NCBI RefSeq assembly: GCF_004684775.1
Contig: NZ_SRIC01000003.1
Coordinates: 39,121-103,120, forward strand
DNA from: Streptomyces sp. MZ04
Lineage (GTDB): Bacteria > Actinomycetota > Actinomycetes > Streptomycetales > Streptomycetaceae
Direction: 5' to 3'
Length of the DNA stretch: 64,000 bases
The translations under genes and the position numbers were made by a program. The notes under the pieces are model-generated. The model saw only the letters and a list, made by a program, of their open reading frames with translations, was not told the origin of the DNA and did no database searches. This document shows, piece by piece, positions 1-64,000 of this stretch (positions are counted from its first letter, which is position 1; each line of letters opens with the position of its first letter).

Positions 1-492
1 CCCGGCGTGGGCCGCGTGCTGCTGCCCGATCCGCTCGCCGGCCGCGTCGCGGCCGCGCTGACCAGAGCCGTGTCCCTGAGCAACAGCGCACTGGCGAACG
101 CCGCGCTCTTCGGGGTCAACGCGGTGGAAGAGGCGTTGCTGTGGTGCGATACGCAGAATCCCCGCGGTGAGCGGATGGACCCGCGCCTCCTCGCCGTGCT
201 CGAGCACCTCAGCAATCGCTTGGCCGCCCCGCACACCGTCGGGTCCCTCGCGCGCGTCGCCGGACTGTCGCGGTCCCGGCTCTCCCGCCTGTTCACCGCG
301 CAGTTCGGGACGAGTGTCATGGCGCATGTCGAAGAGCGCCGCATGGCCGTGGCGTGCCGGCTGCTGCGCCTGTCGTCGCTTCCGGTGCGCGATGTCGCCC
401 GGCAGGTCGGCTACAACGACCCGCTCTACTTCTCCACGCGTTTCCGGCGCGCCCTGGGATGCTCTCCTTCGGCGTACCGCGACGGAGCCTGA
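1..492 (+). CDS. AraC-family transcriptional regulator, C-terminal part (5' end outside window)
   Basis: The frame is open from base 1, so this is the 3' part of a gene that starts upstream of the window. The last ~100 residues form an AraC/XylS double helix-turn-helix DNA-binding domain: the first unit is around LARVAGLSRSRLSRLF and the second carries the family signature VARQVGYNDPLYFSTRF followed by GCSPSAYR. The ~50 residues before it look like the end of a sensor domain, but too little is visible to name the ligand. A methionine codon is not needed at base 7; it is only the first ATG/GTG in the visible frame. Its target is unknown. The family assignment is secure. Confidence 0.88.
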   Translation, partial: PGVGRVLLPDPLAGRVAAALTRAVSLSNSALANAALFGVNAVEEALLWCDTQNPRGERMDPRLLAVLEHLSNRLAAPHTVGSLARVAGLSRSRLSRLFTAQFGTSVMAHVEERRMAVACRLLRLSSLPVRDVARQVGYNDPLYFSTRFRRALGCSPSAYRDGA

Positions 493-531
493 GCCGGGTC
501 GGGACCTGAGCCGGGGCGGCTTGAAATTCGT

Positions 532-560
532 GTGACTCCGGGATCCGGGCCCGCTACCGT
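532..560 (+). promoter_or_regulatory. Probable leaderless promoter of the alaRS-like transcription unit
   Basis: GTGACT (532-537), a 17-bp spacer and TACCGT (555-560) match the Streptomyces vegetative pattern (TTGAC-like, TAnnnT). The -10 hexamer ends 7 nt before an ATG at 568, the usual geometry of a leaderless transcript. The -35 is a 4/6 match, so the call rests mainly on the -10 spacing and on the leader structure downstream. Confidence 0.5.
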
Positions 561-567
561 CGCCCGT

Positions 568-636
568 ATGAACGTCACCGGCCCCAACACCACCGCGACC
601 GCGCGAGCGACCAGCTCGCCGGTTGCCGCCGCCTGA
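568..636 (+). CDS. Candidate leader peptide (22 codons) rich in Ala and Thr
   Basis: This short frame runs ATG to TGA with 22 sense codons. It contains six alanine and five threonine codons, including the run ACC ACC GCG ACC GCG CGA GCG ACC at 589-612, and it ends in three GCC alanine codons just before the stop. It sits 7 nt after a -10 hexamer and so would be translated from a leaderless message. It precedes a gene for an alanyl-tRNA-synthetase-like protein, and its second half lies inside the alternative RNA helices described in the next entry. The composition fits a peptide whose translation rate reports charged tRNA-Ala (or tRNA-Thr) levels. It is too short to have a likely function of its own. 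Confidence 0.5.
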   Translation: MNVTGPNTTATARATSSPVAAA

Positions 637-682
637 CGTACTCCCCCCTCTCCACCGGCGACCGGAAACGGTCCGCCGGTGG
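603..682 (+). promoter_or_regulatory. Candidate ribosome-mediated transcription attenuator
   Basis: Three RNA helices can be drawn. Hairpin 1:2 pairs 603-608 with 614-619, inside the leader peptide. A terminator-like hairpin pairs 652-660 with 674-682 (9 perfect bp), continues with 661-664/669-672, and is capped by a GAAA loop. An alternative helix pairs 619-628 (CCGGTTGCCG) with 656-665 (CGGCGACCGG) over 10 bp with one G-U; it uses the 5' arm of the terminator, so the two exclude each other. A ribosome stalled on the Ala/Thr codons at 589-612 would leave 619-628 free to form the antiterminator. A ribosome reaching the stop at 634 would cover it and let the terminator form. No U-tract follows the terminator, which is common in actinomycetes. 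Confidence 0.5.
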
Positions 683-760
683 TTCCGTGGCTCTCCCGCC
701 TGTGCCGCTGTGCGGACCGCGTCCGGTGCCTCCCCGCCGCGCACGCGAAGGAGCCACCCC

Positions 761-1927
761 ATGAACACCGACCACGTCATCCGTACGTTCGTCGAGTACT
801 TCGAGGACCGCGGTCACCGCCGGATCACCGGCTCGACACTGCTGCCACCGACCGGTGACCCGGTCCTGTTCACCACCTCGGGCATGCATCCCCTCACCCC
901 GTACCTGGAGGGGCGCCCACATCCGCTGGGCAGGCGGCTGGTCAATGTGCAGCGCTGTCTGCGCACCACGGACCTGGAGGAAATCGGCGACTCCACCCAT
1001 CTGACGGTCTTCGAGATGCTCGGCACCTGGTCGCTGGGCGACTACGAGGGCCCGCTGAGCCTCGACTGGGGTTACGGGCTGCTCACCGACGGATTCGGCA
1101 TCGATCCCGGTCTGCTGCACGCCACGGTCTTCGGCGGCGACGACCGGATCGGCCCGGACACCGCCTCCTCGGAGCTGTGGCAGGAACGCGGGGTGCCGGT
1201 GGAGCTCACCGTCGAGGACAACTGGTGGGACAACGGACCGACCGGCCCGTGCGGCCCCGACTCGGAGATCTTCATCTGGACCGGCGCCACCCCGCCCGAG
1301 TCGACGCCGACCGGCGACGACCGCTGGGTGGAGGTGTGGAACCACGTGATGATGCGTCACCGCCGCCTCGACGACGGCTCGCTCGTGCCGCTCCCGCAGC
1401 GCAACGTCGACACCGGGCTCGGCCTGGAACGGCTGGCCGCCGTGCTGCAGGGCCGGACGTCGGTGTTCGACTGCGACCTCTTCGATCCCTGGCGGCGTCT
1501 CGTGCCCGCCCTGTGGGAACTGGACGAACCGTCGCTGCGGCTGGTCTGCGACCACCTGCGCTCGGCCATGGTGGTGATCGGCGACGGGGTGCGCCCGGCC
1601 AACACCGGCCGCGGCTATGTGCTGCGCCGACTGGTACGCCGAGTGCTCACCGTGCTGTGGCGGGACGACCCTTCGCGCGGCCTCGGTGACCTGCCGGACG
1701 AACTCATCCTGCACACCCTGGACCACTTCCGTCAGGAAATGGACACCGACGACGTGCGCCGATCGCTGATCGAGGAGGAGCGCCGCTTCAGTCGACTCCT
1801 CGAGCGCGGCAGGCAGGTACTGGCCCGGCCCCGGTTCCGCGGCCCGCTGGACGACGAGGACTTCCACTACCTCCACGACACCCATGGTCTGCCGCGCGAC
1901 CTGGTCCTGAGCCTGCGTCCGGAGTGA
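761..1927 (+). CDS. Free-standing alanyl-tRNA synthetase-like protein (catalytic and tRNA-acceptor part only)
   Basis: The 388-residue product resembles the N-terminal aminoacylation half of class II AlaRS. A motif 2-like block lies at about 61-95 (VNVQRCLRTTDLEEIG, then FEMLGTWSLGDY), a motif 3-like block at about 215-230 (NVDTGLGLERLAAVLQ), and the tRNA-recognition signature CDHLRSAM followed by GRGYVLRRLVRR at about 263-294. Housekeeping AlaRS is roughly 890 residues; the editing and C-Ala domains are absent here. The start at 761 is chosen for the GAAGGAG ribosome site at 747-753. The gene follows the candidate attenuator. It could make Ala-tRNA as a backup enzyme, or charge another acceptor in a tailoring reaction; the sequence does not decide. 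Without an editing domain it would be expected to lack Ser/Gly proofreading. Confidence 0.85.
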   Translation: MNTDHVIRTFVEYFEDRGHRRITGSTLLPPTGDPVLFTTSGMHPLTPYLEGRPHPLGRRLVNVQRCLRTTDLEEIGDSTHLTVFEMLGTWSLGDYEGPLSLDWGYGLLTDGFGIDPGLLHATVFGGDDRIGPDTASSELWQERGVPVELTVEDNWWDNGPTGPCGPDSEIFIWTGATPPESTPTGDDRWVEVWNHVMMRHRRLDDGSLVPLPQRNVDTGLGLERLAAVLQGRTSVFDCDLFDPWRRLVPALWELDEPSLRLVCDHLRSAMVVIGDGVRPANTGRGYVLRRLVRRVLTVLWRDDPSRGLGDLPDELILHTLDHFRQEMDTDDVRRSLIEEERRFSRLLERGRQVLARPRFRGPLDDEDFHYLHDTHGLPRDLVLSLRPE

Positions 1928-2079
1928 TCGGGGGGCAGCCGGAGAGTGCGTACGGGGGCTGTCCCCAGGGGAGTTGGCCCGGCAGCCCGATGGTCCGATG
2001 CCGCACGCATTCCTAGCGTAGTGATCGATTTCTTCTGCCGATCCGGCAGTTCTTCCATCCAGTCGATCCAAGGAGCACG

Positions 2080-3606
2080 ATGCGCGTCGCCTCAGCAGTC
2101 ACCGCAGGCCTGGCCCTGGCCGGACTGCTCGCCGGCGGAGTGGCCGCCGCGGCCCTCCCCGACCCCTCCGAGCAGCCTCGCCCGCCGGTCGATTGGGGCC
2201 GCTGCTCCGCCGACCAGAAGGCGTTGAACGAGGCGGGGGCGCAGTGCGCGAAGGTGACCGTCCCGCTCGACCACGCCGACCCCGGCGGTCGTACGATCCA
2301 GATCGCGATCTCCCGCATCAAGGCGAAGTCGCCGGGCGAGCGGCGCGGCATCCTGCTCTCGAACCCCGGCGGCCCCGGCGGGACGGGCCTGGCCAACACC
2401 CTCGCCCTGCGCCCCGCGTTGAAGGACGTGGCGGACCGCTACGACCTGATCGGCTTCGACCCGCGCTTCCTCGGCGAGAGCACCCCCGTCACCTGCGGCA
2501 GGTCCCCGCGCCCGACGCCGCCCCCGGAGACCACCACCCCGCGCAAGGACTTCGAGGCCTCGGTACGTTCCGCGCGGGACACCGCACGCCGCTGCCAGGA
2601 GCACGGCGACAACGCCCGGTTGCTGCCCCACGCCTCGACCCGCAACGTCGCCCGCGACATGGACGCGATCCGGGCGGCACTGGGCGAGAGCACGCTCTCG
2701 TACTACGGAGTCTCGTACGGCGCCGACCTGGGCGCCGTCTACACCCAGCTCTTCCCGCGCCGGGCCGACCGGTTCGTCCTGGACTCCTCGACTGATCCGG
2801 CGGCCACGCAGTACGAGCTGTTCCAGCGGTCGGGCGCTCCCGCGGAGGCGGCCTTGGAGGGTCACATACGTTCGGACATACGGAAGTTGCTCGACCGGGC
2901 CGAGCGGCGCCCCATCACGGTCGACGGGCAGCGACTCAATGCCCCGCTACTGCGCATCGTGTTCAAGCAGCTCGTCCAACATGAGGAGAACACCCCACAA
3001 CTGGCCGATGTGGTAAGTGACGTGAAGAAGGCCGCCGCGGGCGAGCTCGACGAGCCGGGGCCCGCGCTCGCCGCGCTCCTGGAACTCCTCGCCTCGCCCG
3101 AGCTGGAGAGCAGCATGGTCGGCGGAGCGATCTTCATGTGCGGCGACGGGGGCTGGCCCGCGGGCGGCTGGCCGAAGAACCCGGAGACGTACTGGAAGAA
3201 CATGCAGCGCAGCCGCGTCACACAACCGGTCTTCGGTCCGTACGTCAACGGAATGATCGCCCCGTGTGCGTTCTGGGGAGCCGAGCCGAAGGAACCCGGC
3301 ACGAGGATCGGCAACGCCGTGCCCCTCCTGATGCTCCAGGCCCGATACGACAACAACGTCCCCTACGACGGTGCCCTCGCCCTGCACCGCAAGCTCACCG
3401 GCTCACGCCTGCTGACGGCCGACATCCGTTCGCACGGCGTCTACGCGCGCGGCAACGACGGCCTCACGCCCATCGCGTGCGCGGACCGGACCGTCAACGC
3501 CTATCTGCGCGACGGGAAGCTGCCCGCGACCGACCTCACCTGCCCCCGACCGACGGACAAGGCGGACAGGGCGGGCAAGGCCGAGAAGACCGAGGTGGAG
3601 CGATGA
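2080..3606 (+). CDS. Secreted alpha/beta-hydrolase, tripeptidyl aminopeptidase type
   Basis: The 508-residue product begins with a signal peptide (charged MR, then a long Ala/Leu/Gly core to about residue 25). It has the architecture of Streptomyces tripeptidyl aminopeptidases: an alpha/beta-hydrolase fold with the oxyanion region LLSNPGGPGG near 92-101, the nucleophile elbow YYGVSYGAD (Ser about 212), and a C-terminal TAP-like domain carrying the acid in ARYDNNVPYDGA and the histidine in RSHGVYARG. It is expected to clip tripeptides from proteins or small amides outside the cell. AAGGAG lies 6-7 nt before the ATG. Its stop overlaps the next start (ATGA), so the two genes are translationally coupled. 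The substrate is not predictable. Confidence 0.88.
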   Translation: MRVASAVTAGLALAGLLAGGVAAAALPDPSEQPRPPVDWGRCSADQKALNEAGAQCAKVTVPLDHADPGGRTIQIAISRIKAKSPGERRGILLSNPGGPGGTGLANTLALRPALKDVADRYDLIGFDPRFLGESTPVTCGRSPRPTPPPETTTPRKDFEASVRSARDTARRCQEHGDNARLLPHASTRNVARDMDAIRAALGESTLSYYGVSYGADLGAVYTQLFPRRADRFVLDSSTDPAATQYELFQRSGAPAEAALEGHIRSDIRKLLDRAERRPITVDGQRLNAPLLRIVFKQLVQHEENTPQLADVVSDVKKAAAGELDEPGPALAALLELLASPELESSMVGGAIFMCGDGGWPAGGWPKNPETYWKNMQRSRVTQPVFGPYVNGMIAPCAFWGAEPKEPGTRIGNAVPLLMLQARYDNNVPYDGALALHRKLTGSRLLTADIRSHGVYARGNDGLTPIACADRTVNAYLRDGKLPATDLTCPRPTDKADRAGKAEKTEVER

Positions 3607-4691
3607 AGGCGAACACTTCGACGATCAGCAGGCGCACCGGCCTGACAGCCACCGCGGCGGCGCTGCTCGCGGGAGTGTCGGGCGCCCCCGGGGCAACGGC
3701 GTCGCAGCGCACACCCCACGCGGCCTCTTCGCTCCAGAAGGACGTAGACGCGATCCGCGCCGCCGGAGTGTCCGGCATCCTCGCCGAGGTGCAGGGCGCG
3801 CACGGCCGTACGAGCGCCCGTGCGGGCGTCGCCGATCTCGCGGCGAAGGGGCCGGTGCCCTGGGGCGCGTACTACCGCATCGGCAGTGACACCAAGACCG
3901 TCACCGCCACCGTCGTACTCCAACTCGTCGGCGAGGGACGGCTGAAGCTCACCGACACGGTCGACCGATGGCTGCCCGGAGCGGTCCGGGGGCACGGCAA
4001 CGACGGCCGCCGCATCACCGTCACCAACCTGCTGCGGCAGACCAGCGGCCTGAACGACTACTTCGCCGCAGGCGCCGGCGACCTCACCCCGGCGAGCTAC
4101 CGCCGCCACCGCTTCCGCTCGCAGACGCCCGCCGAACAGCTGACGGCCGGACACCCCTGGGCGCAAGAGGTCCACGAGCGGATCATCGAACCCCTCGGCC
4201 TGCGCCACACCCTCATCCCCGGCACCTCCTCGTACGTACCGGGGCCGACGGCCACCGCGTACACATACTTCCCCGGCGACTCGCGGCCGGCCGACACGAC
4301 CCTCAACTCCGGAGGAGGAGCGGACGGCGGAATCATCACGACGCCACACGACCACGGTGTCTTTCTGCGCGCCCTGATGAGCGGCCGACTGGTGCGCCCG
4401 GCGCAGTTGGCGGCGATGAAACAGACCGTACCGGCCGCCGATCTGATCCCCGTGCCCGGTGTCCGCTACGGCCTGGGCATCGCCTGGCGGCCGGTGGCCG
4501 GGCGCGACGACGGCATCTGGTTCCACGGCGGGACCAGCCTCGGCTGTGTCTCCGAGTGTGGTGTGACCCCGGACGGCTCCATGGCCGTGACCAGCGCGGC
4601 CTTCACTCTCAGGCTCGGAGGGCCGCAGGCCGCGCGGACGCTGCGGATGGTCGATTCGGCGCTTCGTGCGGGCTCCGGGGGAAGCCGGTGA
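3603..4691 (+). CDS. Secreted serine hydrolase (class C beta-lactamase/DD-peptidase family) with a missing YxN segment
   Basis: The 362-residue product has a signal sequence (SRRTGLTATAAALLAG, possibly Tat-type) and the fold markers of the beta-lactamase/D-Ala-D-Ala carboxypeptidase family. The nucleophile SxxK is RIGSDTKTVTA at about 94-104, and the KTG-box equivalent is FHGGTSLG near 305. The family normally has a YSN motif about 90-110 residues after SxxK. Here the chain jumps from PAEQLTAGHP straight into WAQEVHERIIEPLGL, where relatives carry about 30 further residues with that motif. The reading frame is kept. It is coupled to the upstream hydrolase by an ATGA overlap. Catalysis is doubtful; a binding role or simple decay are both possible. 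Confidence 0.78.
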   Translation: MKANTSTISRRTGLTATAAALLAGVSGAPGATASQRTPHAASSLQKDVDAIRAAGVSGILAEVQGAHGRTSARAGVADLAAKGPVPWGAYYRIGSDTKTVTATVVLQLVGEGRLKLTDTVDRWLPGAVRGHGNDGRRITVTNLLRQTSGLNDYFAAGAGDLTPASYRRHRFRSQTPAEQLTAGHPWAQEVHERIIEPLGLRHTLIPGTSSYVPGPTATAYTYFPGDSRPADTTLNSGGGADGGIITTPHDHGVFLRALMSGRLVRPAQLAAMKQTVPAADLIPVPGVRYGLGIAWRPVAGRDDGIWFHGGTSLGCVSECGVTPDGSMAVTSAAFTLRLGGPQAARTLRMVDSALRAGSGGSR

Positions 4692-4772
4692 ACATGGGCG
4701 TCCCTGGGTGAACATGCGGGGTTTCGGGTGTGTCCGTTTCTGCCGTGATCTGACGCTCCGTAGTTTCGAGGT

Positions 4773-6545
4773 GTGACCGACACTTCGATCTCCGTATCTC
4801 TGTTCAAGCGCACCGCCATCACCTGTGCGGCCGCCGCCGTGGGGCTCACCCTGTGCGTCCCCGCCGGCTCCGCCACGGCTTCCGCGGGCGATTCCGCGCC
4901 CGGCAGGGCCGATGGCGTGCCCGTGCAGCTCCTGGCGCTCAACGACCTGCACGGCAACCTGGATCCCGTCGACGGCCCGGCCGGCCGTGTGGAGCGCGGG
5001 GGAGGGGGCGGCCTGCAGGCGGGCGGGCTGCCTCAGCTCGCCACGCTGATGAAGGAGGCCCGGAGTGCCGGGCCGAACTCCCTCACGGTGGGCGCGGGCG
5101 ACATGATCGGCGGCAGTCCGCTGCTGTCCGCGCTCTTCCACGACGAGCCGACGATCCACGCCCTGGAGCAGCTCGGGCTCGACGCCAGCTCGGTCGGCAA
5201 CCACGAGTTCGACGAAGGGCCGGACGAACTGCGGCGCATCGCCGACGGCGGCTGCCACCCGGAGGACGGCTGCGCTCCCGGCGGCGACTACGACGGCACG
5301 GACTTCCCCTACCTCGCCGCCAACGTGACCCGTGAGGGCAGTTCGTCGCCACTGCTGCGGCCCTACACCGTCAAGACGCTGCCCGGCGGGCAGCGGATCG
5401 GATTCATCGGCCTCGTCACCAAGGAGGCGCCCGGGTCGATCAACGCCTCGCAGATCCGCGACGTGGAGTTCCATGACGAACTGGCGGTCATCAAACGCTA
5501 TTCGAGCGAACTCAAGCAGCGTGGGGTCGAGGCGCAGGTCCTCCTGATCCATGAGGGCGAGGCCGCGAACGGAGTGGCCGGCAAGGGGGATTGCGACGCC
5601 GATGGCCCCGGGTCCCGACTGCGCGGGCGGATCAAGGAGATCGCCGAGGGGACGCCGAGCGCGGTCGACGTCGTCGTCACCGGCCACTCGCACGACTCGT
5701 TCGAATGTACGGTCACCGACCCCGCGGGCGAGCCGCGCATGGTCACCCAGGCCGACTCCTTCGGCCGTTCCTTCACCGATCTGCGCTTCGGCCTCGACGG
5801 GACCGGAGACGTCATCCGCAAGTCGGTCCGGGCGAGGAATCACGTCGTACCCGTCGACACCCCGAAGCAGCCCGCGATGACGAAACTCGTCGAGACCTGG
5901 CGCAAGCGCTCGGAGGCCGCCGCCGATCGGACCGTCGGCTACATCTCCGCCGACTTGCCCGGCCGCGGCTCCACGGAGCGCGAGACGCCGCTCGGCAGTC
6001 TGCTCACCGACGCCCAGGTGGAGGCCACCCGCGGCTACAAGGCCGAGGTGGCCTTCCTCAATCCCGGCGGCATGCGCGCCGACCTCGTACACAAGGGCGA
6101 CGGGAAGGTCACCTACGCCGACGCGTACCGCACCCAGCCCTTCGACAACCCGCTGTGGACGATGACGCTCACCGGTGAGCAGCTGATCGACGTCCTGAAG
6201 GAGCAGGTCAGCGGCGAGAACGCCGGCGCCCCGCGCTTCCTGCAGCTCTCCTCGGCGCTCAGCTACTCGGTCGACATGAGCCGCGCCGGAGCCGACCGAC
6301 TGCTCGCGGGTACCGTCAGGGTCGACGGCCGGCAGGTGCAGCCCACGGACACCTACCGCGTCACCGTCAACGACTTCCTCGCCAACGGCGGAAACGGATT
6401 CAGTACGTTCACGAAGGGCACGGACCGCGAAGGCGGCGACGTCACCGACCTCGAGGCGATGATCGGCTACCTGAAGGACAACTCCGCCGCGGACGCCCCG
6501 CTCGCCCCTCCGACATCGGGGCGGATCACCTTCCTCGGGGAGTGA
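4773..6545 (+). CDS. Secreted bifunctional metallophosphatase / 5'-nucleotidase
   Basis: The 590-residue product has a signal peptide (ending near ATASA) and the two-domain 5'-nucleotidase layout. The N-terminal calcineurin-like metallophosphoesterase carries the metal-binding motifs LNDLHGNL, GAGDMIGG, VGNHEFDEG and VTGHSHDSFE. The C-terminal 5_nucleotid_C domain spans roughly residues 370-560 and includes FLNPGGMRAD and FLANGGNGF, typical of substrate-stacking and linker regions. It should hydrolyse extracellular nucleotides to nucleoside and phosphate. The GTG start lies 6 nt after a TAGTTT -10 hexamer (4761-4766), so the message is probably leaderless. A Cys-containing insert (GGCHPEDGCAPGG) may form a disulfide loop. 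Confidence 0.9.
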   Translation: MTDTSISVSLFKRTAITCAAAAVGLTLCVPAGSATASAGDSAPGRADGVPVQLLALNDLHGNLDPVDGPAGRVERGGGGGLQAGGLPQLATLMKEARSAGPNSLTVGAGDMIGGSPLLSALFHDEPTIHALEQLGLDASSVGNHEFDEGPDELRRIADGGCHPEDGCAPGGDYDGTDFPYLAANVTREGSSSPLLRPYTVKTLPGGQRIGFIGLVTKEAPGSINASQIRDVEFHDELAVIKRYSSELKQRGVEAQVLLIHEGEAANGVAGKGDCDADGPGSRLRGRIKEIAEGTPSAVDVVVTGHSHDSFECTVTDPAGEPRMVTQADSFGRSFTDLRFGLDGTGDVIRKSVRARNHVVPVDTPKQPAMTKLVETWRKRSEAAADRTVGYISADLPGRGSTERETPLGSLLTDAQVEATRGYKAEVAFLNPGGMRADLVHKGDGKVTYADAYRTQPFDNPLWTMTLTGEQLIDVLKEQVSGENAGAPRFLQLSSALSYSVDMSRAGADRLLAGTVRVDGRQVQPTDTYRVTVNDFLANGGNGFSTFTKGTDREGGDVTDLEAMIGYLKDNSAADAPLAPPTSGRITFLGE

Positions 6546-6546
6546 C

Positions 6547-6579
6547 CTGACCTTTACCGGGACCCTGCCAGTAGGTCAG
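6547..6579. terminator. Weak convergent hairpin
   Basis: CTGACCT at 6547-6553 can pair with AGGTCAG at 6573-6579 across a 19-nt loop, between the convergent nucleotidase and WYL-regulator genes. The stem is short and overlaps the stop codon of the leftward gene, so this is only a tentative bidirectional terminator. Confidence 0.25.
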
Positions 6580-7553
6580 CCTGCCCCGTACCTTCTGGCG
6601 AGTGCGTCGACCGTGTCGGCCATCGCCCGGCGCAGCTCCGCGGGCTCGACGACCTCGACGTCGACACCGAGCCGCAGCAGCTCACCGCACGCGTGGCCGG
6701 TGCTCTCGGTCGGGATGACCGCCTCGACCCATCCGTCGTCGCCGACGGGGGTCGCGGTGGCGTCGACCGCCCGCACCACCTCCGGGGGAAGGTTGTCCGG
6801 CAGGCGTCGGCGACCCCGCCCGGAGAGACGAATGGTGGCCGTGCCGGTGAAGCGGCGCTTCTGGAAGTCGTCGAGGTACGAGGTCCAGTAAGCGGCCAGG
6901 TCGAAGTCCGGCGGCCTGTCGAACTGTTCGTCACCCGGCACCGCGTCCAGGACCTGAGTGACCCGGTACGTCGCGACCTTGTTCTCCGTGGCGGCCACGA
7001 GGTACCAGACGCCGGACTTGAGAACCAGGCCGTAGGGGCGAAGGCGACGCCGCACCTCCTGCGGTGCGCGCCAGCGGCGGTAACGCACCTCCACCACACT
7101 CCGGGTGAGCACCGCGTCGGCGAACAAGGTGAGATACGGCGTCTGTTCGGGCTCCCGGTACCAGGCCGGAGCGTCCAGGTGGAACACCGCCGCGGTCCGC
7201 GCAGCCTCCTCGCGCAGCCCGGCAGGCAACGCGGCTAGCAGTTTCAGCCGCGCCGCCGTCACCTCCGCCGCCAGCCCCAAGTCGGCTGCGGGGCCCGGCA
7301 GTCCGGCGAACAACAGCGCCCGTGCCTCGCCCTGGCTCATCCCGGTCAGCCGGGTGCGATAGCCGTCGAGCAACTGATAGCCGCCTCCGCGGCCCGGCTC
7401 CGCGTACACGGGAACTCCGGCGTCCTGCAGACGCACCACATCACGGTAGGCGGTGCGCACGGACACCCCCAGCTCGTCGGCGATCACTCGCGCGGACACA
7501 CGGCCACGTGATTGCAGCAACAGCAGTACCGACAACAGTCGACCAGCGGACAT
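6576..7553 (-). CDS. WYL-domain transcriptional regulator (HTH_11 + WYL, YafY type)
   Basis: The product is 325 residues when read from the ATG at 7553, which has GGGGAG about 8 nt upstream; a longer frame from 7592 lacks a site. Residues 1-55 form a DeoR-like winged helix-turn-helix (GRVSARVIADELGVSVRTAYRD, with the recognition helix around VSVRTAYRD). A WYL domain follows near residues 140-215 and contains GVWYLVAATEN. A C-terminal WCX extension ends the protein. WYL domains bind small ligands or nucleic acid and control adjacent genes in many bacteria. The divergent neighbour encodes a NIPSNAP protein, the likely target. The shared 104-bp gap holds two CCTGACA repeats 11 bp apart and a GTCAGCTGAC palindrome. 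Confidence 0.88.
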   Translation of the reverse strand: MSAGRLLSVLLLLQSRGRVSARVIADELGVSVRTAYRDVVRLQDAGVPVYAEPGRGGGYQLLDGYRTRLTGMSQGEARALLFAGLPGPAADLGLAAEVTAARLKLLAALPAGLREEAARTAAVFHLDAPAWYREPEQTPYLTLFADAVLTRSVVEVRYRRWRAPQEVRRRLRPYGLVLKSGVWYLVAATENKVATYRVTQVLDAVPGDEQFDRPPDFDLAAYWTSYLDDFQKRRFTGTATIRLSGRGRRRLPDNLPPEVVRAVDATATPVGDDGWVEAVIPTESTGHACGELLRLGVDVEVVEPAELRRAMADTVDALARRYGAG

Positions 7554-7574
7554 GGGCACATTCTCCCCGGAAAC

Positions 7575-7616
7575 CCTGACAGCCCCTGACACGCGGCCGC
7601 CGTAGCGTCAGCTGAC
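7575..7616. promoter_or_regulatory. Candidate operator between the WYL regulator and the NIPSNAP gene
   Basis: CCTGACA occurs at 7575-7581 and 7586-7592, an 11-bp period (one helical turn), and the perfect palindrome GTCAGCTGAC lies at 7607-7616. A TAGCGT -10-like hexamer (7603-7608) overlaps the palindrome. This arrangement suits control of the divergent pair by the WYL protein, but no footprint-type evidence is available. Confidence 0.35.
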
Positions 7617-7657
7617 TCGTAGTCCCGAAGAAGACAACTGAAACAGGAGCCCGCAGC

Positions 7658-8416
7658 GTGCCCCTCACCGAGACCTCCGGCCGCCCCGCCGTCATCGAGC
7701 TGCGCCAGTACACGCTGCGCCCCGGCCGTCGCGACGAACTCATCGAGCTGTTCGACCGGGAGTTCGTCGAAACCCAGGAAGAGACCGGGATGTGGGTGCT
7801 CGGTCAGTTCCGCGACCTCGACGACCCGGACCGCTTCGTGTGGCTGCGCGGATTCCGGGACATGGCGGCACGACAGCACGCGCTGACTGCCTTCTACGGC
7901 GGCCCTGTCTGGGCCAAGCACGGCCCCCAGGCCAATGCCACCATGCTCGACTCCGACGACGTACTCCTCCTGCGTCCCCTGTCGGACGAGACCGGCTTCA
8001 CCATCTCCCCGTCCGAGCGCCGCCCGGCGGCCGGTGCTCCGGAACCGGAGGGCTTCGTGGCCGCCACGGTGTGGTCCTTCCCTCCCGGGCAGCACGACGG
8101 CATCGAGCTGATCCGGGACGAACTCCTCCCCGTGCTCCGCAAGACGGGGCCCGCGCCACTGGCCGCCCTCACCACCGAGACGGCGCCCAACACATTCCCC
8201 GGACTGCCCGTGCGCACCGGGGAGAACGTCGCCGTGGTCGTCACCTCGTACCCCGACGAGAGCACGTACCGACAACACCTCGCCGCTCTACAGGCCGATC
8301 CCCTCGCACGGGACGAGATTCTGCCGAGCATCGAGCGAGAGCAGTCGACACCAGCCAGGACACTGCGGCTGGCGCCGACGGCACGCTCCCGTCACCACCG
8401 CGGTATCGGAGTCTGA
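7658..8416 (+). CDS. NIPSNAP family protein
   Basis: The 252-residue soluble protein opens with the NIPSNAP ferredoxin-like signature VIELRQYTLRPGRRDELIEL and continues with VWLRGFRDMAARQHALTAFY. Such proteins form dimeric alpha-beta barrels; their reactions are mostly unknown, though some act on small organic molecules or as monooxygenase-like folds. The second half is a weaker repeat of the same fold. The GTG start has CAGGAG 9 nt upstream. It is divergent from the WYL regulator, which probably controls it. No catalytic residue can be assigned from sequence alone. Confidence 0.8.
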   Translation: MPLTETSGRPAVIELRQYTLRPGRRDELIELFDREFVETQEETGMWVLGQFRDLDDPDRFVWLRGFRDMAARQHALTAFYGGPVWAKHGPQANATMLDSDDVLLLRPLSDETGFTISPSERRPAAGAPEPEGFVAATVWSFPPGQHDGIELIRDELLPVLRKTGPAPLAALTTETAPNTFPGLPVRTGENVAVVVTSYPDESTYRQHLAALQADPLARDEILPSIEREQSTPARTLRLAPTARSRHHRGIGV

Positions 8417-8433
8417 GGCCGCAGCCGCGCGGA

Positions 8434-8886
8434 TCAGGTCGTCGTCGACGCGGGCTCCAGCACGAAGACGGGGATCACGCGGTCGGTCTTCTCCTGGTAT
8501 TCGGCGTACGGCGGATACGCGGCGACCGCGCGCTCCCACCACTCGGCCTTCTCGTCCCCGGTGATCTCACGGGCCGTCATGTCCTGGCGTACGGCCCCGT
8601 CCTGGAGCTCCACACGCGGGTCGGACCTGACGTTGAAGTACCAGACCGGGTGATGCGGGAAGCCGCCCTTGGAGGCGACGGCCGCGTACCGCCCTTCGTG
8701 CTCCACGCGCATCAGCGGGATCTTGCGGATCTTGCCGCTCTTCGCGCCGCGCGTCGTGAGAATGACGACGGGCAGGCCCGTGTCCCAGAGCGTCGCCCCT
8801 TTCGTGCCGCGCGAACTCTCGTACAACTCGACCTGTTCGCGCACCCACTGCGCCGGACTCGGCTCGTACTCGCCCTCAAGAGGCAT
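8434..8886 (-). CDS. Deazaflavin (F420)-dependent nitroreductase family protein
   Basis: The 150-residue product matches the DUF385/Ddn family: [25 protein letters not shown], then [20 protein letters not shown], then [12 protein letters not shown] at the end. The family adopts a split beta-barrel that binds F420H2 and reduces nitro groups, quinones or enones. The start is placed at 8886 (GGAG about 8 nt upstream) rather than 8940, because the family begins shortly before the [15 protein letters not shown] helix. It abuts the tail of a broken FUSC gene and overlaps its residual reading frame slightly. The physiological substrate is unknown. Confidence 0.88.
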
Positions 8887-9863
8887 CGCATTCACTCCGT
8901 CGTCGCGTACGGATTGTCTTGCGCAGTTCAACACACGCACCGCTCGGAGTCATCCCCACAGGCCACAGCTCGCCGGCGGCGGCGTCGTCGGCGTCGCGCA
9001 ACTCCACCACGGCCACCACCAGACGCACCTGGACGACCGGGAACGCGGGCCCGAAGCGCCCGGCCAGCGCCTGCTCCGCCCGCTCGGCGGCCTCCGTGCA
9101 CGCGGCCAGGGCCCGCTTCACGCGCACCGCGGCATGGTCATGGACCACCAGCAGCGCACAGACAAAACCGACGGCGATGCCCAGGACGCTGCCAAGCACC
9201 CGGTCGAGGACGAGATCCCCGGCCGGGGCGGGCGAGGCCATGTCGCTGAGCAGCAGCGCCAGGGGCGTGAGGAAGACGACGCCCAGACCGTAGTCGGAGG
9301 TTGATCGAGTGGAGAACGGCGGCGGCCGACACCGACGCCCATTAGCCGTGCTCCAGGCCAAGGACCACCGCGAGACCACCGGCGATCCCCGTGCCCAGGA
9401 CCATCCGCAGGGCGGGAACGGCCAGGACGGCGATGCGGTGCGGGCCACCGGGGCCGTGCCCCATCAGGAGGTCGGAGGCGCGCCGGGTGGCAGGGGTGCC
9501 CGCCTGCGCGGCCGCGCCCCCCTCGGCCGTTGCGGGGGGTGACAGCTCGGACAGTACGGAGGGCGGACGGCGGCGCCGCTCGGTGAGGAGGCGGGCCTGC
9601 CGCCGCAGGTGGTGTGCCGTGGCGGCGGGGTCATCGGGCGGCCGGCGGGCGGAGCCGATCAGGAGTGACCAGGCCAGGTCGGTCAGGCGTACGAAGGTCT
9701 CGTCCCGGCCGGCTGCTCGCGCTTCGGTCGGCGGCGCGAGCCCGAGGGAGTGGTAGGCCCGCAGGACCGCGACGGTCGCCCGGTGTCGCGTCTGCCGGGC
9801 GCCGTCCTGCGCCGCCGGCGTTTCACGGAGGTCCGCGAGCTCACGCGACGGGGAGTTCGGCAC
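8876..9863 (-). pseudogene. FUSC-family membrane protein remnant (two frameshifts/deletions, 5' end missing)
   Basis: Three reading frames on the minus strand each carry a piece of one FUSC/aromatic-acid-exporter-like protein. Bases 9863-9342 encode the middle region up to MVLGTGIAGGLAVVLGLEHG and then hit a stop. About 9332-9290 encode SAAAVLHSINLR in a second frame. From about 9300 leftward a third frame encodes SDYGLGVVFLTPLALLLSDMASP and the tail with ALLVVHDHAAVRVKRALAACTEA. In intact relatives these blocks are contiguous, with a further membrane segment between the second and third. The N-terminal FUSC membrane domain is also missing. The locus is therefore a multiply deleted pseudogene. 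Confidence 0.75.
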
Positions 9864-10056
9864 CTACTTCATCGGTTACGCGCGTACCCCTGACGTGACC
9901 GAGCAGATGCTCAGGAACATGTTCGCGGGTGGCCGACCGGGCCTGCACGACCGGATCCTCGACTTCTCGACGGCGGTCACCGGATGCCTGTTCCACGTGC
10001 CGACCGCCGATTTCCTCGATGACCTCCCCGCCGCGCCGCGGTCGACGAGCGCCTGA
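9847..10056 (+). pseudogene. Dyp-type peroxidase, C-terminal remnant
   Basis: In one frame, with no usable start codon, the DNA encodes GEFGTYFIGYARTPDVTEQM followed by FSTAVTGCLFHVPTADFLDD and a stop at 10054-10056. This is the characteristic C-terminal segment of dye-decolourising peroxidases of the Streptomyces type. The haem-binding and GxxDG parts are absent. The fragment begins where the leftward FUSC remnant also begins, so one deletion appears to have removed the 5' parts of two divergent genes. Confidence 0.72.
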
Positions 10057-10157
10057 GCGGCCCCTCCACGCTCGTTCCCGCCTCCGTTTCGCTCCGTTTG
10101 CGGGGCAGCGGACATCGCGATTCAGTTGTACAGATCCTCTCGGTACCAGGAGCCAGC

Positions 10158-12656
10158 ATGTCGATGTCCTTCGGTTCAGGGTTCGGTTCCTCTGACCCCT
10201 TCAGCGAGTTGTTGAACCGGTTCTTCGGAATGTCGCCGGCATCGTCACCACCGGCCGTTCAGCGCGTTCCCATCGGACGGCTCCTGACCGAGTCGTCGCA
10301 GGAACTCCTGAATCTGGCCGCGCAACGGGCGGTCGAGGACGGAACCCCGGACCTCGACACGGAGCACCTGCTCTGGGCGTCCGCACAGGTCGACCCCGCG
10401 CGAAAGCTGCTCTCCCAGATCGGCGTCAACCCCGACAAGCTCGCTTCGGAACTCGCCGGGGTCCTGCCGCGGGAGTCCGGCGAGCCGTCCGCGGAACCGG
10501 GACTCACACCGGCGGCCAAGCGCACCCTGGCAACGGCCTACGCCCACTCGCAGGCCGCCGGGGTGTCGTACATCGGGCCCGAGCACATTCTCAGCGCGCT
10601 CCTCGACGACGCCGACTCCGGTGCCACCCGGCTGCTGCGCGCGGAGGGAATGGACCCGGAGAAGCTGTCGGGCCTCGCGGACCAGGCGGCCCGCGCGGAC
10701 GGGTTCCCGGCCGACGCGAAGAAGGAGAAGCCCGCCACGACCCTCGACGAGTTCGGGCGCGACCTGACGGAGGAAGCGAAGGCCGGAAAGCTCGACCCGG
10801 TGGTCGGACGGTCCGAAGAGATCGAGCAGACCGTCGAGATCCTCTCGCGGCGTTCCAAGAACAACCCCGTGCTCATCGGTGAGCCCGGTGTCGGAAAGAC
10901 CGCCATCGTCGAGGGCCTGGCCCAGCGGATCGTGGCCGGCGAAGTCCCGGCGACCCTGAAGGACAAGCGCGTCGTCTCGCTCGACCTCTCCGGCATGGTG
11001 GCCGGCGCGCAGTACCGCGGTCAGTTCGAGGAGCGCCTGAAGAAGGTCATCGAGGACGTCCAGGAAGCCAGCGGCGACATCATCCTGTTCATCGACGAGC
11101 TCCATACGGTCGTGGGCGCGGGCGCGACCGGCGAGGGGTCGATGGACGCGGGCAACATGCTCAAGCCCGCGCTCGCACGCGGAGAGCTGCACGTCGTCGG
11201 CGCGACGACCATCGACGAGTACCGCAAGCACATCGAGAAGGACGCCGCACTCGAGCGCCGCTTCCAGCCCGTACTGATCCCGGAGCCGACCGTCGAGGAG
11301 ACGGTGCAGATCCTGGAGGGGCTGCGCGACGCCTACGAAGCCCACCACCAGGTCCGCTTCGCCGACGGCGCCCTGGCGGCCGCGGCCGAGCTGTCCGACC
11401 GGTACATCAGCGACCGGTTCCTGCCCGACAAGGCCATCGACCTGATGGACCAGGCGGGCGCCCGTGTGCGCCTGCGCAGTGCGGGCCGCTCCACCGAGGT
11501 CGTCAGCCGCGAGGACCGTATCGCCAAACTCCGCCGTGAGCAGGCCCATGCCGTGGCCGGTGAGGACTTCGAGAAGGCCTCCGAACTCAAGCGGCAGATC
11601 GCCGAGGCGGAAGGCGAACTTGCGGGCGTCGAGGAGCGGCGCGAGGGCGTCGTCTCCGTCACCGCCGACGACATCGCCGATGTCGTGTCCCGCCGCACCG
11701 GGATCCCGGTCTCCCAGCTCACCGCGAGCGAGAAGGAGAAGCTCCTCAACCTCGAGGAGGAGATGCACGCCAGGATCGTCGGCCAGGACGAAGCGGTCAC
11801 CGCCGTCTCACAGGCCGTACGCCGCAACCGTGCGGGCATGGGCGACCCCGACCGCCCCGTCGGCTCGTTCCTCTTCCTCGGCCCCACGGGCGTAGGCAAG
11901 ACCGAACTGGCCAAGACGCTCGGCGAGTTGCTGTTCGGCGACGACGACCACATGATCCGCTTCGACATGAGCGAGTTCCAGGAGAAGCACACCGTTGCCC
12001 GGCTCGTCGGAGCCCCTCCCGGATACGTCGGCTACGAAGAAGCCGGCCAGCTCACCGAGAAGGTCCGCCGGCAGCCCTACAGCGTGGTGCTGTTCGACGA
12101 GGTGGAGAAGGCCCACCCCGACGTCTTCAACACGCTGCTGCAGATCCTCGACGACGGACGTCTGACCGACGCCCAGGGGCGCACCGTCGACTTCCGCCAC
12201 TGCGTCATCATCATGACGTCCAACATCGGCGCGCATCGCATTCTCGCGCACGACGGCGATGTGTCCGAGATCAAGGACGAGTTGATGGGGGAACTGCGGA
12301 CGCGGTTCCTGCCCGAGTTCCTCAACCGCATCGACGACATCATCATCTTCCACGGCCTCACCGAGAAAGACCTGTCGCAGATCGTGGATCACCTCCTCGA
12401 CCAGAGCAAGCACCGGGTGCACGCCCAGGGCATCAACCTGGAAGTCACCGACGCGGCGAAGCAGTTGCTCCTCGCCCATGGCCATCAGCCGGAATTCGGC
12501 GCCCGTCCGCTGCGCCGCACGATTCAGGCGGAGCTCGACAACCGCATCGCCTCGTTCCTGCTCGGCGGCGAGGCGGACCCGGGAGACACCATCGTCGCCG
12601 ACGTACAGAACGACACGCTCCACTGCACCGTACGCAAGGGCGACGCGGATCGGTAA
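10158..12656 (+). CDS. ClpC-like AAA+ unfoldase/disaggregase without a ClpP-docking loop
   Basis: The 832-residue product has a Clp_N repeat domain (about 40-190), AAA module 1 with Walker A GEPGVGKT and Walker [11 protein letters not shown], a short UVR-type middle region ([18 protein letters not shown]), and AAA module 2 with Walker A GPTGVGKT, then ClpB_D2-small. The start at 10158 has CCAGGAG upstream. In ClpC the segment after TSN(L/I)GA contains a GF-type loop that docks ClpP. Here [15 protein letters not shown] runs directly to [14 protein letters not shown], with no such loop. It is thus probably a refolding or disaggregating chaperone and not a protease partner. It heads an operon with a small charged protein and a GreA-like factor. 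Confidence 0.9.
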
Positions 12657-12707
12657 GCACACGCGGGCGCACCGGCGCCCGGGTGTTCGTTCCATCAAGG
12701 AGGACAC

Positions 12708-12989
12708 ATGGCGGCTCACCACAAGTCCAACCGGGAAGTCGAAGGCAACCCGGACACGGACCACAGCCGAGGAATGCCCCTGCGGCCCGACGAGGAACAA
12801 CTCGAGCGTCGCACGCGGGAAGACGAGCGAGACGCGGGAATTCCCGTGAAGAAGCGGGAGAGTTCCGAGGCACAGTACGAAGAGGCGCAGGCCGAGGTCG
12901 ACCGCGAAGTCGACAAGGGCGATATGCGGACGGGCAAGAAGACCCGTGCGCAGCGCGAGGCCTTTCCGCCGAGTGACCACGAAAGCTGA
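12708..12989 (+). CDS. Small, highly charged hydrophilic protein
   Basis: This 93-residue protein is dominated by Glu, Asp, Arg and Lys with almost no hydrophobic residues, and is probably intrinsically disordered. A strong site (AAGGAGGA) precedes the ATG by about 6 nt, and it sits 51 bp after the clp-like gene and 18 bp before the GreA-like gene, so it is part of that operon. No domain is recognised. Its composition recalls hydrophilic stress proteins. A role beside the chaperone is inference from position only. Confidence 0.7.
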   Translation: MAAHHKSNREVEGNPDTDHSRGMPLRPDEEQLERRTREDERDAGIPVKKRESSEAQYEEAQAEVDREVDKGDMRTGKKTRAQREAFPPSDHES

Positions 12990-13007
12990 CGGGACACGGG
13001 AGCAGTG

Positions 13008-13490
13008 GTGAACGGAGATCCCCAACCGATCAGCGCCACCGCACGTCGCGCGCTCGAGAAGGAGCTCGCCGACCTGCGCGCCGAACGGAACGCGGATGCC
13101 GCGACGCTGCAGGACACCAGCGAAACGGGCGACCGCGCCGACCAGGCCGACGAGTTGCGGCGGCTGGCCGTGATCGGACGCCTCGACGACCGCATCACCG
13201 AGATCACGCTGCGGCTCCGCCAGGCCGACGACGCGGGTCCGCCCTCGACCGACGAGGTCGGGATGGGCAGCACGGTCACCGTGCGGTTCTCGGACGGCTC
13301 GGTGGGAACCGTCGAGATCAGCGAGGTCGCGGAGCCGCTGGAACCGACGATGGTCACGTACGACAGTCCCATGGGCCGCGCGCTGCTCGGCCACCGCGCG
13401 GGCGACAGCGTCAGTTACAAGACGCCCGGTGGAGAGGCGGCCGTGACGATCGTGTCGCTGGGCGAGACGGGCCCTGCGGGGGAGGGCTGA
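13008..13490 (+). CDS. GreA/GreB-family transcription elongation factor-like protein
   Basis: The 160-residue product has the two Gre modules: an N-terminal coiled-coil (about 8-75: ARRALEKELADLRAERNADA ... DELRRLAVIGRLDDRITEI) and a C-terminal FKBP-like domain (about 80-155) with the hallmark SPMGRALLGHRAGDSVSY. Gre factors insert the coiled-coil tip into the RNA-polymerase secondary channel to rescue backtracked complexes. Whether the acidic tip (GDRADQADE) can support transcript cleavage is uncertain. GTG codons occur at 13005 and 13008; the second gives the better spacing from GGGAG. It is the last gene of the clp-like operon, which suggests a shared stress role. Confidence 0.82.
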   Translation: MNGDPQPISATARRALEKELADLRAERNADAATLQDTSETGDRADQADELRRLAVIGRLDDRITEITLRLRQADDAGPPSTDEVGMGSTVTVRFSDGSVGTVEISEVAEPLEPTMVTYDSPMGRALLGHRAGDSVSYKTPGGEAAVTIVSLGETGPAGEG

Positions 13491-13496
13491 GGCAGC

Positions 13497-13513
13497 CACG
13501 GCGGCCCGCCGTG
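13497..13513. terminator. Hairpin after the clp/gre-like operon
   Basis: CACGGCG (13497-13503) pairs with CGCCGTG (13507-13513) across a 3-nt loop, between the convergent gre-like and permease genes. It has a compact GC-rich stem and no clear U-tract. Confidence 0.4.
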
Positions 13514-13530
13514 TACGGCGAGGGGGACCG

Positions 13531-14820
13531 TCACCCTGGCTGGGGCACCATCCGGTGCAGACCCTTGCGGTCGTAATAGCGGGTCATGGCGAAGCCGAAC
13601 GCGAGCGCGGCGACGAAACCGACCGCGATCATGATCCAGCCCCGGGTGAGTCCGGCGTCCGCACGCGCGTCGAAGTAGACGATCGCCCGGACGCCGGAGA
13701 CGAGTTGGCGCATGGGTTCGAACGTGCCGAGGAAGCGGTAGAAGCCCGGAGTGGCTTCCAGCGGGACGGTGGCGCCGGAGGACGGGAGCGCCAGCGCGAT
13801 GAAGACGAACATGGCCACGAGTTGGCCGATGCTGCCGAAGGCGGCGTTGATCGCCTGAACCCCCAGGCCGACGGAGAGACTCGCGCAGCAGGAGAACAGC
13901 CAAAGGAGCGCCGGGTGTGGCGCGTCCATGCCCAGGATCGAGACCGTCGCGACCATGAGAAGCGTGGTCGTCAGGAGCGAAAGCCCCGCGGTCATGACCA
14001 TCTTCAGGACCAGCATCTGGGTACGGCTGATGGGAACAGTGGGGTGGCGGGAGTGCCAGGGGCCGATCTCACTGTCCGCGTAACCGAGTGAACTGTCCAC
14101 GGTGTTGTGGATCAGGTTGGCGGAGAGGAATCCGGTCAGCACCAGCAGCAGCGTGTAGTAGAAGGCGCTCAGGCCCAGACCGGTGTGCGCGCCGATCGGG
14201 TGGCCGACCTTGGTGCTCACGGCGACCGGGTCGGCGAGCAGCACACGTGTGGTGGAACTCGCCTTGGCGACCTCCGGTGACGACACCAACTGCTCGCCGA
14301 TGTCCACGGAGGCCTGGTGCGCCGCCCGTTGGGTGATCTGCCCGGCCAAGGACGAGCCGAGGCTGCCCATTCCGGGATTGGTCAGCGTCGTCAGGGTCGG
14401 CTGGGCGGTGGCGTTGCCGGAGGCCAGCGACCCCACGGCGGACGTGAAGCCGGAGGGGATCTCCAGGGCCCCGTAGACCTTCCCGGAGGCCAGCTCGTCC
14501 TGCGCGTCCGCGCGGCTCATCCGGCGCCAGTCGACGTCCCCGTGCGGAGAGGCGGAGACGATGCCGTCACTCACCTGGGAGCCGAGGTTCTCCTTCTGCC
14601 CCGGCAGCGGCTTGTCCGTGTCGGAATTCACCAGGGCGATGGGCAGCCGGTCCACATGGTCGGCGGGCGTGAGGATGCCGCCCATGTACAGCAGGGAAAG
14701 GGCCAGTGCGACAAGGCCGCTGAGCACACCGGGAACAATCCACAACTTCCAACGACGCAGCAGCCGCCCCGCTTTCACATCCTGGGCCGAAGCGTCGCGC
14801 GGCGGAATCCCGGTGTCCAT
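13531..14820 (-). CDS. YhgE/Pip-type (DUF3533-like) ABC-2 family membrane protein
   Basis: The 429-residue protein has a cytosolic start, one membrane helix near residues 27-50 (WIVPGVLSGLVALALSLLYM), a ~170-residue external region, and about five membrane helices in the C-terminal half, ending in a short basic tail. The external part carries PIALVNSDTDKPLPG, the hallmark of YhgE/Pip and SNG-type ABC-2 permease proteins. Relatives export substrates or anchor secretion assemblies, and no ATPase lies next to it here. The ATG at 14820 is preferred (GGAG 5-8 nt upstream) over the longer frame to 14940. The substrate is unknown. Confidence 0.78.
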   Translation of the reverse strand: MDTGIPPRDASAQDVKAGRLLRRWKLWIVPGVLSGLVALALSLLYMGGILTPADHVDRLPIALVNSDTDKPLPGQKENLGSQVSDGIVSASPHGDVDWRRMSRADAQDELASGKVYGALEIPSGFTSAVGSLASGNATAQPTLTTLTNPGMGSLGSSLAGQITQRAAHQASVDIGEQLVSSPEVAKASSTTRVLLADPVAVSTKVGHPIGAHTGLGLSAFYYTLLLVLTGFLSANLIHNTVDSSLGYADSEIGPWHSRHPTVPISRTQMLVLKMVMTAGLSLLTTTLLMVATVSILGMDAPHPALLWLFSCCASLSVGLGVQAINAAFGSIGQLVAMFVFIALALPSSGATVPLEATPGFYRFLGTFEPMRQLVSGVRAIVYFDARADAGLTRGWIMIAVGFVAALAFGFAMTRYYDRKGLHRMVPQPG

Positions 14821-15258
14821 AAAACTCCATGAGCTGTTCGACGGCTTGAGCCGTGCGTGGGATACGACAGCGGAATGTACTGACCGCCCCTTTTGGCTGC
14901 CCGACGACCATAGGGCGAAGTGGAAGAAAGGGGGCGCCACGACACTGGGTTCGCCCGCTTCGACAGGTGCCGGTGATGACCAGCCCGCTCAGGACAGGAC
15001 CGCGTCCCCGACTGGAGCGCTTCGCCCCCGGCGTCCGCGAACACATCGTGGGCCGGCAGGTCACCCGGCCCGCCGACTTCGCCGCCGCCGACCCCAACTT
15101 CCCTGGCGGCGACATCCTCACCGGGGCCAAGACCGGGCGGCCACCCCGCCCGGCCCCGGAGCACACGGTGCGGCGCCGGGGCGGTGGCGTCGGCCCTGCG
15201 TCATCTCGGCATCCGGCCCGCCTGATGTACAGTCACCGGCCGTGCGACTGTGGGTCGT
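14821..15258. other. Gene-free stretch apart from a broken oxidoreductase
   Basis: No intact gene lies between the permease start and the LysR stop. The right half holds the FAD-oxidoreductase remnant listed separately. The left ~130 bp should contain the permease promoter, but no convincing -35/-10 pair is visible. Confidence 0.5.
14970..15225 (+). pseudogene. NAD(P)/FAD-dependent (phytoene-dehydrogenase-like) oxidoreductase, C-terminal remnant with frameshift
   Basis: One frame encodes FAPGVREHIVGRQVTRPADF followed by AAADPNFPGGDILTGAKTG, a typical late segment of the crtI-like oxidoreductase family. After about 15130 homology moves to another frame, encoding CGAGAVASALRHLGIRPA and a stop at 15223-15225, the usual C-terminal FAD-contact helix. 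The PGxGVxGM loop between them is lost, and the N-terminal Rossmann domain is missing entirely. The remnant is clearly non-functional. Confidence 0.65.
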
Positions 15259-16188
15259 TCACTGGGGGCCCGGGTCCCCAGGCAGGCGTTCGAGGGTGGT
15301 GGCGAGATCGGTCTGCCGGGCGGTTTCCGTGAGGGCGCGGGCCATGACCGACACCGGCTCCCGCGCGGTGACCACGAGCCCGACCGGTACCGTCCGGGCG
15401 GGCTCGACCATCGGCATGGCCCGCATGCCGTGCGGGACGCCGAAGACATGCAGCCAGGTGTGCGGCACGATGCTGGCCCACCGGCCCGTGCGGACATGGG
15501 CGAACAGCGCGGCCACCGAATCGGTCTCGACCCGGGGCGCGGGCCGCACGCCCGCCTCGGCGAACACCTCGTCGAGCACCCGCCGCCCCTGCATGGCCCC
15601 GGTCAGCAGACACAGCGGCAGCCGCGACGCGTCCGCCCAGGTCGCCGTCGGCTGATGGGCGAGCCCGTCGGCGACATTGGTCAGGAGCACATACCGCTCC
15701 TGATACAGCGGGACCGACTGGAAATTCTCCGAAAGGGCCTTGTGCAGATAGGTGATTCCGGCGTCGATCTCGAAATTCTGCAGCTGCCGGAGAATTTCCT
15801 CCGACTGAAGGTCCCCCGTCACCTCCACGGTCGCCAGCGGATGTGCCGCGCAGAACGGGCCGGTCAGCAGGGAGACGGCGCCGGACGCGGTGGGCACCGA
15901 GCCGATCCGCAGCCTGCCGCTCAGACCGGTGCGCAGGGCGCCGACCTCGTCCTTCAGCGCGTCGCGGTCGGCGAGGATGCGTTGCGCCCGCACCACGATG
16001 CGTTCGCCCTCGGGCGTGAGCCCTTCGTACTTCCGGCCGCGGCGGACCAGAGGCACGTCCAGCTCCTCCTCCAGTTTTCGGATGGCTTCCGACAGGGCGG
16101 GCTGGGAGACGTAACAGGCCTGGGCGGCACGGGCGAAATGACGCTCCCGGGAGAGGGCCACCAGATATTCGAGTTGGCGAAAGAGCAC
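15259..16188 (-). CDS. LysR-family transcriptional regulator linked to the formate-dehydrogenase-like operon
   Basis: The 309-residue product has a LysR winged helix-turn-helix at residues 1-60 (LEYLVALSRERHFARAA, then CYVSQPALSEAIRKLEEEL) and a LysR substrate-binding domain for the rest. The GTG start lies 9 nt after the stop of fdhD on the same strand, so it is probably co-transcribed and closes the operon. LysR proteins usually control the genes beside them, so feedback on the fdh operon is a reasonable inference. The effector is unknown. Confidence 0.9.
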   Translation of the reverse strand: MLFRQLEYLVALSRERHFARAAQACYVSQPALSEAIRKLEEELDVPLVRRGRKYEGLTPEGERIVVRAQRILADRDALKDEVGALRTGLSGRLRIGSVPTASGAVSLLTGPFCAAHPLATVEVTGDLQSEEILRQLQNFEIDAGITYLHKALSENFQSVPLYQERYVLLTNVADGLAHQPTATWADASRLPLCLLTGAMQGRRVLDEVFAEAGVRPAPRVETDSVAALFAHVRTGRWASIVPHTWLHVFGVPHGMRAMPMVEPARTVPVGLVVTAREPVSVMARALTETARQTDLATTLERLPGDPGPQ

Positions 16189-16197
16189 GTCACGGGT

Positions 16198-17043
16198 TTA
16201 CCGGACGGCGGGCTGGAATGCCAGTTCCATGCGCTCGGCTCCGGCGTAGACGTTCATCGAGGCGCCGCGCAGGAAGCCGACCAGGGTCAGACCGTTGTCC
16301 GCGGCGAGGTCGACGGCGAGCGAGGACGGGGCGGATACGGCTGCCAGCATGGGGATTCCGGCCATGAGTGCCTTCTGCACCAGCTCGAAGGAGGCCCGGC
16401 CGCTGACCATCAGGACCGTCTCGCGCAGCGGCAGCAGTCCCGATCGCAGGGCGTGGCCGATCACCTTGTCCACGGCGTTGTGCCGGCCGACGTCCTCGCG
16501 CAGGCACAGCATGTCCCCGTCGGCCGTGAAGAGCCCGGCGGCGTGCAGGCCGCCGGTCCTTTCGAACACCCGCTGGGCGGCCCGCAGTTGATCGGGCAGG
16601 GCCGTCAGCTCCTGTGGACCGATGCGCAGCGGGTCATCGGCGACGGACCACGCCGCCGAGGTGCGTACGGCGTCCAGGCTCGCCTTGCCGCACAGGCCGC
16701 ACGAGGACGTGGTGGAGAAGTTCCGCTCCAGCGAGGCGTCGGGCGCGGCGACGCCCGGGGCAAGCGCGACATCCACCACGTTGTACGTGTTGCCGCCGTC
16801 GGCCGTGGCGCCCGCGCAGTAGCGGATCCCCGCGACCTCGTCGGCGGCGTGCAGCACCCCCTCGCTGACCAGGAATCCGGCCGCGAGGTCGAAGTCGTCG
16901 CCCGGAGTGCGCATGGTCACCGTGAGCGCACGCCCGCCGACCCTGATCTCCATCGGTTCCTCGACGGCCAGGGTGTCAGGACGGTGCGAGGACACCCCGT
17001 CGCGGATGCGCAGCACCTTTCGCCGCGCGGTCACGCGTCCCAT
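16198..17043 (-). CDS. fdhD: FdhD, sulfurtransferase/accessory factor for formate dehydrogenase
   Basis: The 281-residue product matches FdhD across its length. [13 protein letters not shown] lies near the start, then [15 protein letters not shown], and the sulfur-carrying CxxC motif appears in [14 protein letters not shown] (about 121-134). [17 protein letters not shown] and [20 protein letters not shown] complete the family blocks. FdhD moves sulfur from a cysteine desulfurase to the molybdenum cofactor of formate dehydrogenases. GGAGAGGAG precedes the ATG. The start overlaps the stop of the upstream MFS gene by 13 bp, indicating translational coupling within the operon that also encodes two molybdopterin oxidoreductases. 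Confidence 0.96.
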
Positions 17044-18323
17044 GATGTTTCTCCTCTCCTCGGAGGCGTGCTCCGGCGGCTGTGGCGTGCGGTGATCAGC
17101 AGGCAGAGCAGGCCCACGGCGGCCATGGCCGCCAGCAGGTGGTGGTAGGGGGCGGCCCCCGCGCCTGCGCTGGACGCGAGGGCCAGCAGCAGCGGTGTCA
17201 GAAAGCCGCTGTAGGTGGCGCCTTGGTAGAGGAACGCCGTCGACGGCCGGGCCTTCGGCGGCGTCAGCCGTTCCATCTCCATCAGTCCCGAGGCCAGGGT
17301 GAGGCCGTACCCGGCTCCGAGCAGCACCGCCGCGGCCAGGACAAGACCCGCGGAATCCCAGCGGACCGCGAAGGCGCCCACCATGAGTCCGCCGATCACC
17401 GTGACCATGGCGGCAAGGGTGGCCCGCGCGCTGTGGGCGTGGTCCAGCCACATGGCCAAGGGCTGTACGACGATGCCCGTCGCCAGCGTCAGCGCCGCCA
17501 CGAGGCCGCTGAAGAGCGGCGCGTAGCCGGGGACCTGGTCGGCCACCAGGGGCGGCAGCACCACGTACGCCACGGTGGCGGCACCGAAGACCGCCGGGGT
17601 CGCCGGAAGCACCACCCACAGGAAGCGCGGGTGCCTGACGGCCGCGCGGCGCGGGCCCTCGACGCGCGGCTTCAGCGGCGCGGTATGAGCGGCATCGGCC
17701 ACCGACGTCGACTCCGATGCCGACTCCGACGTCGACTCCGATGCCGACTCCGACTCCGTCTCCGGCACGAGGCAGGTCGCGCCGAGCACCAGCAGCGCCA
17801 GCGAGCAGTGCACGAGGCCCGGCAGCACCATCGGCCGCGGCAGCCATTCGGCGACAGCGCCCGCCGTCAGCGCACCGGTGGCGAAACCGCCACCGGTCGC
17901 CAACGTCGCGCGGCGGTCGACGGCGGCCCGACGCCCGCACCCGGCGGACAGCTCCCGAAGCCACTTGGTTCCCGCGGTCAGGATGACGCCCGCCGCGACG
18001 CCGGTGGCAAGGCGGCTGACGTACACGGAGGTCTGGGAGACCGGAGCCGCCGCCAGCAGGGCACTGGCGGCGCCGGACAAGGCCAGCGCGGGCCGGACCA
18101 CGCGCCGCCTCCCGAACCGGTCCGCGGCCGCGCCGCCGAGCAGCAGACCGGGGAGCAGCCCCAACAGGTACACGGTGAACATGGCGGCGACCGGGAGCGG
18201 AGGCCAGTGCTCCTGGGTGCGGTAGACCACCGCGAGCGGGGTGAACTGGTTCGCGCCCCATCCGGCGGCGAACACCGCGGCCGCCGCGGGAAGCCAACCG
18301 CGCGCGGCGCGAGATGCGGGCAT
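17031..18323 (-). CDS. MFS transporter in the formate-dehydrogenase-like operon
   Basis: The 430-residue major-facilitator protein has about 12 predicted helices and the between-helix motif [16 protein letters not shown] after helix 2. The central loop between the two six-helix halves carries a Ser/Glu repeat ([18 protein letters not shown]), encoded by a perfect 24-bp tandem duplication. The ATG at 18323 is the first in-frame start near the fdhF stop; an AAGG sequence lies 14 nt upstream, a weak site. The gene sits between fdhF and fdhD and overlaps fdhD, so its cargo may be tied to the operon (formate, another anion, or efflux), but the sequence does not identify it. Confidence 0.85.
17707..17754 (-). 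repeat. 24-bp perfect tandem duplication coding a Ser/Glu linker
   Basis: Bases 17707-17730 and 17731-17754 are identical 24-mers made of GACTCC/GATGCC hexamers. They encode the [12 protein letters not shown] acidic linker in the middle loop of the MFS protein. Being in frame, copy-number changes would only alter the loop length. Confidence 0.8.
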
Positions 18324-18370
18324 GCGGGGCAATACCTTAAAGACTGGGTCTTTCTGGAGCACGCGTCGGC

Positions 18371-20662
18371 TCAGCGGGAGGCGCGCGCGGGGTCCAGGCG
18401 GACCACGACCGCCTTGGAGGTGGGGCAGTTGCTGATGTCGGCGACGCTGTCCAGCGGGACCAGGACGTTGGTCTCCGGGTAGTAGGCCGCCGCGGATCCC
18501 CGGCTCGCGGGATAGGCGACGACCCGGAAGTCCTCCGCGCGGCGTTCCCTCTCGTCGTGCCACACGCTCACCAGATCCACCAAGTCGCCGTCGGCGATGC
18601 CCAGTTCCTCCAGGTCGGCGGGGTTGACGAGCACGACGCGGCGCGCGTTGTGGATGCCGCGGTAGCGGTCGTCCGGCGCGTACCAGATGGTGTTCCACTG
18701 GTCGTGCGAGCGCAGCGTCTGCAACAGCAGGTGCCCCTTGGGGACGTGCGGCATCGTGAAGTCGTTGCAGGTGAAGACGGCCTTGCCGCTCGGGGTGCGG
18801 TAGACGCCCTGGTTCACGGGGTTGGGCAGGTGGAAGCCGCCGGGCTCGGACACCCGGGCGTTGAAGTTCTCGAAGCCCGGTATGACACGGGAGATCCGGT
18901 CGCGGATGGTTCCGTAGTCCGCCTCGAAGTCCTCCCAGGGCAGCGGCGGAGTCGACCCCAGGGTGCCGCGCGCCATCCGGCAGATGATCGCCACCTCGCT
19001 GAGCAGGTCGGGGGAGGCCGGCGGCAGCTTCCCGCGGGAGGCGTGCACGTCGCTCATCGAGTCCTCGACGGTGATGAACTGCTCGCCGCCGTTCTGTACG
19101 TCCTTGTCGCTGCGCCCCAGCGTGGGCAGGATCAGCGCGGTGTCACCGCAGACGGTGTGGGACCGGTTGAGCTTGGTCGAGATGTGCGCCGTGAGCCGGC
19201 ACTTGCGCATCGCCTCTTCGGTGACAGCGCTGTCCGGGGTGGCCCGTACGAAGTTGCCCGCGACTCCGAGGAAGAACTTGGCGCGGCCCTCGTACATGGC
19301 CCGGATGCCGTTCACCGCGTCCAGGCCGTGATGAGCGGGCGGCGTGAAGCCGAACTCCGCCTCCAGGGCGTCCAGGAACTCCTGCGACATCTGCTCCCAG
19401 ACGCCCATGGTGCGGTCGCCCTGGACGTTGCTGTGCCCGCGGACCGGGCACACACCCGCTCCCGGCTTGCCGATGTTGCCGCGCAGCATCAGGAAGTTGA
19501 TGACTTCCCGGATGGAGGGAACACCGTGCTTCTGCTGGGTGAGCCCCATCGCCCAGCACACGATGACCTTCTTGGCACCCAGGACCCGGTCGAAGACCTG
19601 CTCGATCTCAGCCCGGGACAGTCCGGTCGCCTCGAAGACGTGCTCCCAGGTGACCTTCCGCGTGTGCTCGGCGAATGCGGCGAAGCCGGTGGAGTACGTG
19701 TCGATGTACCGGTGGTCAAGGACCGTGCCCGGCGCGGCGTCCTCGGCCTCGAGAAGCAGCAGGTTCAGCGCCTGGAACAGGGCCAGGTCGCCGCCGGCGC
19801 GGATGTGCAGGAACTGGTCGGCGATCGCTGTGCCCTTGCCGACGACGCCACGCGGTACCTGCGGATTCTTGAAGCGCATGAGCCCGGCCTCGGGCAGCGT
19901 GTTGACCGCGACGACCTGACCGCCGTTGCGCTTGGTCTTCTCGAGCGCCGAGAGCATCCGCGGGTGATTGGTGCCCGGGTTCTGCCCCACGACGAAGATC
20001 AGGTCGGAGTCGTGGATGTCGTCGAGGGAGACGCTGCCCTTTCCGGTGCCCAGCGTCTCGTTCATCGCGCATCCGCTGGACTCGTGGCACATGTTGGAGC
20101 AGTCCGGCAGATTGTTGGTGCCGTAGGCGCGGGCGAAGAGCTGCAAGAGGAAAGCGGCCTCGTTGTTAAGGCGGCCGGAGACGTAGAAGAGCGCCTCGTC
20201 GGGAGAGGCAAGGGCCTTCAATTCCCCGGCGAGCAGACCGAACGCCTCGGCCCAGCCGATCGGTTCGTAATGGGTCGCGCCGGGCCGCTTGACCATCGGC
20301 TCGGTCAGCCGGCCCTGCTGGTTGAGCCAGTAGTCGGACTTGCCGTCGAGCTCGGCGATCGAGTGCTCGCGGAAGAAGTCCCGGGTGACGCGGCGTGAAG
20401 TGGCCTCGTCGTTGATGTGCTTGGCGCCGTTCTCGCAGTACTCGTTCATGTGGCGCTTGCCCGGCGCCTCCTCGGGCCAGGCGCATCCGGGGCAGTCGAT
20501 GCCCTTGGCCTGGTTGATGTTCAGCAGGGTCAACGCCGTGCGCCGCACCGATGTCTGCTCCAGCGAGTACCGCAGCGCGTGCGTCACCGCGGGAACCCCG
20601 GCGGCCCAGGTCTTGGGCGGCGTCACCGACAGGTCGTCGCTGGGATCCTCGATGCTGCTCAT
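18371..20662 (-). CDS. FdhF/YdeP-family molybdopterin oxidoreductase (first of two)
   Basis: The 763-residue product belongs to the FdhF/YdeP group of molybdopterin oxidoreductases related to formate dehydrogenase. Blocks include GIDCPGCAWPEE near residue 55, GTNNLPDCSNMCHESSG around 160 (the region facing the metal), VVGQNPGTNHPRM, and the C-terminal molydop-binding domain with LRSHDQWNTIWY. The usual four-cysteine FeS ligand set of FDH-H is not obvious. The ATG at 20662 is used instead of the longer frame. It precedes the MFS gene by about 50 bp and follows the second paralogue on the same strand. Substrate could be formate, but YdeP-type members are uncharacterised. Confidence 0.9.
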   Translation of the reverse strand: MSSIEDPSDDLSVTPPKTWAAGVPAVTHALRYSLEQTSVRRTALTLLNINQAKGIDCPGCAWPEEAPGKRHMNEYCENGAKHINDEATSRRVTRDFFREHSIAELDGKSDYWLNQQGRLTEPMVKRPGATHYEPIGWAEAFGLLAGELKALASPDEALFYVSGRLNNEAAFLLQLFARAYGTNNLPDCSNMCHESSGCAMNETLGTGKGSVSLDDIHDSDLIFVVGQNPGTNHPRMLSALEKTKRNGGQVVAVNTLPEAGLMRFKNPQVPRGVVGKGTAIADQFLHIRAGGDLALFQALNLLLLEAEDAAPGTVLDHRYIDTYSTGFAAFAEHTRKVTWEHVFEATGLSRAEIEQVFDRVLGAKKVIVCWAMGLTQQKHGVPSIREVINFLMLRGNIGKPGAGVCPVRGHSNVQGDRTMGVWEQMSQEFLDALEAEFGFTPPAHHGLDAVNGIRAMYEGRAKFFLGVAGNFVRATPDSAVTEEAMRKCRLTAHISTKLNRSHTVCGDTALILPTLGRSDKDVQNGGEQFITVEDSMSDVHASRGKLPPASPDLLSEVAIICRMARGTLGSTPPLPWEDFEADYGTIRDRISRVIPGFENFNARVSEPGGFHLPNPVNQGVYRTPSGKAVFTCNDFTMPHVPKGHLLLQTLRSHDQWNTIWYAPDDRYRGIHNARRVVLVNPADLEELGIADGDLVDLVSVWHDERERRAEDFRVVAYPASRGSAAAYYPETNVLVPLDSVADISNCPTSKAVVVRLDPARASR

Positions 20663-20832
20663 GATCTGGACTGCCTCTTTCCGCAATGCGACGCCGCTGC
20701 GGGAGCAGTTTCCGGCCGGGCTTGAGGGCATGTCAAAGAGGCGTTTTCGATGATGTGATAGGTGCCGCTTATTGCCTCGCATTCACCCCTTGACAATCCC
20801 TGCCGATCAGACGATCGAGAATCCGCCTGCGC

Positions 20833-23145
20833 TCAAACGGCAGGGCCGATGGTGACCTTGACGTGCTTCATGATCGGCTGGTCGCTCTGAGTGCTGTGGT
20901 CGATCAGTGCGCACAGGACGTTCATCTCGGGCATGTAGCCGGCGGCGCAGCCGCGGGGGATGTCGTAGGGGATGGCGAGATAGCCGTTGAGATGGCGGCT
21001 GCTGCCGTCCTTGGCGGTGCTGGTGATGTCGACCGGGTCGAACGCGTCGATGCCGCGCTCGCGCATGTCGTCCGCGTTCATGAAGACGAGCGTGCGCAGG
21101 TTCTTGATGCCGCGGTACCGGTCGTTGTCGGAGTAGATCGTGGTGTTCCACTGGTCGTGGGAGCGCATCGTGCCGAGCGCCAGGGTCCCGGCGGCGGGCA
21201 CGACGTCCGGCAGCGGGGCCGAGGAGAACTCGGCCGCTCCGGACGGTGTGAGGAAGACCAGCTCGCGGGCCGGCTGCTTGATGCGGAAGCCGAGCGGCAG
21301 GCGCACCCGGCGGTTGAAGTCCTCGAAGCCGTCGAGGGCTTGGGCCATGGTGTCGCGGATACGGTCGTAGTCCTCGATGTACGACTCCCAGGGGGTGTCG
21401 CTGTCGGGGAGGGCGGCGCGGGCCATGCCGGCGACGATCGCGGGCTCGGACAGCAGATGCGGCGACGCGGGGCGCTTCATGCCGACCGACAGGTGCACCA
21501 TGCTCATCGAGTCCTCGACGGACGTGCTCTGGAGGCCGAGGCGCTGCTGGTCCTTCTCGGTGCGGCCCAGGCAGGGCAGGATGAGCGCCTGGCGTCCGTG
21601 CACGATGTGACTGCGGTTCAGCTTGGTGCTCACCTGGACGGTGAGTTCGCAGTTGCCCAGGGCCGCGTAGGTGTACGGAGTGTCCGGCGCCGCGAGGGCG
21701 AAGTTGCCGCCCATCCCGATGAACACCTTCACATCGCCGCGGTTCATCGCCTGAATGGTGCGGATGGTGTCCAGGCCGTGCTCGCGGGGCGGGTCGATCT
21801 TGCAGACCTCGGCGAGGCGGTCCAGGAACTCCGGGGCCGGGCGGTGGTCGATGCCGCAGGTGCGGTTGCCCTGGACGTTGCTGTGTCCGCGGACGGGGGA
21901 GGGGCCCGCGCCTTCCCGGCCCAGATTGCCGCGCAGCAGAAGGACGTTGACGATTTCCCGTACGGTGTCGACACCGTGCTCGTGCTGGGTGACGCCCAGG
22001 CACCAGCTGACGATGCTGCGGTCGGCATCGCGGTAGACGCGCGCCATCTTGAGGATGTCGGCACGGTCGACCCCGGACTGGAGCTCGATCTCCTCCCAGG
22101 GCGTGGCCTCGCACAGCTCCCGGTACTTCTCGAAGCCCGCGGTGTGGCGGTCGATGAACTCCTGGTCCAGCGCCTTGGGATCGGTCCTGGACTGCTCGAG
22201 GACCGCCTTGGCCATGCCCCGCATGAGCGCCATGTCACCGCCGATGCGCGGCTGCACGTTCAGCGTGCTCGTCCTGGTCGTCTTGAACAGGGCCATGTCC
22301 ATGATGTCGTGCGGGACGATGGTGCGGGTGGCGGCCGCCTCGACCAGGGGGTTGATGTGCACGATCTGGGCGCCGCGGTGGTACGCCTCGGCGAGCGCGG
22401 TGATCATCCGGGGGGCGTTGGAGGCCACGTTGACGCCCATGATGAACAGGGCGTCGGTGGCGTCCCAGTCCTTCAGGTCGACGGTGCCCTTGCCGGTGCC
22501 CAGTGACGCCTGCAGCGCGCGGCCGCTTGCCTCGTGGCACATGTTGGAGCAGTCGGGCAGATTGTTCGTGCCCAGCTCACGGGCCATCAACTGGTAGAGG
22601 AACGTCGCTTCGTTGCCGAGCCGCCCGGACGTATAGAAGGAGGCCTGGTTCGGGTCGTCGAGCTCGCGCAGCGCGCGCCCGACCATCGCGAACGCTTCCT
22701 TCCAGCTGATGGGTACGTAGTGGTCCGACTCGGGGTCGTACCGCATCGGCTCGGTCAGCCGGCCCTGGTCCTCCAGCGCGAAGTCGCTCCACCGGGACAG
22801 CTCGCTCACGGTGTGCTCGGCGAAGAACTTCCGGTCGACGCGCTTGCGGGTCATCTCCCAGGTGACGTGCTTGATCCCGTTCTCGCAGATGTCGAGCTTG
22901 AGGCCCTTGGTGTCGTCCGGCCACGCGCACCCGGGACAGTCGAAGCCCGTGTTCTCGTGGTTCATCTTCATGATGGCCCGGGGACCGTCCACCAGCTCAC
23001 GCTCACGCAGCAGGAACCGGGTCACGCTCTTGGCGGCGCCCCATCCGGCGGCGGGGTGGTGGTAGGGGTGGAACTCCGGCTCGGCCTTGGGCGCGGGACC
23101 CACGCCGGCCTCCAGCTGTTCCTGGTCCTCATTCGACGGGCTCAA
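20833..23145 (-). CDS. FdhF/YdeP-family molybdopterin oxidoreductase (second of two), probable TTG start
   Basis: The 770-residue paralogue shares every landmark with the next gene: FDCPGCAWPDD, GTNNLPDCSNMCHEASG, RGNLGREGAGPSPVRGHSNV, LRSHDQWNTTIY. In-frame ATG or GTG codons near the expected N-terminus are missing. The TTG at 23145 has GGAAGGG 8 nt upstream, so TTG is the best start; the open frame continues to 23322 without homology. The two paralogues are about 170 bp apart in the same direction and clearly arose by duplication or serve as paired subunits. It is the first gene of the operon ending in fdhD and lysR. Confidence 0.88.
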   Translation of the reverse strand: MSPSNEDQEQLEAGVGPAPKAEPEFHPYHHPAAGWGAAKSVTRFLLRERELVDGPRAIMKMNHENTGFDCPGCAWPDDTKGLKLDICENGIKHVTWEMTRKRVDRKFFAEHTVSELSRWSDFALEDQGRLTEPMRYDPESDHYVPISWKEAFAMVGRALRELDDPNQASFYTSGRLGNEATFLYQLMARELGTNNLPDCSNMCHEASGRALQASLGTGKGTVDLKDWDATDALFIMGVNVASNAPRMITALAEAYHRGAQIVHINPLVEAAATRTIVPHDIMDMALFKTTRTSTLNVQPRIGGDMALMRGMAKAVLEQSRTDPKALDQEFIDRHTAGFEKYRELCEATPWEEIELQSGVDRADILKMARVYRDADRSIVSWCLGVTQHEHGVDTVREIVNVLLLRGNLGREGAGPSPVRGHSNVQGNRTCGIDHRPAPEFLDRLAEVCKIDPPREHGLDTIRTIQAMNRGDVKVFIGMGGNFALAAPDTPYTYAALGNCELTVQVSTKLNRSHIVHGRQALILPCLGRTEKDQQRLGLQSTSVEDSMSMVHLSVGMKRPASPHLLSEPAIVAGMARAALPDSDTPWESYIEDYDRIRDTMAQALDGFEDFNRRVRLPLGFRIKQPARELVFLTPSGAAEFSSAPLPDVVPAAGTLALGTMRSHDQWNTTIYSDNDRYRGIKNLRTLVFMNADDMRERGIDAFDPVDITSTAKDGSSRHLNGYLAIPYDIPRGCAAGYMPEMNVLCALIDHSTQSDQPIMKHVKVTIGPAV

Positions 23146-23523
23146 GACTCTTACCCTTCCGCCACGCGGACGTGCGCTGTGCTGGACGTCGCTTTTGCCT
23201 AGGCTAGGTCTGCCGATCAGGCCATGCCACTTGTGATCGTCGGGGCGGTTGCCCGAGGACGGCACGCAGTCCACCGCGGACTGCGGCGCCGTCTGCGGGC
23301 TCCAGCAGAGCCTGCGGATCACCGCTCGCCGGGCGCGCTTGAGGTACGTTCAATCGGCGCCGGATCCGTGGCGACCGCCGGGGAACGGACGAGCCGTCGG
23401 CGTTCCTGCCCCCCCAGAGGAAGCCGGACCACCGCATGCCGCATGCCGCATGCCTTATGCAGTAGTACGCCGTTCGGTCCAGGTTCTGTGGCGGACGCCG
23501 GGGAACCGAGCGGACAGTCGAGC
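23146..23523. other. Non-coding stretch with a diverged duplication
   Basis: No gene is visible between the fdhF-like start and the HdeD-like gene. A ~57-bp block beginning GTACG at 23344 (containing GTGGCGACCGCCGGGGAAC) recurs at 23465-23522 (GTGGCGGACGCCGGGGAAC) and runs up to the ATG at 23524. Between the copies are three perfect GCATGCC units. The promoter of the leftward fdh operon should lie at the left end. Confidence 0.45.
23434..23454. repeat. GCATGCC tandem repeat, three units
   Basis: Three perfect 7-bp GCATGCC units lie in tandem between the two copies of the diverged upstream duplication. Each unit contains the palindrome GCATGC. Confidence 0.7.
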
Positions 23524-24153
23524 ATGACCGAAGCGCCGTACGACCCCCGGACACCGGACCCGACGCCCCGCGACGGCGACCGTGACCGGCCGCCGGGCCC
23601 GCTCGGCAGCCTCGCGAAGTCGGCCTGGCAGGTCGTGCTGCTCGCGGGTGTCGCCTCGCTGATCCTGGGCGTCCTCGTCCTCGTCTGGCCGGGCGCATCC
23701 CTGTGGGCGGCAGGCGTACTCTTCGGCCTCTATCTCCTGGTGAGCGGCATCTTCCAGCTGGTCTCCGCCTTCGGTACGCATGTGTCGGCCCCGATGCGGG
23801 TGATGGCCTTCATCAGCGGCGCCCTGTCCGTACTGCTCGGCCTGTTCTGCTTCCGCGGAGCGATGCAGTCGATCCTGCTGCTCGCCCTCTGGATCGGCAT
23901 CGGCTGGCTGTTCCGCGGCATCACGCAGACCATCGCGGCGGCCTCCGACCCGGACATGCCGGCCCGCGGCTGGCAGGTGTGCCTCGGTGTCATCAGCGCA
24001 CTGGCCGGCATCGTCCTGATCGTCTCGCCGTTCGAGTCGGTCGCCGTCCTGACACTGGTCGGCGGAGTGTGGCTGCTCGCGGTCGGCGTGGTCGAGATCA
24101 TCACGGCGTTCCAGATCCGCTCCCGCGCACGACGGATCCCGCCGGGCGTCTGA
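23524..24153 (+). CDS. HdeD/DUF308-family membrane protein
   Basis: The 209-residue protein has a charged Pro/Asp/Arg-rich cytosolic N-terminus (1-30) and six membrane helices from about 32 to 200, arranged in three hairpins with the repeated LxLGxxxLxxP pattern of HdeD-like proteins. The second helix pair includes LFGLYLLVSGIFQLVSAF and the third VSALAGIVLIVSPF-type segments. E. coli HdeD is an acid-stress membrane protein; most actinomycete members are uncharacterised. The ATG at 23524 is the natural start, though no strong ribosome site is visible and its upstream region is duplicated. Confidence 0.8.
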   Translation: MTEAPYDPRTPDPTPRDGDRDRPPGPLGSLAKSAWQVVLLAGVASLILGVLVLVWPGASLWAAGVLFGLYLLVSGIFQLVSAFGTHVSAPMRVMAFISGALSVLLGLFCFRGAMQSILLLALWIGIGWLFRGITQTIAAASDPDMPARGWQVCLGVISALAGIVLIVSPFESVAVLTLVGGVWLLAVGVVEIITAFQIRSRARRIPPGV

Positions 24154-24490
24154 CTGTGGGGTGACGCCGACCCGCCACAGCAGGCGGCTGCCCGCCGGGG
24201 CGCCGCCCCGCGAACCCCAACTCCCCGCATTCCCTCGCGTCTACGTTCCGGGCGTGCGCCGTATCCGGGCGTAGCGCCCTGGTGGGGTCGTCCGGGGGCC
24301 AACCGTGGGCCGCCTGCCCGCGCGTGGCCCGATCCGTCGAAGGAGATCCGTACGAGATCCGGGGAAAACCACCCGCCCCGCGAGGCTTCCAGCGTCATGT
24401 GATGTGTGAAATGGTACCGCCCATCGCGCGGACGAGCTCACGACAAACGCGTCCGCGACAGGCAACCAATCCCCCACAGGAGAACCGCAC
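24154..24490. other. Intergenic stretch before the collagenase gene
   Basis: This 337-bp stretch holds no plausible gene. Its right end carries the AGGAG site of the collagenase. GATCCGT occurs twice 14 bp apart around 24330-24351. No clear promoter hexamers or terminator can be assigned. Confidence 0.4.
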
Positions 24491-26443
24491 ATGAGCCGGA
24501 ACGAACGAAGAAGCTCGTTACGTGCACGCGTCGTCCGAGCGGCCGGGGCCGGAGCCCTGGCCCTCGCGCTTGCCGTCGGCGTCGGCCCCCTCGGCGGCGG
24601 GACGGCCCAGGCGGCGCCGGCCGGCAAGGGAACCGGCCCGCAGCCCGCGGTCGCGGCCGCGGAGGCCGAACACGTGCGTGAGGGGCGGCTCGCGGTCGAC
24701 GACCGTGCACCGCTGTCCGCCTCCCAGGACTTACTGCGGCAGGACTACGACACCCCGACGACCGCCCCCACGCACAAGCGGCCCTCGATGCTGGCGGCCA
24801 AGAAGAAGGGAGGGGGCAAGGCGGGGTGCTCCCCAGGTGACTTCGCCCAGACCGGGGACGCGCTGGTCAGGCAGATCACCTCGTCCACGACCGACTGCAT
24901 CAACACGCTGTTCAGCCTCACCGGCGCGGACGCGGGCGGCGCGTTCCGCGAGGCGCAGATGGTCACCGTCGCGACCGCGCTGCGCGACGGCTCCGCCGCG
25001 TATCCAGGCAACGGCAGCACCGGCATGCCGCAGATCGTGCTGTTCCTGCGGGCCGGCTACTACGTGCACTGGTACCACAAGCCGGATGTGGGCGAGTACG
25101 GGCCTCAGTTGAAGTCCGCGATCCAGGCGGGCCTGGACGCCTTCTTCGCCTCCGCGCACTCGAACGACGTCACGGACGCCAACGGCGAGACCCTGGCGGA
25201 GGCCATCACGCTCATCGACAGCGCGGAGGAGAACGCCCGCTACCTGAACGTCGTCCAGCGGATGCTGCAGGGCTACGACACCTCGTACAACGACAAGTGG
25301 TGGATGGTCAACGCCGTGAACAACGTGTACACGGTGCTGTGGCGCGGGCATCAGGTGCCGGAGTTCGTCCAGGCCGTCCAGAACGACCCGAGTGTCCTCG
25401 ACACAGTGCACCGGTTCGCCAAGGACCATCTCGACCTGCTCGGCGGCGAACAGTCCTTCCTCGCCTCCAACGCGGGCCGCGAGATGGGCCGGTTCGTCCA
25501 GCACGCCGAACTGCGGGAGAGGGTACGCCCGCTGATGAAGGACCTGCTCGGCGTCAGTGAGATGACCGGCAGGACGGCCCGGCTCTGGGTCGGCGTGGCG
25601 GAGATGGCCGACGCGTACGACAAGGACAACTGCGCGTACTACGGCGTCTGCGACCTCAAGGAGCGGCTGAAGGCGGCCGTCCTGCAGGGCAGGAACGCGT
25701 GCAGCGACAGCATCGCGATCGCCGCCCAGGACATGGACGCGAGCAACTTCTCGTACGCCTGCGAAAGCCTCAACGGCCAGGACGCGTACTTCCACCAAGT
25801 GGCCAAGGACGGCGGCCCGGTGAAGGACGACAAGAACACCAAGATCGAGGTGGTGGTCTTCGACTCCAGCGCCGACTACCAGACCTACGCCGGCGTGATC
25901 TACGGCATCGACACCAACAACGGCGGCATGTACCTCGAGGGCGACCCCTCGGCGGACGGCAACCTGCCCCGCTTCATCGCCTACGAAGCGGACTGGATGC
26001 GGCCGGACTTCCAGATCTGGAACCTGAACCACGAGTACACCCACTACCTCGACGGCCGCTTCGACATGTACGGCGACTTCGAGGCCGGGGTCTCGACCCC
26101 GACGGTCTGGTGGATCGAGGGCTTCGCCGAGTACGTCTCGTACTCGTACCGCGAACTGCCCTACGACGAGGCCATCAAGGAAGCGGGAAAGAAGACCTAT
26201 CCGCTCAGCCAGCTGTTCGACACCACCTACCAGAACACCGACACCACCCGCACCTACCGCTGGGGCTACCTGGCCGTCCGCTACATGCTGGAGAAGCACC
26301 CGGACGACGTGGCCACCGTGCTCGGCTCCTACCGCACCGGCGACTGGGCCTCCGCCCGCCGGCACCTGACGCAGACGATCGGCTCACGCTACGACCAGGA
26401 CTGGTACACCTGGCTCGACGCCTGCGCGGGCGGCTCCTGCTGA
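24491..26443 (+). CDS. Secreted M9-family collagenase with a TTA codon
   Basis: The 650-residue product starts with a signal peptide (ARVVRAAGAGALALALAVGV, cleavage near AQA). It has the M9 collagenase unit: an activator-type helical region (about 110-380) and a peptidase domain with the zinc motif HEYTH in NLNHEYTHYLDG, followed 25-30 residues later by the third-ligand region WWIEGFAEYVSYSYR. PKD or collagen-binding repeats found in clostridial enzymes are absent; the chain ends in DACAGGSC, probably a disulfide. AGGAG lies 9 nt before the ATG. Codon 81 (24731-24733) is TTA, the codon read by the bldA tRNA in Streptomyces, so translation may be tied to development. Confidence 0.92.
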   Translation: MSRNERRSSLRARVVRAAGAGALALALAVGVGPLGGGTAQAAPAGKGTGPQPAVAAAEAEHVREGRLAVDDRAPLSASQDLLRQDYDTPTTAPTHKRPSMLAAKKKGGGKAGCSPGDFAQTGDALVRQITSSTTDCINTLFSLTGADAGGAFREAQMVTVATALRDGSAAYPGNGSTGMPQIVLFLRAGYYVHWYHKPDVGEYGPQLKSAIQAGLDAFFASAHSNDVTDANGETLAEAITLIDSAEENARYLNVVQRMLQGYDTSYNDKWWMVNAVNNVYTVLWRGHQVPEFVQAVQNDPSVLDTVHRFAKDHLDLLGGEQSFLASNAGREMGRFVQHAELRERVRPLMKDLLGVSEMTGRTARLWVGVAEMADAYDKDNCAYYGVCDLKERLKAAVLQGRNACSDSIAIAAQDMDASNFSYACESLNGQDAYFHQVAKDGGPVKDDKNTKIEVVVFDSSADYQTYAGVIYGIDTNNGGMYLEGDPSADGNLPRFIAYEADWMRPDFQIWNLNHEYTHYLDGRFDMYGDFEAGVSTPTVWWIEGFAEYVSYSYRELPYDEAIKEAGKKTYPLSQLFDTTYQNTDTTRTYRWGYLAVRYMLEKHPDDVATVLGSYRTGDWASARRHLTQTIGSRYDQDWYTWLDACAGGSC

Positions 26444-26502
26444 TCCGCTGATCCGCTGGTTCGCTGGTTCTCTGATCCGCTGGTTCGCTGGTTCGCTGGT
26501 TC
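26441..26502. repeat. 8-bp tandem repeat (TGRTYCGC) overlapping the collagenase stop
   Basis: Nearly eight consecutive units of the octamer TGATCCGC/TGGTTCGC start at the collagenase stop codon itself (TGA at 26441-26443). The array is not self-complementary, so it is not a terminator. Confidence 0.8.
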
Positions 26503-26624
26503 AAGCCGACGGGGGCGGCGGCCGGGCACACAGGTGTCCGGCCGCCGACGCATGGGCGACAATCGTTCGCGGCCCAGTGGGCCGAGGCGACGATGCCGGC
26601 CCAGGGGTGGGGGAGGACCTGACA

Positions 26625-27029
26625 GTGGTGGAATGGCGGCACATGGCCAGTGGCGCGAGGGCTGTTCCGGAACCGGTGCCGACGCCCCTCATCTGGGCGG
26701 GGGCGTATGCGGGCGCGTTTGTCCTGGTGAGCGTGTTCGACCTGCTCGGCGTGCTGGACCGCACGGGATTCGCGCTCGCCGCCCTGTCACTGCTGGCCGC
26801 CGTCCTTGGCGTACGGAGCCGTCTCGCCGCGGCGCCGGGCACGGCTCTGCTGTGCTGGGCCCTCCTGAACATCTTCGCGACCGCCCCCACCGGGGAGATC
26901 TCCTGGGCCGGGCACCGCGATCCCGAATGGATGGCCTGCCTGCTGGCCGCGACTCTCCTCGGCGCCGCGACAGGCCGTGTCCTGCACGCCCGCGCCGCCT
27001 ACCGCCGCATCACTCCGCCTCACAGATAG
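26625..27029 (+). CDS. Small membrane protein of unknown function
   Basis: The 134-residue product has four hydrophobic segments (about 22-45, 50-68, 72-92 and 104-122) separated by short loops, and a basic C-terminus. No family is recognised. GTG codons occur at 26625 and 26628; GGGGGAGGA 7-10 nt upstream supports one of them. The 3' end overlaps the convergent gene by 10 bp. It could be a general integral membrane protein; nothing indicates a substrate. Confidence 0.65.
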   Translation: MVEWRHMASGARAVPEPVPTPLIWAGAYAGAFVLVSVFDLLGVLDRTGFALAALSLLAAVLGVRSRLAAAPGTALLCWALLNIFATAPTGEISWAGHRDPEWMACLLAATLLGAATGRVLHARAAYRRITPPHR

Positions 27030-27661
27030 CCGTCGCGCCCCGGTGCCGGCCCTTCCCCGTCAGCGGAACCCGGTTCGGGCGGGTCGGCGGGGTCGTGACC
27101 GCCGCGTTGGCCGGGGCGCTGTACACGGCGGTTGTCTCGCCACGTGCCGTATGCCGCAAGGCCTCCCAGGAACCCGCCCACACCGGCGGCGAGACCGGCT
27201 ACCGCTCCGCTCACCATGGCCGCGTCCTCGACGGCCCCGTGGCCAGTCTCCGTATGCCCAGGCCCCGGCCGGCCCGGGCCTGAAATACCTGACGTCGGCT
27301 GTGACGCGTCCTCATCGAACGGCGTCGGCAGAGCGGCTGTGCCCGCCGCCACCGCGACACTGCCGAGCATGCAGGCGCCGACGGCCGCCGCGATTCCGGC
27401 CCGGACCGAGGGTTCACGGCTTCTTCTCGTCGCGTCGCGCCCTCGCGGGCCCGCAACGGCGTGACCTTGGCCGGCACCTGCCCGGGAGCGGGCCGCGCGG
27501 TACGCCGCGACCGCGGCCTGTTCGCCCGGGAGCGGCCGCGCATCGTCGTGACGCAGTGACTCCAGGGCCAGCAGGCATCGCCTGAGGCTCTCCGACTCCG
27601 CCTGCAACGCGGGCTCAAACGTCGATACCGGCACCCTTGCCCTCACCTCCACGCCTTCCAA
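27020..27661 (-). CDS. Hypothetical protein with two membrane segments
   Basis: The 213-residue product has a cytosolic N-terminus with a Leu-rich helix (LQAESESLRRCLLALESLRH), a basic stretch, a membrane helix near 90-110 (AGIAAAVGACMLGSVAVAAG), a Gly/Pro/Asp loop, a second helix near 150-170 (VSGAVAGLAAGVGGFLGGLA) and a charged Pro/Gly-rich tail. No family is recognised. A GTG at 27634, with GAGG just upstream, is an alternative start that would shorten it by 9 residues. It is convergent with and overlaps the preceding gene by 10 bp. Confidence 0.55.
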   Translation of the reverse strand: MEGVEVRARVPVSTFEPALQAESESLRRCLLALESLRHDDARPLPGEQAAVAAYRAARSRAGAGQGHAVAGPRGRDATRRSREPSVRAGIAAAVGACMLGSVAVAAGTAALPTPFDEDASQPTSGISGPGRPGPGHTETGHGAVEDAAMVSGAVAGLAAGVGGFLGGLAAYGTWRDNRRVQRPGQRGGHDPADPPEPGSADGEGPAPGRDGYL

Positions 27662-27724
27662 CGACGTTACTCCGGCGGCGTTTCACCTTCGCCCGGAATC
27701 CAGGACGGGCTTGACAGGAGTGCA

Positions 27725-27761
27725 GGGGCGCGGAACAGATCACCAGTCTGTTCCGCGCCCC
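27725..27761. terminator. Strong 14-bp hairpin
   Basis: GGGGCGCGGAACAG (27725-27738) and CTGTTCCGCGCCCC (27748-27761) form a perfect 14-bp stem with a 9-nt loop. It lies just downstream of the leftward 3-hydroxyacyl-CoA dehydrogenase remnant and probably was that gene's terminator. Confidence 0.75.
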
Positions 27762-27809
27762 GCTCACCGCAGCCGCGGGCCCCTCAGCCCGGCGGCGGAC
27801 CCGGGCCCC

Positions 27810-27990
27810 TCAACCCCGGTCGTAGGTATGGAACCCGCGGCCGCTCTTCCGGCCGAGCAGCCCCGCCTCCACCATGCGCTGGAGCAACGGAGGCGGGGCG
27901 TACAGGGGTTCCTTGAACTCTTCGTAGAGCGACGCCGCGATGGAGGCGAGCGTGTCCAGGCCGATCAGGTCCGCCAGCTTCAGCAACGCC
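27810..27990 (-). pseudogene. 3-hydroxybutyryl-CoA dehydrogenase, C-terminal remnant
   Basis: The leftward frame encodes LADLIGLDTLASIAASLYEE, then PLYAPPPLLQRMVEAGLLGR, then GRGFHTYDR and a stop. This is the conserved C-terminal domain of 3-hydroxybutyryl-CoA dehydrogenases. The NAD-binding Rossmann domain and catalytic residues are missing; upstream of about 27990 the frame runs into unrelated sequence. The gene was lost by a deletion whose other side is the 5'-truncated regulator on the opposite strand. Confidence 0.78.
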
Positions 27991-27996
27991 TCGTCC

Positions 27997-28149
27997 GCCG
28001 TCCCCATCGGCATGGGCTGCCGCCTCTGCGAACGCACCGACTGCCCCCAGCGGGCGGTCCCACCGCTGGACCGCCGCCTGGCGATCGACGAGAACAGCAG
28101 CACCTTCGTCCCCTACCCGGTGTCGGGGGAGCGGGCGGGCGACGACTGA
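27997..28149 (+). pseudogene. ScfR/DUF2083-type XRE regulator, C-terminal remnant
   Basis: The rightward frame encodes PIGMGCRLCERTDCPQRAVP, then PPLDRRLAIDE, FVPYPV and a stop at 28147-28149. This Cys-containing tail is typical of the short-chain fatty-acyl transcriptional regulator family, which in actinomycetes commonly sits beside acyl-CoA metabolism genes. The helix-turn-helix and most of the sensor domain are absent. Together with the abutting dehydrogenase remnant it marks a deletion that removed both divergent 5' halves. Confidence 0.68.
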
Positions 28150-28170
28150 TGCGGCGCCCGCCCCTGTGTG

Positions 28171-29505
28171 TCAGCGCGTGACCTGCCAACTGAGCGAGCC
28201 GGTCAGGGACTTGCGGAGCTCGGGGTCGCGGACGGCGTCGGTCGGGTCCGTGGCGCGTGCCGTGACGGTGTGCGGGCGGCCGTCGGCGGGCACCCCGAGC
28301 CGCCTTGGTGTCACGCTGCTCGCGTCCCGGGCCTGCCGTGCCTCGCGGCCGTCGACGTACCAGCGCAACCGCGCGCGGGAGGACGCCTCGACGCGGATCC
28401 GCTCGGCGCCGCGCACCTGCCGGTCGGTGGGTGTGACGCCGGTGAGGACCGGTGCGTGCTGATGGAATCCCGCGATCATCGCCTCGCGTCCGGGCAGATT
28501 GAACTCGCGGCCCAGGGTGCGCATGATCGAGTCCTCGGTGGGGCGGTTGAGGCCGTGGCCGTGGTAGCCGCCGCCCTCGTACGCGCCGACGGTGCCGCCG
28601 TCAGGTGATTCCTGGCCGAGCCACTGGTGCCACTTCGCCTTCTGCGCGGCCATCTCCTCGGCGCTGAGCTTGGTGAGGTTGGACTCGCCCGGCTCGGGGC
28701 CGTCGTAGGTGCTGTCGTCGTACCAGTACTCGTCGGCGAGCTTGCCGAAGGAGTGACCGGTCTCGTGGACGGCCACCTGGTCGGAGTCGGGGTGGTCGGA
28801 TGAGGCGGTGCCGATGCCGTCGTACCCGGACGGCGAGGTGATGTCGTTGTAGCCTGCGCCGCCGTACTTGGTGGAGTTGCCGAGCACGATCACGAGGTCG
28901 GGGTCGGCGGCCTTGGACGCGTACCCCTCGACCTTGTTGGTGTCGACGCACAGCAGCCGCTCGATGCCGTCGCAGAAGAACGCCGATCCCAGGGCGGTGT
29001 TCTTGTGGACGTCGGCCGTCGGGTCGCCCGAGACGCCGGAGTCCTGCGAGTGGGCGTCGACGGCCCAGACGTTGAACAGGTCCTTGTACTCGGCGTACGG
29101 CTCGACGGCGGACATCTCCTTCCACTTGGTGCGCACGTCGGCGTGGAAGTCCTCCTGCTGGGCGGCGGTGTAGCCGTCCCCGATGAAGACGACATCGACC
29201 TTGGCGTCGCTCGCTCCGGCCTCCACGATCGGCAGGACGTCACCGTCGTCCTTGATCGTGGCCTGCTGCTTCCTGGAGAGCGGGGCGGAGGCGGGGATCT
29301 GTGTGTGGCGGGGGTGGCTGTCGGGGCCGGTGAAGTACTCGACCTCGACGTCACCGGTGGAGCGGGCGGCAGCGGCGGTGTCGTCCTGGCCCTGATCCGC
29401 GGCGACCGGCGCGGTGGCGGCCAGCGCCGCCGCCAGGGCGACACCGGCGGCCGCGGTGAGCCGCTTGCGGGATATGCGGGATATGCGGGATGCGTGTCTG
29501 CGCAT
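28171..29505 (-). CDS. Secreted M64-family metallopeptidase
   Basis: The 444-residue product starts at the ATG at 29505 (GGGAG about 7 nt upstream) with an Arg/Ser-rich n-region containing ISRISRK and an Ala-rich signal helix. The M64 peptidase domain includes VDVVFIGDGYTAAQQEDF and the extended zinc motif VHETGHSFGKLADEY. After it comes a C-terminal Ig-like segment (about residue 345 on) with LRWYVDGREAR. M64 enzymes, typified by a Clostridium IgA peptidase, are extracellular zinc proteases of broad or unknown specificity. It sits close to the collagenase gene but on the other strand. Confidence 0.9.
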   Translation of the reverse strand: MRRHASRISRISRKRLTAAAGVALAAALAATAPVAADQGQDDTAAAARSTGDVEVEYFTGPDSHPRHTQIPASAPLSRKQQATIKDDGDVLPIVEAGASDAKVDVVFIGDGYTAAQQEDFHADVRTKWKEMSAVEPYAEYKDLFNVWAVDAHSQDSGVSGDPTADVHKNTALGSAFFCDGIERLLCVDTNKVEGYASKAADPDLVIVLGNSTKYGGAGYNDITSPSGYDGIGTASSDHPDSDQVAVHETGHSFGKLADEYWYDDSTYDGPEPGESNLTKLSAEEMAAQKAKWHQWLGQESPDGGTVGAYEGGGYHGHGLNRPTEDSIMRTLGREFNLPGREAMIAGFHQHAPVLTGVTPTDRQVRGAERIRVEASSRARLRWYVDGREARQARDASSVTPRRLGVPADGRPHTVTARATDPTDAVRDPELRKSLTGSLSWQVTR

Positions 29506-29727
29506 GGAGGTTCTCCCGGGAGTCCGCGCGGACATGGGGTCAGCAAGTCCGCGACGTAAGTGGGGGGTTAAGGGAGCTTAAGACGCGGTTCAATGTAGAG
29601 GTCGTGGGGAAGCAAGGCAATGCCCGGGGCGCAAGGTGACGGTGGGAGTGGTGAGTTCGCGCCACGCCATCCCAAGTCCTTTCGCTCCAGGCCTGCATGG
29701 ACTTGGCTCGAGCGTGGAGGCGGAGAG

Positions 29728-31134
29728 ATGTCGGACAGTGGACCTGGGGGCGTTCGGCTCGACGAGCCCGCGGTGATCGGGCGTCGCGTCCTGCGTCTTC
29801 GTACGGAACTCGGGCTCACCCAGCGGCAGTTGGCCGAACCCGCGTACACGCCCGCCTACGTGTCCACACTGGAGTCGGGCAAGGTGAGGCCGTCCGAGAC
29901 CGCCCTGCGGCACCTGGCCGAGCGCCTGGGCGTCACGCCCGAGGAGCTCGCGACGGGACGCCCCGCCCGCCTCGCCGCCGAACTGCGGCTGCGCCTGACC
30001 GACGCGCGGCGCGCGCTGGCCACCGGAGCCGAGGACGCAGCCCCCCTCTTCCGGGCCCTGTGCGCCGAAGCCGTCGAACACGCGCTCCCGGGGGAGCAGG
30101 CCACCGCGCTCCTCGGCCTGGGCGACTGCCTCCTGGAGTCCGGAGAACTCGACGACGCACACGAGTGTTTCGCCTCGGTGGAACGGCTGCTCGCCGACGA
30201 GCCGCTGCCCCGCCGCGTCCCCGCCATCCGCGGCCGCGCCAACGCCCACCGCCTGACCGGTGAACTCCGCTACGCCTGCTACCTGTTGGAGACCGCGCTC
30301 GATCAGCTCAACGCCTCCGGTCTGCAGGACCCCGACGCGTTGCTCCTCCTCTACACGGCGTCCATCGCCCCGTACATGGACATGGGCGCACACGAGCGCG
30401 CCGCGCACGCCGCCGAACTGGCGCTCGCGCTCGCGCCCCGCGTGGACGACCCCGCCCTGCTCGCCGGGATGCACCGCGGGGTGGCCCGTACGCTCATCGC
30501 CCAGGGCCGTATCGCCGAGGCCGACGCATCGCTGGCCAAGGCCCAGGATCTCTACCGGCAGCTGCACATTCGCACCGAACTCGCCCACTGCCACTGGATG
30601 CGCGGCTACGTACACGCCCAGGACGGCGACCTGGAGCGCGCCGAGAACGAACTGCGCACCGCCTACGACATGCTGACCGCCAAGCGGGCCGCGCTCTTCG
30701 CCGAACAGGTAGAGGTGGAACTCGCCGACGTGCTGCGCCGGCGCGGCAAGGCCCGGGAGGCCGAGGCACTGCTGAGGCCGCTGCTGGCCGTCGGCACGGC
30801 GACCGCGGAAGCCGCGGAGATCCCGGAGGCGCGGGCCCTGACAGCGGGACGCGGTGTGGTGCACGTGGGCGCCGCGCACCGGCTGCTCGGCCTCATCGCG
30901 GAGGAGTGCGGAGACACGGAGGCCGCCGAGGAGCACTACCGCGCCGCGCTGCCGCTCCTCGAACGGGCGGGCGTGGCCGGTGACTTGGCGTCCCTGTGCT
31001 GCCTGCTCGGCGACCTCCTCCGACGGACGGGACGGACGGAGGCCGCCCTGGACGCCTACCGCACCGGCCTCGCCCACCGGGCCACTCCGGGCACGACGAC
31101 ACTGGGGCCCGCGCCGGCACCACCGCTGATGTGA
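29728..31134 (+). CDS. XRE-type helix-turn-helix regulator with TPR repeats
   Basis: The 468-residue product has an XRE/Cro helix-turn-helix at about 17-70 (IGRRVLRLRTELGLTQRQLA, then YVSTLESGKVRPSETALRHL) followed by a long array of tetratricopeptide-like helical pairs up to about 450. This layout occurs in actinomycete regulators that respond to peptides or protein partners. Strong GGAGG/GGAGAG sequences precede the ATG at 29728. The next gene starts inside its stop codon (ATGTGA), so a membrane protein is translated with it, suggesting the pair act together. The signal is unknown. Confidence 0.85.
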   Translation: MSDSGPGGVRLDEPAVIGRRVLRLRTELGLTQRQLAEPAYTPAYVSTLESGKVRPSETALRHLAERLGVTPEELATGRPARLAAELRLRLTDARRALATGAEDAAPLFRALCAEAVEHALPGEQATALLGLGDCLLESGELDDAHECFASVERLLADEPLPRRVPAIRGRANAHRLTGELRYACYLLETALDQLNASGLQDPDALLLLYTASIAPYMDMGAHERAAHAAELALALAPRVDDPALLAGMHRGVARTLIAQGRIAEADASLAKAQDLYRQLHIRTELAHCHWMRGYVHAQDGDLERAENELRTAYDMLTAKRAALFAEQVEVELADVLRRRGKAREAEALLRPLLAVGTATAEAAEIPEARALTAGRGVVHVGAAHRLLGLIAEECGDTEAAEEHYRAALPLLERAGVAGDLASLCCLLGDLLRRTGRTEAALDAYRTGLAHRATPGTTTLGPAPAPPLM

Positions 31135-31826
31135 GGGGCGTCAGGAGCTGGGCGGTGTCGCGGGAGGCGCCGGTGAGGGGGAGAGCGTGGCTTTGGGCGG
31201 GCGGTGCGCTGATCGGGGTCGCCGCTTCGGTGCTGATGTGCGGTCTTGCCGTGCTGGCCGTGGTGCTCGTTCCCGCGTGGTGGCCCAGCCCCGTAGTAGC
31301 CGTCGTCGCGGGGGTGTTGTTCCTCGGCGTGGGATTCGCGCTGATCGGTTTGTGCTTCGTCCGCCTTGGGCCCTGGCAGTTCGGGGCGGCGGCCATGGTG
31401 GAGTGCCTGCTGGCCGTGGGGTTGCTGACGCTTCTCGACCAGGCCGTGCTCGATGTGTGGGGCGAGCCGGTGGAGACCGTTGTCACGGAGGCCGTACGGC
31501 ACGAGCGGAACGCGCCGACGGGGAACGTCACCGGATCCTGGTGGGAGTGTTCGCTGGCGCGGCTCGACGGGACGGAAATGGAACGGACCCTCAGGGAGTC
31601 GGACTTCTTCGCGCTGGGGGAGGCATGCCCTGCCGATGCCAAGGCAGGGGAGCGGCTCGTGGTGTACGCGGTGCCCGGAGGATTCGCCCCGCCGCAGACG
31701 AACCCCCCGGTGGGAGGTGCGTGGTTGGCCGGCGGCCTGACCGCTGTCGCCACCGCGGCGGCAGCGGCGTTCACCGCCGGCGGCATGACGCGCGCGGGTG
31801 CGCCGGGCCGATCCCGCGCCGGGTAG
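31131..31826 (+). CDS. Membrane protein coupled to the XRE-TPR regulator
   Basis: The 231-residue product from the GTG at 31131 overlaps the preceding stop (GTGA). It has three N-terminal membrane helices (about 20-45, 50-75, 80-105), an external or cytosolic domain of ~95 residues containing the pair WWEC ... EAC that could form a disulfide, then a final helix near 205-225. A GTG about 40 bases downstream is a possible alternative start. No family is recognised. Coupling with a DNA-binding TPR protein suggests a sensing or output role, which is inference from position. Confidence 0.65.
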   Translation: MRGVRSWAVSREAPVRGRAWLWAGGALIGVAASVLMCGLAVLAVVLVPAWWPSPVVAVVAGVLFLGVGFALIGLCFVRLGPWQFGAAAMVECLLAVGLLTLLDQAVLDVWGEPVETVVTEAVRHERNAPTGNVTGSWWECSLARLDGTEMERTLRESDFFALGEACPADAKAGERLVVYAVPGGFAPPQTNPPVGGAWLAGGLTAVATAAAAAFTAGGMTRAGAPGRSRAG

Positions 31827-33347
31827 CTACAGGTCCGCCACCCAGCTTCCGTGGAAGCCGAGCGGCACCCGGCCGGGCAGGTGGACGCGGGCCAGCGGGT
31901 GGCCGGTGAAGTCCTGGGCCGAGAGGATCACCAGGTCGGTCGCGCCCCGGTCGGGGTCGTTGACGTAGGAGAGGATGTAGCCGTCGTCCTCGTCCCGCGC
32001 GTCCCGGCGCGGCACGAACACCGGCTCGCTCGCCGCCGCGCCCCGCGGGAAGCGGTGCACCTGCTTGCTGTCGCGCAACATGTCGTGTTTCACCAGGCAG
32101 TTGGTGAACTTGTCGTCCGGCGGCACCCCGTCGACCGTCTCGTACGCGCGCCACATCTCGGCCGCGCTCGCCGCATACCCGAAGCGGTGCCGGCGGGAGA
32201 CGAGGGATTCGTTGACGCGGGGGAACTCCTGCGGCAGATCGTCGATGCGGGTGCCGCGGACCCGGCCGGCGCGCAGGTCGACCGTCCAGCGGTCGAGCGT
32301 CGGCGTGCCGGTCGCGGAGGGGCCGCCGCTGCCCCGTCCGGCCGCGTAGAACGGCGCGGGCATGGAGGTGTACTCGATCACCACCTTGTCGCCCTCGTCG
32401 TACGCGTTGAGCGTGTGCGAGAAGTAGACCGGGTCGATCTCGAACCAGCGGGTGGCGCCTCCGGCGCGCGGCAGGATCCCTACGCGCATGGGGTGCCGCT
32501 CGTTCCAGATGTAGGGCACCGTGGCCCCCGCCTCGGCGGCCGCCGCGTCGAACGTGATCGGGACGTCCACGATCACCACGTACTTCTGCGTGAGGGCGAA
32601 GTCGTGCATCATCGGCGCGTCCGCCACCGGGACCCTGGTGGTCCGCGCCACCCGCCCGGTGCGGTCGATCATGATGTGGCGTACGTGGTCCCAGGTCGGG
32701 TAGTACGCCACGGCGTGCAACTCGTCCGCCGCCGCGTCGTACTTGGTGTGCGCGGTGAACGCGCCCCGCAGCGTGGAGCGGAAGTCGTACGGGCGCACCG
32801 TGCCCAGCTCGCCGTCGAGCTCGTAGGGCAGCGGTCCGCCCTCCTGGAGCGCCAGGATCCGCCCCTTGTACGGGATCACGTGCGTGTTGCACGCGAAGTC
32901 GTCCGGCGGCACCTCGCCCGGGTACGTCTCGCCCAGCTTCTTCGCCACCTGCGATGAGCGCACCCAGCGGTTGCGGTACCACTCGGCGCGTCCGCCGCGC
33001 AGCCGCACCCCGTGCACCATGCCGTCGCCCAGCATCCAGTGGTGCGCCCGCGGGTCCTCGAGGCCCAGCGCGTTCGGCCCTGTGCGCAGGAAGCGGCCGT
33101 CCAGGTCACGCGGCACACGGCCGGTCACCGGCAGGTCGAAGGCGGTCAACTCCTCGGCGACCGGCGCGAACGCGCCCTCCAGGAAGGGCAGCGACTTCTT
33201 GCCTCCGTCCGCCGCACCGCCCGCTGCCCCGGATGTGGCGGCCTGCGCCGCCGAGGCGCCGTGGCCGAGCCCGTACCCCCCGACCACACTGCCCGCCGCC
33301 GCGAGCGCCGCCCCTTGGAGAATCCTCCGCCGCGTATGACTGGTCAT
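31827..33347 (-). CDS. Carotenoid oxygenase (RPE65/CCD family), Tat-type signal
   Basis: The 506-residue product begins with SHTRRRILQGAALAAAG, a probable twin-arginine signal. The rest is a carotenoid cleavage dioxygenase: GRVPRDLDGRFLRTGPNALG near residue 80, then HHWMLGDGMVHGVRL, the iron-ligand region APMMHDFALTQKYVVIVDVP in the middle, and further His-containing blades toward the C-terminus (DFTGHPLARVHLPGRVPLGF). The family uses non-haem Fe(II) held by four histidines to split polyene or stilbene double bonds. GGGGAG precedes the ATG. No carotenoid genes are nearby, so its substrate may be lignin-derived stilbenes or an apocarotenoid. Confidence 0.9.
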   Translation of the reverse strand: MTSHTRRRILQGAALAAAGSVVGGYGLGHGASAAQAATSGAAGGAADGGKKSLPFLEGAFAPVAEELTAFDLPVTGRVPRDLDGRFLRTGPNALGLEDPRAHHWMLGDGMVHGVRLRGGRAEWYRNRWVRSSQVAKKLGETYPGEVPPDDFACNTHVIPYKGRILALQEGGPLPYELDGELGTVRPYDFRSTLRGAFTAHTKYDAAADELHAVAYYPTWDHVRHIMIDRTGRVARTTRVPVADAPMMHDFALTQKYVVIVDVPITFDAAAAEAGATVPYIWNERHPMRVGILPRAGGATRWFEIDPVYFSHTLNAYDEGDKVVIEYTSMPAPFYAAGRGSGGPSATGTPTLDRWTVDLRAGRVRGTRIDDLPQEFPRVNESLVSRRHRFGYAASAAEMWRAYETVDGVPPDDKFTNCLVKHDMLRDSKQVHRFPRGAAASEPVFVPRRDARDEDDGYILSYVNDPDRGATDLVILSAQDFTGHPLARVHLPGRVPLGFHGSWVADL

Positions 33348-33554
33348 CGTCTCTCCCCGTTCGTCGCGTCGGGGTCCGGCAGGAACGCCGGACTTGTCCG
33401 CTGGCTACGGGAACCAGCCTGCGCCGATGAAGGCCGCGGGGCAGGAGGCCTGAGGCCCGAGCTTGGGGTGGTGCTGACGCCACCCGCCCGCACGGACCGG
33501 TGCCCCGTGATCTAATCGCTGCGGCCATCGCGAGAAGCGCGAGAAGGGCGGGCC

Positions 33555-34913
33555 GTGTCCGCACGAGATGCACGAGATGCACGAGATGCACGAGACGCAC
33601 GAGACGCACGAGACGCACGAGATGCGCGAGATGCGCGCGAAGGTGCGAAGCCGGGGGCGGCGGGCAGGACGGACCCGGATCCTCCTGGCTTATGGGCGAA
33701 CCCCAACTACCGGATATTCCTGGTCATCCAGACGCTGTCCGCCCTCGGTGATTCCTTCTCGTACGTGGCGATCCCGCTCCTCGTCCTGCACCGCACCGGC
33801 TCGGTCGTGCAGATGGGCCTCGTCACCGGCTTGACCGGCGTCGCCTCCATCGTCACGGGAGTGTTCGCCGGTGTGCTCGTCGACCGCGTGGACCGGCGTC
33901 GCCTGCTCATGGTGGCCGACTGGGCGCGCTGCCTGCTCTTCGCTCTCATCCCGCTGGTCTGGCTCTTCGCCACGCCGATGTGGCTGGTCTACGCGGTCGT
34001 CCCGGCCGCGGGCGTGTTCATGATGCTGTTCCAAGTGGCCTATGTGACGGTCGTTCCCGCCATCGTCGAGCCCGGTCAGATCACCCGGGCCAACGGCCAT
34101 CTGTTCGGCACGTACGCGGCCGCCGGCGCGGGAGGTCCGGCACTGGCCGGGTTCATCGCCTCCGCCTTCGGCCCGGCCGCGGCCATCGGCATCGACTCGG
34201 TCACGTTCGCCTTCTCCGCGATCGGCATCGCCTTCGTGAAGATCCGCCCGGCCCGGCGGGTCACCACGCGTGATGCGGCCGAACGAGCCGGTGTGCGCGG
34301 CGAGTTCCTGGCCGGAGTGCGGTTCCTCTGGGCCCACCCGGTGCTGCGCCCGCTGACCGTGCTGCTCTCGCTCCTGACCTTCCTCACCTACGGTCTGACC
34401 GACCTCATCATCTTCCGGCTCAAGGAAGAGCTCGGGCACCCGGACAGCACCGTCGGGTTCGTCCTGGCAGCCGGAACTCTCGGGGCCTGTCTGGCGTCCT
34501 TCGCCGTCGCGCGCGTACGCGAACGCCTCGGTTTCGGCGTCAGCTGGATCGGGGCCTTCGTGCTGTGCGGCGCGACCGTGCTGTGCGTCGGCCTTTCGGG
34601 AAGCGCCCTGGTGGTCGGTGTGCTCGCCGCCGTGATCCTGTTCTGCACCAGCATCGCGGGCACCTGCTCCATGTCGCTACGCCAAGAGGTGACCCCCGGC
34701 CATCTCCTGGGGCGCGTCACTGCCGCGTTCTGGACGACGCATTCGGCCCTGGGCCCGCTGGGGGCCGCCGCGGTCACCGCGGCGGCGGCCGGAGCCGGTG
34801 TCACCGCCACCTGCCTGGGCATCGGCGTCAGCGTGGTGTGCGTCGCGCTGGCCGGCGTTGTGACCGGGATCGGGCGGAGCCGTGCTGGACACGCGGCCGC
34901 GCAGGACGTCTGA
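33555..34913 (+). CDS. MFS transporter with an N-terminal (Ala-Arg-Asp)8 repeat and a TTA codon
   Basis: The 452-residue major-facilitator protein resembles enterobactin-exporter/MFS_3 carriers: about 12 helices, motif A-like VFAGVLVDRVDRRRLLMVAD after helix 2, and TCSMSLRQEVTPGHLLGRV in the second half. The N-terminal tail is unusual: the start GTG is followed by eight 9-bp units giving (ARD)8, then a Gly/Pro linker before LWANPNYRIFLVIQTLSALG. Codon 46 (33690-33692) is TTA, expected to need the bldA tRNA in Streptomyces. An intact ribosome site (GAAGGGCGG) precedes the GTG. Cargo unknown; drugs or siderophores are typical. Confidence 0.87.
   Translation: MSARDARDARDARDARDARDARDARDAREGAKPGAAGRTDPDPPGLWANPNYRIFLVIQTLSALGDSFSYVAIPLLVLHRTGSVVQMGLVTGLTGVASIVTGVFAGVLVDRVDRRRLLMVADWARCLLFALIPLVWLFATPMWLVYAVVPAAGVFMMLFQVAYVTVVPAIVEPGQITRANGHLFGTYAAAGAGGPALAGFIASAFGPAAAIGIDSVTFAFSAIGIAFVKIRPARRVTTRDAAERAGVRGEFLAGVRFLWAHPVLRPLTVLLSLLTFLTYGLTDLIIFRLKEELGHPDSTVGFVLAAGTLGACLASFAVARVRERLGFGVSWIGAFVLCGATVLCVGLSGSALVVGVLAAVILFCTSIAGTCSMSLRQEVTPGHLLGRVTAAFWTTHSALGPLGAAAVTAAAAGAGVTATCLGIGVSVVCVALAGVVTGIGRSRAGHAAAQDV
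33562..33633. repeat. 9-bp minisatellite (CACGAGATG/CACGAGACG, eight units)
   Basis: Eight tandem 9-bp units, CACGAGATG with C/T variation at position 8, run at 33562-33633 inside the MFS coding sequence. A ninth, degenerate unit follows. The unit length keeps frame, so slippage would change the number of Ala-Arg-Asp repeats. Confidence 0.9.
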
Positions 34914-34958
34914 TGGTCCTGCGGGTCTTCGGTACCGGATGCCAGTGTGAGAGGACGC

Positions 34959-35240
34959 ATGTCGCACAAGGACGACCAACGCCATGGGGGCGCACCCGGC
35001 AACCGCCTGGGAGACATCGCCCTCCCTCTGGGCATCGTCGCCCTCCTCGGCTCCTTCATCCCCGTACTCGGTGACTTCGTCGCCGCGCCCCTCGGTCTCC
35101 TGGCCCTGGTCCTGGGGGCGTTGGGGGTATGGAAGAACGAGCGGGGCCTCGCGACGAACTTCGGCCCTTCGCTCATCGGCGCCACCCTCGGCGCCCTGGC
35201 GCTGCTCATCGTCCTGCTCCTGTTCGCCGTGACCCACTGA
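34959..35240 (+). CDS. Small membrane protein (two to three helices)
   Basis: The 93-residue product has a short polar N-terminus (HKDDQRHGGAPGNR), a hydrophobic stretch (about 18-58) broken by FIPVLGDFVAAPLG, a charged turn (KNERG) and a C-terminal helix (LIGATLGALALLIVLLLFAV). Such proteins resemble DUF4190-like small membrane proteins but no firm family can be given. GAGAGGA precedes the ATG at 34959 by about 5 nt. It follows the MFS gene by 45 bp and may share its transcript. Confidence 0.68.
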   Translation: MSHKDDQRHGGAPGNRLGDIALPLGIVALLGSFIPVLGDFVAAPLGLLALVLGALGVWKNERGLATNFGPSLIGATLGALALLIVLLLFAVTH

Positions 35241-35250
35241 AGGGTGGCGG

Positions 35251-35288
35251 CGCGCCTCCCGCCGCCTTGGGCGACAGCGGGAGGCGCG
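35251..35288. terminator. Convergent terminator hairpin
   Basis: CGCGCCTCCCGC (35251-35262) pairs with GCGGGAGGCGCG (35277-35288) over a perfect 12-bp stem with a 14-nt loop, between the convergent small membrane protein and the secreted-protein gene. Confidence 0.75.
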
Positions 35289-35303
35289 TGGCAGGAAAGG
35301 AGG

Positions 35304-35720
35304 TCAGCAGTCGGGCACGCCTTCGATCTTCTCCCCGCCGACCAGGTAGACATTGCTGATCCACAGGCCGTCGCTGCCGCCGGGCAGCTCCACGTAGGAC
35401 CACCAGCTGCTCGATCCCTGGCCCGGCTCGGAGACGAAGTCGCCCTGCCGCTGACAGAAGTCGATCAGCGTGCCCGGCCCGAAGGTGGTGGGCGAGGGCG
35501 AGTTGACGGCCGGTTCGACGTGCAGCCGCACATTGCCGGCCCAGACCCGGACCTCCTTGCCCGCCAGCGCCTGCTGCTGCGCCGAGGGCTGTACGGCGGC
35601 GGGTGCGTCTTGGGCCGACGCCGACGCCGACGCCGACGCCGCCACCGGTGCGGCCAGCGCCAGCGTGCCGACGGCCGCCGCCAGCGCGACGGTCCGGCCG
35701 GTGCTCCTCAGAATCCTCAT
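35304..35720 (-). CDS. Secreted SH3-like domain protein A (downstream of the ECF sigma module)
   Basis: The 138-residue product has a signal peptide (STGRTVALAAAVGTLALAAP, then an ASASASAS run) and a ~90-residue extracellular domain. That domain shows an SH3b-like pattern: VRVWAGNVRLHVEPA, then IDFCQRQGDFV, SWWSYVEL, GLWISNVYLV, and a terminal VPDC. The two cysteines and the Trp-rich core recur in the next upstream gene and in the extracytoplasmic part of the membrane protein beyond it. GGGGAG precedes the ATG at 35720, itself preceded by a GGTT tetranucleotide tract. Function unknown; wall or ligand binding is typical of the fold. Confidence 0.72.
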   Translation of the reverse strand: MRILRSTGRTVALAAAVGTLALAAPVAASASASASAQDAPAAVQPSAQQQALAGKEVRVWAGNVRLHVEPAVNSPSPTTFGPGTLIDFCQRQGDFVSEPGQGSSSWWSYVELPGGSDGLWISNVYLVGGEKIEGVPDC

Positions 35721-35732
35721 GTCTGTCTCCCC

Positions 35733-35782
35733 GTTGGTTGGTTGGTTGGTCGGTCGATTGGTTGGTCGATTGGTTGGTTCGG
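35733..35782. repeat. GGTT/GGTC tetranucleotide repeat tract
   Basis: About twelve 4-bp units (GGTT with some GGTC and CGAT/CGGT variants) fill the gap between the two secreted-protein genes, directly upstream of the ribosome site of protein A. Slippage here could change the spacing or translation context of that gene. Confidence 0.75.
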
Positions 35783-35791
35783 TTCTCGCTG

Positions 35792-36193
35792 TCAGGCGCC
35801 GCAGACCGGCACGCCGGGCAGCTGGTCGGACGGCGTGTCCACGAAGTAACTGGCGATCCAGCCGCGTGAGTCGCCCCGCTCGATGAAGACCCACCAGTCG
35901 TTGCCGCTCACCGTCTCGCCCTTGCGCTGGCAGCGGGCCTCGAACTGCTGCCCGGGCTGCAACTTGCCGGACACGGTCGGGCAGTTCCCCGGCGAGGGGA
36001 AGCCGTCGCACGTCGCGGGCGACTGCGGGTTGTCGCGGACGTTCACGTCCGTCGCCCAGACGGTGAAGGCGGCAGCCGCACCGGCCTTCGGCGCCGCCTC
36101 GGCGGCGGATGCCGTACCCGCGGTCACGGCCAGGCTCCCCGCGGTCAGCGCCACGGCCGCGACGGACCCGGTCAGAAAGGTACGTACGCTCAT
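35792..36193 (-). CDS. Secreted SH3-like domain protein B
   Basis: The 133-residue product has a signal peptide (LTGSVAAVALTAGSLAVTAG, cleavage near ASA) and an extracellular domain with FTVWATDVNVRDNPQ, then an extra CDGFPSPGNC disulfide-like loop, FEARCQRKGETV, WWVFIE, SRGWIASYFV and the ending VPVC. It is paralogous to protein A. Its ribosome site GGGGAG overlaps the 3' arm of an inverted repeat (36203-36236). It lies in the same direction as, and 113 bp after, the membrane partner of the ECF sigma factor, so joint regulation is likely. Confidence 0.74.
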   Translation of the reverse strand: MSVRTFLTGSVAAVALTAGSLAVTAGTASAAEAAPKAGAAAAFTVWATDVNVRDNPQSPATCDGFPSPGNCPTVSGKLQPGQQFEARCQRKGETVSGNDWWVFIERGDSRGWIASYFVDTPSDQLPGVPVCGA

Positions 36194-36202
36194 GTCGTTC
36201 TC

Positions 36203-36236
36203 CCCGTGTAGTACGTGCTCTCACGCGCTACACGGG
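36203..36236 (-). promoter_or_regulatory. Inverted repeat overlapping the ribosome site of secreted protein B
   Basis: CCCGTGTAG (36203-36211) and CTACACGGG (36228-36236) are perfect inverted repeats with a 16-nt loop. On the coding (minus) strand the second arm reads CTACACGGG and runs into GGGGAG, the ribosome site, so an RNA hairpin could hide it. It could equally be a DNA-level operator or a terminator of the upstream gene. Confidence 0.4.
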
Positions 36237-36306
36237 ACGCGACCGCTTCCTGTATGACATCCGCGTCTGTGACCTGCGTCACATGTGCGTCAGGGGAGCG
36301 TGTGCG

Positions 36307-36981
36307 TCACGGGGTGTCGCCGCTCCGCGCGCAGTCCGGCACCTCCGCGCTGTTGCGCGTCCGTACACCGGGCAGCCAGCCCTCCGTGCCGGTAGTGGTG
36401 CGCACCAGGTACCACCGGGTGGACGTGATGCCCTTCTCGTCCTGTACGAGCGTGCCGTCGGTGACGACGCACAGCGCTTCGAGCCGGTCGCCGTGCCAGA
36501 CACGGGCCGCGCGGTTGCCGGGTGCGGCGTACCGCTCGTACGGATCCTTCGCGACCCGCAACGCGCACTCCAGGGTGCGCAGTTCACGGCAGGCCGACTC
36601 CGCGTTGTGCACCGTCATGGTCACGCCCCGTGTCCCTGCGGGCGGGGCGGGGCGGTCCTGCCCGCCGGGGCGCACCAGCCACCACGTCCCCAGGGCGATC
36701 GCACCGACAAGCGCCGCCGCGAAGACGAGGGCCAAGCGCGGACGATGTCCGCCCAGTGTGTCGAGTACGGCGATGCGGTGCGGCCTGCGCTGTCGGCGCC
36801 CGGCGGGGGAGTCGGCCTGGATGCGGTCCCACAGCCCGTGGGGCACCTCGATCGCCTCGTCGGCTGCGCGCAACCGCTCGCGCAGTACCGCGACGGCGGC
36901 GTCATCGGTGGCCCCGGCGCGCCGGGAGCGCTCGGTGCCGTCCGGAGGAACCTGCCCCGGGGGGCCCGGAGTTGAGTTCAT
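36307..36981 (-). CDS. Single-pass membrane partner of the ECF sigma factor with an external SH3-like domain
   Basis: The 224-residue product starts at the ATG (36981) that overlaps the sigma-factor stop (ATGA). Residues 1-80 are cytosolic and include an amphipathic helix LRERLRAADEAIEVPHGLWD; a single membrane helix lies near 80-102 (LALVFAAALVGAIALGTWWL). The external 120 residues contain a CRELRTLEC pair and then the same Cys/Trp pattern as the two secreted proteins: LEALCVVTDGTLV, RWYLVRT, TEGWLPGV and VPDC. It lacks the zinc anti-sigma HxxxCxxC motif. Position and topology suggest it restrains the sigma factor, but this is inference. Confidence 0.75.
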   Translation of the reverse strand: MNSTPGPPGQVPPDGTERSRRAGATDDAAVAVLRERLRAADEAIEVPHGLWDRIQADSPAGRRQRRPHRIAVLDTLGGHRPRLALVFAAALVGAIALGTWWLVRPGGQDRPAPPAGTRGVTMTVHNAESACRELRTLECALRVAKDPYERYAAPGNRAARVWHGDRLEALCVVTDGTLVQDEKGITSTRWYLVRTTTGTEGWLPGVRTRNSAEVPDCARSGDTP

Positions 36982-37607
36982 GACGCCCTCCCGTCCTCGG
37001 GTCGCCGCCCGGGCTGTGATGTACGCCCGCCGTCCGGCTCGGACGGCGCTTCGACCAGCATGCCGCGCAGGCTGTCGAGGGCGCGGGCGCGGTGGCGGGC
37101 CGCCGTGCCCCGGTGCACCTTCATGATCTTCGCGGCCTGGTCGATGGTGTAGCCGTCGAGATCGACGAGGATGACGACGCCCGCCTGCCGGGGCGAGAGT
37201 CTGCTCAGCAGCCGCATCGCCTCCCACTCGCCCTGCCGCCGCTCAAGACCGCCGTCCCAGGCGCCGTCGACGAAGGCACCCCCGTGCGCGACTCCGCTCT
37301 CGAGCGTCCGCACCCCGCTATGCGCCTCGACGTCGTCGATGAGCACCTGCCGTCTTTCCCGACGGTACGCGTCCCGGACGGCGCTCATCAGCGCCGAGAA
37401 GGCGTATGCGTAGGGCTCGGGGTGGTCGAGCAGCCGTTCGGGGCGGGTGGCGAGCTTGAGATAGGCCTCGTGCACGGCGTCCTCGGCGAGCTGCCGGGAT
37501 CCGGAGAACATCACGGCTCTGCGATAGAGCCGGGGCAGCAGGCCGCAGAAGACGTCATCGAACGTCGACCTGTCGGACTTCGCGCCATCGGTCTGGTCTT
37601 CGCGCAT
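36978..37607 (-). CDS. ECF-type RNA polymerase sigma factor
   Basis: The 209-residue product has sigma region 2 at about 15-85 (LYRRAVMFSGSRQLAEDAVH, then YAYAFSALMSAVRDAYRRER) and sigma-4 at about 130-185 (LSPRQAGVVILVDLDGYTID, then RGTAARHRARALDSLRGML). A ~40-residue linker between them is longer than usual and Gly-rich. No strong ribosome site precedes the ATG at 37607. The next gene starts within its stop codon and encodes a membrane protein, the usual arrangement of ECF sigma factors with their regulators. Confidence 0.88.
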   Translation of the reverse strand: MREDQTDGAKSDRSTFDDVFCGLLPRLYRRAVMFSGSRQLAEDAVHEAYLKLATRPERLLDHPEPYAYAFSALMSAVRDAYRRERRQVLIDDVEAHSGVRTLESGVAHGGAFVDGAWDGGLERRQGEWEAMRLLSRLSPRQAGVVILVDLDGYTIDQAAKIMKVHRGTAARHRARALDSLRGMLVEAPSEPDGGRTSQPGRRPEDGRAS

Positions 37608-37825
37608 AGCCGCGGGAGGCTACCCCGCCACGTGCCGCTCAATCTGAACCAGACGTGAAGTGATATGCCTTGAGTCGCCATCAGGGGCACACAAGGTGCG
37701 GAATGCCTGACCATATTGGGGATGTTCCGATGCCTGCGTAACGCGGCGGCGGCCATACGGCGCAGATGTACACGGGCCCGCGCGACTGCCCCGGCCCGCA
37801 AAGCAATGCGTCAGATTGGACACCC

Positions 37826-38191
37826 GTGAGCAATATCGACCCGATGTCGGGCCCCCATGGCTACGGCCGGCCCCCGCAGGCTCCGCAGGCTCCGCAGCGC
37901 CAAGAGCGGAACCCGAGCGCTGCTCGGCGGACGGCCCTCGCCGTCCACACCATCGCCGACATCGCCGCCGTATTCCTCGGCCTGTGGGTCCTGCTCTACC
38001 TGCTCGACGCCAATGAGGCCAACGTCTTCGTCGAATTCGTGCACGGCACGGCCGACTTGCTTGCCTGGTGGTCACAGGATGTTTTCACGATGGACACAGA
38101 GGGGCTTCGTGTTCTCCTCAATTACGGACTGCCGGCCGTTATTTATCTACTGGTCGGTCATGGGATCGCGGCGCGCCTCAGTCGAGCGTGA
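37826..38191 (+). CDS. Small membrane protein with Pro/Gln-rich N-terminus
   Basis: The 121-residue product has a Pro/Gly/Gln-rich cytosolic start (GPHGYGRPPQAPQAPQRQER), a membrane helix near 40-62 (IADIAAVFLGLWVLLYLLDA), an external loop with WW, and a second helix near 98-115 (LLNYGLPAVIYLLVGHGIAA). No family is recognised. The GTG start has no clear ribosome site; a CAGATT hexamer 8 nt upstream could make it leaderless. It is divergent from the ECF sigma factor, so its promoter shares that 217-bp gap. Confidence 0.68.
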   Translation: MSNIDPMSGPHGYGRPPQAPQAPQRQERNPSAARRTALAVHTIADIAAVFLGLWVLLYLLDANEANVFVEFVHGTADLLAWWSQDVFTMDTEGLRVLLNYGLPAVIYLLVGHGIAARLSRA

Positions 38192-38263
38192 CCGCATTCA
38201 GATCTCAGTTCTGGCCGCGGGGATCTGCCAGAAGTACGCACGACATCGAGAAGGGGCAGCCCT

Positions 38264-38473
38264 GTGACACCCACGTCAGCAGGAACCGATCATTTGCCGG
38301 TCTACGAGGGCCTGGTGCGGGAACGCGGTGACGTCTTGACGGAATCCCGCTTGGTGGCCGCACAGACGCTCCAACAGGCGGCGATAGCAGTCAACGGCCA
38401 CGGTGGGATTCATCCGGTTCCCGGTGCGGCCGCGCACCCGGCCCTGCCTGACGGGTCCGCAGGGGGCAGGTAG
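38264..38473 (+). CDS. Possible small soluble protein
   Basis: A 69-residue frame starts at a GTG with GAAGGGG 5-6 nt upstream. The first 45 residues form a plausible helical segment (YEGLVRERGDVLTESRLVAA), and the rest is Gly/Pro/Ala-rich. No family is recognised. It lies 72 bp after a membrane-protein gene on the same strand. The ribosome site favours a real gene, but the low-complexity end weakens the case. Confidence 0.42.
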   Translation: MTPTSAGTDHLPVYEGLVRERGDVLTESRLVAAQTLQQAAIAVNGHGGIHPVPGAAAHPALPDGSAGGR

Positions 38474-38492
38474 CTGGTCAGGGGCCGGCGAG

Positions 38493-39146
38493 TCAGAGGC
38501 TGGTGAGCAGGTCGTCCAGTGGGGCGGGTGCGCGGTCGGGGTCGAGGGCCTCGACGAGTACACGGCCGTAGTGGATCTTGCGCCCCTTCTTGGTGCCGAG
38601 GAAGCGCCGCAACTGCTGCTGTGCGGTGCGGCTCTGCTGGGCGGGCTGGCGCAGGAAGGTCTCCAGGGCGCGCAGGTCGCCCTCCGCCCGGACCAGTTCC
38701 TTCACCCGTGGCACGCCAAGCGCGCGGATGAGCTCGTCCTCCAGATCCGCCTCGCAGACGAAGAACCCGTCCTGTGTCGCACGGGCCCGCTCCAGGCCGC
38801 GGGCGTAGTAGCCACGCTCCGCCTCGTCGCACAGGCCCGTGAGGCGCAGGCCGAGGCCGGTCGGTCCGAGGAGGTGGGCGAAGCGCCCGACGCTCATCGC
38901 GCCGCCCATCGACAGGACGCAGATTCCTTCGGCCGCCAGGTTCCGGTCGCGGCGCGCGGCCAGCGCGCCGACCGCCGCGGCGTCGCTGGGCCCTTCGAGC
39001 AGGACGGCTGTCCGGACGGGCAGCCGCGCGGCCAGCTCGCGCGCGGGGTCGCCGGGGCCTCCGGCCGCCCACGAGGCGACCGCCTCCTGGAACAACCCCA
39101 TGTCAGCCCGCATGTCAGCCCCGATGCCAGCCCCGATGTCAGCCAT
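38493..39146 (-). CDS. TOPRIM-domain protein (OLD-nuclease-like, no ATPase domain)
   Basis: The 217-residue protein has the TOPRIM signature: VLLEGPSDAAAVGALAARR near residue 48 (the acidic E and D of the metal site), then ICVLSMGGAMSVGRFA, and LTGLCDEAE as the DxE-like second acidic motif. The C-terminal half is helical (LEDELIRALGVPRVKELVRA). OLD-family nucleases pair such a domain with an N-terminal ABC-type ATPase; here it stands alone. Repeated GADM/GAGI-type residues at the start come from a short DNA repeat around 39110-39140, and the true start may be one of several nearby ATGs. It may be a nuclease or nucleotidyl hydrolase. Confidence 0.72.
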   Translation of the reverse strand: MADIGAGIGADMRADMGLFQEAVASWAAGGPGDPARELAARLPVRTAVLLEGPSDAAAVGALAARRDRNLAAEGICVLSMGGAMSVGRFAHLLGPTGLGLRLTGLCDEAERGYYARGLERARATQDGFFVCEADLEDELIRALGVPRVKELVRAEGDLRALETFLRQPAQQSRTAQQQLRRFLGTKKGRKIHYGRVLVEALDPDRAPAPLDDLLTSL

Positions 39147-39232
39147 GAGAGGAGTCTCCGTCCTTTCCGGCCGCCACGGTAGGGAATTTGGGGGACGGCG
39201 GCTCGCGCGCCGCGCATCACGGGAGAGGCGGG

Positions 39233-39580
39233 TCAGCGGTGGCCGAGGACGTTGACCACCCGGCCATTGGGGTCGCGTACGAAGAACCGGCGCACCCCCC
39301 ACTCCTCGTCCTGCAACGGGTGTACGACCTCCGCGCCGCTCGCCCGCATCGCCGCGTAGGCCGCGTCCACGTCGTCCACCTCGACGCTCATGTCGGGCAC
39401 GACCGGCGCGGTCCTGTCGTGCGCCATGAAGGTGACCTGCGCCGTGGGGTTGTCAGGGGACGCGAGCGTCATCACCCAGCCCAGGTTCATGACCTCCTCG
39501 AACCCCAGGAGGCCGTAGAAGTCCCGGCTCTCCTCCAGGGCCTCCGATCGGATGTCGGGCATGACCCGGCGGATGGACAT
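39233..39580 (-). CDS. VOC (glyoxalase/bleomycin-resistance) family protein
   Basis: The 115-residue product spans one vicinal-oxygen-chelate module pair: EESRDFYGLLGFEEVMNLGW at the start, PDMSVEVDDVDAAYAAM in the middle, and RRFFVRDPNGRVVNVLGH at the end, with the Glu/His metal-type positions partly replaced. Such small members may bind or modify toxic electrophiles, but many have no known substrate. GGAGACGCC precedes the ATG. It sits beside the DinB-type gene in the same orientation. Confidence 0.85.
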   Translation of the reverse strand: MSIRRVMPDIRSEALEESRDFYGLLGFEEVMNLGWVMTLASPDNPTAQVTFMAHDRTAPVVPDMSVEVDDVDAAYAAMRASGAEVVHPLQDEEWGVRRFFVRDPNGRVVNVLGHR

Positions 39581-39613
39581 CGGCGTCTCCTGTCACATGA
39601 CGATGAGGGGCGG

Positions 39614-40288
39614 TCACCCGAGGACGAGCGGGAGTTTCGCGGCCAGCTCGCCCAGTTCGGCCAGCTCGCCCAGTTCGGCCTGCTCCGCCGCGCTCGGAGC
39701 CCGGCGTCCGGTGCCGACCAGCAGTGCGTCCCGGTCGGAGAACGAGGCGGGGAACACGGCGCCGGCGATCTTCTCCAGCATCTCGCGGCACCGGGCGAGC
39801 CCCTCCGCGGGCGGTCCCGCCGCGTCCGGGAGGTGCTCGACCAGGTCGAGGTGGTGCAGCGTCCATTCCAGGACGTACGCGTCCAGGTAGTCGCCCGCGG
39901 TGAGGACCATGTCCTGGGTGGCGACCCGCAGGGCCGGGTCGGCGAGTTCGGCGGCGCGGCCCGCGGCGGAACCGACGTCGTCGAGGTGGAACTTGAGCAG
40001 CCACGGCTCCCCGTACGCGGCGGCCAGCCGGACGATCAGCGCGTCGAGCGGGTCGTCGCCGGTCGGCGGCGTGTCGGCGACGTCCCAGTAGGTCACCGCG
40101 TCGCGGGTCGGTTCGCCTTCGGCCGGGGTCACCAGGGTGATCAGTACGTCCTGGGCGTCGATGACCAGATGGCACACCAGGTCCCGTACGAGCCAGCCCG
40201 AACAGCCGGACGGCTGGGCGAAGTCCGCGTCTTCGAGGTCGGCGACGGCCGCCCGCAGAGCCGTCCACGAGTGCGAGAAGAGATCCAC
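39614..40288 (-). CDS. DinB/maleylpyruvate isomerase N-terminal-type protein (TIGR03086-like)
   Basis: The 224-residue protein has the four-helix DinB-like bundle of mycothiol-dependent enzymes. LFSHSWTALRAAVADLEDAD at the start, SGCSGWLVRDLVCHLVIDAQ with metal-binding His, and LDAYVLEWTLHHLDLVEHL with the His-His pair are diagnostic. Members use mycothiol or related thiols to transform electrophiles. The GTG at 40288 is taken as the start: it lies 6 nt after a TACCGT -10 hexamer on the same strand (leaderless), while the frame open to 40330 has no start signal. The C-terminus carries an 18-bp tandem repeat giving AELGELAELGELA. Confidence 0.82.
   Translation of the reverse strand: MDLFSHSWTALRAAVADLEDADFAQPSGCSGWLVRDLVCHLVIDAQDVLITLVTPAEGEPTRDAVTYWDVADTPPTGDDPLDALIVRLAAAYGEPWLLKFHLDDVGSAAGRAAELADPALRVATQDMVLTAGDYLDAYVLEWTLHHLDLVEHLPDAAGPPAEGLARCREMLEKIAGAVFPASFSDRDALLVGTGRRAPSAAEQAELGELAELGELAAKLPLVLG
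39642..39677 (-). repeat. 18-bp tandem duplication in the DinB-type gene
   Basis: Two exact copies of an 18-mer (39642-39659 and 39660-39677, GCCAGCTCGCCCAGTTCG on the plus strand) encode the repeated C-terminal AELGEL segment of the DinB-like protein. Confidence 0.8.
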
Positions 40289-40294
40289 ATCGGC

Positions 40295-40300
40295 ACGGTA
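40295..40300 (-). promoter_or_regulatory. -10 hexamer of the leaderless DinB-type gene
   Basis: On the minus strand TACCGT ends 6 nt before the GTG at 40288, the geometry expected for a leaderless Streptomyces message. No clear -35 hexamer is visible, so this rests on spacing and the absence of a ribosome site. Confidence 0.4.
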
Positions 40301-40367
40301 GTGCGGTGCCCCGAGTGCGGACAAGCGCATTCGCCGGGCGGCGGCCCGTGGCGGCCACGGCGTGACG

Positions 40368-40916
40368 TCACCGCCGCCCGCCGAACTCCCAGGCGTGGAC
40401 CTCGACGGCGGCGTAGCGGTGCGGGTCCAGGACTGCGCGTGCCGTGTCCGCGTCCGGGGCGCGGACCAGCGCCGCCGTTCCCAGCCACTGGGCGGCGTCG
40501 TCGGACAGCAGCGGCCCGTACGCGATCAACTCGTCCCGGGCGGGCGGCAGCGCGACGTCGGTGGCCGGCCCGGCGCCGAGACCGAGCACCAGATACCGAT
40601 CGTCGCCGGTCCGGCCGCCGGGGAAGTCCCACATGGTGCGCCCCAGCTCATTGCGCCACCGGCGCAGCAGCACGTCCCGGTACGCGCCGGCCTGGTAGTT
40701 GGGCTCGTCGAAGGCGAACGCGCGGGCGGCGGCGGGATCCGGCAGGTCGACGATGTGCACGCTGCCGGTGGGAGTGTCCCCGTCGTCGGCGAACGTCGGG
40801 CCGCGAGCGATCATCTGCTGCGCGTACCGGTCCATGTAGGACCAGTGGTCTTCCAGCAGCTCGCTGCGCAACTTGCCGGAGCCGGGCCGGTCACGGTGGT
40901 AACAGAAGAACTCCAT
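40368..40916 (-). CDS. YciI-like (DGPF-type) protein with two tandem modules
   Basis: The 182-residue product holds two YciI/dimeric alpha-beta modules. The first is FFCYHRDRPGSGKLR followed by YMDRYAQQMIARGPTF and VHIVDLPDPAAARAFAF. The second is RYLVLGLGAGPATDVALPPA followed by ELIAYGPLLSD and AALVRAPDADTARAVL. Most YciI proteins are single-module dimers of unknown reaction; the conserved His of the first module is present as HWSYMDRY. The ATG at 40916 is preferred to the longer frame, but no ribosome site is obvious. Confidence 0.8.
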   Translation of the reverse strand: MEFFCYHRDRPGSGKLRSELLEDHWSYMDRYAQQMIARGPTFADDGDTPTGSVHIVDLPDPAAARAFAFDEPNYQAGAYRDVLLRRWRNELGRTMWDFPGGRTGDDRYLVLGLGAGPATDVALPPARDELIAYGPLLSDDAAQWLGTAALVRAPDADTARAVLDPHRYAAVEVHAWEFGGRR

Positions 40917-40968
40917 GCCCACAGTCTCTCGCTCCGGGGCGGGCAACTGCGCGGCGATTCGGCGGAAT

Positions 40969-41637
40969 TCAGATGCCGAGAAGCTCTACCACCCCGGCGA
41001 GGGAGGTGACCTCGTACGCGTGGTAGTAGGGCGCCGACGGCTCAGTTCCCCTGTTGAGATACACCGTGTCCTTCACGCCGAGGTCGGTTGCCGACTGCAG
41101 GTCGTAACGCGGGCTGGAAGACACATGCATCGTCTCCTCCGGCCGACAGCCCAACTGCTCGTACATGAACTCGAAGGCACGCAGCCTCGGTTTGTAGGCC
41201 CGCGCCATCTCCGCCGTGTACACCGCGTGGAACGATGCGCCGAGCTTCGCGACGTTCTGATCGGCGTGCCGGTCGGCGGCGTTGGAGATGATGACGAGAG
41301 GGAAATGCTCGGCGAGCTCGGCGAGGGGCCCCGGCACATCGGGGTGAGGACCCCACCCCGGGATCGCCGCGAAAATCTTGTCGGGATCACCCGGCCGGAA
41401 CTCGACGCCGGTGCTCCGGCACGCTCGCTCGAAGGATCGGGAGACGACCTCGTCGTAGGGCCGCCAATCCCCCATCACTTCGTCGAGTTGGTAGCAGCTG
41501 AACCGATGGAGAAAGGCGTCGAGCCTGTCGGGCGGTGCCACGTCCTTGACCACCTCCCTGGCGGCGGACCCGATGGCGAAGTCCGTCAGCGTTCCGTACA
41601 TGTCGAAGGTGATGAACCGAGGATCAAGACCGCTCAA
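40969..41637 (-). CDS. HAD-superfamily hydrolase, haloacid-dehalogenase type II
   Basis: The 222-residue product carries the HAD motifs: I, FDMYGTLTDF near residue 12 (nucleophile Asp in DMYGT); II, VIISNAADRHADQNV; III, KPRLRAFEFM with the Lys; and IV, HVSSSPRYDLQSATDLG. Type II haloacid dehalogenases convert 2-haloacids to hydroxyacids, but many members are phosphatases of unknown substrate. The TTG at 41637 has GGAG 6 nt upstream; an ATG at 41718 would add 27 residues without homology. It is divergent from the TerB gene. Confidence 0.84.
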   Translation of the reverse strand: MSGLDPRFITFDMYGTLTDFAIGSAAREVVKDVAPPDRLDAFLHRFSCYQLDEVMGDWRPYDEVVSRSFERACRSTGVEFRPGDPDKIFAAIPGWGPHPDVPGPLAELAEHFPLVIISNAADRHADQNVAKLGASFHAVYTAEMARAYKPRLRAFEFMYEQLGCRPEETMHVSSSPRYDLQSATDLGVKDTVYLNRGTEPSAPYYHAYEVTSLAGVVELLGI

Positions 41638-41802
41638 CGCACACTCCAAGTCGAAGTTGCCCCTGCCGAATCGGCGTCGCTCCTGCGTCAACCGCCCTGG
41701 CCGGCTCGTGATTCCCATGGAACTTCGGCGGGCGGGAAGGCGTTGGCAGAGGTGCGCGCGGAAGGTGCGCGGACGAGCGAACGGCTGGCAGAGGTGGCAC
41801 GG

Positions 41803-42354
41803 ATGGCGATGTGGGACCGGATCAAGGACCAGGCCAAGGGTCTGCAGCAGCAGTCGCAGGGGGCACGGAGCTCCGGCGGTCACGGACGGTCGGGTTCAGG
41901 GTCCGGCGGCGGGTCGAAGGCTCAGCTCGTGGGCGTGCTCAAGTCCCAGCTCGGCTCCCTCAAGACGGAACTCAAGAGCGGTGCGTACAGGGACGCCAGC
42001 ATGGCCATGTGCGCCCTGGTCGCGGCCGCCGACGGGTCGGTCGACCCGGCCGAGCGGCAGCATGTGGAGTCGCTGATCCTACAGAACGACGTCCTGCAGA
42101 ACTTCCCGCCGGACCAGCTGCGGCAGCGGTTCAACAAGCACGTCGACCAGTTGACGTTGAACTTCCAGCAGGGCAAGACCCAGGTCATGCAGGAGATCGC
42201 CAAGGCCGCGAAGAAGCCGGTGGAGGCCAAGGCGGTCGTGCAGACCGGATTCGTGGTCGCCGGCGCGGACGGGTACATCGCCCCGGCCGAGGAGCAGGTC
42301 CTGCGCGAAGCGTGCGCGGCGCTCGGTGTGTCCCCGCAGGAGTTCGGCCTCTGA
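41803..42354 (+). CDS. TerB-family tellurite-resistance-like protein
   Basis: The 183-residue protein has a Gly/Ser-rich disordered N-terminus (SSGGHGRSGSGSGGGSKAQL) and a TerB helical domain from about 65 to 180: ASMAMCALVAAADGSVDPAE and VVAGADGYIAPAEEQVLREA are two EF-hand-like acidic loops typical of TerB. Ter proteins occur in tellurite, phage and stress responses. GAGG lies about 8 nt before the ATG at 41803; a second ATG at 41809 is possible. No other ter gene is near. The function here is unproven. Confidence 0.88.
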   Translation: MAMWDRIKDQAKGLQQQSQGARSSGGHGRSGSGSGGGSKAQLVGVLKSQLGSLKTELKSGAYRDASMAMCALVAAADGSVDPAERQHVESLILQNDVLQNFPPDQLRQRFNKHVDQLTLNFQQGKTQVMQEIAKAAKKPVEAKAVVQTGFVVAGADGYIAPAEEQVLREACAALGVSPQEFGL

Positions 42355-42457
42355 TCGGTTTCGGACATCGCTGCGCGTTCGCGCGCGACGGGGGTATCGA
42401 CCGCGAGAGCCTCACACTTCGTTGTTCATTCGAACTCTGGAGTGATCGAAAAGCGGC

Positions 42458-43243
42458 ATGGGTGTCGCCAATCGTTTGGACCTGACGCTGCGATGGGTGC
42501 AGGGCTCCGACCGGGTTTCCGTGTCGGAGCTCTCCCAGCGCCTGGGTGTGTCGGAGATGACCGTGCGCAGGGACCTGGACGCGCTGGAGCGTCAGGGCCT
42601 CGTGCGTCGCGTGCACGGCGGGGCCGTGGCGACGCGTGCACGGGCCGAGGACGCGGGATTCCTGGCGCGCGAGCCGTGGCAGGCCGCGACCAAGGACCGC
42701 CTGGGCGGCGCCGTGGCCGCGTTGGTGGAGCCCGGATCACGGGTCCTGCTCGACGCGGGCACCACGACGGTGCACGTGGCCGAACACCTGGCGGCCCGGG
42801 CCCCGCTGACGGTCGCCGTACTGAGCCTGCAGGCCGCGGTCTGCCTGGCCGACCGGCCCGGGATCGAGCTCCTGGTGGTGGGCGGCCGCTCCCGCCCCGG
42901 TGAGCGCTCCTTCGTCGGCCCGCTGGCGCTGCGCACGCTGGAGTCCCTGGCCTTCGACTGCTTCGTCATGTCCATCGGCGGAGTGCACGCCGAGCACGGC
43001 TGGTCGGAGTTCTCCCTGGACGACGCCGCCGTCAAACAGGCCGGACTGGCCCGGGCCGAGCACACCATCGCGGTGGCGGACGCGACCAAGCTCGGCGTGC
43101 GCGCCTTCAGCAGGGTCGCCCCCCTCGACGCCGTGCACCGCTTCGTTACGGACCGGGCCGCCGAGGACGCCGGCACACACCCCAGCGGCCCGCAGACCAT
43201 GGACGCCCTGCGCGAGGCGGGCGTCGAGACCGTCCTGGCCTGA
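42458..43243 (+). CDS. DeoR-family transcriptional regulator
   Basis: The 261-residue product has a DeoR winged helix-turn-helix (SVSELSQRLGVSEMTVRRDL, then VRRVHGGAV) and a DeoRC sensor domain of the phosphosugar-isomerase fold (VLLDAGTTTVHVAEHL, then VVGGRSRPGERSFVGPLAL, then HTIAVADATKLG). DeoR proteins sense phosphorylated sugars or nucleosides and usually repress adjacent catabolic genes. GTTC-AT-TC-GAAC (about 42426-42437) in its upstream region is a weak palindromic candidate. The neighbour on the right is a broken gene, so its former target may be gone. Confidence 0.9.
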   Translation: MGVANRLDLTLRWVQGSDRVSVSELSQRLGVSEMTVRRDLDALERQGLVRRVHGGAVATRARAEDAGFLAREPWQAATKDRLGGAVAALVEPGSRVLLDAGTTTVHVAEHLAARAPLTVAVLSLQAAVCLADRPGIELLVVGGRSRPGERSFVGPLALRTLESLAFDCFVMSIGGVHAEHGWSEFSLDDAAVKQAGLARAEHTIAVADATKLGVRAFSRVAPLDAVHRFVTDRAAEDAGTHPSGPQTMDALREAGVETVLA

Positions 43244-43618
43244 GACCAAGTCACCGCCCCCGCCCCCGTCACCGGCGAAGCCCTCGCCCTGCCGCTCCTG
43301 GACACCGCGGGGAGCACCGGGCCCGGCGACCCGCTGTTCGACGAGATCTTCCACCCCGTCGCCGAGCAACTGCTCGCCCGCTGCGACGCCGTTCTGCGGA
43401 TCGGCGGCCCCTCCGAGGGAGCGGACCGGATGGCCGCCCAGGCCCGCGCCGAGGGCAAGGGCGTCGAGGACATCACCACCGTCAAGCTGCCCTTCGCCGA
43501 CGCGCTCGCCATGGTGCGCGACGGCACGATCGCCGACGCCAAGACCATCATGCTGCTCCAATGGGCCGCCCTCGACGGCCCGTTCCGACCGGCCGAGCCG
43601 CACGCAGGCGACAGCTGA
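43244..43618 (+). pseudogene. Fused remnants: DUF4406-like C-terminus joined to a NUDIX C-terminus
   Basis: Directly after the DeoR stop, in the same frame and without a start codon, the DNA encodes ALALPLLDTAGSTGPGDPLF then EIFHPVAEQLLARCDAVLRI and GADRMAAQARAEGK, the C-terminal half of a DUF4406-type nucleoside 2-deoxyribosyltransferase-like protein. After GKGVED it becomes VKLPFADALAMVRDGTIADA then KTIMLLQWAALDG, the C-terminal end of a NUDIX hydrolase. The join is in frame, but both N-terminal parts, including the Nudix box, are missing. It is best read as a deletion junction between two former neighbours. Confidence 0.65.
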
Positions 43619-43635
43619 GCCGGTATCAGCCGGTA

Positions 43636-44244
43636 TCAGCGAACGCGGTCGTAGACGAGGGCCAACGTGCCGTGCTCGCCCGCGGCCTGACGGACCAGCT
43701 CCCACTGTCCCGTGGGCAGGCCGTCGTCGAAGAGGCGCGGCCCGCCGCCGAGGAAGACCGGGAAGATCGTGAGCGCCAGCCTGTCGACCTGGTCGGCCGC
43801 CAGCAGCGCCTTGATGACGCTCGCGCTGGAGAGCACGAGGATGTCGCCGCCTTCGGTGGCCTTGAGGTCCGCGACCACTTCGGCGGTCGGCTTGTCGACG
43901 ACCGTCGCCCGCTCCCACGGCGCCTCGCCCAGGGTGGAGGACAGGACCACCTTGTCGGTGTCGACGAGCCACCGGGCGAAGGCCTCGTCGCGCGGGTCGG
44001 CACCCTCCATGCCGATGACGGTGGGCCAGAAACCCAGGAATCCCTCGGCGTTGACCCGCCCGAGCAGGGCCGTCGTCGCCGACTCCCGCAGACCCGCCAT
44101 GTGATCGCGGGAGACGTCGGTGACGGCGTACGGCATCACCCAGCTCATGTCCAGCGGGTTGTCCGGCGCGGCGTACCGGCCGTCGAGGGAGAGGCTCATG
44201 TTGGTGACGACTCGGCGGCCGGACGTCTGCTTCTGCTCGGTCAT
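43636..44244 (-). CDS. Dihydrofolate-reductase-like (RibD C-terminal) family protein
   Basis: The 202-residue product matches the DHFR/RibD_C fold: VTNMSLSLDGRYAAPDNPLD at the start, TALLGRVNAEGFLGFWP, then KVVLSSTLGEAPWERATVVD, ILVLSSASVIKALLAADQVD and a terminal LALVYDRV. Family members are NADPH-dependent reductases, many linked to unknown pathways in actinomycetes. The start overlaps the stop of the ArsR-SRPBCC gene (ATGA), so the two are co-translated. The regulator upstream probably controls this reductase. Confidence 0.87.
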   Translation of the reverse strand: MTEQKQTSGRRVVTNMSLSLDGRYAAPDNPLDMSWVMPYAVTDVSRDHMAGLRESATTALLGRVNAEGFLGFWPTVIGMEGADPRDEAFARWLVDTDKVVLSSTLGEAPWERATVVDKPTAEVVADLKATEGGDILVLSSASVIKALLAADQVDRLALTIFPVFLGGGPRLFDDGLPTGQWELVRQAAGEHGTLALVYDRVR

Positions 44245-45104
44245 TTCGCGCTCCTGGTATGGGCGTTGCTGTTGCCGTTGGTGTCGTGCGCTTCTGCGGC
44301 GAGTGTCGTCGCGAGCTTGTCGAGGCTCTGGCCGAAGCCGATCTCGATGCCCGCGATGAAGTCCGCGGAGTCCACCGTGCTGTCGGTGATCCGCCAGTGG
44401 GCGTCGAGGTCCGTGCCTGTGCCGGTGGGCCGCAGGCCCAGCTCGACGTGGGCGGTGAAGGCGATGCTGCCGTCGGGAAGGAGCGGGGAGAGCCGGTAGG
44501 CGAGACGTTCACCGGTGCGTACGTCGCCCACGACTCCCTCCGCGCGACCGGCGACCAGATCCGAGCCGTCGGCGTCCTCGGCGTCGCGGTACTCGTGGAC
44601 GATCCGCCCGCCCGGCCGCGCCTCGAAGACGAGCTCGGAGACGCGGAGGTCGTCGGGCGTCCACCATCGGGCGAGCAGCGAGGCCTCGGTCAGGTGGCGC
44701 CACACCAGCTCGGGGCGCCCCGTCAACGACCGGTGGAACGTGAACGAGCGTCCGTCGGCCCACCCCGACTCCTCCGCGGCGAGCCGCTCCGCGTGGAGGT
44801 TGAGCCCGTACCGGTCATAGGTGGCGCGCGGCCCGTCGTCCTGGTCCGCGGTGTCGGCGAGCCGGTTGAGCGCGGCAGCCAGGTCACGCAGGGGAGCGGA
44901 CCGGAGTGCGTAGACGCGGCGCTGGCCGGTGCGCTGGGAGCTGACGATGCCGGCGCGCTCAAGGGTCTGCAGGTGCTTGGTCGTCTGCGGTTGGCGTGCC
45001 TCGGCGAGCTGGGCGAGGACACCGACCGAGCGGGGCCGCTCGGCCAGCAGGCTGACGAGTCGCCAGCGGGCCGGGTCGGCCAGTGCGGTGAGGAGTGCGT
45101 CCAT
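44241..45104 (-). CDS. ArsR-type regulator fused to an SRPBCC/AHSA1 domain
   Basis: The 287-residue protein has an ArsR winged helix-turn-helix in its first 90 residues (ARWRLVSLLAERPRSVGVLA, then ARQPQTTKHLQTLERAGIVS) and a C-terminal AHSA1/START-like ligand cavity (HRSLTGRPELVWRHLTEASL, then ARWWTPDDLRVSELVFEARP). The usual metal Cys pairs of ArsR sensors are absent, so the SRPBCC domain is the likely sensor of a hydrophobic molecule. The promoter TTGACA-18-AATACT ends 7 nt before the ATG, with two palindromes overlapping it, indicating autorepression. The next gene, a DHFR-like reductase, overlaps it. Confidence 0.85.
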   Translation of the reverse strand: MDALLTALADPARWRLVSLLAERPRSVGVLAQLAEARQPQTTKHLQTLERAGIVSSQRTGQRRVYALRSAPLRDLAAALNRLADTADQDDGPRATYDRYGLNLHAERLAAEESGWADGRSFTFHRSLTGRPELVWRHLTEASLLARWWTPDDLRVSELVFEARPGGRIVHEYRDAEDADGSDLVAGRAEGVVGDVRTGERLAYRLSPLLPDGSIAFTAHVELGLRPTGTGTDLDAHWRITDSTVDSADFIAGIEIGFGQSLDKLATTLAAEAHDTNGNSNAHTRSAK

Positions 45105-45108
45105 GGCG

Positions 45109-45141
45109 ACGAGTATTCGCCATAACGAATATTCGTGTCAA
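45109..45141 (-). promoter_or_regulatory. Leaderless promoter and paired palindromic operator of the ArsR-SRPBCC gene
   Basis: On the minus strand TTGACA (45141-45136) and AATACT (45117-45112) are separated by 18 bp, and 7 nt remain to the ATG at 45104, so the message is leaderless. The perfect palindrome ACGAATATTCGT at 45125-45136 covers the -35 edge and spacer. A second, imperfect copy (ACGAGTATTCGC) at 45109-45120 covers the -10. Occupancy by the ArsR protein would block transcription. Confidence 0.65.
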
Positions 45142-45211
45142 GGAATAGTTCGCGACGGGTGCGTGACGGGTCCACAAGTCGACATGTATGCGCCACAGAG
45201 GGAGTCGCGAT

Positions 45212-45232
45212 GCCATAGGAATTCCCTATGGC
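45212..45232. promoter_or_regulatory. Inverted repeat GCCATAGG-AATTC-CCTATGGC
   Basis: Eight-bp arms at 45212-45219 and 45225-45232 are perfect inverted repeats around AATTC. The element lies between the divergent ArsR and SDR genes. It resembles an operator, and no protein can be assigned to it. Confidence 0.5.
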
Positions 45233-45296
45233 GCCTGCTGGCATTTGGTCTTTGCCTCTCCTTCTTTTCCGAACGTACGGTCAAACAGCTCGACGG

Positions 45297-45350
45297 ATCG
45301 AGCGGACGAAATCGAGCGGACGAAATCGAGCGGACGAAATCGAGAGGACC
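45297..45350. repeat. 14-bp tandem repeat (ATCGAGCGGACGAA), three perfect units plus a partial
   Basis: Units at 45297-45310, 45311-45324 and 45325-45338 are identical, and a partial fourth follows. The array lies in the leader region immediately upstream of the SDR start. It is not self-complementary and may be an array of protein sites or a slippage-derived spacer. Confidence 0.8.
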
Positions 45351-45356
45351 GGTGGC

Positions 45357-46127
45357 ATGGCCACGAACGAAAACGGATCGGGAACACGCGAACTCGCGGG
45401 AAAGCGGGCCTTGGTCACAGGTGGTTCTCGTGGAATTGGAGCGGCCATTGTGCGCCAACTCCTGGACGCGGGCGCCGAGGTGCTCACGACCGCCAGGTCG
45501 GCGACGGGCACGGTGCCGGAGGGGGCCGCCTTCGTGGCGGCCGACGTGCGGACGCGGGCCGGTGCGGAGGCGCTCGCCGCGGCCGCGCGGGAGAGGCTCG
45601 GCGGGGTGGACATCCTGGTCCACAACGCGGGTGGGGCGGTGCCGTACAAGGGCGCTGCGGCCATCCCCGACGAGGTGTGGCAGGACGCGCTGGACCTGAA
45701 CTTCCTGGCGTCGGTACGCCTGGACTCACTGCTGGCACCGGGGATGCGGGAACGGCGTTCGGGGGCGATCGTGCACGTCTCATCGGCCGCGGTCCCCCTC
45801 ACGCCGCCACCGTTCCTGCACTACACGGCGGCGAAGGCGGCGCTGGAGAACTACAGCAGGGGACTGGCCTCGGAGCTGGCTCCGTTCGGAATCCGGGTCA
45901 ACACGGTGTCTCCTGGAAGGACCGCCACCCCCGGCGGCGAAGCGACGCGGGAGCAGTGGGCCCGCCTGGACGAGGGGCCTGGCCAGGACACCACCGCGCC
46001 CCCGCTGGGGCGCGACGGTCACCCCGACGACATCGCCCACGCGGTGCTGTTCCTCTTGTCCGACCGGGCGAGCTGGCTGACCGGGAGCAATCTCGCCGTG
46101 GACGGCGGCGAATTCCCCAGGGGGTGA
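45357..46127 (+). CDS. Short-chain dehydrogenase/reductase (SDR)
   Basis: The 256-residue product is a classical SDR: cofactor loop GGSRGIGAA in KRALVTGGSRGIGAA near residue 17, VHNAGG near 90, catalytic Ser in IVHVSSAAV, and the active-site YxxxK as HYTAAKAALE. The C-terminal region ends SWLTGSNLAVDGGEFPRG. NAD(P)H-dependent oxidation or reduction of an alcohol/carbonyl is expected; the substrate is unknown. The ATG at 45357 is the natural start, with GAGAGGA 9-15 nt upstream and the 14-bp repeat array just before it. A LysR gene is convergent. Confidence 0.9.
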   Translation: MATNENGSGTRELAGKRALVTGGSRGIGAAIVRQLLDAGAEVLTTARSATGTVPEGAAFVAADVRTRAGAEALAAAARERLGGVDILVHNAGGAVPYKGAAAIPDEVWQDALDLNFLASVRLDSLLAPGMRERRSGAIVHVSSAAVPLTPPPFLHYTAAKAALENYSRGLASELAPFGIRVNTVSPGRTATPGGEATREQWARLDEGPGQDTTAPPLGRDGHPDDIAHAVLFLLSDRASWLTGSNLAVDGGEFPRG

Positions 46128-46205
46128 AGCCGACGGCAATTCCGTGACGTAACGCGGTTTTCGAAAAAAGAAATTCGGCCCTGACGCCCGTCTCCTTCTC
46201 GGCCG

Positions 46206-47102
46206 TCAGGAAGCCGGCGAGAAGAATTCGGACTCGGACCAGGTCTCCTTGCGCAGGAGTTCGAGCAGAGCCGTCTCCGCCGGGCCCGCCGCTTGCCGGA
46301 GCACGGCGATGACGGGCTGGGGCACGGCCGGGGACACCGGGCGAACGAGGTGCTCGTGTCCTTGGGGCACCGCGGAGGCCGGGACGAGCGTCACCCCGAG
46401 CCCGTGGGCGGCCCAGCGCACGGCCGTCGCCGTCTGGGACACGCGGGCGACCGTGGTGGGGGTCAGACCGTTTTCCCGCAGTACGTTCAGGAGTACGCCG
46501 TCGAGCGCGCTGTCGCGGTCGAACCTCACCCACGGCTCACCCTCCAGTTCGCGCAACTCGACCCGGTCCGCGGCGAGTTGCCGGTGCCCGGCGCCCAACA
46601 CCACGACGAACTCCTCGTCGCCGAGGTGGTGGGCGTCGGCGGGGCTCCGCTCGCACGCCGCCATCAGGGCGAGGTCGAGCACGCCCCGGCGGCACAGCCG
46701 CTCCAGCTCGGCGGAGCTCGGCTCCTCGAAGACGGTGACCTCAAGGCGCGGGAAGCGGCGCCGCAGCGCGCTCAGGGCGCCGGGCAACTGCCGTGTGCCA
46801 AAGCCCATTTGAGCCGCGACCACCAGCTCGCCCACCAGCTCGTCGGCAGCGGCCCGCGCCGTCGCCCTCGCCCGCCGCGACGCGCTCACCGCGACCTCCG
46901 CCTCCCGCAGGAACGCGCGGCCGACCACGGTGGGCACAAGGCCGGTCGGCGTGCGGGCGAACAGCTTCACGCCAAGTTCCCGCTCCAGGCCGCGGATCTG
47001 CTGGGACACCGACGGTTGAGCGACGTGCAGCAGTTCCGCCGCCGCCGTCACCGAGCCCTGCTCGGCAACGGCCAGGGCGTACTCGTACTGACGAAGACTC
47101 AT
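46206..47102 (-). CDS. LysR-family transcriptional regulator
   Basis: The 298-residue product has a LysR helix-turn-helix in the first 60 residues (YEYALAVAEQGSVTAAAELL, then VAQPSVSQQIRGLERELGVK) and a substrate-binding domain of two alpha/beta lobes for the rest (LVVAAQMGFGTRQLPGALSA, then LDLALMAACERS and LGVTLVPASAVPQ). It is convergent with the SDR gene, which may not be its target. The TetR gene to its right is in the same orientation, about 75 bp away. The effector is unknown. Confidence 0.88.
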   Translation of the reverse strand: MSLRQYEYALAVAEQGSVTAAAELLHVAQPSVSQQIRGLERELGVKLFARTPTGLVPTVVGRAFLREAEVAVSASRRARATARAAADELVGELVVAAQMGFGTRQLPGALSALRRRFPRLEVTVFEEPSSAELERLCRRGVLDLALMAACERSPADAHHLGDEEFVVVLGAGHRQLAADRVELRELEGEPWVRFDRDSALDGVLLNVLRENGLTPTTVARVSQTATAVRWAAHGLGVTLVPASAVPQGHEHLVRPVSPAVPQPVIAVLRQAAGPAETALLELLRKETWSESEFFSPAS

Positions 47103-47176
47103 CGACTTCCGTCCCCTCCCCGCGGTGAACCGCGGACCGCCCCGTTGTCATCGTCGTAACGGTAATGAATGGCGCC

Positions 47177-47758
47177 CTAATCCCGGCCGGTGCCGCCGGC
47201 GAAGTGCGCCAGAACCATCTCGACCAGCGCGTCGACGTCGGCATCGGCCATCGGTGCGCCGGTCATGCCCATCCGGTGGAGCAGGACTCCGACAACTACG
47301 TCGATGAGGAACAGGACCCGGGTCTCGGGCTCGCCGAGCGCGTCCTGGAGCGCGAGGCGGTACGGGTCCTGCAACCGCGTGGACAGGATCTCGCGCAGGG
47401 CCGGGTCGCTGACGGCATCGCTGAACACGCCGGCGAACGCGTCCCCCACCCCGGGCTCGCCGATCTTCGCCGCGATCCAGCGGATGGTCGAGGCCAGGAG
47501 CTCGGCCCGACCGGTGCCCTCCAGCGGCGCCGGGCCGAACGCGTCCAGGAGGCAGTCCACGATCAGCGCGCCCTTCGACGGCCAGCGCCGGTAGACCGTC
47601 GACTTCGCGACGCCGGCCGCGGCGGCGATGCGTTCGACGGTGGCGCGCGCGTAGCCGAGCTCCTGGACCGTGCTCAGCGTGGCGGCGAACACCGCGTCGT
47701 TGACGCCGGCGCGCGGGCGACCGGGCGGCCTGGCGGATGTGGTCGATGCCATAGCCAA
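47177..47758 (-). CDS. TetR-family transcriptional regulator
   Basis: The 193-residue product has a TetR helix-turn-helix at about 20-60 (FAATLSTVQELGYARATVER and AAAAGVAKSTVYRRWPSKGA) and a C-terminal ligand-binding helical domain (TetR_C_16-like: WIAAKIGEPGVGDAFAGVFS). ATG codons occur at 47758 and 47752. The divergent alpha/beta-hydrolase gene is the probable target; the 84-bp shared gap contains CGGTTTCGATACCG, an imperfect palindrome. The inducer is unknown. Confidence 0.88.
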   Translation of the reverse strand: MAMASTTSARPPGRPRAGVNDAVFAATLSTVQELGYARATVERIAAAAGVAKSTVYRRWPSKGALIVDCLLDAFGPAPLEGTGRAELLASTIRWIAAKIGEPGVGDAFAGVFSDAVSDPALREILSTRLQDPYRLALQDALGEPETRVLFLIDVVVGVLLHRMGMTGAPMADADVDALVEMVLAHFAGGTGRD

Positions 47759-47781
47759 ACGATACCTCTTTTCGCTACCTT

Positions 47782-47795
47782 CGGTTTCGATACCG
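47782..47795. promoter_or_regulatory. Candidate TetR operator
   Basis: CGGTTTCGATACCG is an imperfect palindrome (CGGT ... ACCG arms, TCGA centre) in the gap between the TetR gene and the divergent hydrolase gene. CGATACC also occurs at 47759-47765, giving a repeated half-site. It is assigned to the TetR protein by position only. Confidence 0.45.
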
Positions 47796-47842
47796 TAGGT
47801 CGCGTAACTCTCTAGTGGAACTCCCTGGGCGAAGGAGCAGGC

Positions 47843-48823
47843 ATGAGTGAGGTAACCGCTGTGGAACGACCGCCGGAGCCGGACTGGTTGGCGATGACGG
47901 CCGAGGAACTGGTCGCCTACCGCGACGCGGAGAACCGGTTCCGGTCATCCGACGCGGCGCGGGTCGTCACCGGGGAGCCGGATCCCGGAGCCGGGATCGA
48001 ATGGCAGGCCATAGCGCTGCCCGGCCGCGAACTCCCGGTCCGGGTGTACCGGCCGGCCCCAGGGCGCGACGGCGAGGGCGGCGACCGGGGCGAACTGCCC
48101 TTGGTGCTCCACGTACACGGCGGCGGCTTCGTGGGTACGGCGGTGCAGTGCGACTGGGTCACCAGCCACCTCGCCGCCCAACTGCCCGCGGTCGTCGTCT
48201 CGGTCGAACACCGCCTCCTCGACCCGCGGACCCCGCTGTCGGCGGCCGTCGACGACGGCTGGGACGTGCTCCAGCACGTGGTGCGGCACGCCGCGCAATG
48301 GGGCATCGACCCGGCGCGGACGGCCGTGTTCGGCGAGAGCTGCGGCGCGTTGATCAGCGCCCTGGCGGCGATCCGGGCCAAAGAGGCAGGACCGCACCTC
48401 CAGGCGCAGGTGCTGGTCAACCCGGCTGTCGATGTGACCGAGACGATGTTCGACTACCCCTCGGTCGTCGAGTACGCACACACCCCGACGCTCGCCGAGC
48501 CCCAACTGCGCCTGTTCCAGCGGCTCGCCGTGCCGGCGGGAACTGACTCCCGCGCGCTCTCGCCGCTCTCCGCAGACGACCTGAACGGGCTTGCCCCGGC
48601 GCTCGTCGTGGTGCCGACCCACGACGCGGTGGCCGATCACGGCCGCCGCTACGCCGAACGACTGCAAGCGGCCGGGACACTCACGCGGCTCACCGAATAC
48701 CCAGGCGCGGGGCACGCGTTCCTCAGCATGCCCGGCATGGTGAAGCAGGCCGAGGCCGCGCGGACGGAGATCCTCGAGTTCCTCGGAGCCTCTCTCTGGA
48801 AGGATGGGGGGAAGGCGCGGTGA
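47843..48823 (+). CDS. Alpha/beta-hydrolase, hormone-sensitive-lipase type
   Basis: The 326-residue product has the HSL features: oxyanion HGGGF at 92-96 in LHVHGGGFVG, the nucleophile elbow in FGESCGALISAL (Ser about 166), the acid in VVPTHDAVADHG, and the histidine in PGAGHAFLSM. HSL-type esterases cleave short acyl esters or lactones. The N-terminal ~60 residues are helical and include the DWLAMTAEELVAYRDAENRF cap region. AAGGAG precedes the ATG at 47843. A TetR gene is divergent and likely controls it. Confidence 0.88.
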   Translation: MSEVTAVERPPEPDWLAMTAEELVAYRDAENRFRSSDAARVVTGEPDPGAGIEWQAIALPGRELPVRVYRPAPGRDGEGGDRGELPLVLHVHGGGFVGTAVQCDWVTSHLAAQLPAVVVSVEHRLLDPRTPLSAAVDDGWDVLQHVVRHAAQWGIDPARTAVFGESCGALISALAAIRAKEAGPHLQAQVLVNPAVDVTETMFDYPSVVEYAHTPTLAEPQLRLFQRLAVPAGTDSRALSPLSADDLNGLAPALVVVPTHDAVADHGRRYAERLQAAGTLTRLTEYPGAGHAFLSMPGMVKQAEAARTEILEFLGASLWKDGGKAR

Positions 48824-49180
48824 AACGCATCGGCATCAAACGCATCGGCGTCATCGGAGATGCGCCGCATGCTCACCACCGACGCCGCGTTGGTACGAGC
48901 CATCCCGCTGCCCACCGCGCGCGATCGCCGCTCCGTCACGGTGACGTTTCCGTCCCACCCGGTGGTGGACGCGCTCTTCGGCCGGCTGGGCGGGGCGCAG
49001 CCGGTCGCGGACGAGGCGGCCTTCGACGCACGCTCGCTGAGCGGGCTCGCCGCCGAGCATGAATCGCCGAAGGGGAACAACGAACGCATCCGCACCACGT
49101 GGTTCGACCCGGCCAACTCGGAAGCCCTCGGCAAGGCCCTCGACGGCCTCCTCGCCGATCTGAGGCAGCCCCGGAGCTGA
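48820..49180 (+). pseudogene. Pyrroline-5-carboxylate-reductase-like gene with internal deletions
   Basis: The first codons, overlapping the hydrolase stop (GTGA), encode KRIGVIGDA, the start of a Rossmann NAD(P) fold. The frame then breaks. From about 48871 a second frame encodes LLTTDAALVRAIPLPTA-type sequence (ALVRAIPLPTARDRRSVTVT), FGRLGGAQPVADEAAFDA, then SPKGNNERIRTTWFDPANSE and a stop at 49178-49180. These match separate parts of P5C reductase-like oxidoreductases, but most of the N-terminal domain and the helical dimer region are missing. It is judged non-functional. Confidence 0.62.
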
Positions 49181-49213
49181 CGAGGCGGCCCCCGGCGCTG
49201 ACGGGCGGCCCGG

Positions 49214-49794
49214 TCAGCTCGCGCGCCGGTCGATCAGCAGGCCCAGGCCGTCCAGGATGCGTTGCAGGCCGAACTCCAGTGCCTGGTCCTGACCGCCGTG
49301 CTGCGCCGCCGAGGCCGGCGCGGCGGCGACGGCCGGGTAGCGCTCGCCGTGCTCCCGCATCAACTCGCCGAGCGTGGCGCTGAGTTGCGCTTCGGGGTCA
49401 CCCGCAGGGCCCGCCGCGCGGGCCTGCTGGGCGATCTCGCGTACGTGGCCGGACAGCAGGACGACCGCGTCCATCCGTTCGGCGCCCGTCAGGCCGGTGT
49501 CGTCCAGTGCGGCGAGGGCCTGTTCTATCCAGGCCGGCTCGCAGGGCCCCATGAGCCGCGGGCCGACCATCGGATCCCGGTCATGTTGGACGCGTCGCAG
49601 GTCAGGTCGTCGGCCAGGGAGCGCATCGCCGCGGGACCGCGGCGCAGCACGGTCAGTGCCTTGCCCTGGCTGGCCGTGAGATTCTCGCTCGCCGCCGCGA
49701 GCGTGAAGTCGCCGTAGTAGGCGCCGAGCGACCTGGAGAGCCCCTCCATGAGCTGGGCCGTTTCGGTGCGGGGAGAGCCTGTCATGAGGATCAC
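49214..49794 (-). pseudogene. Truncated MarR-family regulator joined to a TetR C-terminal remnant
   Basis: From 49794 leftward the frame encodes a MarR-type N-terminus: ENLTASQGKALTVLRRGPAA, then MRSLADDLTCDASNMTGI, where relatives continue with a VDRLE-type recognition helix. Here homology stops at about 49575 and the frame ends near 49525. A second frame (49570-49214) then encodes WIEQALAALDDTGLTGAERM and LLSGHVREIAQQARAAG, which is the C-terminal TetR_C_1 domain of a different regulator. A deletion has therefore fused two regulator genes and removed the MarR recognition helix and wing. The gene faces the MFS efflux gene. Confidence 0.66.
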
Positions 49795-49809
49795 TTTACC
49801 TCGTGAAAC

Positions 49810-49839
49810 TTGACGATCTCAAATATCGACGTCTACGGT
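49810..49839 (+). promoter_or_regulatory. Promoter of the MFS efflux gene
   Basis: TTGACG (49810-49815), 18 bp, and TACGGT (49834-49839) form a good vegetative promoter. The palindrome at 49849-49867 lies just after it, so a bound repressor would block initiation or clearance. Confidence 0.6.
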
Positions 49840-49848
49840 CGACCTCAT

Positions 49849-49867
49849 TGCTTGAGAATCTCAAGCA
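49849..49867. promoter_or_regulatory. Perfect palindrome, MarR-type operator
   Basis: TGCTTGAGA at 49849-49857 and TCTCAAGCA at 49859-49867 are perfect inverted repeats around one A. TCTCAA also occurs at 49817-49822. The length and A/T-flanked arms fit MarR-family operators, and the site lies between the truncated MarR gene and the MFS gene. Confidence 0.72.
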
Positions 49868-49911
49868 TCAAGGTTGTCAAGTAACCGAGCGAGAACTGAG
49901 AGAGAACCACC

Positions 49912-51402
49912 GTGTCCAACGCACATCGCGCCGCGCCCCCACGCGCCTCCGGGCAGACCCTGCTCGTCCTGGCGCTGGGTCTTGCCGCCATGGTCGTCTC
50001 GATGATGCAGACCCTGGTCGTCCCGGTGCTGAGCATCATCCAGTCCGACCTCGACGCCACCACCGCGAACGTCAGCTGGGTGACCACCGCCACGCTGCTC
50101 TCCGCCGCCGTCTTCACCCCGCTGCTCGGGCGCTTCGGCGACCAGCACGGCAAGAAGCAGACCCTCGTCGGCGTCCTGCTCGTGATGATCGCGGGCTCGG
50201 TGCTCGCCGCCACCACCAGCTCGCTGACCTGGCTGATCGTCGGCCGCGTCATGCAGGGCGCCGCGACCGCGATCTTCCCGCTCGCCCTGTCCGTGCTGCG
50301 CGAGGAGATCAAGCCGGCCAAGCTGCCCGGCGCCATGGCCCTGGTCAGCGGCACCCTCGCCTTCGGCAGCGGGCTCGCGCTTGTCGGCGCCGGACTCCTC
50401 ACGCAGGGCTCCGACCCCGACTACCACCGGGTCTTCTGGCTCGCCGTGGTGCTCGCCGTCGTGGCGCTGGCCGGAGTGCTGTTCGTGGTGCCCGCCTCCC
50501 GCGCCAAGACCGGCGGACGGACCGACTGGCTGGGCGCCCTCGCCCTCGCGCTGCTGCTCGTACTGCTGCTTCTGCCCATCTCGCAGGGCCACGAGTGGGG
50601 CTGGACCTCCGGCCGGACGATCGGCGCCTTCGCCGGCGCGATCGTGATGGCGGGGGTGTGGGTCCTCACCGAGCTCCGGGTCAAGGAGCCGATGGTGGAC
50701 ATGAGGATGTTCGTCCACCGTCCCGTCCTCTTCACCAACCTGGCCGGGCTGCTCCTCGGCTTCGCGATGTTCGCCCAGTTCATCGGCGTCTCGTACCTCG
50801 TGCAGATGCCCGAACAGCTCACGGGATACGGATTCGGCGCCTCGGTCCTGGACGCGGCCGTCGTCTACCTCCTGCCGACCACCCTCGTCTCTCTGGTGGG
50901 CGCCCAGTTCGGCGGACTCCTTGTGCGCAGGATCGGGGCGCGCCTCACGCTGGCCGCCGGCGCCGCCTTCGGCGTGGCGGGATTCGCCTGGCTGACCGCC
51001 GCGCACGGCACCACCGCATCGGTGATCGGCGCGGGCATGGTCATCGGCCTGGCGATCAGCTTCGGCTACGCGTCGATGCCGGCGCTCATCGTCGCCAGTG
51101 TCCCGGCCCACCAGACCGGCATTGCCAACGGCATCAACTCCATCTCCCGCTCGGTCGGCAGCGCCATAGCGAGCGCGATGATCACCTCGCTTCTCGCGTC
51201 GAAGACCATCGAGCTGCCGGACGGCATGCCCGCGCTGCCCCAGGAGAGCCAGTTCACGCTGAGCTTCGCCATCGCCGGAGCGGCCTTCGCCCTGGTCGTG
51301 GCCGTCGCCCTCATCGGCCTCAAGGCGGCGCACGCGCCGCGAGCCGCGGTGGTGCGCACGGACCGGCCCGCGGTAGCGGAACCCGCCGCCGAACTCGTGT
51401 GA
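49912..51402 (+). CDS. MFS drug:H+ antiporter-type transporter (14-helix, DHA2-like)
   Basis: The 496-residue protein has about 14 hydrophobic helices with motif A (LLGRFGDQHGKKQTLVG) after helix 2 and the start-of-fold LVLALGLAAMVVSMMQTLV. Further landmarks are VLSIIQSDLDATTANVSWV, GRVMQGAATAIFPLALSVLR and GINSISRSVGSAIASAM. This architecture is typical of multidrug exporters of the EmrB/QacA group. The GTG start at 49912 follows GAGAG. The promoter and palindrome upstream are described separately. Its dedicated MarR repressor appears broken, so expression may be constitutive. A strong terminator follows. Confidence 0.9.
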   Translation: MSNAHRAAPPRASGQTLLVLALGLAAMVVSMMQTLVVPVLSIIQSDLDATTANVSWVTTATLLSAAVFTPLLGRFGDQHGKKQTLVGVLLVMIAGSVLAATTSSLTWLIVGRVMQGAATAIFPLALSVLREEIKPAKLPGAMALVSGTLAFGSGLALVGAGLLTQGSDPDYHRVFWLAVVLAVVALAGVLFVVPASRAKTGGRTDWLGALALALLLVLLLLPISQGHEWGWTSGRTIGAFAGAIVMAGVWVLTELRVKEPMVDMRMFVHRPVLFTNLAGLLLGFAMFAQFIGVSYLVQMPEQLTGYGFGASVLDAAVVYLLPTTLVSLVGAQFGGLLVRRIGARLTLAAGAAFGVAGFAWLTAAHGTTASVIGAGMVIGLAISFGYASMPALIVASVPAHQTGIANGINSISRSVGSAIASAMITSLLASKTIELPDGMPALPQESQFTLSFAIAGAAFALVVAVALIGLKAAHAPRAAVVRTDRPAVAEPAAELV

Positions 51403-51422
51403 CAGGTCGCGCCCCATGCTGC

Positions 51423-51459
51423 GGCAGTGCGCCCCGCCGGTCCGGCGGGGCGCACTGCC
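51423..51459. terminator. Strong bidirectional terminator
   Basis: GGCAGTGCGCCCCGCCGG (51423-51440) and CCGGCGGGGCGCACTGCC (51442-51459) are perfect inverted repeats of 18 bp around one T, giving a ~16-bp stem. It lies between the convergent MFS and amino-acid permease genes. Confidence 0.85.
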
Positions 51460-51470
51460 CTATGACGACG

Positions 51471-52925
51471 TCATGCCGGGGCCTGTTCGGGAGCGGTGTC
51501 GGCGGCAGCCTGCAGCCGTGAGTGGCGGCGGCTGTACGAGAGGTAGACGGCCAGGGCCAGGCCGAGCCAGCCGCCGAACAACAGGTAGGTGCCGAGCGGC
51601 AGTTCATAGATGAGGTAGCCGCAGGCCAGGAGCGAGAGCAGCGGCACCACCGGATAGCCGGGGACCCGGAAACCGCGGTCGAGGTCCGGGGCCGTACGGC
51701 GCAGGATCATCACGCCGAGGGACACCACCGCGAAGGCCGCCAGGGTGCCCATGCTGGTGAGATCGGCGAGCAGGTCCAGCGGGAAGACCGCCGCGAGGAC
51801 GGCGACGAAGGCGCCGGTCAGGAGCGTGCTGAACACCGGCGTTCCGGTGCGCGGGCTCACCCGGCGGAACGCTGCGGGCAGCATGCCGTCGCGGCCCATC
51901 GTGTACAGGATGCGGCTCTGTCCGTACAGCACGACCAGGGTGACGCTGACGATGGAAAGCACCGCCCCCGCGGAGAGCAGCACGGCGGGCCAGCCTGCTC
52001 CGGTGACCGTGGCGAGGATGTCGGAGAGCCCGGCCTGCTGCCCCTCGAACGCCGTCCAGGGCTGGGCGCCCACACCCACCACGGCCACCAGGATGTACGT
52101 GAGGGTGACCACGACCAGGGCCCCGACGATGGCCAGCGGCAGGGTGCGCCGCGGGTCGCGGACCTCCTCGCCCGCGGTGGAGACCGCGTCCAGGCCGATG
52201 AAGGCGAAGAACACGGTGGCCGATGCCGTGCCGATGCCGGCCACGCCCAGGGGAGCGAACGGCTGGAAGTGGCCGGCGTCGAAGCCGGTGATCCCCACCA
52301 CCACGAACAGGGCGAGCACCGCGAGCTTGACCAGCACCATCGCGGTGTTGAACGCGGCCGACTCCTTGGCGCCGCGCACCAGCAGCAGGCAGCAGAGGCC
52401 CACCAGGACCACCCCGGGCAGGTTGATCAATCCGCCCGCGCCCGGCGGCGCCGATATCGCCTCGGGCATCCGGAACCCGAAGAGGCGCTCGGTGAAGTCG
52501 TTGAGGTACTGCCCCCAGCTCACCGCGATCGCGGCGCCCGAGACCGCGTACTCGAGGAGCAGGCACCAGCCCACCGCCCAGGCCGCGAACTCGCCGAGGG
52601 TGGCGTACGCGTAGGAGTAGGAGGAGCCGGACACCGGTACCGCCGATGCCAGTTCCGCGTAACAGAGCGCGGTGAGCGCCGCGGCGGTCGCGGCGAGGGC
52701 GAAAGACACGACGACCGCGGGGCCTGCCTCCGGTACCGCGCTGCCGAGGAGGAAGAAGATCCCGGTGCCGATGGTGGCGCCGACGCCGATCATCGTGAGC
52801 TGGAAGGGACCGATACTGCGGCGCAGCCCGCCGCCCCCGTCCGACTCCGACTCCGACTCCGTGGTGAAGGTGTGCAACGGCTTGCGTCTCAGCAGCTGCT
52901 GACGCAGCGTCGGCCGAACGGGCAT
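51471..52925 (-). CDS. APC-superfamily amino-acid permease (cationic amino-acid transporter type)
   Basis: The 484-residue product has about 12-14 helices. Landmarks are the first-helix motif FQLTMIGVGATIGTGIFFLL, then PAVVVSFALAATAAALTALC, and the core AVSWGQYLNDFTERLFGF. This belongs to the YfnA/CAT-type amino-acid permeases. The N-terminus contains an ESESESDGG low-complexity stretch encoded by GACTCC repeats. AGGAG precedes the ATG. It follows the lysA-like gene in the same direction by ~45 bp, so the pair probably act on one basic amino acid. Confidence 0.88.
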   Translation of the reverse strand: MPVRPTLRQQLLRRKPLHTFTTESESESDGGGGLRRSIGPFQLTMIGVGATIGTGIFFLLGSAVPEAGPAVVVSFALAATAAALTALCYAELASAVPVSGSSYSYAYATLGEFAAWAVGWCLLLEYAVSGAAIAVSWGQYLNDFTERLFGFRMPEAISAPPGAGGLINLPGVVLVGLCCLLLVRGAKESAAFNTAMVLVKLAVLALFVVVGITGFDAGHFQPFAPLGVAGIGTASATVFFAFIGLDAVSTAGEEVRDPRRTLPLAIVGALVVVTLTYILVAVVGVGAQPWTAFEGQQAGLSDILATVTGAGWPAVLLSAGAVLSIVSVTLVVLYGQSRILYTMGRDGMLPAAFRRVSPRTGTPVFSTLLTGAFVAVLAAVFPLDLLADLTSMGTLAAFAVVSLGVMILRRTAPDLDRGFRVPGYPVVPLLSLLACGYLIYELPLGTYLLFGGWLGLALAVYLSYSRRHSRLQAAADTAPEQAPA

Positions 52926-52970
52926 CGAGGCTCCTACGGGGAAGAGGGGAGGGCGGGGACGGTTGACTAC

Positions 52971-54287
52971 TCAGGGAAGGTCGCGGCGCAGCAGGTCGCC
53001 GTACGTCTCCCGGCGGACCACGGCGCGCGCGTCGCCGTCGGCGCAGAAGACGACCGGCGGCCGCAGCGCGCCGTTGTAGTTGTTGCCGAGGGAGAAGCAG
53101 TACGCGCCGGTGGCCGGCACCGCGATCACATCTCCGGGACGGGGATCGCGCAGCCGCACCCCGGTGCTCAGGCTGTCGCCGGACTCGCAGTGCCTGCCCA
53201 CCAGGTCGCAGGGGTCACCGCCGCCCACGCGTGTGACGACGGTGGCCTCGAAGCGCTGTCCGTACAGGGCGACTTCCAGGTTGTCGCCCATCCCGCCGTC
53301 CACGGCGACGAACGTCGGCTCGCCGTGCTTGACGGTGACCACCCGGTAGAGCGTCACCCCGGCCTCGGCCACCATGGACCGGCCGGGCTCGATCACCATC
53401 TGCGCGTCGGCGGGCAGCACCCGGCGCGCGGCGCCCACCAGCGTGTCGAGGTACTCCTCGACGCTGGGCGGGTGATCGTCGTAGGTGTAGCGGGCCCCCA
53501 GGCCGCCACCGAGGTCGTAGACGGCGAAGGCGCCGAGACCCGCCACCGCCTCCACCGCCCGCGCGAACGGGTCGGTGTCGAGGATCTGGGACCCGATGTG
53601 GACATGTACGCCGTCGAGGCGCAGCCGGTCGCTTCCGCGCAGCCGGGCGATCGCCTCCCGGGCCTGGGGCAGTGTCAGGCCGAACTTCGATCCCTCCTGT
53701 CCGGTGGAGACCGCAGCGTGGGTGTCGGGACGGATGCCGGGTGTGACCCGGACGAGAACGGGCTGCTCGGCGGAGGCGGGGACGATCCGCTCGAGGCGGT
53801 CGATGTCGTCGAAGTTGTCGATGACGACAAGGCCCGCCCCGGCCTCCACGGCCATCCGCAGCTCGGCGTCCGTCTTGGCGTTCCCGTGCACCACCAGCGA
53901 AGCCGGGTCGACCCCGCCCGCCAGGGCCAGGGTCAGCTCACCGCCGCTCGCGACATCGATGCTCAGCCCCTCATCGGCGAGCAGCCGGTACACGGCGGTG
54001 CACGGGAACGCCTTGGACGCGAACGCCACCCGCGAAGGGGACCACCGCGCGGCGAGCCCACGCGCGTACCGCCGTGCTCGGTCGCGCAGCGCCGCCTCGT
54101 CGACGATCAGCGCGGGCGTGCCGAAGCGCTCCGCCAGGTCGGTCGCCCGACAGCCGCCGATGACGAGGCCGCCGTCCTCGGCGAGCGCCGCTCCCGGCGG
54201 GAACAGCCCGAGGAGTGCCGCCTGCGACGCAGCCTGCGACGCCTCGGACGACGGCGGCTGGGTGGTCGGCGCGACCGGGATGGCCAT
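52971..54287 (-). CDS. lysA: Diaminopimelate decarboxylase-type PLP enzyme
   Basis: The 438-residue product has the alanine-racemase-like barrel with the PLP lysine in FASKAFPCTAVYRL (about 90-104), the glycine-rich phosphate loop LGGGLGARYTYDDH, PGRSMVAEAGVTLYRVV, the second-subunit motif CESGD and GAYCFSLGNNYNGALRPP. These are the fold-III diaminopimelate decarboxylase features, including the CESGD catalytic Cys. It is about the normal length for LysA, with an extra ~30-residue Ala/Ser/Pro N-terminus. Biosynthetic lysA would normally lie elsewhere with thrA/hom, so this may be a second copy tied to the adjacent permease. The PucR gene is divergent. Confidence 0.85.
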   Translation of the reverse strand: MAIPVAPTTQPPSSEASQAASQAALLGLFPPGAALAEDGGLVIGGCRATDLAERFGTPALIVDEAALRDRARRYARGLAARWSPSRVAFASKAFPCTAVYRLLADEGLSIDVASGGELTLALAGGVDPASLVVHGNAKTDAELRMAVEAGAGLVVIDNFDDIDRLERIVPASAEQPVLVRVTPGIRPDTHAAVSTGQEGSKFGLTLPQAREAIARLRGSDRLRLDGVHVHIGSQILDTDPFARAVEAVAGLGAFAVYDLGGGLGARYTYDDHPPSVEEYLDTLVGAARRVLPADAQMVIEPGRSMVAEAGVTLYRVVTVKHGEPTFVAVDGGMGDNLEVALYGQRFEATVVTRVGGGDPCDLVGRHCESGDSLSTGVRLRDPRPGDVIAVPATGAYCFSLGNNYNGALRPPVVFCADGDARAVVRRETYGDLLRRDLP

Positions 54288-54384
54288 GGTGTTCCTCCGT
54301 ACATGTGCTGCGGTCTCCCCGAGCCGGGGACCGGTCGCACCATGCTGGAGCCCGCCCCGCTCCCGCCGCCTTGTCGCGAACGCC

Positions 54385-54390
54385 TAGGAT
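54385..54390 (+). promoter_or_regulatory. -10 hexamer TAGGAT of the PucR gene (leaderless)
   Basis: TAGGAT matches the Streptomyces -10 consensus and ends 6 nt before the ATG at 54397; no ribosome site is present. No convincing -35 hexamer is found 16-18 bp upstream. Confidence 0.45.
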
Positions 54391-54396
54391 CCGGCC

Positions 54397-55632
54397 ATGG
54401 AATGGTCGGGATCGCCAATCGGCGAAGGCGGTGACGGAAGCGGCGAGGAGCTGTTCGCGCTCGCCGACGCCATCGCGGCGGTCATCGGGGGATCGGTGGC
54501 CATCGAGGATCTGGACACCCGGGTGCTCGCGCACTCCACGCTGGCGGGCCAGCGCATCGACGAGCTGCGCCGCCAGGGCATCCTCGGCCGGCAGGTCCCC
54601 GACCAGCCGGCGCCGCAGGCCGCCCGGCAGCAGCGCCAGTACCGGGACGTCCTGGCGGCCCCCGGTGTCCTGGCGCTGCCGGGCCTTGCCGATGGCGAAC
54701 TGCCGCGCGCCGCCGTCGCCATCCGCGCGGGAGACCTTCCCCTCGGCACGATCTGGGCGATCGTGGACCGGGAGCCCCTCGACGATGCCGGGCAGCGGGC
54801 TCTGCTGGAGGGTGCCGGGACCGCGGCCCTGCATCTGCTGCGCCGCCGAAGCGCCGCCGCCTTGGAACTGCACGCCCGCGACCAGGCCCTGCGCGCCGCG
54901 CTCGACGGCACCGCGCCGGCGCCGGAGACGGCTCACCGGCTCGGCCTGCCGAAGGGCGCCCAGGTCACCGTGCTCGCCTTCGCCCCGGTGCGTCCCGCCC
55001 CGGAGGCGGGCACACTCCTGGCACGTCTGGGCGCCGACCTCGGCCGGCACTTCTCGGCGGTACGTCCCACGGGCGCGGTCTCCACCGGCCCACGCTCCGT
55101 GTACGCCCTGCTGCCCGCCGACGACCCGGAAGCGGCCCGGCGACAGGCCGCCCAGGCACTCGCCGCCGTCTCCCGCCCCCGCACCCGGCCGCTGCGCGCC
55201 GCCGTCAGCCGGCTCACCGCGGACCTGACGGAACTGTCCGCGCTGCGCGCCGAGGCCGACGACGTCCTCCGGGTGACCACCGGCGACCCGGACCGCCCCG
55301 ACGTCGCCGCGCTGACCGACGTACACGCCCAAGTGCTCATCGCCCACCTCGCGGACGCGCTGGACCACCGGCCGAGGCTGCGCCACCCCGGCGTCGAGGC
55401 GATGCTCGAGCACGACCGCACCCATCACACGCGGTACGCCGCCTCGGTGACGGCCTGGCTCGACGCCGTCGGGAACGTCGGTGAAGCGGCGCGGCGGCTC
55501 AACATCCACCCGAACACCCTCAAGTACCGGCTCCGGCGCACACGGGAGGTCTTCGGCCTCGACCTCGACACCCCCGACGGCCGGCTTGCCTGCTGGCTGC
55601 AACTGCGGATCGGGTCGCGTCACGGCTTCTGA
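54397..55632 (+). CDS. PucR-family transcriptional regulator
   Basis: The 411-residue product ends in the PucR-type helix-turn-helix (HTH_30): GNVGEAARRLNIHPNTLKYR, then LRRTREVFGLDLDTPDGRLA. The central region resembles the GGDEF-like PucR sensor and the N-terminal 150 residues form a GAF-like domain (AVIGGSVAIEDLDTRVLAHS). PucR-type regulators control purine or amino-acid nitrogen use. It is divergent from the decarboxylase/permease pair and probably controls it. A TAGGAT hexamer 6 nt before the ATG suggests a leaderless message. Confidence 0.86.
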   Translation: MEWSGSPIGEGGDGSGEELFALADAIAAVIGGSVAIEDLDTRVLAHSTLAGQRIDELRRQGILGRQVPDQPAPQAARQQRQYRDVLAAPGVLALPGLADGELPRAAVAIRAGDLPLGTIWAIVDREPLDDAGQRALLEGAGTAALHLLRRRSAAALELHARDQALRAALDGTAPAPETAHRLGLPKGAQVTVLAFAPVRPAPEAGTLLARLGADLGRHFSAVRPTGAVSTGPRSVYALLPADDPEAARRQAAQALAAVSRPRTRPLRAAVSRLTADLTELSALRAEADDVLRVTTGDPDRPDVAALTDVHAQVLIAHLADALDHRPRLRHPGVEAMLEHDRTHHTRYAASVTAWLDAVGNVGEAARRLNIHPNTLKYRLRRTREVFGLDLDTPDGRLACWLQLRIGSRHGF

Positions 55633-55649
55633 CGTCCGTTCGCGACCCG
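55611..55649 (+). terminator. Hairpin at the end of the PucR gene
   Basis: CGGGTCGCG (55611-55619) and CGCGACCCG (55641-55649) are inverted repeats spanning the stop codon of the PucR gene, with a 21-nt loop. The short direct repeat GACCCGTTCG follows. It is a moderate-quality terminator. Confidence 0.4.
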
Positions 55650-55710
55650 TTCGGACCCGTTCGGACCCGGTGGATCGCGGGGCCACGGCCCGCGCGACAG
55701 GCTGGGGCCC

Positions 55711-56037
55711 ATGACCACGACGTACGACCTGCAACTGCTGGCCGACGAGCACCTCTCCCGTGCGCAGAACTCGGCGCACGGACGCAGCGCCCATCTGCTG
55801 CTGCGCGAGGATCCGCTGAGGCAGAGCGTGATCGCCCTGACGGCGGGCAACGCGCTGGACGAGCACTACACGCCTGTCGCCGCGACGCTCCAGGTGCTGC
55901 GGGGCACGGTGCGGCTGACGGCCGCATCCGGGGACGTCACCCTCGTCGCGGGTCAGCTCCACCCGATCGGGCCGGAACGCCACGGCCTGACCGCGGTCAC
56001 GGACGCCGCCGTACTCCTGACGACCGTCACGGCCTGA
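55711..56037 (+). CDS. Cupin-domain protein
   Basis: The 108-residue product has a single cupin barrel: RQSVIALTAGNALDEHYTPV in the position of the first motif (the His-rich metal set is reduced to one His) and VTLVAGQLHPIGPERHGLTA as the second motif. The fold is used for metal-dependent enzymes and small ligand sensors. With few metal ligands a binding role is more likely. It lies 78 bp after the PucR gene on the same strand. The function is unknown. Confidence 0.8.
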   Translation: MTTTYDLQLLADEHLSRAQNSAHGRSAHLLLREDPLRQSVIALTAGNALDEHYTPVAATLQVLRGTVRLTAASGDVTLVAGQLHPIGPERHGLTAVTDAAVLLTTVTA

Positions 56038-56185
56038 GCCCACGGCGGGGCCCGGAACGCGGGGGCGCCCGCACGCCGTTCACGCCACTCACACGTGCTC
56101 GCCACATCTTTTGACCGGCGTCAAGAACCGGAACTACGTTCGGCGCGCCGATCAGCACGCACACCGAGTGAGTGGAGCATTTCCC

Positions 56186-57190
56186 GTGTCACCCATCGAG
56201 GCGTCCGCGTCGCCTCTCCTGACCCCCAGTGCCGCCCCGGACTGGCTCGCGGACAATCTCGGCGCCGTGATAGGCATCCCGCTGCGGATCCTCGTCATCG
56301 TCGTGGCCGCGATGCTCGTCCGGGCGCTGGCCAGGCGAGCCATCACCCGGGTCGTGGATCGCATCCTGCAGCCCGCCGAAGGGGAGAACGAACCGCGCCG
56401 CTCCACGCGCGGCCCCGCGGTCCTGCAGCGTGACGCGTCCCGTGCCGACGAGCGGCGCGAGCAGCGGGCCCGCACCATCGGCTCGGTGCTCAGCAGCATC
56501 GTGACCGTCGTCATCGCCGTCATGGGCCTGGCCATGATCCTCGATCAGATCGGCATCGCGCTCGGCCCGTTGCTCGCCAGCGCGGGCGTGGTGGGCCTGG
56601 CGATCGGCTTCGGCGCCCAGAGCCTGGTCGCGGACTACCTGTCCGGGATGCTCATCATGCTCGAGGACCAGTACGGCGTGGGCGACTCCGTCGACCTCGG
56701 GGAAGCCGTCGGCGAGGTCGAGCACGTCGGCCTGCGGCTCACCCAGGTCCGGGACATCAACGGCGGCCTGTGGCACATCCGCAACGGCGAGATCCTGCGG
56801 GTGCGCAACGACAGCCAGGACTGGGCCCGCGCGGTCCTCGACGTCTCCGTCGCCTACGACACGAACCTGGAAACCCTGTTCGGCGTCCTGGAGGAGACCG
56901 GCCACGCGCTGCGCGAGGACCCGCACTTCGAGAAGGTTCTCCTGGAGGACCCCGAGGTCTGGGGCGTGCAGTCGCTCGACGTCGACGGCATCGTCGTACG
57001 CCTCGTCGTCAAGACCGCCCCGCTCAAGCAGTGGTCCGTCACCCGCGAACTGCGCCGCCGCGTGAAGGAGTCCCTCGACGCCGCGGGCATCGAGCATCCC
57101 TTCCCGCAGCGCACCGTCTGGATGCGTACGGAGGACTCGGGTACGGCGTCCAAGGACGTGGCCCCGGCCCCGGCGTCTGCGGGCCGCTGA
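56186..57190 (+). CDS. Small-conductance mechanosensitive channel (MscS family)
   Basis: The 334-residue product has a short periplasmic N-terminus, an early membrane helix (IGIPLRILVIVVAAMLVRAL), a second (IGSVLSSIVTVVIAVMGLAM) and the pore helix LLASAGVVGLAIGFGAQSLV with its Gly/Ala packing. The cytosolic MscS beta domain follows (YGVGDSVDLGEAVGEVEHVG, then NGEILRVRNDSQDWARAV). The GTG at 56186 is chosen (GGAG 8 nt upstream) because the track to 56111 gives no family sequence. It is expected to open on hypo-osmotic shock. A convergent glutaminase follows. Confidence 0.88.
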   Translation: MSPIEASASPLLTPSAAPDWLADNLGAVIGIPLRILVIVVAAMLVRALARRAITRVVDRILQPAEGENEPRRSTRGPAVLQRDASRADERREQRARTIGSVLSSIVTVVIAVMGLAMILDQIGIALGPLLASAGVVGLAIGFGAQSLVADYLSGMLIMLEDQYGVGDSVDLGEAVGEVEHVGLRLTQVRDINGGLWHIRNGEILRVRNDSQDWARAVLDVSVAYDTNLETLFGVLEETGHALREDPHFEKVLLEDPEVWGVQSLDVDGIVVRLVVKTAPLKQWSVTRELRRRVKESLDAAGIEHPFPQRTVWMRTEDSGTASKDVAPAPASAGR

Positions 57191-57204
57191 ACCACGGGTG
57201 CGCC

Positions 57205-58128
57205 TCAGAACACCGACAACCCGGTCAGAGTCGTGAACCGGTCCAGTGCCGCGACGCCCGCCACGGAATTGCCGCGCCGGTCCAGTCCCGGACTCCAGAC
57301 GCACAACGTGCAGTGGCCGGGGACGACGGCGATGATGCCGCCGCCGACGCCGCTCTTTCCGGGCAGGCCGACGCGGTAGGCGAAGTCGCCCGCCGCGTCG
57401 TACGTGCCGCAGGTGAGCATGATCGCGTTGACCTGTTTGGCCTGGCTGCGGGTGAGCAGGCGTGAGCCGTCGGCGCGGATGCCGTGGCGGGCGAGGAAGC
57501 CGGTGGCGAGGGCGAGGTCGGCGCAGGAGGCCTCGATGGAGCACTGGCGGAAGTACTGGTCGAGCAGGACCGGCACCGGATTGTCGATGTTCTCGTAGGA
57601 CGCCATGAAGTGGCCGAGCGCGGCATTGCGGTCGCCGTGGGCGGACTCGGACGCGGCGACGTCATGGTTGATGGCAAGCCGCTCGTTCCCGCTCTCGGCG
57701 CGCAGGAAGCGCAGAAGGGCGCCCGCCGCGTCGCCGGTCTGGGTCTGCAGCCGGTCGGTGACGACCAGCGCGCCCGCGTTGATGAACGGATTGCGCGGGA
57801 TGCCGTTCTCGTACTCCAGCTGCACCAGCGAGTTGAAGGGGTTTCCGGAGGGCTCGCGCCCGACGTGCTCCCACAGCGTGTCGCCCTCGCGCGCCAGGTC
57901 GAGCGCGAGGGTGAAGACCTTGGTGATGGACTGCGTGGAGAACGGCTCCCGCCAGTCGCCCACCCCGTACACCGTGCCGTCCGGCTCCGCGACGGCCATG
58001 CCGAAACGGCTCGGGTCGCAGGCCGCGAGCGCCGGGATGTAGCCGGCGGGTCGGCCGCGCCCCGGGGTCTCCTCGATCTCGGCCGCGATGCGGTCCAGAA
58101 CCGGCTGAAAGGTCAGGGACGAGGTCAT
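57205..58128 (-). CDS. glsA: Glutaminase (serine-dependent beta-lactamase fold)
   Basis: The 307-residue product carries the glutaminase markers: GYIPALAACDPSRFGMAV, catalytic FSTQSITKVFTLAL (Ser-x-x-Lys), NPFINAGALVVTDRL, and ESAHGDRNAALGHFMASYEN. The end has LPGKSGVGGGIIAVVPGH. GlsA enzymes hydrolyse glutamine to glutamate and ammonia. The ATG at 58128 is preferred to one 9 nt upstream, which has no ribosome site either. It faces the MscS gene and lies near the asparagine-degradation operon, consistent with an amide-nitrogen island. Confidence 0.93.
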   Translation of the reverse strand: MTSSLTFQPVLDRIAAEIEETPGRGRPAGYIPALAACDPSRFGMAVAEPDGTVYGVGDWREPFSTQSITKVFTLALDLAREGDTLWEHVGREPSGNPFNSLVQLEYENGIPRNPFINAGALVVTDRLQTQTGDAAGALLRFLRAESGNERLAINHDVAASESAHGDRNAALGHFMASYENIDNPVPVLLDQYFRQCSIEASCADLALATGFLARHGIRADGSRLLTRSQAKQVNAIMLTCGTYDAAGDFAYRVGLPGKSGVGGGIIAVVPGHCTLCVWSPGLDRRGNSVAGVAALDRFTTLTGLSVF

Positions 58129-58146
58129 GATCACCATTGTGCGTGA

Positions 58147-59202
58147 TCAACCGGAGGAGCCGGGATCGGTCGCCGTGCCGCGCGGACGGAACCGGTAGCC
58201 GTACAGACCGCGCGAGCCGCAGGCGATCAGGTCGTGCCCGTCGCCCGTCCAGGCACAGGCGAGCAGCGGGGCCTCCGTACGCATCAGGGTCAGCGCCTCG
58301 CCCGTCGCGCGATCCCAGATGTGCAGCGTCCGCGAGCCGGTCACGACGGCGATGCGGCCGCCGTCCGGCGTGATCGCCAGTGACGTGACCCGGCCGGTGT
58401 GCCCGGTGAGGACAGCAGTGCAGGCGCCCCCGGCGCGGTCCCAGATCCTCGTGGTGCCGTCCTCCCCGCCGGTGGCGAGCCAGGTGCCGTCCGGTGCGAC
58501 GGCGATGGCCGTCACCGGGGCGGTGTGGCCGGTCAGGGTGGTCGCGCGCCGGGTGGCCATGTTCCACAGCTTGACCTTCTTGTCCTCACCGCCGGTCGCG
58601 ACCCAGGACCCGTCGAGCGCCATGGTCGCTACGGTCACGCGGCCGGTGTGGCCGGGGCGGGTGTGTGCCGCCGGGGATTCCTCCGTGGGGTCCCAGAACG
58701 TCACGGCGCCCTCCATGTCGCCCACGACGAACCGGGATCGGTTCGCGGCGATCGCCAGGGTGGTGATGGTGACCCCGAAGCGTGGAAAGATCTGCTGCTC
58801 GAGAGTTCCGGCCAGATCGTAGACGTAGGCATACGAAGCGAGGTCGGCGCGAGTGGGCCGGTGGCTGTCCTGACATTCGGCCAAGTACCTGCAGTCCGGG
58901 GACAGCGCAAGGACGGCGTGAAATCTGTACCTGCTGTTCTGCTCCCAGGAGACGGCATCCCAGCCGGTCACGGACTCGGCGTGCGGGGCCCAGATCCGGA
59001 GATCGTTCGACGGGTGCAGCGTGACAAGCCGGCTGCCGTCCGGTGTGATCGAGGCCGCTCGCGCGGCGGTTCCCTGGCCTGAATCACTGCTGTCCCGCAG
59101 TCCAGTGCGCCACCCGGGCCCGTCGACAGGCGGGGCCTCCGTGTCCCAGATCTTGATCGTCTCGTCGTCGCAGGCGTTGCGCGCCCTCAGGGCGACGGGC
59201 AC
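58147..59202 (-). CDS. WD40 repeat protein, probably an N-terminally truncated remnant
   Basis: The C-terminal ~330 residues form five to six WD40 blades, for example VTVATMALDGSWVATGGEDK, TGHTAPVTAIAVAPDGTWLA and TGHTGRVTSLAITPDGGRIA, with GHT...W(D) repeat ends. The family in Streptomyces usually belongs to large NB-ARC/NACHT-type or AfsR-like proteins. Here upstream of about residue 20 the frame loses homology and no strong start is present; the GTG at 59202 is only the first plausible codon. It is probably the tail of a larger deleted gene. It could serve as a scaffold if translated. Confidence 0.6.
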   Translation of the reverse strand: MPVALRARNACDDETIKIWDTEAPPVDGPGWRTGLRDSSDSGQGTAARAASITPDGSRLVTLHPSNDLRIWAPHAESVTGWDAVSWEQNSRYRFHAVLALSPDCRYLAECQDSHRPTRADLASYAYVYDLAGTLEQQIFPRFGVTITTLAIAANRSRFVVGDMEGAVTFWDPTEESPAAHTRPGHTGRVTVATMALDGSWVATGGEDKKVKLWNMATRRATTLTGHTAPVTAIAVAPDGTWLATGGEDGTTRIWDRAGGACTAVLTGHTGRVTSLAITPDGGRIAVVTGSRTLHIWDRATGEALTLMRTEAPLLACAWTGDGHDLIACGSRGLYGYRFRPRGTATDPGSSG

Positions 59203-59288
59203 GTCGCCCGTATCCCCATGACGCCCACGACACTCCAGGAGTTCCCAACCGCTCGCCCCGGCCGGGCCGTTGGCGCGGGCGGTTCGGT

Positions 59289-60686
59289 TCAGCGGGGCTG
59301 GGTCCCGGCCAGTGCCTCCGGCCGCAGCAGCTCGGTCAGCCGCTCGGCCGGCAACAGGCCCTGCTCCAGAACCAGTTCGGCAACGCCGCGCCCCGAGGCC
59401 AGCGCCTCCTTGGCGATGGTGGTGGCCGCCTCGTAGCCGATGTGCGGGTTGAGCGCGGTCACCAGGCCGATGGAGTTCTCCACCGCCGCGCGCAGCCCCT
59501 CCGTGTTGGCCGTGATCCCGACGACGCACCGCTCGGCGAGCGTCAGGCAGGCGGCGCGCAGGTGCGTGATGCTCTCGGAGAGGGAGTGCAGGATGATCGG
59601 CTCGAAGGCGTTCAGCTGCAGCTGGCCCGCCTCCGCCGCCATGGTGATCGTGACGTCGTTGCCGATCACCTCGAAGGCGACCTGGTTGACGACCTCGGGG
59701 ATCACCGGGTTCACCTTGCCCGGCATGATGCTCGAACCGGCCTGCACCGGCGGCAGGTTGATCTCGTTCAGGCCCGCGCGCGGCCCGGACGAGAGCAGCC
59801 GCAGGTCGTTGCAGCTCTTGGAGAGCTTCACCGCGATCCGCTTCAGCACCCCCGACATCTGCACGAACGCCCCGCAGTCCTGCGTGGCCTCGACCAGGTT
59901 CGCGGCGGTGACCAGTGGAAGGCCGGTGATCTCGGCCAGCTGCCGGCGCGCGGACTCGGCGTATCCGGCGGGTGCGTTGAGCCCCGTCCCGATCGCCGTC
60001 GCGCCCAGGTTGATCTCGTGGATCAGCTCGACGGCCTCGGCGAGCCGGCTGCGGTCCTCGTCCAGCATCACCGCGTACGCCGAGAACTCCTGGCCCAGCG
60101 TCATCGGCACGGCGTCCTGCAGCTGCGTACGCCCCATCTTCAGGACGTCGCGGAACTCGATCGCCTTCGCGGCGAAGGCGTCCTGCAGCACGGCCATGGC
60201 CTGGAGGAGACCGCGTACCGCGAAGACCGTGCCGATCTTGACGGCCGTCGGGTAGACGTCGTTGGTGGACTGCCCGAGGTTGACGTCCTCGTTCGGGTGC
60301 AGGAAGGCGTACTCGCCCTTGGCATGGCCGAGCAGCTCGAGCGCACGGTTGGCGACGACCTCGTTGGCGTTCATGTTGGTCGACGTCCCGGCTCCGCCCT
60401 GGATGACGTCCACGACGAACTGGTCGTGCAGCTTGCCGTCGCGGATCTCCCGGCAGGCCTCGACGATGGCGGCGGCCTTGCGCGGCTCGAGCAGGCCCAG
60501 TTCCTCGTTGGCGCGGGCCGCGGCCTCCTTGACGGCGGCGAGCGCGTCGATCAGATGCGGGTACGCGGAGATCGGCGTACCGGTGATGGGGAAGTTCTCC
60601 TTGGCGCGCAGGGAGTGGACACCCCAGTAGGCCTCGGCGGGGACGTCACGGTGGCCGAGCAGGTCGTGCTCGCTGCGGACGGACAT
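59289..60686 (-). CDS. aspA: Aspartate ammonia-lyase
   Basis: The 465-residue product matches the aspartase/fumarase superfamily: HDLLGHRDVPAEAYWGVHSL, VDVIQGGAGTSTNMNANEVV, the substrate region DVNLGQSTNDVYPTAVKIGT, and the signature GSSIMPGKVNPVIPEVVNQV with the catalytic-loop SSxMPxKxN. Length and motifs fit aspartase (Asp to fumarate and ammonia); fumarase class II would also share the signature, but the asparaginase and permease upstream decide for aspartase. It is the last gene of the operon, 62 bp after the asparaginase stop. Confidence 0.9.
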   Translation of the reverse strand: MSVRSEHDLLGHRDVPAEAYWGVHSLRAKENFPITGTPISAYPHLIDALAAVKEAAARANEELGLLEPRKAAAIVEACREIRDGKLHDQFVVDVIQGGAGTSTNMNANEVVANRALELLGHAKGEYAFLHPNEDVNLGQSTNDVYPTAVKIGTVFAVRGLLQAMAVLQDAFAAKAIEFRDVLKMGRTQLQDAVPMTLGQEFSAYAVMLDEDRSRLAEAVELIHEINLGATAIGTGLNAPAGYAESARRQLAEITGLPLVTAANLVEATQDCGAFVQMSGVLKRIAVKLSKSCNDLRLLSSGPRAGLNEINLPPVQAGSSIMPGKVNPVIPEVVNQVAFEVIGNDVTITMAAEAGQLQLNAFEPIILHSLSESITHLRAACLTLAERCVVGITANTEGLRAAVENSIGLVTALNPHIGYEAATTIAKEALASGRGVAELVLEQGLLPAERLTELLRPEALAGTQPR

Positions 60687-60748
60687 AGCGGTGTGGATCT
60701 TCCTTCTGGAGTGGGTGGGGATGAGTTGGTCCTACAGGGGCGGGGAGC

Positions 60749-61780
60749 TCAGGCCGCCGTAGTCGGCCGGAGCGAGCGCGCGGGCCGGATGCTCCCGACC
60801 ACCGCCCCGCCCCCGAGCAGCGGTGCCCCGGCGAACTCGGCGAGCGCGGCCGGGTCGACACCGCAGCGCGCGAGGGCCGCCGCGGTGACCGGCACGCGCG
60901 CCCGGTCCGCCCCGTCGGCGATCTTCACGGCGACGGCCCGGCCGTCCGGCAACGCCGCGACCTGCACACCTTCGAAACCGTCCTTGGCCAGCAGCCCCGG
61001 CACGGCCCGCATCAGCGCGGCGACGTCGCGGCCGGAACCCGACGCCATCTCGGCGTGTGCGCGCATCGCGTCGGCCACCCGCGCCTCGGGGGTGCCGGGC
61101 GGGGCCGTCGTGATGCGGGCGGCGGCGCGCGCGAGGCCGTGCAGGGAGACGGAGAAGAGCGGCGCGCCGCAGCCGTCGACCGTCACCTGGGCGATGGCCT
61201 GCCCGGTGAGGTCCTCGACGGTCAGGGCGATCGCCTGCTGCAGCGGATGGGCGGGGTCGAGGTAGTCGTCGAGCGACCAGCCGCCGAGCCGCGCCGCGTA
61301 GAGCATCGCGGCGTGCTTGCCCGAGCAGTTCTGCGCGAGCCGCGACGGCAGCCGCCCCGCGCGGATCCAGTCCTCGCGGACGACCGGGTCGAACGGCAGG
61401 TCCGTGACGTTGCGCAGATCCGCCTCGCCGAGCCCGGCGAGCTCCAGGATCCGCCGGGTGCCCGCCAGATGCCGCTCCTCGCCGGAGTGGCTGGCCGCGG
61501 TCAGTGCGAGCAGCTCGCCGTCGAGCGGAAGACCGGCCCGCAGCAGCGCCACGGCCTGCACGGGCTTGAGCGCCGAGCGCGGATAGAAGGCCACCTCGAC
61601 GTCACCGATCTGCAGCTCCACGCGGCCGTCCGCGCCGAGCACGACGACCGAGCCGTGGTGGACACCCTCGACGACACCGCCGCGTACGAGATGGGCGACG
61701 GGCGCGTGCAGCGGTTCCCGGACGGAGGGCGCCTCGGTGAGTGAACGGCCGTACGCGGAAAGTGTGTTGAGGTGGCTCAC
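60749..61780 (-). CDS. L-asparaginase of the ansA/PF06089 type
   Basis: The 343-residue product belongs to the bacterial 'asparaginase II' family: [57 protein letters not shown] and [20 protein letters not shown], then [19 protein letters not shown]. It converts asparagine to aspartate and ammonia. The GTG start overlaps the stop of the permease gene (GTGA), so translation is coupled. With the permease above and aspartase below, it forms a complete asparagine catabolic route. Confidence 0.88.
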
Positions 61781-63228
61781 GCGTCCGCCCCGGACTTGCG
61801 CACGGCCGCCACCCGGCCCCGCACGCCGTACCATCCCGCCACCAGCACGGCCGCGATCAGCGGCAGGCACAGCACCGTCGTGCGGCTCGCGCCCCCGTCG
61901 GCGTACATCAGGACCAGGACGGACGCCAGGAAGAAGAGGGTGACCAGCTCGGTCCAGGGGGAGCCCGGCAGCCGGTAGTCCGGGCGCTCGAGTTCGCCGT
62001 CCTGGGTCTTCCGCCAGAACTGCAGATGGCAGAGCATGATCATGCCCCAGGTGGCGAGGATGCCGAGGGCCGCGAAGTTGAGGACGATCTCGAACGCGTC
62101 GGCGGGGACCACGAAGTTGAGCCCGACGCCGAGCACACAGATGCCGCTGGTGAGCAGGATGCCGCCGTACGGGACCTGGCTGCGGCTCATGACTCCGGTG
62201 AACCGGGGCGCGGAGCCGGACATCGCCATGGAGCGCAGGATGCGGCCGGTGGAGTACAGGCCGGAGTTCAGCGACGACATGGCCGCGGTCAGCACCACGA
62301 GGTTCATCACGCCGCCGGCGGCCGGGATGCCGATATGGGAGAGCACGGTGACGAAGGGGCTCTCGCCGGAGGTGTACTTGTTCCACGGCAGCAGCATCGA
62401 GAGCAGCAGCACGGAGCCGACGTAGAAGAGACCGACGCGCCACATGATCGAGTTGATGGCCTTCGGCATGATCTTCTCGGGGTTCTCGGTCTCGCCCGCC
62501 GCGACGCCCACCAGCTCCACAGAGGCGTACGCGAAGACGACACCCTGGATGATCAGCAGCATCGGCAGCAGGCCGCTGGGGAAGATGCCGCCGTTGTCGG
62601 TGACCAGGGACGGGCCGGGGGAGTGGCCGTCCACGGGCTGCTGGGTGACAAGCAGGAAGATCCCGATCAGCATGAAGATCACAAGGGCGCTGACCTTGAC
62701 GATCGCGAACCAGAACTCCAGCTCCCCGAAGATCTTCACGGAGATGAGGTTCACGGTGAGGACCACGGCCAGCGCGATCAGGGCGATCACCCACTGCGGG
62801 ATGTCGGAGAACATGCCCCAGTAGTGGGTGTACGTGGCGACCGCGGTGATGTCGGCGATGCCGGTGGTCGCCCAGTTCAGGAAGTACATCCAGCCCGCCG
62901 TGTAGGCGCCCTTCTCGCCGAGGAACTCCCGTGCGTACGACACGAAGGCGCCGGACGACGGCCGGTACAGGACGAGTTCACCGAGGGCGCGGACGACCAG
63001 GAAGGCGAAGAGACCGCAGACGGCGTACGCGATGAACAGCGAGGGACCCGCCTCGGCGAGCCGGCCGCCGGCGCCGAGGAAGAGCCCCGTCCCGATGGCG
63101 CCGCCGATGGCGATCATGTTCACGTGCCGGGACTTCAGGGACTTGCTGTACCCCGCGTCGCCGGCGTCGACATGCGCGCCCGCCTTCCGTATCCGCCCGG
63201 TCTGCTCGTCGAGGGACTGCTCGCTCAC
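61777..63228 (-). CDS. Amino-acid permease of the asparagine/GABA (AnsP/GabP) type
   Basis: The 483-residue product belongs to the AAT family of the APC superfamily: [20 protein letters not shown] at the first helix, [40 protein letters not shown], and [22 protein letters not shown] members carry asparagine, lysine, GABA or aromatic amino acids. The asparaginase immediately after it makes asparagine the likely cargo. The GTG start overlaps the stop of the FadR-type regulator by 4 bp, so the two are coupled. Confidence 0.9.
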
Positions 63229-63959
63229 GCTGGGGCTCCGCCTTCCGTTGGGACGTCCGTGGGCTCGGGGCGCACGATCGCGGTGAGGGTCGTCTCGACG
63301 CGGTCGAGGTGGTGTGCCATGGCGTCGGTGGCGTCGTGCTCGCTGCCGTCGATCAGGGCCTCGACGATGGCGCGGTGCTCGCGGTTGGACTGCTCGCGGC
63401 GCCCGCCGAGTTCGTTCAGGAACGCCGACTGGCGGGCCAGCGCGTCCCGGATCTCCTCGATCACGCGGCGGAAGACCGGGTTCTGGGCGGCCTGCGCGAC
63501 GGCGAGGTGGAAGAGCGTGTCCATGGCCACCCAGGCGGTGGTGTCGGTCTCGCGCTCCATCCGCTCGAGGAGGTGGGCGAGGTGGTCGAGGTCCTCGGGC
63601 GTCCGGCGCGCCGCGGCGTACCCCGCCACCGGGATCTCGACGTGCCGCCGGACCTCGAGGAGATCGCTGGCCGCGTAGTCGCCGAAGGTGGGGTCCTCGT
63701 CAGGACCGTTGGACACGACGAAGGTGCCCTTGCCGGTGCGGGAGACGGTGAGACCCATCGTCTGCAGGGCCCGCAGGGCCTCCCGCAGCACGGGTCTGCT
63801 GACCTCCAGGCGACGGCAGAGCTCCGCCTCGGAGGGCAGCTTGTCCCCGACGGCGTAGTCGCCGCGCTCAATGGCAGTACGCAGATGACCGAGGACCGCT
63901 TCCATGGCGCTGACGCGCCGCGGCACCGAGCCACCTGTCTGGCTGTCTGACAGGTTCAC
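63225..63959 (-). CDS. FadR-subfamily GntR transcriptional regulator of the asparagine operon
   Basis: The 244-residue product has a GntR winged helix-turn-helix ([20 protein letters not shown], then [20 protein letters not shown] and RTGKGTFV) and an FCD-type all-helical effector domain with typical metal histidines ([20 protein letters not shown], then EHRAIVEAL). It controls the genes it is coupled to: permease, asparaginase and aspartase. The GTG start lacks a ribosome site and follows TTGACA-18-CAGGAT by 7 nt, so it is leaderless. A palindrome in its first codons points to autorepression. Confidence 0.9.
63934..63954. promoter_or_regulatory. Candidate operator of the FadR-type regulator
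   Basis: CCTGTC (63934-63939) and GACAGG (63949-63954) are inverted repeats around TGGCTGTCT; the inner CTGTCTGACAG (63943-63953) is also a near-perfect palindrome. The GTC...GAC arms match the core of FadR/GntR sites. It lies inside the first codons of the regulator gene, just after the transcription start, and would block elongation or initiation. Confidence 0.55.
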
Positions 63960-63966
63960 GGAGGTG

Positions 63967-63996
63967 ATCCTGTGGGGGAACGGGAGGGGCTGTCAA
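63967..63996 (-). promoter_or_regulatory. Leaderless promoter of the asparagine operon
   Basis: On the minus strand a perfect -35 TTGACA (63996-63991), an 18-bp spacer and a -10 CAGGAT (63972-63967) end 7 nt before the GTG at 63959. There is no ribosome site between, so the transcript is probably leaderless. Confidence 0.6.
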
Positions 63997-64000
63997 GAGA

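Follow-up and report, generated by a model that had tools for sequence, protein, structure and literature searches.

The region at positions 523-760 of the window (the whole analysed stretch of 64,000 nucleotides from Streptomyces sp. MZ04) combines a WblC-type promoter motif, a 22-codon leader and mutually exclusive RNA pairings. It is probably a ribosome-mediated attenuator, which would raise expression of the downstream gene alaS2 when a ribosome stalls at alanine codons. The attenuator interpretation put forward in a preliminary description of this DNA is supported by our analysis. We confirmed that the leader and its overlapping folds are real and far from chance, as RNA 568-762 folds at -100 kcal/mol compared to -74.2 kcal/mol (sd 4.2) for 200 shuffled sequences (z -6.1). 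The leader codons sit in segment 1 of a set of helices 1:2, 2:3 and 3:4, as is classical for attenuators. Since there is no U-run, the switch is said here to work like a classical attenuator and is not classed as a proven one.

The gene downstream (positions 761-1927, plus strand) encodes a protein of 388 amino acids, comprising only the catalytic and acceptor-stem domains of alanyl-tRNA synthetase (AlaRS). Its residues 7-383 match positions 3-402 of the 552 positions of the Pfam profile tRNA-synt_2c (PF01411, E 3.5e-81). With the match ending at position 402, the editing and C-Ala domains are absent from the protein. The class II catalytic motifs are intact and match those of solved AlaRS structures and of the housekeeping AlaRS of the same genome. 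The earlier assignment as AlaRS-like therefore stands, but the start of the gene had to be corrected to 761, preceded by the Shine-Dalgarno sequence AAGGAG at 748-753 (plus strand). The source genome is 9.1 Mb in size, and while the window belongs to contig C332, the housekeeping AlaRS is found on another contig as an 892-aa frame, 42% identical to the alaS2 protein. Judged from its sequence, the alaS2 product is likely to be an auxiliary AlaRS without an editing domain.

Upstream of this locus, a gene for an AraC-type regulator (HTH_18) on the same strand is cut by the window start (positions 1-492); this family was not among the neighbour families common to alaS2 loci. On the 3' side, alaS2 is followed by genes for a TAP-like peptidase (2080-3606), a serine hydrolase of the beta-lactamase family (3594-4691), a 5'-nucleotidase (4773-6545) and, on the minus strand, a WYL-domain regulator (6576-7592).

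To follow the leader in other genomes, 187 loci were compared; the 80 with names had been chosen as the best of 112 relatives. One housekeeping gene and one other AlaRS paralogue (L149, 38% identical) were removed, and one locus (L033) with only 180 nt of upstream DNA was set aside. The leader was present before all 184 testable orthologous loci (window included; the collections are partly redundant). In 183 cases it was detected by a regular expression, and in one locus (L004) it takes a 21-codon form. Membership is defined by a 22-codon ...ATARATSSPVAA[AV] ORF located 5' of a short AlaRS gene, and this arrangement is found in the window. Among the 151 distinct regions, 145 had an SD-like match of at least 5 of 7, and segment 3 (see below) was recognised in 144 of these 145 leaders. 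Each fetched alaS2 locus contained a single AlaRS-like stretch (tblastn, flanks up to 5 kb).

The linkage between leader and gene proved to be strict. A covariance model (R1), built from 44 of 74 representatives, matched 68 of 295 Streptomyces genomes, once each. All 67 genus genomes with a near full-length alaS2 match (E below 1e-170) had the leader, and among the remaining 228 it occurred solely in G012, which contains a broken alaS2 remnant. This indicates that in G012 the leader outlived its gene. The remnant (L204:1963-2800, tblastn) lacks query residues about 107-185 and those beyond 293. In the class sample, leader and alaS2 were both present in the same 9 of 246 genomes; in searches over 40 genomes the filters were stricter, so weak leaders could be missed. 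Two of the 67 alaS2 matches, L099 (G168:C86) and G011:C18, contained one in-frame stop each, reflecting either decay or sequencing error. Control of the housekeeping alaS was rejected, because the only R1 match in the genome precedes the short gene. In one genome (G155), a third AlaRS match was observed (C3:216993-218195, its upstream part being L149), with 38% identity and in a frame of 894 aa; the 500 nt upstream of it contained no leader of this type.

When neighbouring genes were surveyed around the 80 named loci and the window (up to 5 kb per side, crude GC-frame ORF filter), no neighbour family was common to more than 8 of the 81 loci. The leader and alaS2 therefore resemble a self-contained unit whose surroundings vary, and a role in a fixed gene cluster was rejected. 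Horizontal transfer may have contributed to the distribution of the unit.

The leader ORF alaL (MNVTGPNTTATARATSSPVAAA) occupies positions 568-636 of the plus strand, with the stop codon at 634. As described earlier, it has 22 codons, including six Ala and five Thr codons. The proposed leaderless start, which we likewise presume, gained support: a TAnnnT motif ends 6-7 nt 5' of the leader ATG in 142 of 143 distinct leaders, compared to 1.9% at random positions, whereas 8 of the 143 have an SD-like tetramer 5' of the ATG. In the window, the -10 hexamer TACCGT (555-560, plus strand) lies 7 nt 5' of the ATG. The -10 motif thus does not lie downstream of 680, where a transcription start had been named as counter-evidence. 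The -35 hexamer GTGACT (532-537, plus strand) is separated from the -10 hexamer by a 17-nt spacer, and 3 nt further 5' lies a WblC/WhiB7-type box, GAAATT (523-528, plus strand), which agrees with GAAAWY in all six letters at the published spacing. The complete layout, GAAATT-CGT-GTGACT-17-TACCGT-7-ATG, corresponds to the WblC consensus GAAAWY-3-TKGMNN-16..19-TANNNT (PMC7157823), with the -35 hexamer at three of its four specified letters.

This promoter class is shared by most leaders. A GAAAWY box matched in at least five of six letters at WblC spacing was present in 125 of 142 leaders (those among the 143 examined that have a -10 motif; background 2.4%), and 87 of these leaders also had the -35 hexamer at three of four letters. 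The box agrees with published work on S. coelicolor, where the second AlaRS gene alaS2 (SCO7600) is part of the WblC regulon, depends on WblC and is induced by tetracycline; the consensus given there is the one seen at 523-560 (PMC7157823). SCO7600 is probably the orthologue of the window gene, because S. lividans, a close relative of S. coelicolor, carries the leader. The main text of PMC7157823 does not contain the word "leader" and names attenuation only for wblC.

While the first half of the leader peptide is variable, its second half shows almost no variation, and this holds largely at the DNA level. Ala is found at codons -13, -11 and -9 in 140, 144 and 145 of the 145 leaders, respectively, so the expected conservation of Ala codons was indeed observed. 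The Thr codons, which had been considered along with them, are not conserved in the sensing stretch: codon -12 is Thr in 115 and Ala in 30 of the 145 leaders. Codons -14 and -15 vary widely, and Thr, Ile, Phe and other residues exchange at -15, -14 and -12. Arg CGA at codon -10 is invariant and Ser -6 is kept by means of TCG, TCC or TCA (both 145/145). The Ala codons lie largely in paired bases, and selection for codons is therefore hard to separate from selection for structure; base 602, which is unpaired in every helix, is the C of an Ala codon in 144 of the 145 leaders.

Four segments of the plus strand form the alternative helices. Segment 1 (595-608), the protector strand, holds Ala codons 595, 601 and most of 607, and pairs with segment 2 (614-628) as 595-601/620-626 and 603-608/614-619. 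Segment 2 can instead pair with segment 3 (652-665), which is complementary to segments 2, 4 and 5. The antiterminator 619-628/656-665 was found as previously given, with 10 pairs including one G-U. The proposed terminator between segment 3 and segment 4 (669-682) was borne out as a hairpin, 652-664/669-682, having 13 pairs, a GAAA loop and a bulged C673, but not as a canonical terminator. No U-run follows it and no terminator-like site with a T-run was detected, with 2.46 T in the 9 nt after the hairpin compared to 1.65 expected.

The helices were evaluated on an alignment (A1) of 97 out of 135 representatives, chosen without long tails and near-duplicates. Paired cells reached 96.9% for helix 1:2, 98.7% for 2:3 and 92.3% for 3:4, against slid-partner controls of at most 52%, 52% and 74%; RNAalifold picked helix 2:3. 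In each of the three helices, cells changed on both sides exceeded all 500 shuffles. The number of pairs with such changes (1, 1 and 3 for 1:2, 2:3 and 3:4) did not, since 499, 498 and 227 of the 500 shuffles reached it. The changed cells in 1:2 and 2:3 come from 16 largely related sequences, and compensatory changes in these two helices may represent one or few events. An exclusive switch predicts a base which co-varies with two partners unable to pair with it simultaneously, and site 623 behaves in this way, co-varying with 598 (helix 1:2) and 661 (helix 2:3). Sites 598/623/661 read A-U-A in 106 and G-C-G in 17 of the 144 leaders. The other 21 were G-U-A (9), A-C-A (6), G-C-A (4) and A-C-G (2); in the last three states, found in 12 of 144 leaders, 623 lacks one or both of its pairs. 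Conservation and compensatory change, proposed as a check on the switch, were therefore found for both helices, though possibly through few events.

The behaviour of a stalled ribosome was then predicted by folding 72 of the 144 leaders (every second one) as RNA ending just after segment 3. The ribosome was assumed to cover 18 nt upstream and 12 nt downstream of the A-site, the value of E. coli. Helix 2:3 had a mean probability of 0.72-0.99 when codons -16 to -9 occupied the A-site (0.84 at -9), and 0-0.11 with the A-site elsewhere or without a ribosome. For the sequence of the window itself, stalling at codon -9 gave 2:3 a probability of only 0.17 before segment 4. The claim that stalling favours the antiterminator thus holds in silico for codons -16 to -9, but of the six Ala codons only 595, 601 and 607 lie there, Ala codons -3 to -1 being outside the sensing stretch. 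Once segment 4 is present, 3:4 beats 2:3 at equilibrium despite the stall (2:3 0.04-0.25, and about 0 for the sequence of the window itself), and the median cost of forcing 2:3 is 3.1 kcal/mol. The switch model therefore needs kinetics, acting during RNA synthesis.

According to the model, translation stress would lead WblC with HrdB to initiate transcription at the leader ATG. A ribosome starved of Ala-tRNA would wait at codon 595, 601 or 607 and cover segment 1. Segment 2 would then pair with segment 3 before segment 4 exists, the 3:4 hairpin would form late and RNA polymerase would pass. A ribosome that arrives at the stop codon at 634 would instead cover segment 2, allowing 3:4 to form immediately, with a predicted halt in elongation. 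On a leader free of ribosomes, 1:2 and 3:4 would form. The alaS2 product would keep Ala-tRNA supplied when the housekeeping AlaRS is limiting or inhibited. From this arrangement we infer that the leader senses Ala-tRNA charge.

A leader of this kind might also respond to slow ribosomes in general, caused by tetracycline, other elongation inhibitors or the CGA codon, and not to Ala-tRNA. Such a response would fit the WblC promoter, the invariant Arg CGA and the ability of any stall at -16 to -9 to open the switch in silico, as well as the tetracycline induction of alaS2 in S. coelicolor, which is however credited to WblC (PMC7157823). The retention of Ala at three codons, while -15, -14 and -12 exchange residues, argues for alanine, as does the AlaRS-like nature of the downstream gene, and the pair A606-U616 is a further constraint on CGA. 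We regard general sensing as unlikely, with some real chance of being correct. The near invariance of the C-terminal half as a peptide, and of Ser -6 across its three codons, might be explained by an arrest peptide, i.e. a nascent chain ending ARATSSPVAA that would by itself arrest the translating ribosome, perhaps together with a drug or metabolite. Lineages in which the system is retained have nevertheless exchanged -8 T for P, S or A, -7 S for R, N, G or C, and -5 P for S or T, and helices 1:2 and 2:3 already constrain most of those bases. In silico, a ribosome pausing at the end of the peptide would cover segment 2 and give the OFF state, and arrest by the peptide appears very improbable.

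Control might also be mainly translational, with 3:4 being no terminator and the alaS2 start hidden or freed by the Shine-Dalgarno (SD) region and a fifth segment (712-727, plus strand). This third competitor is complementary to 661-676, i.e. to the loop and both arms of 3:4, and its strength is similar to that of 2:3 and 3:4. The duplex amounts to -21.8 kcal/mol, compared to -13.1 for shuffled and -20.7 for foreign partners (144 loci), the cognate one being better than the foreign by over 0.3 in 93 loci. Its six core pairs are retained in 94.3% of cells, against at most 55% in slid versions, and two of them show changes on both sides (4 cells); the covariation score was not above that of slid versions. 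Pairing is also possible between the SD region (750-758) and 725-733, and in 105 of 144 loci it is better with the cognate partner than with foreign ones; in the predicted fold, 750-757 pairs with 687-694. The missing U-tract after 3:4 would also agree with translational control. However, SD accessibility did not switch between the states in constrained folding (0.287 vs 0.293), the SD being more open in ON in 13 and less open in 18 of the 144 loci. SD release as the main output is thus not supported, and we consider predominantly translational control quite unlikely. Other pairings were rejected: 4:5 duplexes were no better in cognate than in shuffled form (-17.6 both), 4:SD was weaker than shuffled, and 2:4 and 1:5 were slightly above shuffled but weaker than with foreign partners. 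A T-box or another Rfam element was rejected as well, as the two Rfam matches up to E 5 in window positions 1-3000 included no T-box.

A related arrangement is said to have been described by Vecchione and Sello in 2010, namely an auxiliary TrpRS gene under ribosome-mediated transcriptional attenuation. It likewise places a spare synthetase behind a leader with cognate codons, which are Trp and not Ala. Lopatovskaya et al. reportedly surveyed attenuation in 2010. In the genome analysed here, we observed a similar leader, VTTHAHTQLWWAA, before a second trpS (L209, contig C333, minus strand, 621-662). It looks leaderless, with a -10 hexamer TACGGT 7 nt before GTG, as in S. lividans trpL2. Its box at the WblC position matches in only 4 of 6 letters (weak), unlike the 6 of 6 of alaL in the window. 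In-frame starts of this trpS are possible at 631, 715 and 781, the likely one being about 120 nt past the leader.

The alaL leader itself is already known in outline and is not new. The reannotation of S. lividans TK24, reported in 2021, lists alaL before alaS (SLIV_01313/SLIV_01315) and calls it an attenuator (PMC8079986). The peptide is of the same class (MNVIGRNIFATARATSSPVAAA), with 22 residues, six of them Ala, before an alanyl-tRNA synthetase gene (PMC8079986), and the exact peptide is present in our loci L096 and L114. The novelty implied by the preliminary description, which knew of no alanine leader of this kind, is therefore not supported. Its view that control of actinomycete synthetases is usually described for T-box systems fares no better, as attenuators of the classical type had been predicted upstream of Streptomyces trpS and leuS in 2005 (PMC1262725), in a paper that contains none of the terms alanine, alanyl and alaS. 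The account of alaL in PMC8079986, one table row and one paragraph, gives no alternative pairings, conservation or promoter class, and the words WblC, WhiB7, alaS2 and paralog are absent from its main text. S. lividans trpL2 is also without a U-run and leuL1 without a typical terminator (PMC8079986). In a literature search with little coverage of subscription journals, the leader was found in PMC8079986 only, and nothing linking alaL with WblC was found. What is added here is the comparative anatomy of the switch, its wide conservation, the strict linkage of leader and gene without conserved neighbours, and a conserved third competitor.

As for the role of the enzyme, AcmD, an extra AlaRS of the ascamycin cluster, is more resistant to ascamycin than the canonical enzyme (PMC12945691), and by analogy the bypass of an inhibitor is a plausible role for alaS2. 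AcmF, a truncated AlaRS-like protein, has lost most residues for ATP and alanine (N219Q, D232E; PMC12945691), whereas alaS2 keeps the class II motifs, and an AcmF-like alanyl transferase was provisionally set aside on account of these motifs. In a broader and rather doubtful scenario, alaL-alaS2 would be a scattered self-contained cassette with a two-input gate, in which the WblC promoter would report general translation stress and the alanine-codon attenuator a shortage of Ala-tRNA. The third competitor would pass the attenuator state to the Shine-Dalgarno sequence, so that one ribosome decision would set both transcription and translation, and the editing-less synthetase would confer tolerance to AlaRS inhibitors such as ascamycin.

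With these results, alaL has a testable anatomy and a connection to the WblC stress regulon, and among the genomes searched the leader occurs only with alaS2 or its remnant. If the switch works as predicted, alaS2 would be the second spare synthetase of Streptomyces, after TrpRS, that reads the shortage of its own product. Attenuation specific to alanine would be unusual, since this amino acid is a common one, and it may point to AlaRS inhibitors as the natural signal.
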